Shown: positions 1-32,837 of the stretch, in pieces
Numbering within the stretch: the first letter of the stretch is position 1
Layout: the number at the start of each line of letters is the position of its first letter
Assembly (NCBI GenBank): GCA_031279555.1
Contig: JAITIK010000050.1
Span: 1 to 32,837 of the forward strand
Length of the DNA: 32,837 nucleotides
From: Treponema sp.
Lineage (GTDB): Bacteria > Spirochaetota > Spirochaetia > Treponematales > Breznakiellaceae
Reading direction: 5' to 3'
The notes under the pieces: model-generated
Told to the model about the DNA's origin: nothing
Databases searched by the model: none
Seen by the model: the letters and a program-made list of their open reading frames with translations, nothing else
Translations under genes and position numbers: made by a program

Positions 1-2
1 AT

Positions 3-62
3 GAAAACGCCAAAGGCGAGGCGGGGCCATGGAGTGATATTATTGAGGCGATTATTCCATAA
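3..62 (+). CDS. C-terminal end of a hypothetical protein (5' part outside window)
   Basis: An open frame runs in from the window edge and ends at TAA 60-62 after 19 codons. Its tail (G-E-A-G-P-W-S-D-I-I-E-A-I-I-P) resembles the last residues of the gene ending at 6183 (G-E-K-R-P-S-G-A-I-V-D-A-V-I-P). I therefore read it as the end of a second member of that family, which has a helical N-terminal half and what looks like a fibronectin-like C-terminal half. The function is unknown. Only 19 residues are visible, so the assignment rests on this end-to-end similarity. The next 80 bases hold no gene. Confidence 0.5.
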   Translation, partial: ENAKGEAGPWSDIIEAIIP

Positions 63-143
63 ATAAAAAATTAAAAAACAGTATCCCACGCCCCGCGCCG
101 TCCGTGGCGCAGGGCGGTCAGGTGGCAGGGGCAAAAAAACAGC

Positions 144-338
144 GTATAACAGGGCTGTATCTGCTTCGCCGCAGTAGCGGCTCGGGCTACGTTTTGGCTA
201 GGTCATTCCGCTACGCGCCCAAGCTACGCTGGGGAACATTCCCACGCCATTGCTCCGGCATAGTTTGCCGGCCCTGGTCTTGCTACGCAAGCCCTTATTC
301 GGGCTGGCAAAACGTCAGATACAGCCGGAACGTTAGGC
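144..338 (+). repeat. attC-like recombination site (integron cassette boundary), complete but long
   Basis: The right end carries GTTAGGC (332-338), matching the R' core GTTRRRY of integron attC sites. The left end carries GTATAAC (144-150), a near match to RYYYAAC. Just inside are the perfect inverted copies GGCTGTATCTG (153-163) and CAGATACAGCC (316-326), which would form the L''/L' stem. Next inward, ACGTTTTGG near 190-198 faces GGCAAAACG near 306-314. The span of about 195 nt exceeds the usual 57-141 nt attC range, and the left core is imperfect. A dispersed palindromic element of another kind is the main alternative. Confidence 0.45.
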
Positions 339-459
339 GACATAACCCCTTAAAATCTTCTGAAAACATGAATTTGGAAAATGATATATAAAAAATATAC
401 ATTTTGTCAATTTTTAAAATTTTTCTACAAAAAAGATGTTGAAACTTTTGTGAACGTAC

Positions 460-494
460 TTGACATTATAGCAAAATACATATTATGCTATGTA
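460..494 (+). promoter_or_regulatory. Sigma-70 promoter with overlapping operator palindrome for the TA pair
   Basis: TTGACA (460-465) is followed after 18 nt by TATGCT (484-489). A perfect inverted repeat, TACATA (477-482) and TATGTA (489-494) with a 6-nt centre, overlaps the -10 box. Type II antitoxins normally repress their own promoter through such a palindrome. A strong ribosome-binding site, AAGGAGG (503-509), precedes the ATG at 514. The control region is therefore better preserved than the genes it serves. Confidence 0.6.
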
Positions 495-513
495 TATTAA
501 CAAGGAGGAATAT

Positions 514-788
514 ATGTTAGTAGAAACTAAATAAATGGTTCCCATAATCCGACTTCAGAAAGAACTTACCCAGACTGTTCGAGAATTGTCGGATTCTGGA
601 AAGGCGGCATATATATTAAAAAATAATAATATGGAAGCGGTCTTGCTTTCTTATGATGAATATGAATATTTAAAAACATTGAAGAAATATTTGAACAATT
701 TGAAATAAAAGACATGATAGAAAAACGGTTGGGAAAATATGATCCTAAGAACAATATTTCATGAGAGAATATTAGGGAAGAAGTGTGA
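514..788 (+). pseudogene. Decayed YefM/Phd-type antitoxin
   Basis: The ATG at 514 has a strong Shine-Dalgarno site but meets TAA at 532. The frame resumes at ATG 535 and reads P-I-I-R-L-Q-K-E-L...A-A-Y-I-L-K-N-N-N-M-E-A-V-L-L-S-Y-D-E-Y-E-Y-L, the layout of a Phd/YefM antitoxin: an N-terminal DNA-binding fold ending in the Y-D-E-Y-E-like helix. A frameshift near 680 moves the tail to another frame (E-E-I-F-E-Q-F-E-I-K-D-M-I-E-K-R), which then has TGA at 762, probably a former Trp codon, before the natural end at 786-788. With two stops and one frameshift it cannot make the full antitoxin. The region is very AT-rich compared with its surroundings. The family call is from the pattern, not a search. 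Confidence 0.65.
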
Positions 789-1095
789 ATTTTGAAATTC
801 AATTTATTCCTGAAGCTGTTGAAGATTATATATCTCTTGATGGAAGCATAAAAAAATAAGTCAATGAGAAGATTGATAAATTAAAAGAAAATCAATTTCT
901 TGGCGAAGATTAGGAAATAAAAACAATATAGATTTAACCGGATATTATAAAATTTATGTAGCAAAGAAGGCATATAGGATTGTTTATAGAATAATAAAAG
1001 ATGAGATAGAAATAATAGAAATATGGGGTATAGGAAAGAGAGATAAGATGGAGATATACAAAATTATTAGACAAAGAATATTAAAAAGAAAATAG
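785..1095 (+). pseudogene. Decayed RelE/ParE-superfamily toxin
   Basis: GTG 785 overlaps the antitoxin stop (GTGA), the usual coupled arrangement of type II TA operons. The reading N-F-E-I-Q-F-I-P-E-A-V-E-D-Y-I-S-L is typical of the first strand and helix of RelE/ParE toxins. TAA then interrupts at about 857. The rest reads V-N-E-K-I-D-K-L-K-E-N, shifts frame near 910, and ends G-Y-Y-K-I-Y-V-A-K-K-A-Y-R-I-V-Y-R-I-I-K-D...I-W-G-I-G-K-R-D-K-M-E-I-Y. That is the conserved C-terminal strands and the G-K-R-tyrosine region of the family. Stop at 1093-1095. At least one stop and one frameshift disable it. In the intact state this family cleaves ribosome-bound mRNA (RelE) or poisons gyrase (ParE); I cannot say which applied. 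Confidence 0.65.
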
Positions 1096-1112
1096 TGTAA
1101 AGGGGTTGCTTC

Positions 1113-1182
1113 GCCTAACAGGGCTGTATGTGAGACCCGCAAAGCGGGGTCGCTCCGCCACATTTTGGGGCTGACCTAAAAG
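1113..1182 (+). repeat. Left half of a second attC-like element
   Basis: GCCTAAC (1113-1119) is a perfect RYYYAAC core. It is followed by AGGGCTGTATGTG, nearly the same as 151-163 of the first element, and similarity continues to about 1177 (CATTTTGGGGCTGACCT against CGTTTTGGCTAGGTCAT). The reverse complement of 316-355 also matches 1100-1130, including the flank AAGGGGTT. The TA pair is thus enclosed by inverted core sites, as a gene cassette would be. No matching GTTRRRY right half is visible downstream; the IS1182-type remnant begins where similarity stops. Confidence 0.4.
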
Positions 1183-1206
1183 AAAGAGGCAGATTCCTGA
1201 TTTTCT

Positions 1207-1860
1207 TCTCCCAAAAGTCATGATAGACAAAAACCCTACGGCCAGGGGCAGGCGCGCCTCATTCCCCCCGGCGCCGGCGAGCTTGTCCCAGGGAGCCGCC
1301 TGGCGCGGCTGGCCGGCGAAGTGACAGACGAGACGGATATAGAACGGCTTGTACGGAAGCGACAGGCGGGCGGCGGAGCGAGCCGCCGTCACGCGGCGAT
1401 GGCGGCGGAGCTTTTTGTATACGGATGCGCGGCGGAAGTCCGCTCGTCCCGCATGTCGGCGGAAGCGGCGCGGGAGAGCGCGCCGCTCACGCGGCTTTCC
1501 GGAGGGCGGAAGCCGGACTTCAGGGCGCCGAATGGCTTTCGCGGGAAAATGCGCTGGGGGAAGCGGCGGAAGCGGTTTTCGCGCCCGCGGCGAAGATGCC
1601 GGGAGCGGAAGGCCGCATCAAGTTGGAAAACCGCTTTGTTGACGGGGCGAAGCTCGAATCGGCCGCCGGGCGGCGCGCGTTTGCGCGGAAGAGGGCGGTG
1701 GAGGCGGGCGGCGAGAGGCTGGACGAGAAATCGCGGGCGTACATACGGACGGCGGAAGACGTTTGGGAAGACGATGGCCTGGAACGCGGAGAAAAGGGCG
1801 TGGAAGAGCCTGGCGGGAAGGGCGGCCTCGCGAGCCGCGGCGCAAAATATCCCGCTTCCG
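1207..1860 (+). pseudogene. IS1182-family transposase remnant, frameshifted and truncated
   Basis: In the frame of position 1207 the translation gives K-P-Y-G-Q-G-Q-A-R-L-I-P-P...L-V-P-G-S-R-L-A-R-L, then a block with A-E-L-F-V-Y-G-C-A and S-S-R-M-S-A-E-A-A-R-E, then L-S-G-G-R-K-P-D-F-R. This is the N-terminal DUF772-type region of IS1182-family transposases. At about 1550, in a G run, the reading moves by one frame and continues A-A-E-A-V-F-A-P...I-K-L-E-N-R-F-V-D-G-A-K-L-E-S-A-A-G-R-R-A-F, which holds the D-G-x-K-x-E-S motif with the first catalytic Asp (about 1641). A further shift separates ATG 1220 from the body. Similarity fades near 1850, so the C-terminal catalytic part is missing. 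No terminal inverted repeats could be defined. Confidence 0.65.
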
Positions 1861-1983
1861 ATCCGCCTGCCAGCAACGAGGAGCCTGTTTTTGTTGCATA
1901 TCTCTCAGATCCCTCCACCGGAAGAGTGTATGTGGGTGACATTTTTATTTTGAGGCGATACGACCCTAGCATAAACAGTCTAT

Positions 1984-2082
1984 TTGGTATAAAATAAGAG
2001 CCGCAGATATAAAATAATGAATACTGCGCGGGTTCATATCCCGCCAACTATGCGGCGGCAAGAAATCGCGCTGAAGAGCGCG
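1984..2082 (+). promoter_or_regulatory. Possible promoter and structured leader of the XRE-cupin gene
   Basis: TTGGTA (1984-1989) and TATAAA (2008-2013), 18 nt apart, are a plausible promoter about 120 nt upstream of the ATG at 2133. The predicted leader holds GCGGG/CCCGC (2028-2032 with 2040-2044, 7-nt loop), which shares bases with an alternative pairing CCGCC/GGCGG (2041-2045 with 2054-2058), so the two cannot form together. A third hairpin is CGCGCT/AGCGCG around a GAAG loop (2067-2082). No known riboswitch class is recognised. Confidence 0.35.
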
Positions 2083-2132
2083 GTATATGCCCCACTGCGA
2101 ATAAAAACATGGTATTTTAGGGAGGATCCATC

Positions 2133-2687
2133 ATGTCTGATGAAATTAGCGACATTATTGCGCGGGTAAAACTGTTGCGTGAAATTGAGGAGATTTCCGC
2201 CGAGACACTCGCCAAGGAGCTTGGCTTTGATGTGGAGCGGTATAAAACATGGGAAGCTGGCGTGGAAGAATTCCCTATAGGCGTCCTTGTGGAGATTGCC
2301 TCGCGGTTCAAGGTTGACCTTACAGAGCTTGTTACAGGGAAGGCGTCCAATCTACGCACCTTCTGCCTGACGCGCGCGAACAAGGCGCCTGAAGTGAGCC
2401 GCCGCCCCATGTACGCCTACTGGAACTTGGCGTACAATTTTCACCGGAAAAAAGCCGAGCCGTTCCTTGTTGAGGCAAGCGCGGACACTGCGGACAAGCC
2501 CATAAGTCTTAACACCCATCCCGGGCAGGAATTTGACTATGTGCTTGAAGGGCGGCTTCTCATTTCAATCGGTGGGCATGAAATGGAACTTGGTCCGGGC
2601 GACAGCGTGTACTATGATTCCCAGGAGCCTCACGGCATGAAAGCCATTGGCGAGGAACACGCGAGGTTTTTAGCGTTTGTGTTTTGA
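2133..2687 (+). CDS. XRE-family transcriptional regulator with C-terminal cupin sensor domain
   Basis: This 184-residue protein has an N-terminal helix-turn-helix of the XRE type (about residues 8-68: A-R-V-K-L-L-R-E-I-E-E-I-S-A-E-T-L-A-K-E-L, then Y-K-T-W-E-A-G). It is joined to a cupin_2 domain (about 105-184) with T-H-P-G-Q-E-F-D-Y-V-L-E-G and P-G-D-S-V-Y-Y-D-S...P-H. The His/Glu positions of the first cupin motif (H-P-G-Q-E) and the late His (P-H-G) could bind a metal. Proteins of this layout are one-domain sensors that regulate a neighbouring metabolic gene. GGGAGG lies 8 nt upstream of the ATG. The acyl-CoA synthetase follows on the same strand after 171 nt and is the likely target. The ligand is unknown. 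Confidence 0.85.
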   Translation: MSDEISDIIARVKLLREIEEISAETLAKELGFDVERYKTWEAGVEEFPIGVLVEIASRFKVDLTELVTGKASNLRTFCLTRANKAPEVSRRPMYAYWNLAYNFHRKKAEPFLVEASADTADKPISLNTHPGQEFDYVLEGRLLISIGGHEMELGPGDSVYYDSQEPHGMKAIGEEHARFLAFVF

Positions 2688-2809
2688 CGTACAATCTGAA
2701 TAGAACGCGGATTGCATGTGCCGGCGGTTCTTCCATAAAGAACGCCGCATTAATGAGGGAAGCTTTCCCCTGAACGCGAACTGTGTGAGCGTTGAAAAAA
2801 TACTTTTCC

Positions 2810-2838
2810 GTTCCCCGCAAGCGAATATTTTGGGGAAC
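2810..2838 (+). promoter_or_regulatory. Hairpin in the 5' region of the acyl-CoA synthetase gene
   Basis: GTTCCCC (2810-2816) and GGGGAAC (2832-2838) form a 7-bp stem with a 15-nt loop, 20 nt before the start codon and just upstream of the AAGGAG site. There is no T run, so a terminator is unlikely. It could be a regulatory stem or an operator for the neighbouring XRE-cupin protein. Confidence 0.35.
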
Positions 2839-2858
2839 CTCTATAGCAAGGAGATTAT

Positions 2859-4568
2859 ATGCCGATAGTGGACAAATTTGTCAAGAAACAGAATTTTGCC
2901 TCGTATGAGGATTTTTATGAAAATTTCAAAGTGGAAATACCTAAAAACTTCAATTTCGCCTTTGACGTGATGGATGAATTGGCGCGGGAAAAACCCGATG
3001 AGACCGCGCTGGTGTGGTGCGACGAGCGGGGGGCGGAAGCCTCGTTTACGTATTCGGAACTCAAGTCGCTTTCCAATCAGGCGGCCAACGCACTGCGCCG
3101 CGTCGGCGTCAAGAAAGGCGATCCGGTCATGCTGATTCTGAAACGCAGATGGGAGTATTGGATAGCCCTGCTTGCCCTGCACAAAATCGGCGCGGTTGCC
3201 ATTCCTGCGACCCATTTGCTCACGGTCAAGGACATTGTGTACCGGTGCAAGGCCGCCGACGTCATTGGCGTCATATGCGTTGATGAAGCCGTCATGCAGC
3301 GCGTTGAAGAAGCCCACGCGAAGCTCCCGCTCCTTTCCGAGGGGAACGCCAGCCTACGCTTTAAGGCTTTTGTCCGTAGCGTTCATCGCGCCAAAGATGT
3401 GGCGGCGGCGGATTCTCCGGCTTCGTGGCTTGATTTCAAGGCTTTGTTGCACATGGAGTCCTCCGCATTTGAACGCCCCTCCAACGCCGACGCCAACGAG
3501 GACATAATGCTCCTCTACTTCACCTCCGGCACGACCGGCATGCCCAAGATGGTGAGCCACAATTTCGCGTATCCGCTGGGGCATATCATCACCGCGAAGT
3601 ACTGGCAGCAGGTGGAAGAGGGCGGACTCCACCTCACGGTCGCCGACACGGGATGGGCGAAAGCCGCATGGGGCAAGATTTACGGTCAATGGCTGTGCGG
3701 TTCGGCGGTATTTGTCTATGACTACGACCGATTCGCGCCGCCCACCATGCTTGAAGTCATCACACGGCATAAAGTGACGAGTTTCTGCGCCCCGCCCACG
3801 GTGTACCGTTTTTTCATAAAAGAGAATCTGGCTTTGTACGATTTTTCCCATCTCAAGCATTGTTCCGTTGCCGGCGAGCCGTTGAATCCGGAAATCTACG
3901 AGCAATGGAAGGCTGGAACAGGTCTCGAACTCCGTGAGGCGTATGGGCAAACCGAGTTGACCGTCGCGCTTTGTTCGTTTCCGTGGTTTTCGCCGAAACC
4001 AGGATCAATGGGCAAACCTTCGCCGGGATACGACATCGATCTGGTGAGAGACGACGGCGATTCCTGCGACATGGGCGAGGAAGGGCAAGTTGTCATACGC
4101 GCCGGAAAGGAAAAGCCTACGGGCATGTTTGGCGGATATTACCGCGACAAAGAGCTTACCGATAGCGTGTGGCATGACGGCATATATTACACCGGCGATA
4201 TGGCGTGGCAAGATGAGGACGGTTACTTCTGGTTTGTCGGGCGCGCCGATGATTTGATCAAAAGTTCCGGGTACCGTATCGGACCCTTTGAGGTGGAAAG
4301 CGCGCTTATGGAGCATCCGGCGGTGCTTGAGTGCGCCGTTACCGGTGTTCCCGATCCGGATCGGGGCGCCGTGGTTAAAGCGACTATTATCCTTACCAAA
4401 GGCTACGAGCCTTCAAACGCGCTCAAACTGGAATTGCAGGAACATGTGAAGAAGACCACGGCGCCGTATAAGTATCCGCGTATCATCGAGTTTGTCGCGG
4501 AATTGCCGAAAACCATCAGTGGCAAAATACGGCGCGTACAGATTAGAGAAGAAGAAAAATATGTCTAA
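2859..4568 (+). CDS. AMP-forming acyl-CoA synthetase (acetyl/medium-chain acyl-CoA synthetase-like)
   Basis: This 569-residue adenylate-forming enzyme should activate a carboxylic acid to acyl-AMP and then acyl-CoA in the cytoplasm. The P-loop-like T-S-G-T-T-G-M-P-K is at residues 222-230. T-G-W-A-K-A-A-W-G-K-I-Y-G-Q-W (about 264-278) is characteristic of the medium-chain acyl-CoA synthetase (MACS) branch. Y-G-Q-T-E lies near 362, the hinge G-R-A-D-D-L-I-K-S-S-G-Y-R-I near 460, and the catalytic Lys in P-K-T-I-S-G-K-I-R-R near the end. All core motifs are present, so the enzyme should be active. The start has AAGGAG 7 nt upstream. It follows the XRE-cupin regulator, a pairing found in several anaerobes. 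Substrate (acetate, branched-chain or aromatic acid) cannot be fixed from sequence. Confidence 0.88.
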   Translation: MPIVDKFVKKQNFASYEDFYENFKVEIPKNFNFAFDVMDELAREKPDETALVWCDERGAEASFTYSELKSLSNQAANALRRVGVKKGDPVMLILKRRWEYWIALLALHKIGAVAIPATHLLTVKDIVYRCKAADVIGVICVDEAVMQRVEEAHAKLPLLSEGNASLRFKAFVRSVHRAKDVAAADSPASWLDFKALLHMESSAFERPSNADANEDIMLLYFTSGTTGMPKMVSHNFAYPLGHIITAKYWQQVEEGGLHLTVADTGWAKAAWGKIYGQWLCGSAVFVYDYDRFAPPTMLEVITRHKVTSFCAPPTVYRFFIKENLALYDFSHLKHCSVAGEPLNPEIYEQWKAGTGLELREAYGQTELTVALCSFPWFSPKPGSMGKPSPGYDIDLVRDDGDSCDMGEEGQVVIRAGKEKPTGMFGGYYRDKELTDSVWHDGIYYTGDMAWQDEDGYFWFVGRADDLIKSSGYRIGPFEVESALMEHPAVLECAVTGVPDPDRGAVVKATIILTKGYEPSNALKLELQEHVKKTTAPYKYPRIIEFVAELPKTISGKIRRVQIREEEKYV

Positions 4569-4769
4569 ACCGGGGGTTTCCGGGTCTCCATACTGGTCGA
4601 GAGCGTCAAAAACCGCTTTTACTAATTTCTCTCTTGCATGATCCACAGTTTTCCCCACTGGAACCGGGTCATGTAATTCTATGAAACACAAAATGCGGGC
4701 GCTCTTCGCGCATGGGTGAGCGAGGGACTCGCCGGTAGGAAGGGGAGTACTCACTAAGGACCCGCGCAG

Positions 4770-4799
4770 AAATAACATGACATTTTGATCGTGTTATTT
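4770..4799. terminator. AT-rich hairpin, possible weak terminator after the synthetase gene
   Basis: AAATAACATGA (4770-4780) pairs with TCGTGTTATTT (4789-4799), 11 bp with one wobble and an 8-nt loop. A clean T run is missing after the stem, so termination would be weak or Rho-aided. The rest of 4569-4917 holds no gene I can support; a minus-strand frame at 4570-4700 reads protein-like but matches nothing I recognise. Confidence 0.35.
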
Positions 4800-4917
4800 C
4801 ATTATTGCGTAAGTAATGATAATAAAGAATCCCCGCCGCAGAGGGCTAAACTTGACCTACAATTTTCACGCATTCATGCAATACTCCTAGGGAAACCAAT
4901 ATCTCTGGGAGGGAGGC

Positions 4918-5514
4918 ATGGCGCAGGAGAAGAGTTTTGACCTGAAAGAAGAATTCGCGGGGGTGGATTTTCATTCCATCCGTCTTGAACAACGGTTTGT
5001 CAGGGCTATGGAAACTTTGATGCGGCGGCCGGATAAATCAATCTGGGGAGCGGGCGAAAACCGGGCCGAGGCCGAGGCCGTTTGCCGGATGCTGGGAGAC
5101 GAGGGCTTTGACCGGGGGGAAATCATCAGGGCGCGCCGGGAGGCGGCGATAGGGCGCGCGGCTGGACATGGCGGCGCGATCCTCCCGGCGCGGGATGCCG
5201 CGGGGGTGAACTGCCACACCCGCCTGAAGACGGAGGGGATGGGGCGTATCGGCGACAAGGCGCCGGGGGTCGATGTCCACAGCCGTCTGGCGGCGGCCGC
5301 CGACGGGCTGGTTTTGGGGGTTTTGGACCAGTCGGGTTATAACCGGGCGGAGACCAAAGACGAGCCGGCGAGCCGCGAGGTCGAGAAGGTGCGGCCGATA
5401 GAGGAGGAAGAGGGTTTTCGGCGGACGGAAACCCTGGAGAGGGGTACGGCGGCAATTCCTGAAGGGGTCAAGGCGATTGCCGTCTGTGACCGGGAAGGGG
5501 ATATGGCGGACTAA
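4918..5514 (+). pseudogene. Tn5-like IS4-family transposase, N-terminal 198 residues only
   Basis: After GGGAGGGAGG the ATG opens a frame reading E-E-F-A-G-V-D-F-H-S-I-R-L-E-Q-R, the start of the Tn5/IS4 transposase DNA-binding domain. Further on come A-R-D-A-A-G-V-N-C-H-T (residue D93 at the first catalytic Asp), E-G-M-G-R-I-G-D-K-A-P-G-V-D-V-H-S and P-I-E-E-E-E-G-F-R-R-T-E. C-D-R-E-G-D-M-A-D then ends the frame at TAA, with D191 at the second catalytic Asp. Family members are about 450-480 residues; the third catalytic residue (Glu) and the C-terminal dimerisation region are missing. The stop coincides with the junction to the next gene, so a deletion removed the rest. Not active by itself, though the N-terminal domain could still bind DNA. 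Confidence 0.75.
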
Positions 5515-6183
5515 AGTCCGAATTACATCCCCGCAAGCGGCGCGGAATACGACCTGTTCCTGGGGAACATCGTCAACTATGTTGATCTGAAAACCGGCGG
5601 AGACGCCCCCGCGTGGGATCACATCCCTCAGGCGTCCCGCAAGGAACTGCATGACGCGCAAGACGCCTGGACCGCGGCCTACGAGCCGGTAAAAGTTCCC
5701 CACACCCCGGCGCAGACTGCGGAAAAAAACCGCGTCCGCAAGACATCCCAGAAGACCCTTGAGGAATTCGTGAACCGGTTCCTCCGCTACCCGCCGGCAA
5801 CCGACGAGGATCGGGACAGCATGGGCGTCCACAACAAGAAAACCAGCCGCAGCCCCGCGCCGGTTCCCACCACGAGCCCGCAGCTCACCGTCGACACCGG
5901 CGCCCGCCGCCGCCTCATCATCCACTACAAGGACGAAAAGAGCGCGCGCCGGGGCAAGCCCGATGGCGTCCACGGCATTGAGGCGCGCTGGGAAATCATG
6001 AACCACGCGCCTGCGAGCGTCAATGATCTGACCCATTCCTCGTTCGACACGAACCCGCCCCTGGCCCTGGAGTTCGACGAGCGGGACCGGGGCAAGCGCG
6101 TCTATATGTCGGGTTGCTGGGAAATCGAGCGGGAAGGGGAGAAGCGCCCTTCGGGCGCGATTGTGGACGCGGTGATACCGTAA
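5515..6183 (+). pseudogene. Hypothetical protein, start codon lost at the transposase junction
   Basis: Directly after the transposase TAA, in the same frame, 222 codons read on without a stop: S-P-N-Y-I-P-A-S-G-A-E-Y-D-L-F-L-G-N-I-V-N-Y-V, then a Lys/Arg-rich helical middle (A-E-K-N-R-V-R-K-T-S-Q-K-T-L-E-E-F-V-N-R-F), then T-S-P-Q-L-T-V-D-T-G-A-R-R-R-L-I-I-H-Y-K-D and a C-terminal part that looks like a fibronectin type III sandwich ending A-I-V-D-A-V-I-P. I recall similar proteins starting Met-x-x-Tyr-I/V-P, so only the initiator seems to be gone. A downstream GTG at 5770 has no good ribosome-binding site. Function unknown. The tail of a second copy is at 3-62. If translation occurs it needs stop readthrough or reinitiation. 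Confidence 0.55.
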
Positions 6184-6248
6184 TGAGGCGCGAAGCGTGA
6201 GCCGGCGAGCCCGCGCCTGAAGGCTGACCGTAACCAACTGGGCGCGGG

Positions 6249-6399
6249 GCGATTCCGCAGAAGAATTCGCGCCCGGGCAGAAGCTCCGGCGACTTGCCCC
6301 GGAGCGGAATCGCTTGGGCTGGGAACGGAATAAGGGCGGAAGATGAAGATTGCGCGGGCCGCGCGCGGGACAAGGGGGGCGGGCGGGGAAACCCCGCCC
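6249..6399. repeat. Nested GC-rich inverted repeats between convergent genes
   Basis: GCGATTCCGC (6249-6258) and GCGGAATCGC (6304-6313) are perfect inverted copies enclosing CTCCGG/CCGGAG (6284-6289 and 6299-6304). Further on, GGGCGGGG (6381-6388) and CCCCGCCC (6392-6399) form a very stable hairpin with a 3-nt loop. They lie between the ends of the plus-strand hypothetical gene and the minus-strand lipoprotein gene, where a bidirectional terminator would be expected, but there are no T runs. No gene is supported in 6184-6499. Confidence 0.45.
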
Positions 6400-6499
6400 A
6401 ATGCGGACTGCGGCGCGGCGCCGGAAGGCTCCCCCAGGTGTGGGGACGCCCGCGCCGGACCCGCGTCAAGGGGGGATTCGCGCCGCGCCTCACGTCGCG

Positions 6500-7778
6500 T
6501 CAGTCGACGTAGACTATGGTTCCCAGGCCTTTCAAATGCTCCGGCGTCCCGTCGCCGAATCTGATCGGGAAGTAGCTCCCCATGCCTACGCCCCCGCCGG
6601 TGGCGTTTCCCGCTCCGTCCAACTAGGGCTGGTCGTCCGGGGTGTTATACAGCCCGTTCTTGATGGTCCAGGTCCTTCCTCCAAAAGACTTCGGGGCGCC
6701 AAACGCCCGGTATTTCATTTCAAACCGGATCAACCCGTCCACATGCTTTTGCGGGAGAGGGATGAACGTCTGGGTCTCGCTGTTGTAGTTGAGACCAGCC
6801 AATACAGGCGTAGCTAGTGTATACGTATGCCGATTATCATCTAAGACAGAGAAAGTGGCAAGCAGCTTAGTTGTGAAGTCCATAGGGCTAAACCAATCGT
6901 AGATATACCGGGGCTGCAAGCGGATCACCGGCTCACTGTCAAAGGTGATCTTCGTATTAGCGCCGAAGGGGAGGGCGCCCGTCGTCATGGCGTCAGCCAG
7001 AATTAACGGCGTAAATCCGTCAAGCTCAAGACATACGCAAAATATAAAATAGAGACTCGCGACAGCCTCAGCCTTCAGGTGAATATACCGGTGTTCTATG
7101 GAGCCAGAGGCTGCGGCCGGCGGCGGCCCGTTACCATCCATCGCATACATATCCATAACCTGTATGGAGAAGTCACCAGCATCCCCGGCTAGTACTGCTG
7201 GCTGTACTTGCAAGTCTTGCAACGCAAGATTCGTGTCCCACTGGGGCGGGAAAGCCGCGACCTCTATCGCAATCACGTTCGCTTTGCCGGCTTCAATATT
7301 CACGGGTCCCTTGCCGGCGTCCTTATCATCGGCGCTGTTGTTCCTTCCTAAATACCCGCCTCCCACAAGGATTCGGCCAATCCCGGCCAGGAGCAGAACC
7401 TCGTAAGGCCCGCCGACGGGAACCGCCACGCTTATATACCCTTGGCCGGCGGTCCCCTCGCCCCGGTAGTACAGGTCGTTAGCCGGGCTAGGGTCGCCAA
7501 TCTTCCTGAACACCGCCTCGTAGGAATCCACGAAATGCTCCACGGCGTCAGGGCTTATGGACCTGGCGGCGCTTTGGCTTTTCTGGGGCAGCTTCACCTT
7601 CACCGCGACCACATCCCCGTTGTTATAGCCGATTTCAGGCGCTACGTTTTCAGACGCTTCGGGGGGGGGGGGGGGGATTGCCGAGCCAGCCGTCGCCGCA
7701 GGAGACCAAGGCCGCCAGAGCCGCCGCCGCGACAAGGACGATGTGAAAACGCCCCGCCTTCGCTTCAATGTGTTGCAT
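6500..7778 (-). CDS. Treponemal lipoprotein, out of frame at a poly-C/G tract (phase-variable or pseudogene)
   Basis: The start at 7778 is fixed by AAGGAG (plus-strand CTCCTT 7785-7790) and by a lipoprotein signal: M-Q-H-I-E-A-K-A-G-R-F, then a hydrophobic H-region, then L-V-S-C with the lipid Cys at residue 27. Codons 35 onward are a run of 16 C (minus strand), which puts the upstream part out of frame: as read it stops at TGA three codons after the run. Fifteen C would join it to the long frame A-S-E-N-V-A-P-E-I-G-Y-N, which continues through S-I-S-P-D-A-V-E-H-F-V-D-S-Y-E-A-V-F-R and Y-E-V-L-L-L-A-G-I-G-R, a pattern I associate with large secreted protein families of treponemes. TAG at 6625-6623 interrupts; the same frame then runs 40 more codons (G-G-G-V-G-M-G-S-Y...) to TGA at 6502-6500. 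Function unknown; probably surface-exposed. Confidence 0.65.
7661..7676. repeat. Poly-G tract of 16, probable phase-variation switch
   Basis: Sixteen consecutive G on the plus strand (C on the coding strand) lie just behind the signal peptide and lipobox of the minus-strand lipoprotein gene. Lengths of 12, 15 or 18 restore one continuous frame; 16 gives an early stop, so this sequence represents an OFF state. Homopolymers of this length are prone to slipped-strand mispairing, and poly-G tracts are known variation devices in T. pallidum. Confidence 0.75.
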
Positions 7779-7892
7779 AACACGCTCCTTAAAAAAAACA
7801 GTCTCTCTCCGCAAGAAGAGGGTTTTCGCCCGGCGGACCCAAACCTAGGGATCGCCTGGCGTCCGCGCCTAACGCATAGGGCGGAATTCTTA

Positions 7893-7927
7893 TATAGCAT
7901 AGTATAGCATAGAATGTATGAATGCAA
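7893..7927 (-). promoter_or_regulatory. Possible lipoprotein promoter over a tandem 10-bp repeat
   Basis: On the plus strand TATAGCATAG occurs twice in tandem (7893-7902, 7903-7912). On the minus strand these copies form the -10 region: TTGCAT (7927-7922) is followed by TATACT at 15 nt or TACTAT at 17 nt. A change in copy number would reposition the -10 box relative to the -35 box. The leader would be about 115 nt. The promoter is a weak match and unproven. Confidence 0.35.
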
Positions 7928-8365
7928 GCCAGTTTCTATCGAAAATTTGTATAAATTTTTACGAGGGGCTTTGGCGGGGCGCGTCCGGCGGGGCGCGGCG
8001 GAGCGGTTAGCCTTTAGGCGCGGGCTTGCCGCCGGGCTGATTGCCCGGCTTGCCCTGCAAAGGTTCCGCTTCTTCCCATCCCGCTATTCCCACGGCGGCG
8101 GCGCCCACGCCCGCGGACATTGATACCCGCGCCGCGTATGGCTCTCAAAGTTCCAGAGATGTATCGCCGCGTTCCTATCACGGTCATGCTGAGTCCCGCG
8201 CCGCGGACACGCCCGACGCGAAGCGCTTGCAAGGCTGTTGGGGGCGATCCTCCTCGCCCCCAGGTTTCCACAGCAAGCGCGGCCATCAGGTTTGCGGCCC
8301 CTGCCGGCCGCAAGGGAAAGGGCCGCGCCCTCTTCCCGTTACCGGCGCCTTCCTTTCATTTGTTG
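7928..8365. other. GC-rich intergenic stretch without a recognisable gene
   Basis: Several overlapping frames are open on both strands only because stop codons are rare at this GC content. None has a ribosome-binding site, consistent codon use or a familiar motif. The minus-strand frame at 8014-8313 (M-T-V-I-G-T-R-R-Y-I-S-G-T-L) may be part of a dispersed repeat rather than a protein; I cannot show this from one copy. Confidence 0.4.
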
Positions 8366-8394
8366 TTGATATCCCGCGCTTTTTGTAGTATATT
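8366..8394 (+). promoter_or_regulatory. Strong promoter immediately before the sugar-transferase ATG
   Basis: TTGATA (8366-8371), a 17-nt spacer and TATATT (8389-8394) make a near-consensus sigma-70 promoter. The start codon is at 8401, six bases after the -10 box, exactly where transcription should begin. There is no Shine-Dalgarno sequence before this ATG. Together these predict a leaderless mRNA. Confidence 0.7.
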
Positions 8395-8400
8395 AACGCT

Positions 8401-9843
8401 ATGACGTTGACCCAATATGAGGCGTGGTATTCATCTCATTTCCATAGAACTAGTTCGGCGCTGACAGCTTTCTCTTTTATTATCGCGGATTTTTTTGGCG
8501 TTATGCTTTCCTTTGGCGCCGGATTTTTTCTGGTCAATCTCTATGACATGTCGCTCATCAAATTTAGATCGTTTGTGATGTACGCGCCTTATTTGCCGGC
8601 TTTTGTCCTTTTGTTTTGGATAAACGGGTTGTATCCGGGCATTGCGCTTGCGCCGGCTGAGGAACTGCGCTCGTTTGGACTGGGGTCTATTATCGCGCAT
8701 GGGGGCATCATCTTCTCCCGTTTCATTGAAGACGGGGAATTCGACGCGATTTCGGTCGCGTTTATCCTCAGTTTTGTATGTTCGTGTTTTATACTTTTAT
8801 TGTGCCGTTCTTGTATGCGAAGCGTGATGAGCAAGGCAAAGTTGGGAGGCATTCCCGCGGTGATATACGGGAACGGCCGCATGGCCCATCTTGTCATTGA
8901 TCGGCTCTTTAAAAGAAGGTACGCGGGGTATGCGCCAGCCCTCGTTTTGGATGACGACAAAGCGGGAATCGACATGTACGCGGGCGTTCCGGTTATTCAT
9001 GACATCAGCATTGGCGGCGCCATCGTACAAAAATTCAAAATCAGGATGGCTATTATTGCCATGCCTTTGGCGAACATCGAAGAAATCGCCCATTTGCTCA
9101 ATAAATCGCTTTCAGCGTTTAGGTATACGGTCATTGTGCCGGACTTCTTCAATATCGCCAATATTTGGATGAAAGTGCGCGATTTTGACGGCATACTTGG
9201 GTTTGTTACCAGTCATAAACTGAAGATGTTTTGGAACTTGGGCGTGAAAAGAATCATAGACGTGGCGTTGACGCTCATAGGGGGAGCGATTATACTGCCA
9301 TTCCTGCTTCTCATTGCGGCGCTGATTAAGCTCTCTTCCCCGGGTCCCGTTCTCTATGGACACACGCGGGTTGGTCAGAACGGCAAGCTTTTCACCGCCT
9401 GGAAATTCCGTTCCATGAAAGCGGATGCCAAAGAGCAATTGCAAAAACTCCTCGATTCCGCTCCCGCGATTCGGGAGGAGTGGGAGTTGAATCATAAGTT
9501 AAAAGACGATCCGAGGGTGACTGCTGTTGGGAAAATACTGAGGAAATTCAGCCTTGATGAATTTCCCCAACTCATCAATGTGTTGAAAGGGGAGATGAGC
9601 CTTGTGGGCCCGCGCCCTATCGTTGAAGCGGAAGCGGCGAAATACGGAGAGGATTTTGAGCGCATTTTTTCGGTAAAGCCTGGTATGACCGGGTTGTGGC
9701 AGGTTTCAGGACGCTCGGACACGGACTATGCCGAACGGGTGGCGTATGACACATATTATATGCAAAGCTGGTCCATTTGGCTTGACGTGTGGATTTTGTA
9801 TAAAACCATTGGAGTCGTCCTCCGGGGCAAAGGAGCGTATTAA
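8401..9843 (+). CDS. Polyprenyl-phosphate hexose-1-phosphate transferase (WbaP/CpsE-type sugar transferase)
   Basis: This 480-residue membrane enzyme should transfer a sugar-1-phosphate from a UDP-sugar to undecaprenyl phosphate, the first step in making a surface polysaccharide repeat. The N-terminal part has several hydrophobic segments (about residues 20-150). A Rossmann-like CoA-binding_3 region follows (about 155-260: [14 protein letters not shown]). From residue 281 comes the bacterial sugar transferase domain: [13 protein letters not shown] with a re-entrant membrane helix, then [23 protein letters not shown], the catalytic [22 protein letters not shown], and [12 protein letters not shown]. 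All hallmark motifs are intact. It overlaps the next gene by one base (TAATG). Substrate sugar unknown. Confidence 0.9.
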
Positions 9844-10631
9844 TGTTTTTTCTTGGGAAAAACAGGGGAGCGGGCGGTTTTTGTTTCGTCCTGTGGATAT
9901 TCATCATGGCGGAGCCGGGGTTTGGGCAAGCCCGCTCATTTAATGATGTTTTTCCAGAATTAGATGAAGAAAAAAAACAAATCGTTTTATCGGCTGGCAG
10001 TTTTGTCGCCGCTGGAAAAGAGCTTCCGTTGCAGCGCGTTGTTCCGGCGGGGTACGAGCTTGCCGTTCAGCAGGCCATTCTCAAAAACGCCTATATAACG
10101 GAAAGCATCGCGTTTATTCCGTCTAAAAAGGTGACGATTCTCACTATCTACAACGCCATTCAGAATATCCGGGGCATAAAAGGCATCCTCTATCATTCGG
10201 CGACAAAAAACGCTGATGTTCCGCTTTTTGAAGACGCGACCCGCATTAAAAGCGCCAGAGATACGTCCGCGCTTCCTGATCCGCCGCGAGCGTCCGCAAC
10301 GCCCGATGCGGAGACATGGTACGTACGGCTGAAAGACGCCAATTTTGGCAATTCCTATTACCGCGTTGACATTGCCGCCAACAACAGGGCGATTATATGT
10401 ACGCTCGCAAATTTTAGGGATATTTCTTTTTTATTTGTACCGGTCATCAAGAAAGAGAAGTTTATCGCCCAGTTCTATTTTGAGCCGGTCGTCAGCGGGC
10501 TTGTTATTTACAGCGCCGCAAGCGCGGATGTAAGTGATTTTCTCGCATCAAGAATCCATGTGCCTTCGGCGGTGCAGAAGCGGCTTGAGGTGATCAAGCG
10601 GTGGGTGATTGACGGGCTTGGAACAGAATAG
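9843..10631 (+). CDS. Secreted treponemal protein of unknown function
   Basis: This 262-residue protein starts with a basic stretch, a hydrophobic core (G-F-C-F-V-L-W-I-F-I-M) and a plausible signal peptidase site after F-G-Q-A, so it is likely exported. The mature part mixes strands and helices: V-P-A-G-Y-E-L-A-V-Q-Q-A, I-Q-N-I-R-G-I-K-G-I-L-Y-H-S, W-Y-V-R-L-K-D-A-N-F-G-N-S-Y-Y-R-V-D-I. I recall it as a family conserved in treponemes, possibly the one catalogued as DUF6675, but cannot verify the number. No catalytic motif is evident. Its ATG overlaps the stop of the sugar-transferase gene, implying translational coupling and perhaps a shared envelope role. The nucleoside kinase follows after 66 nt. 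Confidence 0.7.
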   Translation: MFFLGKNRGAGGFCFVLWIFIMAEPGFGQARSFNDVFPELDEEKKQIVLSAGSFVAAGKELPLQRVVPAGYELAVQQAILKNAYITESIAFIPSKKVTILTIYNAIQNIRGIKGILYHSATKNADVPLFEDATRIKSARDTSALPDPPRASATPDAETWYVRLKDANFGNSYYRVDIAANNRAIICTLANFRDISFLFVPVIKKEKFIAQFYFEPVVSGLVIYSAASADVSDFLASRIHVPSAVQKRLEVIKRWVIDGLGTE

Positions 10632-10697
10632 CCTGTGGACGTGGCGGACGTTGTCCGGCGGACTTCGTCCGTGAAAAAAATGACAAAAGAAGGATAT

Positions 10698-12356
10698 ATG
10701 GTGAGAGTAACTTTTCCAGACAATACGGCGCTTCCCTGCGAATTCGGCGCGAAGATTGAAAGCGTCGCCGGATATTTCGGCGAGCGAAAAGCAGGAGCGG
10801 AACTTATGGCGGTACGGGTGAACAATGAAATCCTCCCGCTTTCCGCGCCGCTTGTGGTGAACGCCCGCCTTGAGCCGGTAACCCGTGACAGCGTGGAAGG
10901 GATGGTCATTTACCGGCGTTCTTTGGCCTTCCTGCTCGCCTTGTCCGCGCGCGCCCTCTTTTCCGAAGAGCGGCTTTCCATAGGACATTCGCTCGGCAGG
11001 AGTTACTACTACACGTTTGCTGATGGAAAGGTTCCTTCCGCACAGGAAATCGAGGGCTTAAAAAATGGCATGAAGGTGTTGGTGAAAAAAAACCTCCCCA
11101 TTGATTTCCATTATCTTGCCTATGCGGAGGCGATGGAGATTTTTGCCAACAATAAACAGTACGAGACGAGTCTGCTTTTGGAACAGCGCAGCGAATCAAA
11201 TGTGCCGGTGAACGAGTGCGACGGATGGACAGACCTCTATATTGGCCCCCTTGCGCCGGGAACCGGTCTTCTCACCGCCTTTGATCTTATGAAATATCAA
11301 GACGGCTTTCTGCTCAGGTTTCCGGGAACCGGCAAAGGCAATGAAATTGGCGAGTTTGAGGATCATCCGGTGATATTTTCCGTATACCGCGAACATAAAA
11401 ATTGGGGGCGCGTTATAGGCGTCAACGTGGTCGGACACCTCAACAAACTGGTTGCGGAGCGTACCGTCAAGGACTACATCGGGGTTGCGGAGGCGTTTCA
11501 GGCAAAGAAACTCGCTGAGATAGCGGACAAGATTTATGCGAAGCGGGACACGGTCAAGGCGGTGTTTATAGCGGGGCCGTCGAGTTCCGGCAAGACTACG
11601 ACGGCAAAGCGTCTTTCCATTCAGTTGAAGGCGCTGGGCATTGAACCTATCGCGGTCAGCCTTGACGATTACTATATAAACGCGGACAAAACGCCCCGTG
11701 ATGAGAATGGCCAGCCTGATTTTGAGCGTCTTGAGGCGCTTGACGTGCCGCACTTAAACAAGCAGCTTCTTTCCCTTTTCAAGGGAGAAGAGATAACCTT
11801 GCCTGTGTACGATTTCAAGACGGGCAGGCGCCGGGAGTCAGGCGGAAAATCCATCAGACTGGGGGAAAAGTCCATGCTGATTGTCGAAGGCATCCACGGC
11901 TTGAATGACGCCCTCACCCCGCTTGTTGATAAAAGCGTCAAGTTCAAGCTCTATGTTTCCGCGCTTACCCAACTGAATCTTGACGGACACAACCGCATTC
12001 CCACAAGCGACAACCGGCTTATCAGGCGCATGGTGCGCGATTACCAGTTCAGAGGCGCCAGCGCGGCGAAGACGATCCACATGTGGAGCAATGTACAACA
12101 GGGCGAGAGGAAGCACATTTTTCCGTTCCAGAATTTTGCGGACGCGGCGTTTAACTCGGCGCTTGACTATGAGCTTGGGGCGCTCAAGGTCTACGCGGAG
12201 CCGCTTTTGCGTTCCATAAAACCCAATCTCCGCAGCTATGCGGAGGCGGTGCGGCTCCGCTCATTTCTGGAAAACTTCGCCGCCATCCCGCCCCAGTATG
12301 TGCCCGGGCAGAGCATCTTGCGCGAATTTATCGGGGAGAGCGAGTTTAAGTATTGA
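10698..12356 (+). CDS. Nucleoside (uridine-type) kinase with N-terminal TGS and ThrRS-like region
   Basis: ATG 10698 is chosen over the GTG at 10635 because AGAAGGA lies just upstream and the TGS-like ubiquitin fold begins at once (V-R-V-T-F-P-D-N-T-A). The 552-residue protein then has a region like the second additional domain of threonyl-tRNA synthetase (S-I-G-H-S-L-G-R-S-Y-Y-Y). The C-terminal half is a phosphoribulokinase/uridine kinase domain with Walker A G-P-S-S-S-G-K-T-T at residues 293-301, the substrate loop L-D-D-Y-Y-I-N, and Y-D-F-K-T-G-R-R. It should phosphorylate a nucleoside (probably uridine/cytidine) with a nucleotide triphosphate, in pyrimidine salvage. This TGS-PRK architecture is common in anaerobic firmicutes and spirochaetes; the role of its N-terminal half is not known. 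Confidence 0.85.
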   Translation: MVRVTFPDNTALPCEFGAKIESVAGYFGERKAGAELMAVRVNNEILPLSAPLVVNARLEPVTRDSVEGMVIYRRSLAFLLALSARALFSEERLSIGHSLGRSYYYTFADGKVPSAQEIEGLKNGMKVLVKKNLPIDFHYLAYAEAMEIFANNKQYETSLLLEQRSESNVPVNECDGWTDLYIGPLAPGTGLLTAFDLMKYQDGFLLRFPGTGKGNEIGEFEDHPVIFSVYREHKNWGRVIGVNVVGHLNKLVAERTVKDYIGVAEAFQAKKLAEIADKIYAKRDTVKAVFIAGPSSSGKTTTAKRLSIQLKALGIEPIAVSLDDYYINADKTPRDENGQPDFERLEALDVPHLNKQLLSLFKGEEITLPVYDFKTGRRRESGGKSIRLGEKSMLIVEGIHGLNDALTPLVDKSVKFKLYVSALTQLNLDGHNRIPTSDNRLIRRMVRDYQFRGASAAKTIHMWSNVQQGERKHIFPFQNFADAAFNSALDYELGALKVYAEPLLRSIKPNLRSYAEAVRLRSFLENFAAIPPQYVPGQSILREFIGESEFKY

Positions 12357-12403
12357 TGTATCCGTCTTATGGGACGCCGCATCAGGACGCATTTAAAAGT
12401 CTC

Positions 12404-12432
12404 TTGACAAATATTTAAAAATTTGCTATCTT
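12404..12432 (+). promoter_or_regulatory. Promoter of tRNA-His
   Basis: TTGACA (12404-12409), a 17-nt spacer and TATCTT (12427-12432) lie 11 nt before the tRNA. The -35 box is a perfect consensus match. Confidence 0.75.
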
Positions 12433-12442
12433 TACTGCATAC

Positions 12443-12515
12443 GGTGGATGTAGCTCAGGGGTAGAGTCCCAGATTGTGGATCTGGTCGTCGCGGGTTCGA
12501 ACCCCGTCATCCACC
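12443..12515 (+). tRNA. tRNA-His (anticodon GTG)
   Basis: A full cloverleaf can be folded. The acceptor stem GTGGATG (12444-12450) pairs with CATCCAC (12508-12514), with the extra G-1 at 12443 opposite C73 at 12515, the identity element of tRNA-His. The anticodon stem CCAGA/TCTGG encloses a loop with GTG at 12476-12478, and the T arm has the standard TTCGAAC loop. CCA is not encoded. The 3' end overlaps the stop codon of the convergent capA-like gene. Confidence 0.95.
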
Positions 12516-13850
12516 CTCTTTTCCCCCTAATGTTGTCGGCGCCGCAACGGGTTGATGCGTTGGATATTCAATCATCATATCCCCTAACACTTGTTTTGCC
12601 AATGATGTGAAATACCGGACGCTTACATTTTTGCCTTGCAGGGCGCGGAGGTGCTTTGCGGCGGTTTCGTCGGAATATGCGTAGAGGGGATACACCTTGA
12701 AATTGGTGTAGCCTTTCTCGTAATGGGTGACGAGCGGCAGTACGCCCGCGCTTTCAATGGAAATCGCCCCTTCATGTTTTTTTATCTTCAGCGTCAACAT
12801 GCCGCCGAGCAGGGTGGGGCTTTCCGCTTGAGCTGAAAGAAAATTGCCGAGCGAGTAAACGCAGAAAGTCGTGTTGCCCTCTTTCCCGGTAAGGAATACG
12901 GCTGGTTCAAGCACATGAGGATGATGGCCTATGATGACGTCGGCTTTATGATCCGCAAGCAGTTGGGCGAGCCGCTCCTGTTCTTTGTTCTGCTGGAGCC
13001 GGTATTCCTCGCCCCAGTGCATGGAAACAATAAGCAAATCGCAGTTTGGCCTCAACGCATCAAGGTCTTTTGCAATACGCTGGTCGTTGATGAGAGGAAC
13101 CAGATACGGCTTGGATTTTGGAATGGGAAGCCCGTTGGTTCCATAGGTGTAGGAGAGAAAGCCTATCTTGATATTGTTTTTTTCGATGATCACCGGGTTG
13201 CCTGACGCTTCTTCCGATCTATGAACGCCCAAACAGACGATTTCCGGATATTTATCCCAGAAATCCATAGTGGCGAAAACGGCTTTTTCGCCCTTATCCA
13301 TGATGTGATTCGTGGCGTGGTTCACCACATTGAAGCCGGCTGCGACGAGCGCGCCGCCGACGATTTGGGGCGTGTTGAATTGGGGATAGCCTGAATACCC
13401 AAAGTCCTGTCCGGCAAGCGCGGTCTCCTGATTTACAAACGCAATGTCAACGTTTTCTATAAGAGGCGCTATCTCGGAATAAAACTCTGACGGATCAACG
13501 GGGTCTTGTTTGGTGATGAGCGTAATCATGGGATCATGGTAAAGGTTGTCTCCCACCGCTACAATGGTAAGATAGTCCGCTTCCGGCGGAATGGGGCTTG
13601 TGTCAAGGGATCCTTTTTCGTCGTCCGGAATGGAGGGCGTGGTTTCGGACGACGGCTCTGTTGGGGGTCGCTTTTCTTCCGGCGGCCTCTCGCCGAGCGG
13701 TTTTTGGGTGGCGCACGAGACCGCGAATGCAAAGACGCATACGCTTAACGCGCAACGGGTGAAAAAAGAAAAGCGGATGGAGCGGCGCGTTTTTCGCTTT
13801 TTTTGCGCCGCTTTGGAACCCGCTTTGAAACAGTCCGTGTAATGCATCAT
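12507..13850 (-). CDS. CapA-family lipoprotein (poly-gamma-glutamate synthesis protein-like)
   Basis: The 447-residue protein starts at ATG 13850, with AAAGGA 5 nt upstream. It has a basic N-terminus, a hydrophobic stretch and a lipobox A-V-S-C with the lipid Cys at residue 46. A Pro/Glu-rich linker leads to a CapA/PGA_cap metallophosphatase-like domain: V-A-V-G-D-N-L-Y-H-D, V-N-Q-E-T-A-L, N-H-A-T-N-H-I-M-D, S-M-H-W-G-E-E-Y, I-G-H-H-P-H-V-L-E and Y-S-L-G-N-F, so all metal-ligand blocks are present. Family members act at the cell surface in capsule polymer attachment or in cell-envelope hydrolysis. No capB or capC is nearby, so poly-gamma-glutamate synthesis is not implied. The last codons lie within the 3' end of the opposing tRNA-His. 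Confidence 0.87.
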   Translation of the reverse strand: MMHYTDCFKAGSKAAQKKRKTRRSIRFSFFTRCALSVCVFAFAVSCATQKPLGERPPEEKRPPTEPSSETTPSIPDDEKGSLDTSPIPPEADYLTIVAVGDNLYHDPMITLITKQDPVDPSEFYSEIAPLIENVDIAFVNQETALAGQDFGYSGYPQFNTPQIVGGALVAAGFNVVNHATNHIMDKGEKAVFATMDFWDKYPEIVCLGVHRSEEASGNPVIIEKNNIKIGFLSYTYGTNGLPIPKSKPYLVPLINDQRIAKDLDALRPNCDLLIVSMHWGEEYRLQQNKEQERLAQLLADHKADVIIGHHPHVLEPAVFLTGKEGNTTFCVYSLGNFLSAQAESPTLLGGMLTLKIKKHEGAISIESAGVLPLVTHYEKGYTNFKVYPLYAYSDETAAKHLRALQGKNVSVRYFTSLAKQVLGDMMIEYPTHQPVAAPTTLGGKEGG

Positions 13851-14096
13851 ATATCCTTTTTTTGTTTTTCTTTTCTGGGTCCGAAAGTTTTTTCGGATGC
13901 TCAGTCTCGAATTTGCGCGACATAAACCCGCCCAATCGCCGGGAGGGATAGCGGGAAACGCGGCTGCCCGAAGCTGTTGCCGATATACGCGCCCTGTGGG
14001 ACGACTTGCAAACGGCTCATGGAAGCGTCGTATAGAAGTCCTGTAACGCGCTTTGCTATGACGGCTGAAAAACCGCTCCAAAGTCCGCTGTGGATT

Positions 14097-15011
14097 CTAC
14101 CGCCCGTCTTCCTGGGCGAGCGTCCGCTTTATTTGTTCCAGCGTGTAGCCTTGTTCCAGAAGCTCAATCACCCGTCGCTCGCCGAGTTGCATGCCTCTCC
14201 GCTCGCCTTCCCGCAAGTAATCCTGCCAATGGGTTCTCAACCGCTCCCTCAACTCCATTTTCGCCTCCTCAAATTCAGGATAAAAACTATACAATTCCTC
14301 ATACATTTGCCCCACTCGCTCCAGTAGCATCGCCGCGTCTCCCACGCTCAAGCGCCCGTCCCTCCGCCCGGCGGCCAAGAAACCTTCCATCTCCCGCAAC
14401 ATCCCTTTCATCTCGCCCGCCAACTCTCTCCGCCGCTCCACGTCCGCATCGGCTTTCCTCGCCTCCCTGCGGAACTTCAACAGACAGAACGGGAACAGCA
14501 ACGCCATCCCCCGCCGGTCGAGCGCCTCAAGGCTCTGATCCAACACCTTCAGCGCATCCACTTTATAGTCATGCGTGGTTTTGTCAGGAAAAACAAGCCG
14601 CACCGCCACTGTGTCCGGCGTCCTCCGGGTCGTCTCCCAATAAACAATTCGCGCGGCCGGCATGGTCAGCGTGGTGACGCTCCCGGCTGTCTGTTTAGTC
14701 TGTACGGCGTGAGCGAACCCGTACTGAAAAACGCGCAGGGCTATGCTCTCGTCGTCGTTGATCTGCGCCTCTATTAAAAAAGCGTCTCCGGCAATCGTAA
14801 CCACCATATCCGAAATGATTTTCTCAAGCCGATCCGCCTGCTCGTTGACGCTCTCGGTGGTGGCGAACGTCACTTCGCTGTCCGGCGGGTAGTTTTTGTC
14901 GAACAGCCCATTGATGAAGCGCACCAAGGCGGCGGGGCTCGCCTCTTTCAAAATCAGTTTGAACATCAAATCGAATAATTGAAGCGTCTCCCGCTCCCTG
15001 TTGTCGGCCAT
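14097..15011 (-). CDS. Rpn/PD-(D/E)XK nuclease-family protein
   Basis: ATG 15011 is chosen over an upstream in-frame start because AAGGGAA lies before it and the second copy of this gene (32766) starts at the same residue. The 304-residue protein begins A-D-N-R-E-R-E-T-L-Q-L-F-D-L-M-F-K. It has a nuclease core with I-S-D-M-V-V-T-I and F-L-I-E-A-Q-I (the D...E-x-Q signature of Rpn-type PD-(D/E)XK enzymes), and V-F-Q-Y-G-F-A-H-A. The C-terminal part is helical and charged (R-E-G-E-R-R-G-M-Q-L-G-E-R-R-V-I-E-L-L-E-Q-G-Y-T-L-E-Q-I-K), as in other family members. The family includes recombination-promoting nucleases and is often labelled as a transposase in treponemes, where many copies occur. No target or defence role can be shown here. 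capA lies 246 nt downstream on the same strand. Confidence 0.8.
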   Translation of the reverse strand: MADNRERETLQLFDLMFKLILKEASPAALVRFINGLFDKNYPPDSEVTFATTESVNEQADRLEKIISDMVVTIAGDAFLIEAQINDDESIALRVFQYGFAHAVQTKQTAGSVTTLTMPAARIVYWETTRRTPDTVAVRLVFPDKTTHDYKVDALKVLDQSLEALDRRGMALLFPFCLLKFRREARKADADVERRRELAGEMKGMLREMEGFLAAGRRDGRLSVGDAAMLLERVGQMYEELYSFYPEFEEAKMELRERLRTHWQDYLREGERRGMQLGERRVIELLEQGYTLEQIKRTLAQEDGR

Positions 15012-15035
15012 GCGAATTCCCTTTATGTACCAATA

Positions 15036-15065
15036 ATAATACCACAAAAAAAACAAGCTTGGCAA
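15036..15065 (-). promoter_or_regulatory. Promoter of the Rpn-family gene
   Basis: On the minus strand TTGCCA (15065-15060), an 18-nt spacer with a T run, and TATTAT (15041-15036) precede the start codon by about 24 nt. The same arrangement, with nearly the same bases, stands before the second copy at 32715-32743, which supports it as a real promoter. Confidence 0.7.
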
Positions 15066-15327
15066 TAAATCGCATAAATTTTATAGACTGCGCATTCACC
15101 GCCGTCAGCCGGTCGACTCCTCCAGCGGAGGCTCATTGAAACTTCACAAAGTTTATCGTGACAACCTCACGAGCCTCGCGCCTGCGCGCCGCTGGAACCG
15201 TGTGGCGGTGTGCTAATGATGCTTCCAGTATGCCCGCGTTTCACCAAGATATAATTCAACGAAAAATACATCTGCTAAAGTGGACAACCTGGCGGATATA
15301 CGGGGCGGTATAATTGCGTATAAAACG

Positions 15328-15356
15328 CGAACATGCGTTCAGCGAACATGCGTTCG
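15328..15356. repeat. Tandem palindromic 14-mers resembling SOS (Cheo) boxes
   Basis: GCGAACATGCGTTC occurs twice with a 15-bp period. Each copy fits 13 of 14 positions of the Gram-positive LexA/DinR consensus CGAACRNRYGTTYC; the mismatch is the last base. A TATAAT at 15309-15314 lies just before. The stretch 15066-15380 contains no gene. The boxes are 263 nt upstream of the promoter of the minus-strand nuclease gene, too far for simple repression. Confidence 0.45.
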
Positions 15357-15380
15357 GGTTGGTTTTGGGAAAGCCTCAAT

Positions 15381-16718
15381 TTACATAACCCGCGCCCCAA
15401 GCAGGTTCAGAAACCCCGGATAGGTGACATCGGCGGATTCGGCGCCGCGTATCTCAAGATCGCCCGCAACGCCCAATCCCATCGCCGCTAACGCCATCAC
15501 CACCCGATGATCCCCGTGACCGTCAACCGCGCCGCCGGACGGCGCTCTTGGCGGCGTGTCGCCCCGGATGACAAGACCGTCAGGCATTTCCCTGCACTGG
15601 ACGCCGAACTTGCCGAGTTCTTGCGCCATGACCGCGATCCGATCCGTTTCTTTGATGCGCGCGTGAGCCACATTGGTCAGGCAGGTCTCGCCTTCGGCGA
15701 AAGCCGCAAGCGCGGCCATGACAGGCAGCAAGTCGGGTGTGGCGTTAAGATCAAAGACGCCGGCGTTCAATTTTTTCGCGCTTCCGTTTCTAGAAACCGC
15801 GACTTCCCAATCGCCGGACATTCCCTTGGTTCGCTTCCATGCGACCGAAACGCCCATGCGGGCGATCATGTCGAAGAACGTCTTGTCTCCCTGGGTGTCA
15901 TGGGGATCGAGCCCCAGCAGCGTGACGGATCCGCCGCTGATGATCGCCGCCGCGGCCGGAAACGCGGCTGAGGAGAAATCCGCGGGAACGCTCCCATTCA
16001 TGGGCTTGTAAACCGCGCCGCCCGGTATACGGAAATGGGAATAATCCGCGTTTTTTTCGTATGGTACGCCTTGGGCGTCAAGGTAGGAGAGCGTCATGTC
16101 GATGTAGGGCTTTTCATTGAGAAGGGGAACATCAATACTGGTGACGCGGCCTTTTTGCGCAAGCGGCGCGGCTAAAAGCAAGGCGGAAAGGTACTGGCTT
16201 GTGGGACACTCGATCCGGCATGTTCCGCCCTTCCATGGGCCCCGCACCATTATAGGTATGCAGCCGTTAGCCGCCGATGTTACCGCAGCCCCAAGCGACT
16301 CCAAGGCGGACAGGAGATTCGCCGCGCTTCGCCGCGCGATCTGTTCATCGCCGGTGAAGGCGCGGGGCGTGGCGCCGAGCGCGGCTATGGCGAGCGCCAG
16401 AAACAACGTGGTGCCGGAATTGCCCACGTCCAGAACCGCGTCTTGCGGCGCGGAGCGATTGCTGGCGAATGAAAAGCCGGTTGTGGAACGGGCTGCTGTA
16501 CCTTGGACGATCCAGCGTTCCGGTTTTTCCAGTATATTCGCGCCAAGCGCCTTGCATACGGCAAGGCAGGAACGGGCATCCAAGGAATAGAGCGGACGCT
16601 CAATGCGTGAAACGCCGTCCGCCAATGAGGCGACAAGCAGCCGCCGTATGGTATGAGACTTTGACGCCGGTACGCGAACGACGCCGGAAAATGTATGCGG
16701 GATGATAAGGGCTTGCAC
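15381..16718 (-). CDS. aroA: 3-phosphoshikimate 1-carboxyvinyltransferase (EPSP synthase)
   Basis: The enzyme joins shikimate-3-phosphate and phosphoenolpyruvate to make EPSP, the sixth step of chorismate synthesis, in the cytoplasm. The 445-residue sequence has the N-terminal V-P-A-S-K-S-H-T-I-R (K20, S21, R25 bind substrates), D-V-G-N-S-G-T-T-L-F-L, P-T-S-Q-Y-L-S-A-L, the catalytic Asp in N-A-T-P-D-L-L-P-V, and R-I-K-E-T-D-R-I. The start is GTG 16718; no clear Shine-Dalgarno sequence precedes it, so the start is less certain than the gene. marC lies 73 nt upstream on the same strand. The other shikimate genes are not in the window. T. pallidum lacks this pathway, so its presence points to a metabolically richer treponeme. 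Confidence 0.93.
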   Translation of the reverse strand: MQALIIPHTFSGVVRVPASKSHTIRRLLVASLADGVSRIERPLYSLDARSCLAVCKALGANILEKPERWIVQGTAARSTTGFSFASNRSAPQDAVLDVGNSGTTLFLALAIAALGATPRAFTGDEQIARRSAANLLSALESLGAAVTSAANGCIPIMVRGPWKGGTCRIECPTSQYLSALLLAAPLAQKGRVTSIDVPLLNEKPYIDMTLSYLDAQGVPYEKNADYSHFRIPGGAVYKPMNGSVPADFSSAAFPAAAAIISGGSVTLLGLDPHDTQGDKTFFDMIARMGVSVAWKRTKGMSGDWEVAVSRNGSAKKLNAGVFDLNATPDLLPVMAALAAFAEGETCLTNVAHARIKETDRIAVMAQELGKFGVQCREMPDGLVIRGDTPPRAPSGGAVDGHGDHRVVMALAAMGLGVAGDLEIRGAESADVTYPGFLNLLGARVM

Positions 16719-16791
16719 AGAGGAATCATAGCATGAAAACAGGAAAGAAGGAAGGGGCCGCCGGATTTAGGCGGGATGCGGACAGACCGCG

Positions 16792-17412
16792 TTATATAAC
16801 GCCGAGAGACACGAGTCCGTTGTAAATGAGTTGAACCGCAAACCCTGCGAGGATAAGCCCCATTATTTTTTCCATGACCGCTATGCCCATGACCCCAAGA
16901 ACACGGAGGATTAAGGCGCTTGATCTGAGAACCGCGAACATGCACAGAAGTCCAATGAGCAGGGCGGGGAGCAATGTCAGCGCGGTGGACAACCACGGGT
17001 TGTCGCCGGATGCGTAAGTCATTATCACGGTGAGCAGTCCAGGTCCCGCAATCATGGGGATAGCCAGAGGGAAGAGGGCGACAAAACTGGCGCGCGTTTC
17101 TTCTTCTTTGGAGGGCGGCGGACGGTTCGTTCCGGGTTTGCTGTAGATCATGCCAAACGCGATGAGAAAGAAGAGAATGCCTCCTGATATGTAAAACGCG
17201 CCCGGTTTGATGCCGAAAAAGTCAAGGATGAATTTTCCGGCCACAAGGAATACGCCTAACACCAGTCCCGCAAGCAGAATGGCTTCTGTTATAATGCGAT
17301 TGCGCGTCTTTATATCGTATGAGGATGTGATCGATAGAAAAGGCGGAATAATCCCGATGGGATCCATCACCAACAGAATGGTGAGAAGAATCTGAAAAAA
17401 ACCATGTTCCAT
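16792..17412 (-). CDS. MarC-family integral membrane protein
   Basis: The 206-residue protein has about six hydrophobic segments. The family signature at the start is F-F-Q-I-L-L-T-I-L-L-V-M-D-P-I-G-I-I-P-P-F, then A-F-Y-I-S-G-G-I-L-F-F-L-I-A-F-G-M-I, then P-L-A-I-P-M-I-A-G-P-G-L-L-T-V-I-M. Length and motif order match the MarC/UPF0056 family, inner-membrane proteins of unknown activity once wrongly linked to multiple antibiotic resistance. The central loop is charged (P-S-K-E-E-E-T-R). It is followed by aroA on the same strand. The ribosome-binding site is weak. Confidence 0.85.
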   Translation of the reverse strand: MEHGFFQILLTILLVMDPIGIIPPFLSITSSYDIKTRNRIITEAILLAGLVLGVFLVAGKFILDFFGIKPGAFYISGGILFFLIAFGMIYSKPGTNRPPPSKEEETRASFVALFPLAIPMIAGPGLLTVIMTYASGDNPWLSTALTLLPALLIGLLCMFAVLRSSALILRVLGVMGIAVMEKIMGLILAGFAVQLIYNGLVSLGVI

Positions 17413-17461
17413 ATACGCCTGCCTGTGTTCGCTCGCTGCGGTTTTTATTTTTTTACTTGAG

Positions 17462-17492
17462 GCTGTTCCAAAACTTCAGCGCTTGGAACAGC
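17462..17492. terminator. Perfect 10-bp inverted repeat between pheS and marC
   Basis: GCTGTTCCAA (17462-17471) and TTGGAACAGC (17483-17492) form a stable stem with an 11-nt loop. It lies downstream of pheS and just upstream of marC on the minus strand. No T run follows on either strand, so it may be a Rho-aided terminator or a processing stem. Confidence 0.4.
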
Positions 17493-17638
17493 TTCTTATC
17501 CTATCCTAACCAATCGGGTTTTGGTACAAACTCGCTTTATAAAATGCGATCCCCCGCCGCGCTGAAGGATGGAGAGGGATGTTTTGCCGCTCATGCCTGC
17601 CGCCCTGTTTAGGGCCGCCCATTGAGGGCGCGTTCCGC

Positions 17639-19240
17639 TTACGCCGTGCGCCGCAACCGCGCCTGCTCAATATCGCAACTGAAAAGCTCCCGCAGATCGT
17701 TCAAGCCGAGCGCCATCAGCGCCATGCGGTCGATGCCTATGCCCCACGCCGCGACAGGCGTATGCACGCCGAGCGACGCCGTAACTTCCGGGCGAAAGAT
17801 GCCTGAGCCGCCAAGCTCAAACCAGCCGAGCGTAGGATGTTTGATATGCACTTCCACCGAAGGCTCCGTGAAGGGGAAATAGCCCGGCGCATATTTCACC
17901 TCTTTCGCGCCGGCGACCTCAACGGCGAACATTTCAAGAAAGCCAAGCAGGGTGCGGAGGTTCACCTCGTCGCCCAACACTATGCCTTCGGTTTGATAGA
18001 AGTCGGACAGATGAGTCGCGTCCACACGGTCGTAGCGGAAACACCGGAGCATTCCAAAGTACTTGCCCGGAATCTTCGCGTGGGGCAGGGTTTTCGCGGA
18101 CATGACGGTTCCTTGACTGCGGAGTATGAGCCGTTTGGTGAACTCGCGGTCAAAGGCGTAGCTCCAGCCCCGGCTGCCCGTATCGCCGCCGTTTTCGTGC
18201 GCCGCCGCGACCTGCGAAAGCCACGGCTCCTCAATACATCGCGCGTAGTGCGGTTCGGTGATGCGGTACACGTCATGGATGTCCCGCGCCGAATGGAATT
18301 GAGGCATAAAAAGCGCGTCCGAATTCCAAAATTCGGTCTCCACGAGGGGCCCGTCAAATTCCTCAAAACCCAGTGACACGAGTTTGTCCTTCACGTCCTC
18401 AAGGAATTTCGCATAGGGATTCACGCGTCCCGGTATAAGGCGAGTGGGCGGCACATGCACGTTGTAAGCGCGGAACGTCGCAGTTTTCCACGCGCCGGTT
18501 TCAAGCATGTCCGGCGTGAGGGCGCCGGTTTCCTCTCCGGTAAGCCCGGCTCGCTCAAGAGCCGCGGCGACGGCGTCTCGTTCTTCGGAAAAGCCGAAAA
18601 CAACGGTTTCGCGGTCGAATTCGCGGAACGCCGCGCCGCTTGCGCCGCGTTTTTTCGCAATGCCGGCGACAGCCGCCCTCTCTTCGGCGGAAAGCCCCGT
18701 AGCCGCAATGACGCCGCTTTCCGCGGCTTTGTCGAGTAGCCTGCGGATGAGCGCGAGGCGTTCCGCAGCCGCGCCAGAGGCGGGGCGTCCGTTTTGCGAC
18801 TTGTCCCCAGGATAGGCGTACGCGATCCGCTTGTCGTCGCCCATAGCGAGAACGCCCAGTTTGGAAAGCGACCCAAACGCGCTGCCCGCGTCTTTATTGT
18901 CAAGGCGCAACGTAGCGGCGATTTCAGGCAGGCTCATGCCCTGTTGTATCCTGACCAGTTCTATGATCCGCTCTTCGGGCGTCCCCTGTTCCTTCCATCG
19001 CTTGCCCAAATCGGTCAATTCAAAAAACACGGCGGTCTCACGGCGAATTTCCCGCGCCAAGCCTTTGCCTGCAAGCCAGGAAAGCGCCTGATTGCCGTTT
19101 CCGCTCTTAAGATTGAGGTCTTTCTCAACCTTGTCAACAAACAGTTCATCGCCTTTCTTATAAAAGAGAATGATCTTCATCTCCAGCGGGTGAAGGTTTT
19201 TTATCGCCGCATCAGCCGCTGTTGTCGTGTCAGTATTCAT
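17639..19240 (-). CDS. pheS: Phenylalanine--tRNA ligase alpha subunit, archaeal/eukaryal type
   Basis: The 533-residue protein charges tRNA-Phe as part of the alpha2-beta2 enzyme. The start at 19240 has GGAG 6 nt upstream. The N-terminal third carries winged-helix-like repeats (A-L-S-W-L-A-G-K-G-L, L-V-R-I-Q-Q-G-M-S-L-P-E-I). The class II catalytic domain follows: H-P-x-P motifs of the bacterial type are absent, while motif 2 reads C-F-R-Y-D-R-V-D-A-T-H-L-S-D-F-Y-Q-T-E-G and motif 3 reads G-I-G-I-D-R-M-A-L-M-A-L-G-L-N-D-L-R. Bacterial PheS is about 330-350 residues; this length and these motifs fit the archaeal/eukaryal class, known to have been acquired by spirochaetes. The beta subunit is not adjacent, so pheS and pheT are split. 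Confidence 0.92.
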   Translation of the reverse strand: MNTDTTTAADAAIKNLHPLEMKIILFYKKGDELFVDKVEKDLNLKSGNGNQALSWLAGKGLAREIRRETAVFFELTDLGKRWKEQGTPEERIIELVRIQQGMSLPEIAATLRLDNKDAGSAFGSLSKLGVLAMGDDKRIAYAYPGDKSQNGRPASGAAAERLALIRRLLDKAAESGVIAATGLSAEERAAVAGIAKKRGASGAAFREFDRETVVFGFSEERDAVAAALERAGLTGEETGALTPDMLETGAWKTATFRAYNVHVPPTRLIPGRVNPYAKFLEDVKDKLVSLGFEEFDGPLVETEFWNSDALFMPQFHSARDIHDVYRITEPHYARCIEEPWLSQVAAAHENGGDTGSRGWSYAFDREFTKRLILRSQGTVMSAKTLPHAKIPGKYFGMLRCFRYDRVDATHLSDFYQTEGIVLGDEVNLRTLLGFLEMFAVEVAGAKEVKYAPGYFPFTEPSVEVHIKHPTLGWFELGGSGIFRPEVTASLGVHTPVAAWGIGIDRMALMALGLNDLRELFSCDIEQARLRRTA

Positions 19241-19275
19241 ACTATCTCCAGCGCTTCTAATAATAGCAGATTTTT

Positions 19276-19650
19276 ATGGCGGATGCAAGGCGGCGCGGCG
19301 CCTCATTGAAAAAGCGCGCCAGAAAAGACCACGCCTCAGCCGGACGTCGAAAAGACCACGTCGAATGGCTCGTAAACGCCGAAATCGCCGGCCTTGATTG
19401 GGAGAAGCCCCAAAATCTGCCTCCCCGTGAAATGCTGACGGAAGGACTGCTGGCGGCCGCCTTGCAGGATGCGCCCACGCATATCACAAAATTCCACCGC
19501 GAACTGTTGACCTCGCTTTCTGCGTCAAGGCTGCGGGCAACGGTTGGGAGATTGTAAAATATTTACCCGCCAGACTCAAAACCGGAGCGCAGGGCGCGGA
19601 AGTCTGCCGCGCCGCCCTGGAATCGCTGGAAAAGACAAAACACATTGCAG
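19276..19650 (+). pseudogene. Remnant with DUF4116-like segment, frameshifted
   Basis: ATG 19276 opens 93 codons (W-L-V-N-A-E-I-A-G-L-D-W-E-K...L-L-A-A-A-L-Q-D-A-P-T-H-I) without a ribosome-binding site. Near 19505 a different frame continues A-F-C-V-K-A-A-G-N-G-W-E-I-V-K-Y-L-P-A-R-L-K-T...E-V-C-R-A-A-L-E-S, which resembles one unit of the DUF4116 repeats seen in large treponemal proteins. No single frame covers both. I read it as a decayed gene with low confidence. The stretch 19650-20060 has a further open frame (M-H-G-G-G-Q-V-L-V-S-V-A) that I do not recognise. Confidence 0.3.
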
Positions 19651-20060
19651 GCTATGGAGGGTTTGGGCGCAAGCCTTGTCCCGCCTTTTTTCAGCAGGCG
19701 GGAGCCGTCCGCATCGGCTCGGCGCGAACTTTTTTATGCATGGCGGCGGACAGGTTTTGGTGTCCGTCGCCTGCCCGTGCCACGACACCAAGTCGTTTTT
19801 TGAACAGGCCGGTTCCGGTATGCAGGCGTACCGGGAAGGTTGCAACTGCCTGAACTCGCGGGTTATCAACAACCTGGGCTTTGTCCTCTACGCAAGGGAA
19901 ACGGAAGTTTCCTTCTGCTGGCAGGTAAAAATTGGCGGTTTCCCCAAAAATGGCCGCTTCGCGCCCTTGCTATAACCCTTCAGGACGCCGCGCCACGATT
20001 ACACGCATATTGTAAAGAATGAAATTATCAGAGGTTATTCATAAATTTTTTAAATTAGAG

Positions 20061-20089
20061 TTGACATAAATCGTATTGTGTGGTATATT
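20061..20089 (+). promoter_or_regulatory. Strong promoter before tRNA-Thr and the rpmG-nusG cluster
   Basis: TTGACA (20061-20066), a 17-nt spacer and TATATT (20084-20089), one mismatch from the full consensus, lie 12 nt before the tRNA. The sequence just upstream is AT-rich, like an UP element. Transcription may read on through rpmG, tRNA-Trp, secE and nusG. Confidence 0.85.
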
Positions 20090-20101
20090 ACTTTCAATCT
20101 T

Positions 20102-20174
20102 GCCCTTGTAGCTCAGTCGGCAGAGCATATCCATGGTAAGGATAAGGTCAACGGTTCGATTCCGTTCGAGGGCT
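20102..20174 (+). tRNA. tRNA-Thr (anticodon GGT)
   Basis: The acceptor stem GCCCTTG (20102-20108) pairs with CGAGGGC (20167-20173), one wobble pair, with discriminator T. The anticodon stem TATCC/GGATA closes the loop ATGGTAA with GGT at 20135-20137, which reads ACC/ACT. The D arm (AGCTCAGTCGGCAGAGC) and the T arm with TTCGATT are standard. CCA is not encoded. Confidence 0.95.
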
Positions 20175-20253
20175 TGTTGATAGTATGAAAGGAATCTCCG
20201 AAAGCGTCAACCGGATGGGGCGGCGGTGATTTCCACTATAACTGGAGGAAGGT

Positions 20254-20427
20254 ATGGCGACAAAGAAAACGGCGATTGAACTTATTGCGCTTCAGTGCAG
20301 CGAATGTAAACGGAAGAATTATACAACTAAAAAAAACAGACGGAATTCTCAGGAAAAATTTGAATTCAGCAAGTATTGTCCTTTCGACCGTAAGCACACC
20401 ATTCATAAGGAAACAAAAATCAAGTGA
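20254..20427 (+). CDS. rpmG: 50S ribosomal protein L33
   Basis: The 57-residue basic protein starts at ATG 20254 with GGAGGAAGG just before it. It reads A-L-Q-C-S-E-C-K-R-K-N-Y-T-T-K-K-N-R-R, then F-S-K-Y-C-P-F-D-R-K-H-T-I-H-K-E-T-K, the normal L33 layout. The first C-x-x-C pair is kept. In the second, C-P-F-D replaces C-P-x-C, so only three zinc-binding Cys remain and Asp could be the fourth ligand. It lies between tRNA-Thr and tRNA-Trp, ahead of secE, the usual bacterial order. Confidence 0.95.
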   Translation: MATKKTAIELIALQCSECKRKNYTTKKNRRNSQEKFEFSKYCPFDRKHTIHKETKIK

Positions 20428-20529
20428 GGTTGTTTCAAAGTCCGGTAGTTTTGGAACAGTTTCAAACAATTGGCTTCTAAAATTTGTAGTTTGAAAGTTT
20501 TTCAGATGAGTTTTGTCTGAAATTTTTCT

Positions 20530-20602
20530 AGGCCAGTAGCTCTAATGGTAGAGCGTCGGTCTCCAAAACCGAATGTTGTGGGTTCGAGTCCTACCTGGCC
20601 TG
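20530..20602 (+). tRNA. tRNA-Trp (anticodon CCA)
   Basis: The acceptor stem AGGCCAG (20530-20536) pairs with CTGGCCT (20595-20601), discriminator G as expected for bacterial tRNA-Trp. The anticodon loop CTCCAAA holds CCA at 20563-20565 and is closed by a CGGT/ACCG stem. The T loop is TTCGAGT. No separate promoter is evident, so it is probably processed from the rpmG-secE transcript. Confidence 0.95.
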
Positions 20603-20675
20603 TTCGCGCCTTCAAGTGTCCGCGTGGATACAAGTTCTTGCTCTTTGCAAGGATTGAAACTGAAAAGAGGTTCCC

Positions 20676-20876
20676 ATGGAAACGACAAAGAAAAAAGAAA
20701 ATAAACTCGTTGCTTTTGCAAAAGAATCTTACGCGGAGCTCCGCAAGGTGGTATGGCCCAGCAAAGAAGACGTGATCAGTTCCGTGAAGGTTGTCATTAT
20801 TTCAACTGTTATTATTGCGGGCGTATTGGGATTGATTGATGTGCTGTTGCTTCTCGGCGTACAGGCGATATTTTAA
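20676..20876 (+). CDS. secE: Preprotein translocase subunit SecE
   Basis: The 66-residue protein has a charged N-terminus and the signature F-A-K-E-S-Y-A-E-L-R-K-V-V-W-P-S-K-E-D. One membrane helix follows (V-K-V-V-I-I-S-T-V-I-I-A-G-V-L-G-L-I-D-V). This is the minimal single-span SecE of most bacteria. It clamps SecY in the SecYEG channel of the inner membrane. GAGG precedes the ATG. It sits between tRNA-Trp and nusG as in most bacteria. Confidence 0.95.
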   Translation: METTKKKENKLVAFAKESYAELRKVVWPSKEDVISSVKVVIISTVIIAGVLGLIDVLLLLGVQAIF

Positions 20877-20976
20877 TAATTTTCATATATATGTGGTTAG
20901 CGTGGAGCCAAAGAAGTCGCTCTGGTTGCCATAAGGCGGACCGGCGGCGGCTTGCGGCTAAAAAAAAAGGACAAAC

Positions 20977-21534
20977 ATGGCTACAGGTTGGTATATCCTT
21001 CATGTCTACTTTGGATTTGAACGTAGAATAGAAAAAACTATCCGTATGATGATTGATTCCGGGGAGCTTGACAAGAACATCGTTCGGGATGTCAAAACCC
21101 CTTCTGAAACTACGGTGGAAATCAAGGATGGGAAGAAGCGCACTCAAACTCGGCTGATACTTCCAGGCTATATGCTGATTGAATTGGATCTTCCTGATGA
21201 TAATTGGAAGACTACATGTCAAAAGATACGGCAAATTCAGGGCGTCACCGGTTTTGTTGGAACCCCTGTCGCGAAAAAGCCCCAGCCTCTGCCCTCAGAG
21301 GAGGCGCGTTCCATCCTACAGAAGTCCGGCGACATCAAAGGAGAGCGCTTCGTCCACGCCCGCCAGTCGTTTTCCGAAGGCGAACAGGTCAAGATCGTTG
21401 ACGGACCCTTTGAATCGTTTACCGGCGTTATTGAAGAGATCGATTCGGCGCGGAACAAACTCAAGGTTATGGTGGGCATCTTCGGCAGAAATACGCCGGT
21501 TGAAGTGGATTTGTTGCAAGTGGAAAAGGTGTAA
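20977..21534 (+). CDS. nusG: Transcription termination/antitermination factor NusG
   Basis: The 185-residue protein has an NGN domain (G-W-Y-I-L-H-V-Y-F-G-F-E-R-R-I-E...L-P-G-Y-M-L-I-E-L-D, then G-V-T-G-F-V-G). A C-terminal KOW domain follows (G-E-Q-V-K-I-V-D-G-P-F-E-S-F-T-G-V-I-E-E-I-D, then I-F-G-R-N-T-P-V-E-V-D). It binds the RNA polymerase clamp and links it to Rho or the ribosome. The region around residues 40-65 (V-K-T-P-S-E-T-T-V-E-I-K-D-G-K-K-R-T) is longer than the E. coli loop. AAAGGA precedes the ATG. Confidence 0.95.
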   Translation: MATGWYILHVYFGFERRIEKTIRMMIDSGELDKNIVRDVKTPSETTVEIKDGKKRTQTRLILPGYMLIELDLPDDNWKTTCQKIRQIQGVTGFVGTPVAKKPQPLPSEEARSILQKSGDIKGERFVHARQSFSEGEQVKIVDGPFESFTGVIEEIDSARNKLKVMVGIFGRNTPVEVDLLQVEKV

Positions 21535-21537
21535 GCA

Positions 21538-21622
21538 GGGGAGACTGGTTGGCGGGATCATCGTATGATCTGCGCTTTCTCCCTTTTTATAGAAAAGTAG
21601 GAGAGGGGGCGTACGCTCCCTC
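21538..21622 (+). promoter_or_regulatory. Terminator-like structure and leader hairpins between nusG and rplK
   Basis: GGGGAGA (21538-21544) can pair with TTTCTCCC (21576-21583), followed directly by five T (21584-21588), enclosing the perfect hairpin GATCAT-CGT-ATGATC (21556-21570). This begins 3 nt after the nusG stop and has the form of an intrinsic terminator or attenuator. A second stem, GAGGGGGC/GCTCCCTC with loop GTAC (21603-21622), lies in the rplK leader, where L1 autoregulates the L11-L1 operon in other bacteria. I cannot identify a specific L1 site. Confidence 0.5.
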
Positions 21623-21681
21623 GCCAGATGTGAAAAATCGCAAGCCTGCAAACTATCACATCACACTACAAAGGAGAATAT

Positions 21682-22113
21682 ATGGCAAAGAAAAAAATTG
21701 CCGCCCTGATTAAGTTGCAATGCCCTGCTGGTAAAGCGACGCCCGCTCCGCCCGTAGGTCCTGCGCTTGGTCCGCATGGGGTAAGCGCTCCTCAGTTTGT
21801 CCAGCAGTTCAACGACAGGACAAAGTCTATGGAGGCTGGTCTTGTAATACCGGTGGTTATCACAGTGTATACGGACAAGACATTTACTTTTATTCTCAAG
21901 ACGCCGCCCGCGTCGGTGTTGATCAAGAAGGCGGTGGGAATTGAGAAGGGGTCGCATGAGCCGCACAAATCCAAGGTTGGCAAACTTTCCAAGGCGAAAT
22001 TGGAAGAAATCGCCAAGATGAAGGCGCCTGACTTGTCGGCGACAGAGCTTGAAGGCGCGAAAAAGATCATAGCGGGTACCGCCCGTTCCATGGGCGTTGA
22101 GGTGGAAAAATGA
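21682..22113 (+). CDS. rplK: 50S ribosomal protein L11
   Basis: The 143-residue protein starts after AAAGGAG. It carries the L11 N-terminal signature ([24 protein letters not shown]) and the C-terminal rRNA-binding domain ([12 protein letters not shown]...A-R-S-M-G-V-E-V). It binds 23S rRNA at the GTPase-associated centre. Position 9-10 of E. coli numbering is Q-C, not the usual Q-I/V, a small change in a well-conserved strand. The stop overlaps the rplA start (ATGA). Confidence 0.96.
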
Positions 22114-22787
22114 AGCGTGGCAAAAAATACCGCGAGGCGGTCAGAAAATACGATCCTGCGACAATTTATGAACCGAAAGCCGCGTTTGATCTGATTAAAA
22201 CAATGACATTCGCCGCATTTGACGAGACCATTGATCTTTCGGTAAAGCTCCGCCTGAAGAAGAGCCAGTCTGTGCGCGATACGGTGGTGCTTCCCCATCA
22301 GTTTAAGACTGAAAAGCGAGTGCTGGTGTTCTGCAAACCCGAAAAGGAAACCGAGGCGAAGGAAGCGGGCGCATCTTATGTCGGCGCCGACGACCTTATC
22401 GAAAAGGTGAAGGGCGGCTGGCTTGATTTTGATGTCGCGGTCGCCACGCCGGACATGATGAAAGACGTCGGCAAGCTCGGCATGGTGCTGGGGCGCCGCG
22501 GGCTTATGCCTAATCCCAAGACCGGAACCGTCACCTTTGATCTCAAAGGAGCGCTCGCGGAGCTTAAAAAGGGACGCACCGAATTCCGTGCGGACAAAAC
22601 CGGCGTTGTCCATCTTGCTATCGGCAAGGTGAGCATGGACAGCGACAAACTGGCGGAAAACGCGAAAACCGTTGTCGCGGAAATCAAACGAAAGAAGCCT
22701 GCCGATGCGAAGGGTGAGTTTATTCTCTCCGTTTCGGTCGCGTCAACCATGGGTCCCGGCGTGTGGGTTTCCATTAAGGAGGAATAA
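22110..22787 (+). CDS. rplA: 50S ribosomal protein L1
   Basis: The 225-residue protein has the two-domain L1 pattern: [10 protein letters not shown]...[22 protein letters not shown], then [14 protein letters not shown], and finally [13 protein letters not shown]. It builds the L1 stalk at the E site and usually represses its own operon. It overlaps rplK by four bases and rplJ by one, so the three genes are probably coupled. Confidence 0.96.
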
Positions 22788-23326
22788 TGGCTATTGTTGC
22801 GAAAAAAGAACAACCGGAGAAAATTGCGGCGATAAACGAACTGAAAGAAGCCTTCGGCAGTGCGCCCGACTTTATTTTCACTGACTACCGCGGACTTACT
22901 GTGGAGCAGATAACCAATCTTCGAAAGCGGCTTACAGGCAAGGAAGCGGCTTTCAAGGTCGTGAAGAACAATTTTGCCCGCATCGCGTTTGAGCGGCTCT
23001 CATTGCCCGACGTCTCGTCCTATCTGGCAGGACCTACAGCGGTTGCCATTGCGCCCAAGGATTCAAACGAGGTGGCGAAAGTCCTCCTTGACTTCACCAA
23101 AGAAGCGCCGCGCCTCAAGGTGAAGGGCGCTCTTATCGGCGCGTCGGTGTACACCGCTCAACAGGTGGACGCCTTTTCCAAACTGCCGGGCAAATTGCAA
23201 CTTGTCTCCATGCTTATGTCCTGCATGAACGGGCCCGTCCGCAATCTCGCGGCCGCCCTCAACGACGTCAATGCGCGTCTTGTGCGGACGATCAAAGCTG
23301 CCGGAGACAAGAAAGCGGAAGGTTAA
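22787..23326 (+). CDS. rplJ: 50S ribosomal protein L10
   Basis: The 179-residue protein begins right at the rplA stop (TAATG). It reads N-E-L-K-E-A-F...[18 protein letters not shown], then [12 protein letters not shown], then L-A-G-P-T-A-V-A-I, the L10 core. The C-terminal helix that carries L7/L12 dimers is present ([18 protein letters not shown]). L10 anchors the stalk and with L7/L12 often represses its own mRNA. Confidence 0.96.
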
Positions 23327-23352
23327 ACCCGTTCGCAAACCGTCAGGCTTCG

Positions 23353-23382
23353 TTGCTGCCGTTCCTGTCGGTTCATTATAAG
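23353..23382 (+). promoter_or_regulatory. Possible promoter in front of rplL
   Basis: TTGCTG (23353-23358), an 18-nt spacer and TATAAG (23377-23382) lie 44 nt before the rplL start, in the 99-nt gap after rplJ. An extra promoter would help make the additional L7/L12 copies needed per ribosome. The match is modest. Confidence 0.35.
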
Positions 23383-23425
23383 TGTATCTGTATAGATAAC
23401 ATATTTTATTTTAGGAGAAGATAAT

Positions 23426-23818
23426 ATGGCAGAACTTACAGCAGATCAGATTTTGGACGCCATCGCGTCTATGACCGTTCTTGAAGTTTCGGAACTGGTT
23501 AAAAAAATGGAAGAGAAATTCGGCGTTTCCGCGGCGGCTCCCATAGCAGTCGCGGCGGTTGGCGCGGCTCCCGGCGCGGAGGCCGTAGCCGCGGAAGAAG
23601 AGAAGACTGAATTCAACGTCATTCTCAAGGCGTTTGACGACTCCAAGAAGATCGCGGTCATCAAGGAAGTCCGCAGTCTTACCGGTCTTGGTCTTAAAGA
23701 GGCCAAAGAACTGGTTGAGGGCGCTCCTAAGCCTCTGAAAGAAGGCGTTTCTAAAGAAGATGCCGCGAAGATCAAAGATGCCGTTACCGCCGCAGGCGGC
23801 ACCGTGGAGATTCAGTAA
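23426..23818 (+). CDS. rplL: 50S ribosomal protein L7/L12
   Basis: The 130-residue acidic protein has the N-terminal dimerisation helix pair ([20 protein letters not shown]), an Ala/Gly/Pro-rich hinge ([17 protein letters not shown]), and the factor-binding C-terminal domain (K-I-A-V-I-K-E-V-R...[14 protein letters not shown]). It recruits translational GTPases. AGGAG precedes the ATG by 8 nt. A folded RNA element starts 2 nt after its stop codon. Confidence 0.97.
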
Positions 23819-23819
23819 G

Positions 23820-23915
23820 GAGCCGCGCAAAAATAAAATGCCTGCATTTTATTCTAATTGCTTACACAATAATGAAACAACATGATCAAAAGATCATGTT
23901 GTTTCTGCGCGGCTC
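23820..23915 (+). ncRNA. Predicted three-way-junction RNA element between rplL and rpoB
   Basis: Three perfect stems fit together. The outer stem GAGCCGCGCA (23820-23829) pairs with TGCGCGGCTC (23906-23915). Inside it lies AATAAAATG/CATTTTATT with a 4-nt loop (23832-23853), and AAACAACATGATC/GATCATGTTGTTT with an AAAA loop (23875-23904). It starts right after the rplL stop, where E. coli has an attenuator and an RNase III site that set the rplL:rpoB ratio. A weak -35 box, TTGACA (23924-23929), follows without a good -10 box. It probably attenuates or processes the transcript; the 350-nt gap to rpoB holds no other gene. Confidence 0.6.
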
Positions 23916-24169
23916 TTAAACGCTTGACACAAGCAACCGGATTGCGTTGCTGGACAAGGGCAGGGCGGTAAAAATAACCTGATTCTGTACGCATGGCGGA
24001 AGAGCCGCCTCGCTCCACGGCGGAGCGGCGGCGCTTCCATTGCAAATCGGGAAAGGATATTTTTGCCGCCTGTGTTCTATATGCGGCAGGTTCGCAGGGC
24101 TTTCCCGCAATTGTTTGGAAAAAAGATCTCTATTTAAGAATATATAACGTAATAATTCAGGAGGGTTTT

Positions 24170-27100
24170 GTGGTTACAAAAGACAAAGACAGACTGCTTA
24201 TTGGAAAAGATATTGAAAACGGCGTAGATCCAAAAGATGTGATGACCATGCCGGATTTAATCGACATTCAGCTTTGTTCTTATGAACGTTTTTTGCAAAG
24301 GGAAAAATTAAAAAACCATGAACCCCTTGAAAATCAGGGGCTTGAGGAAGTCTTTAGAATGACGTTTCCCATCGAAAGCCAGAATGGAGAAACTGTTTTA
24401 GAATATGAACATTATACCCTTGATGAAGACGAGGTTAAATTCACCGAGCAGGACTGTAGGCAGAAAGGCTTGACGTACGCTCTGCCCCTTAAAGCCCGTA
24501 TGATCCTTATTTTTCAGCAGACCGGTGAAATCCGGCAGAAAGACATCTATATGGGTGACATTCCCATTATGACCGAGCGAGGAACATTCATTATAAACGG
24601 GGCGGAACGAGTGGTTGTCAGTCAAATTCACCGTTCGCCGGGCGTCATTTTCAGCCATGAAAAAGGCGTTTTCTCTTCGCGCATCATTCCGTATCGCGGC
24701 TCGTGGCTGGAATTCGAGATCGATCAGAAAAAAGAATTGATTTACGCCAAGATCGACCGTAAAAAAAGAATTTTATGCACTATTTTTCTTCGCGCGCTTG
24801 GATTTCAAACGAGGGAAGAGATCATCAGGGCTTTTTATAAAACCGAGACCATAGAGATTAAAGATGACCGCGAGACGCGGGAAAAGATCAATGCGCGGGC
24901 GCTCGCCGCAGCCGTGTGGATCGATGCGGATGGCGAAGACGCGGTTGACGGGAAGAAGAAACTGTACCGTGCGGGCGAAAAGATGCATCCGCATAATGTT
25001 GACGAATTCCTCGCAAATGGCGTCGCTTCTATCGAAGTGATAGATTTTGACGCCGAAGGATCGCTCAGATCGCCCATGCTTCTCAACTGCTTTGAGCGGG
25101 AAGAGATTAAGTTTCTCACCTCGGACGGCCCGGGCATTGACGAGCCTTCCAAAGAAGACGCCATCAACGCGGTGTACTCGGTGATCATGCCCGGGGATTC
25201 CATCACTGTGGAAGCCGCCGAAAAAGACCTGATGAGCATGTTCTTTACCAGCCGCCGCTACAATCTAGGCAAAGTTGGACGGTACAAACTCAACAAAAAA
25301 TTCGATCTTGATACGCCGGACACAGAATTTACGTTGACCAAAGAGGATATCATCGCCACGGTGAAATTCCTTATCAAGGTGTACATCGGCGATGAAAATA
25401 TAGACGATATTGATCACATGGGCAACCGCCGCGTTCGCTCTGTGGGCGAACTCATGGCGAATGTGATGAAAACCGCGTTCAGCCGCATGGAGCGCATCGT
25501 AAAAGATCGCATGAGCCTTAAAGAGGTCGAAACCATCAAGCCGCAAGACCTCATCTCCATAAAACCGATTGTGGCCGCGATAAAAGAATTCTTCGGTTCA
25601 AGCCAGCTCTCTCAGTTCATGGATCAGGTGAATCCGCTTGCGGAATTGACCCACAAGCGCCGTCTCAATGCATTGGGTCCAGGAGGTCTGAGCCGCGACC
25701 GCGCCGGGTTCGAGGTGCGCGACGTGCATTACACGCACTACGGCAGAATGTGTCCCATTGAGACGCCCGAAGGTCCGAACATCGGTCTTATTGTGTCTTT
25801 GGCGAACTATACCCGCGTGAACGAGTACGGCTTTCTTGAGTCTCCGTACCGGAAGGTGGAACATGGCGTCGCCACAACCTCAGTGGAGTACCTTTCCGCT
25901 ATGGACGAGGACAAGTACTACATTGCCCAGGCGTCGGCGAAACTGAACGCGGACAATTCTTTTGCGGACGCTCAGGTTTCATGCCGCAGGCAGGGCGATT
26001 ACACAACGAGAAGCCCGCAAGAAATTCAATACATGGACGTGTCGCCCAAGCAGATCATCTCGGTGTCCGCATCGCTTATTCCCTTCCTTGAGCATGACGA
26101 CGCGAATCGCGCGCTCATGGGTTCCAACATGCAGCGTCAGGCGGTGCCGCTGGTGTTTCCGGAAGCGCCCATTGTGGGAACCGGTATGGAAGCCAAGTGC
26201 GCTTACGATTCAGGGGTGCTTATCAAGGCCCGGCGTTCCGGCAGGGCTATTCGGGTGACATCCGATGAGATTACGATCAGTCCAGATGACGACGGCGGAG
26301 ATGAAAAATTTGCGGAAACTACGGAGCAAGGGTTTGATGCGTACAAACTCATCAAGTACCAGCGGACGAATCAGGATACGTGCTACAACCAGCGTCCCAT
26401 CGTGAAAATTGGCGACCATGTGGAAAAAGGGCAGGTGATAGCCGACGGTCCCGCAACCCAGAAAGGGGAGCTTGCCTTGGGACGGAACGTATTGGTGGGA
26501 TTTATGCCGTGGAACGGGTACAATTACGAAGACTCGCTCCTCATTTCCCAGCGCGTGGTGAAGGAAGACATGTTCACCTCCATTCACATAAAGGAATTTA
26601 TGACTGAAATTCGGGAAACCAAACTGGGTCCTGAAAAAATCACCCGCGATATACCGAACACAAGCGAAAAGAGTCTGGACTGTCTTGACGCGGAAGGCAT
26701 CATCATAGTGGGCGCGAAGGTTCGGGCGGGCGATATTCTTGTGGGCAAGGTGACGCCCAAGAGCGAGACCGAGACAACGCCGGAATTCAAGCTCCTCAAC
26801 TCGATTTTCGGCGAAAAGGCCAAGGATGTACGGGACACCTCCCTGCGCGTACCCCATGGGATCGAAGGCACCATTATTGAAATACAGCGTCTCAAGCGCA
26901 CTACGGGCGACGATCTTAATCCGGGAGTCAACGAGGTGGTGAAGGTGCTGATCGCCGTGAAGCGTAAACTCCGCGAAGGCGACAAAATGGCGGGGCGCCA
27001 CGGCAACAAGGGCGTTGTGGCCCGAATCCTGCCGGAAGAGGACATGCCGTACATGGAAGACGGCACGCCGCTCGATCTATGCCTCACCCCGCTCGGCGTT

Positions 27101-27742
27101 CCGTCCCGCATGAATATTGGGCAGCTTTTGGAAACGGAGCTTGGCTGGGCTGGACTTGCCTTGAATGAGTGGTACTCCGCTCCGGTGTTCCAATCCCCGA
27201 CCGCTGAACAGATCTGCGAAAAGCTGAAAGACGCGGGCGTGTGCAACGTGGATGAAACCCTTCGCGCCAAGACATTTTTGCGCGATGGGCGTACGGGAGA
27301 GCCGTTTGTCCACCCGATTTTCTGCGGCGTGATCTACTTTCTCAAATTGCACCACCTTGTCGACGACAAGATGCACGCTCGCTCAACAGGGCCTTACTCG
27401 CTTGTCACCCAGCAACCGCTCGGCGGCAAGGCGCAGTTCGGCGGGCAGCGACTCGGCGAAATGGAAGTCTGGGCGTTGGAAGCCTATGGCGCGGCGAACA
27501 CTCTGCAAGAGCTGCTCACGATCAAGTCGGATGATATGACCGGACGTTCCAAAGTGTACGAAGCCATCGTCAAAGGAGAGCCTTCCACCACCGCCGGCGT
27601 TCCTGAATCGTTTAACGTGCTGGTGCAGGAGCTTCGCGGACTTGCCATGGATTTGACTATTTATGACGATAAGGAGAAACAGATCCCGCTCACCGAGAAG
27701 GATGAAGACATGATCAACAAGAGTGGAGTAAAAAATGGGTGA
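24170..27742 (+). CDS. rpoB: DNA-directed RNA polymerase subunit beta
   Basis: The start is GTG 24170 with CAGGAGGG just upstream; the frame is open further upstream but has no start signal there. The 1190-residue protein has the full beta layout: the N-terminal lobe ([10 protein letters not shown]), the Rif region [46 protein letters not shown], the E-D-S-L-L-I-S block, [13 protein letters not shown], and the C-terminal clamp contact [20 protein letters not shown]. Residue 500, at the E. coli Ser531 position, is Asn (codon 25667-25669), the change tied to natural rifampicin resistance in spirochaetes. rpoC follows after 114 nt. Confidence 0.97.
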
Positions 27743-27764
27743 TTCAAGTTACGCGCCGGCGTAA

Positions 27765-27780
27765 ACGGGTAAAAACCCGT
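27765..27780 (+). promoter_or_regulatory. Hairpin between rpoB and rpoC
   Basis: ACGGGT (27765-27770), loop AAAA and ACCCGT (27775-27780) form a tight stem 22 nt after the rpoB stop. It lacks a T run and probably acts in mRNA stability or in separating the two translation units. The same 114-nt gap carries the AAGGAG site of rpoC at 27844-27849. Confidence 0.45.
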
Positions 27781-27856
27781 GCGCGGCCCGCAGCCGCCCA
27801 GTTGAAATGAAGCGCCTATTGAAGCGATTATAGAATGTGAAAGAAGGAGACGTGCC

Positions 27857-30800
27857 GTGAGAGACATACAGGACTTTAATTCAATCAAGATTCAACTTGC
27901 ATCGCCTGACATGATTAGGGAGTGGTCGTACGGGGAAGTGAAGAAACCCGAAACCATAAATTACCGGACGTTGAGGCCCGAAAAGGACGGACTCTTCTGT
28001 GAACGTATTTTCGGCACCACCAAAGAATGGGAGTGTTACTGTGGAAAGTTTAAATCGATTCGCTACAAAGGCGTGATCTGCGACCGGTGCGGCGTTGAGG
28101 TGACGCACTTCAAGGTGCGGCGCGAACGCATGGGGCATATTGAGCTTGCGGCTCCAGTGTCCCACATCTGGTATTACCGTTCCGTACCGTCCCGCATGGG
28201 GCTTCTCCTTGACATGCCGATGGCGGCGCTCCGTTCCGTGCTGTACTACGAGAAGTACATGGTGATAGATCCGGGCGACACCGAACTCAAAAAGATGCAG
28301 ACGCTGGCGGAAGATGAGTACGCCGAGGCGCAGGAACGCTACGGCGGCGGATTTACCGCTGGCATGGGCGCTGACGCCATCCGGACGCTGCTTGAAAATC
28401 TTGATTTGGACGCCATGGCCGCTGAACTCCGCGCAAAGATGATCGAGAAAGGAGCCAAATCAGACAAGCGGCTTTTGAAACGTATCGAAATAGTTGAGAA
28501 TTTCCGCAATTCAAACAACAAGCCTGAATGGATGATCCTTGATGTGATACCGGTTATTCCGCCGGAGCTTCGTCCCATGGTGCAACTTGACGGAGGACGG
28601 TTCGCAACCTCGGATTTGAACGATCTGTACCGCCGTGTCATCAACCGCAACAACCGGCTTCGCAGGCTCATGGCGTTGAATGCGCCTGACATCATCATCC
28701 GCAACGAGAAACGTATGCTCCAGGAGGCGGTTGACGCGCTGTTCGACAATTCCAAGAAGAAGCGGGTGGTAAAAGGCGCATCCAACAGGCCCCTTAAATC
28801 CATTTCCGACATGCTCAAGGGCAAACAGGGGCGATTCCGCCAGAACCTGCTTGGAAAGCGCGTGGACTATTCCGGGCGTTCGGTCATCACGGTTGGCCCC
28901 GATCTTAAAATGTGGCAGTGCGGGCTTCCCACGAAGATGGCGCTTGAGCTTTTCAAGCCGTTTATTATGAAACGCCTCAAGGACAAAGGCGTTGTGTACA
29001 ATATTAATAAAGCGAAGCTGCTGGTTGAGCAAGAGACGCCTGAAGTGTTCGCAATCCTTGATGATGTGGTGAAGGAGCATCCCGTGCTATTGAACCGCGC
29101 TCCTACGTTGCACCGGCTTGGCATTCAGGCTTTTGAGCCGGTGCTGGTTGAAGGCAAGGCGATCAGGCTTAACCCGCTGGTGTGCCACGCCTTTAACGCG
29201 GACTTTGACGGGGATCAGATGGCCGTTCACGTGCCGCTTACCCAAGCCGCCCAGATGGAGTGTTGGACATTGATGCTTTCCGTACGAAATCTGCTCGATC
29301 CGGCGAACGGCAAGACCATCGTGTATCCGTCCCAAGACATGGTGCTTGGCTGTAATTTCCTCACCTGCGTCAAGCCGAATTCCAAGGGGCAAGGGCGCCG
29401 GTATCTGGATCTAGACGAGGCGCTCATGGCGATTGACAGAGGCGCTCTTGAGTGGGAAGCCCTAATCAAAGTGAAGCCGCCCAAGTTGCCCGTGTGGAAA
29501 AAAGTGGGCGTAGAAACGGACGTGGGCGAGGATGGGCTTATTGAGACGACCGCCGGAAGGCTGGCGTTCAATGAAGCCATGCCGGAAGAGATTCCCTTCG
29601 TCAACTTTGAGTTGAAAGACAAAGAGTTGCGCGCCCTTATTGAGCAGGTGTTTGCCCATCAAGGCTCGTGGATCACCGTGAAGATGGTTGACGCGATCAA
29701 AGCGACCGGCTACAAATACGCCACCATTTTCGGCGCGACCATTGGCATTGATGATATTGTAGTGCCGAAAGAAAAAACGGAAATGCTTGACAAGGCGAAC
29801 AGAGAAGTCGATGCAGTGCAGAGGCAGTACCAGCAGGGACACATCACCGCGCAGGAACGCTATGACCGCGTTGTTGATATCTGGAACAAGTGCAACGACG
29901 ATCTCACCAGCATCACGATGAAAACGCTGGAAGCCGATAAAGACGGCTTTAACTCGATTCACATGATGGCGAATTCTGGCGCCCGTGGAAGCCGCACTCA
30001 GATCCGTCAGTTGGCGGGTATGCGCGGTCTCATGGCGAAGCCTTCCGGTGACATCATTGAGTTGCCTATACGGTCGAACTTCAAAGAGGGCTTGTCGGTC
30101 ATCGAATTCTTCATCTCAACCAACGGCGCGCGCAAGGGGCTTGCCGACACCGCGCTTAAAACCTCGCAGGCAGGCTACCTGACGCGGCGGCTTGTTGACA
30201 TTGCGCAGGACGTGGTTGTGAACGAAGACGACTGCGGCACCATCAATGGCATCGCGTATTCGGCCATCAAGGATGGCGAGGAAATTGTGGAGCCGTTGAG
30301 CGACCGCATTGTGGGGCGCTACACGCTTGAACGGGTCAGGAACCCCATCACCGGCGAGATTATCATTGACATAAATGAGGAAATCACCGAAGAAATCGCC
30401 AAACGGATCGATGATGCGGGCGTTGACGCCGTTGCCATCCGCACGGTGCTTACCTGCGAGGCGAAACACGGCGTATGCCGCAAGTGCTATGGGCGCAACC
30501 TCGCCACGAACCGCCCGGTTGACATCGGCGATGCGGTCGGCACCATTGCGGCTCAATCCATCGGACAGCCCGGCACCCAGCTTACCATGCGTACGTTCCA
30601 TATTGGCGGCGCGGCGAGCAAGATCAGCGAAGAGAACCGCATTTTCCTGAAATATCCGGTGTTTGTCAAAGAGGTGGCTGGCACCCATGTGGAACTGCCG
30701 GACGGCAAGTGGCTCTTTACCCGCAAAGGGCAGACCATCGTCAACAAGGTGATGGCCAAATTCAATCTCGAAGACGGCGATACGCTCCTTGTGGATGAAG

Positions 30801-32227
30801 GGCAGCGCGTGTACTTCGGTACGGCGCTCATAAAAAGAGACGGAAAAGAAATCACCGCGCCGGAAAACGCCTTTGTCATGCGTAGTGGCGGCGCTCTTTA
30901 CCTTATCGGACAGGATCAGAAGATCGAAATCCGCAACGGTTCCGAATTCCTCGTGAAAAAAGGCGATGTCGTCGCCGCTGAAACGACGCTGGCAATGTTC
31001 GATCCCTTTTCTGATCCCATCATCGCCGAAGCGTCCGGCATTGTAAAGTACGAAGACATTGTGGCCGGTTCAACGCTGAAAGAAGAGATTGACGAGGAAA
31101 CCGGCAATATTGAAAAACGCATCACCGATATTCAGCTTGAAACCAAACAACCCCGCATTCTCCTCATTGATGATGAAGGCAATGAAATCGCCTCCTACTT
31201 CCTCCCCGGAGGCGCGTATATCCTGATTGACGAGGGCGAGCGGATAAACGCGGGCAGAACCATAGCCAAGACCCTGAAAGAGTCCGCCAAGGCGAGCGAC
31301 ATCACGAGCGGTCTTCCCCGGGTCAGCGAACTTTTTGAGGCGCGCAAGCCCAAAAGCCCGTCGGTGTTGGCGCAGGTTTCAGGCGTGGTGCATTTTGAAG
31401 GCGCGGTCAAGGGCAAACGCCTTGTCGTCATACAGGACGGCTTTGGCAAGGAATTCAAGCACATGATCCCTATGAACAAGCGTCTGCTCGTACGGGATGG
31501 CGACAGCGTGGATGCGGGCGAACCGCTTTGCGTCGGCGCCGCCAATCCGCATGAAATTCTGCACATCATGGGCGAGAGTTATTTGCACCGGTACCTTATG
31601 GATGAGATTCAGCAGGTCTACCGGCTCCAGGGCGTGTCCATCAATGACAAGCATATCGGCGTCATCATCAGGCAGATGATGCGCAAGGTTGAGATCATGG
31701 CGGTGGGCGACACCAAGTTCATCTACGGGCAATTGGTGGACAAGCGGCGGTTCCATGCGGAAAATGAGCGTGTACTCGCGGAGGGAGGGCAACCGGCGAT
31801 TGCCCGTCCGGTCTTTCAGGGCATTACCCGGGCATCGCTCAACATTGACTCGTTTCTTTCAGCCGCCAGCTTTCAGGAAACCACAAAAGTGCTTACTAAC
31901 GCGGCAATCGCGGGCGCTACGGACGCCCTGCGCGGCTTGAAGGAAAATATCATCATCGGCCACCCGATTCCCGCAGGCACGGGCATGAAGCTCTACCGCG
32001 ACGTGAAACTTTTTGGCGGCGAAAACCAGGACCTTGACAAAGAAATGGAAGAGATTCTCGAACGCCGCAAGCTCGAAAAAGCCCAGGAATCGCCGGAAGA
32101 ATACGATGATTACAATCTGGACGATGACGACTACTATGATGACGAACTGTCGAGTGATTTTGAAGAGATGGATATGGATGCCGATGCCAGCGGCTTTGGG
32201 GACGATCTTGACGATGACGATGATTGA
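27857..32227 (+). CDS. rpoC: DNA-directed RNA polymerase subunit beta'
   Basis: The start is GTG 27857, 7 nt after AAGGAG. The 1456-residue protein has the N-terminal zinc-binding Cys cluster (E-C-Y-C-G-K-F...I-C-D-R-C-G-V-E-V), the lid/rudder region, [14 protein letters not shown], and the catalytic N-A-D-F-D-G-D-Q at residues 447-454 with the three Mg-binding Asp. It also has the trigger-loop and bridge-helix segment ([12 protein letters not shown], then [13 protein letters not shown]) and the second zinc site [14 protein letters not shown]. The last 46 residues are unusual: 25 of them are Asp or Glu, ending in a run of five Asp. It forms the active centre with RpoB. Confidence 0.97.
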
Positions 32228-32262
32228 TGGGCGGGGACATTTGCCGGCTGCGCCCGTAACCC

Positions 32263-32314
32263 CGCGTTAGCCCGCCTTTAGGCGCCTAACGCGAGGGAAT
32301 TGCTTTTCGCAATT
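32263..32314 (+). terminator. Hairpin pair downstream of rpoC, possible terminator
   Basis: CGCGTTAG (32263-32270) pairs with CTAACGCG (32286-32293), and the inner bases can pair further (GCC with GGC). A second stem, AATTGC/GCAATT with a TTTTC loop (32298-32314), follows at once. The first stem is strong, but no T run follows, so termination could be Rho-dependent. It overlaps the end of the small minus-strand frame described next. Confidence 0.45.
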
Positions 32315-32488
32315 ATACCGCTCCATATACTCAAGCGGATTGTCCGTTAAAGCGGACGCAATCTTCGCGGAAAATGAATGGCGTCGAACGCTTTTAGGCT
32401 TTGATTGGTGGAAGCGGTTTCTTGACGCTCGCGGCTCCAGTATAGGGGTCTCCAGCGGTTTGTCGCGTTTCACGTGTAAAATCTCCAA
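32267..32488 (-). CDS. Small hypothetical protein
   Basis: A 73-codon frame starts at TTG 32488, with AAAGGAG 5 nt before it (an alternative GTG lies 5 codons in). It reads V-K-R-D-K-P-L-E-T-P-I-L-E-P-R-A-S-R-N-R-F-H and ends with a segment that looks like real coding sequence, A-L-T-D-N-P-L-E-Y-M-E-R-Y-N-C-E-K-Q-F. I do not recognise the family. The good ribosome-binding site supports it; the GC-rich setting and the overlap with the rpoC hairpin argue against. It may be a remnant of a longer protein. No gene is seen between 32489 and 32700. Confidence 0.4.
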   Translation of the reverse strand: MEILHVKRDKPLETPILEPRASRNRFHQSKPKSVRRHSFSAKIASALTDNPLEYMERYNCEKQFPRVRRLKAG

Positions 32489-32714
32489 AAATCTCCTTTA
32501 AGGCCATTTTTTACCGCGCGAACCGCCTTCGAGCCAAATGTCGAAAGGTTCGCGGAAGCCCAATAATCGTGGTTTTCCCGGCGTGAAACGGCGCGGAAAC
32601 CCGCAAATGCGGCGGGTTGCGGGAACCCCCGGTTTCCCGCAGCTCAAGGGGGTGGAAAGGCGCGGGGCTTTTGAAGCTCCCACGACAAACGGTCTATAAA
32701 ACCCATGAAATCTA

Positions 32715-32743
32715 TTGCCAAGCCTGTCTTTTTGTGGTATATA
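32715..32743 (+). promoter_or_regulatory. Promoter of the second Rpn-family gene
   Basis: TTGCCA (32715-32720), a 17-nt spacer containing a T run, and TATATA (32738-32743) lie 22 nt before the GTG start. The whole stretch from TTGCCAAGC onward matches the promoter of the gene starting at 15011, differing mostly in the T run and in the last bases before the start codon. Confidence 0.7.
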
Positions 32744-32765
32744 TTGTTGTATATGGGGGGTCGAT

Positions 32766-32837
32766 GTGGCTGACAACAAGGGGCGGGAGACGCTTCAATT
32801 GTTTGACTTGATGTTCAAATTGATTTTGAAAGAGGCG
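32766..32837 (+). CDS. Rpn/PD-(D/E)XK nuclease-family protein, N-terminal end (runs off the window)
   Basis: The first 24 codons are visible: GTG start after a GGGGGG site, then A-D-N-K-G-R-E-T-L-Q-L-F-D-L-M-F-K-L-I-L-K-E-A. These are nearly the same as residues 1-24 of the gene starting at 15011 (differences at positions 5 and 6). It is therefore a paralogue in the opposite orientation, 17.7 kb away. The length, catalytic residues and intactness of the rest cannot be seen. Confidence 0.75.
   Translation, partial: MADNKGRETLQLFDLMFKLILKEA

Follow-up and report, generated by a model that had tools for sequence, protein, structure and literature searches.

The locus examined here raises the question of whether a run of sixteen G residues, lying directly behind the export signal of a predicted lipoprotein gene, acts as an ON/OFF switch set by its length. 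The run is found in the window, the whole stretch of 32,837 nucleotides that was analysed, which comes from a Treponema sp. genome of 2.9 Mb in 207 contigs (denoted G000). The organism is probably an uncultured insect-gut relative of Treponema, judging by its likely, Breznakiellaceae-like family.

A C tract between a lipoprotein signal and its mature domain

The original prediction placed sixteen G residues at 7661-7676, and on re-reading both length and position proved exact; the gene itself, being on the minus strand, reads the tract as poly-C (poly-Pro) and not as poly-G. It is the sole G/C run of at least seven residues inside the window. The features of the locus are as follows.

7923-7928, minus strand: -35-like CTTGCA, 16 nt from TATACT
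7901-7906, minus strand: probable -10 box TATACT (conservation in four tract-bearing members)
7791-7820, minus strand: leader hairpin (7805-7820), then a T run abutting the ribosome-binding site; possible attenuator (terminator scan)
7785-7790, minus strand: ribosome-binding site AAGGAG (the same in aligned family members, with or without tract)
7677-7778, minus strand: start codon (7776-7778), signal peptide, lipobox LVSC and tether GDGWLGN (translation, coding score and homology to tract-less lipoproteins)
7698-7709, minus strand: lipobox LVSC, with the Cys codon at 7698-7700 (translation)
7661-7676, minus strand: C16 tract in the coding strand (G16 on the plus strand), the proposed length switch (direct reading)
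7650-7652, minus strand: TGA closing a 42-aa product at length 16 (translation per tract length)
6623-7660, minus strand: mature domain, 345 codons and a TAG at 6623-6625 (coding score and identity to family members)

The ribosome-binding site before the tract, the lipoprotein signal ending in LVSC and the long downstream frame, all of which had been claimed, were each found. The N-terminus through the lipobox reads MQHIEAKAGRFHIVLVAAAALAALVSC and has the positively charged n-region, hydrophobic core and lipobox with Cys that characterize bacterial lipoproteins; the tract begins seven codons past the lipobox Cys. The mature frame opens at 7660, out of register with the signal frame at length 16. 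When the tract was varied in silico from 8 to 20 C and each version translated, the signal frame and the 345-codon frame fused only at multiples of three (9, 12, 15 and 18) and at none of the lengths between, in agreement with the joining foreseen at 12, 15 and 18. At length 16 translation ends at 42 aa, with RSV as the three residues past the prolines; the immediate stop foreseen for this length was therefore borne out, and the assembled length is the OFF state. Dicodon scores, trained on 273 long frames of the same genome, were +17.2 for the signal frame (-19.1 and -25.6 for the other two frames) and +157 for the mature frame (-230 and -290), and the switch of coding frame by codon usage falls exactly at the tract.

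The mature domain gave no sequence match in Pfam, NCBIfam or PDB. An AlphaFold model of the product was of low confidence (pLDDT 49.6), and a Foldseek search with this model gave no match below 1e-3; to go by the model, the domain is probably beta-rich.

Upstream of the gene, the -10 assignment of TATACT rests on conservation, since a consensus promoter scan of the window did not list this hexamer; in a tract-bearing relative from genome G006 (G006:C250), the spacing between TATACT and TTGACA supports the assignment. The tract lies in the coding region, some 225 nt past the probable -10 box. A switch acting through promoter spacing was ruled out by this position, and the tract is not placed at or upstream of the transcription start, as a promoter poly-G tract of the T. 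pallidum type would be. The hairpin and U run directly 5' of the ribosome-binding site are also present in G006:C250, in paralogues on contigs C46 and C8 and in the tract-less L164, and their arrangement suggests that they possibly form an attenuator. Terminator-like hairpins with a U run stand at this place in L163, L145, L064 and L164, with differing stem sequences and with a tract or none.

Family members with and without the tract

Continuous homologues that have no tract occur in the window's genome and in two others. In L164 (JAISOX010000073.1), MKRGESKSRYFFSIIHTGLMLALAVLGACDGG continues directly into the mature domain, and L166 gives the same continuous reading until the contig end interrupts it; in G000 itself, two tract-less paralogues (C9:7454 and C154) likewise keep a continuous frame. 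In a DNA alignment of L164 with tract-bearing members, the C run forms an insertion within the tether, with the ribosome-binding site and start conserved; the run adjoins GAAGCG in the window, and L164 has GAAACG at the corresponding place. Because one frame runs from signal and lipobox through the mature domain in the tract-less homologues, the comparison demonstrates, at the level of sequence, that the signal half and the mature half are parts of one split gene.

The mature domain of the window gene is 44-55% identical to family members, and relatives carry tracts at the same place, a check that the original prediction had proposed. Paralogues and one orthologue have tracts of 13-15 at this position: in the window's genome C14 on contig C46, C14 on contig C8 and both C13 and C15 on contig C9, and in genome G006 C15 in C250 (55% identical), C14 in C170 and C14 in C178. 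The lengths of 13, 14, 15 and 16 at the shared site compare loci and species, not strains. By frame, the window gene, C46 and the three G006 genes are OFF, and C9:9130 is ON, the single in-frame case among the tract-bearing family members; contig C8 breaks off at the tract, leaving a state that is not scorable. Direct reading of these genes establishes the anatomy, the frame logic and the differences between loci in tract length and state.

On contig C9 the 5' end of a paralogue is duplicated in tandem (L065:5930-6250, with C9:8907 and C9:9130), and each copy has a tract (C13 and C15); the first copy meets a stop, and the second reads on in frame into the domain. The C46 paralogue contains a second tract, G11, within its mature domain (L079:2299, that is, C46:2299), which is also out of frame.

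A lipoprotein signal with a ribosome-binding site stands shortly before 7 of the 94 tracts of G000, where 0.36 would be expected from random positions. This count is a per-tract test, used instead of a degenerate lipobox-plus-tract pattern over 60 genomes, which was set aside because overlapping matches inflate its counts and the control counts were uneven. The remaining two cases, beyond five from the window's family (two of these being one tandem duplication), are a cadherin-like lipoprotein (C86; PF12733), ON with G15 behind its lipobox, and a sugar-binding lipoprotein (C177; PF13407), OFF with G17. As five cases share one family, the count represents three independent families and not seven independent events. 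An unrelated lipoprotein (MKKRIIWPAILMAGLLVLGLAGC) of genome G209 has a C16 tract 25 residues past its Cys (L248:1978-1993; G209:C1, ~3,010,980), and its signal part is out of frame with a 665-codon continuation. Together, the continuous tract-less homologues, the same-site tracts and the shared placement elsewhere strongly support the lipoprotein ON/OFF anatomy that had been proposed.

G/C tracts across the genome and its relatives

G000 has 94 places at which a non-G residue is followed by at least 10 G, and 95 G/C tracts of at least 10 were located once contig-end cases were included. In 732 kb of this genome, consisting of stretches picked for their tracts, G/C runs drop geometrically from 2880 at length 4 to 583 at 5, 115 at 6, 13 at 7 and 2 at 8, and rise again to 20 at length 14, 41 at 15 and 12 at 16. 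Since the shorter runs fall off in this manner, the 16-mer is far beyond chance. Tract lengths in G000 peak at 14-16 with a mode of 15, runs of 7-9 being scarce, and 62 of the 69 tracts lying 200 nt or more from a contig end measure 14-16, all such lengths from short-read assemblies being possibly off by one. Tracts within 200 nt of contig ends number 26 of 95 (expected, 2.7), an excess that fits either tracts of mixed length in the reads or plain homopolymer difficulty. Scrambled or inverted joins of tract flanks were seen at the contig ends L070, L090, L092, L103, L133 and L172, and a G54 run at the contig end in L131; these probably arose at tracts as artefacts of assembly or of two-colour sequencing.

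Places with at least 10 G number 36-186 per genome in all 12 genomes of the genus, 0-157 in other genera of the family and at most 15 in the order's other families. In a phylum sample of 197 genomes, with a threshold of at least 12 G, G000 had 85 and the runner-up 27. The modal tract length was 11 in G008 and 15 in G003 (samples of about 20 tracts), a difference between species that speaks against an assembler-imposed ceiling on length. Tracts of 12-21, and a few longer ones, also occur in G209 (4,059,867 bases), a closed genome from this family; very long runs in it are C61 at L239:1960 and G40 at L245:2046.

MutS1 is full length in G000 (794.8 bits) and present in 12 of the 12 genus genomes, and a mutator lineage through loss of mutS was ruled out by the full-length protein. 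The idea that the tract travels with a dispersed repeat or mobile element was rejected as well, as the flanks form only small clusters and those of most tracts are unrelated. The tracts of G000 are a probable genome-wide phasome. Further tract genes in G000 encode a UDP-galactopyranose mutase, a hybrid histidine kinase, a YidC-like protein and a glycerophosphotransferase-like protein, and tracts (e.g. L061-L134) lie in and near genes for such products.

A separate group of eight loci (L074:1270, L108:6030, L102:8107, L071:390, L062:5934, L063:584, L122:6078 and L089:6017) combines a leader of about 17 codons, a C tract and then, in one frame, a conserved stretch like YLKxxSYTxxNNHYTSKPxG; small frames of this type occur in many copies in G000.

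Proposed slippage, rival explanations and known systems

The best explanation of the locus, and in our judgement a highly probable one, is translational phase variation of a lipoprotein by strand slippage, the tract being a contingency locus. The product would consist of a signal peptide, the lipobox Cys, a short tether, a poly-Pro stretch encoded by the C tract and a mature domain of about 345 residues. Slipped-strand mispairing during replication would lengthen or shorten the tract by a single base or several. Whenever the length is divisible by three, the full lipoprotein would be made, changes of three merely altering the flexible tether or linker, and any other length would bring a stop a few codons behind the export signal, with no domain made. 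Because this stop comes directly behind signal and tether, such lengths would be complete OFF states. We infer that tract length changes within the population, and the sequence predicts that the product is lipidated and perhaps surface exposed, being compatible with a surface as well as a periplasmic location. The benefit may be bet-hedging, with phages, gut protists and recognition by the host as examples of possible threats.

A frozen frameshift, in which one chance expansion left this strain with a pseudogene that does not switch reversibly, seems to us unlikely. It would account for the window gene and most of its tract-bearing relatives being out of frame as assembled, and for the fragmentary look of certain family copies, but both halves retain coding codon usage, the same site carries tracts of differing lengths at several loci with one in frame, and the tracts form a distinct length class genome-wide. 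The miscounting of homopolymers by short-read assemblies, the enrichment of tracts at contig ends, some of them tangle-like, and a G54 run that looks technical would suit an assembly or sequencing error, the true length being fixed in frame (e.g. 15) and the protein made constitutively. To this we give very little weight, as the window tract is internal to a contig of 32.8 kb and has normal flanks, modal length varies by species (11 or 15) and long tracts are found in a closed genome too; even a true 15-mer would be expected to slip.

Long homopolymers are generally known to cause transcriptional slippage in other bacteria, and slippage of RNA polymerase or ribosome might give some full-length lipoprotein at every length here, with DNA length setting the level rather than a clean ON/OFF state. 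Such a leaky switch is compatible with the main explanation, and we assign it a similarly slight chance. At length 16 the downstream frame runs open through the tract back to TTG 7927 (434 aa) and stands so in the list of open reading frames. That it is a real protein that is not exported is scarcely credible, however: the 5' extension scores as strongly non-coding (-31.8) and begins within the promoter region conserved among tract-bearing members, and the tract-less homologues start at ATG with a lipoprotein signal.

As for phase variation by slippage, the homopolymer ON/OFF mechanism is already known (pilC, hpuA); the protein family and the scale, with about 70 to 95 similar tracts in the genome, appear new or unreported. 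HpuA of Neisseria is a lipoprotein, and the window gene resembles hpuA in the translational ON/OFF control of a probable lipoprotein through a homopolymer in the reading frame. The two differ in sequence and organism, which are unrelated, and in tract length, hpuA tracts being shorter (8-10) in the strains listed. In hpuA, a poly-G tract lies in the reading frame of this haemoglobin receptor component (PMC5320596; PMC3786947). Neisseria pilC, alongside which hpuA is listed, has the textbook poly-G tract near its 5' end, which frameshifts the product (PMC5320596). Both pilC and the window gene have a homopolymeric G/C tract near the start of an exported-protein gene, with one third of lengths giving the full product; unlike pilC, the window gene encodes an unrelated protein and carries poly-C, placed behind a lipobox and longer (16) as assembled.

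The T. pallidum poly-G loci tprE, G, J, L and tp0126 act mainly in promoters, and tprL tracts of 7-11 vary within isolates (PMC7864442). These are likewise spirochete poly-G tracts tied to envelope protein genes, whereas the window tract, unlike promoter tracts of about 7-11, is in coding sequence away from the promoter. Neisseria phasomes comprise up to 54, 47 and 82 loci per genome (PMC5953494), and N. meningitidis has 115 variable genes (PMC5084427); the tract number of G000 is therefore high but has parallels. Both kinds of genome carry numerous hypermutable tracts, prominently in surface genes; unlike those of Neisseria, the tracts found here are G/C homopolymers of near-uniform length, and their bearer is probably a symbiont of the insect gut. 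A search of an open-access library found comparable tracts reported neither for termite-gut treponemes nor for other non-pathogenic ones.

Standard gene calling at length 16 would likely give the window gene a wrong N-terminus, hiding its lipoprotein nature, and such genes may therefore be mis-annotated in spirochete assemblies. Poly-G switching has been studied mostly in vertebrate pathogens and commensals, and the same design appears here at genome scale, with a comparable tract-bearing lipoprotein in a closed genome of the same family. It may be, at a little short of an even chance, that the homopolymer phasome of this genus ranks among the largest known, with dozens to nearly 200 poly-G tracts per genome that stay close to a length typical of the species (about 11 in one, 15 in others) although MutS is intact, and that switch lipoproteins, surface-sugar enzymes and sensors in a symbiont of an insect host. 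If that reading is true, then, the insect host being without antibody-based immunity, selection would come from phages, gut protists or changes of niche.
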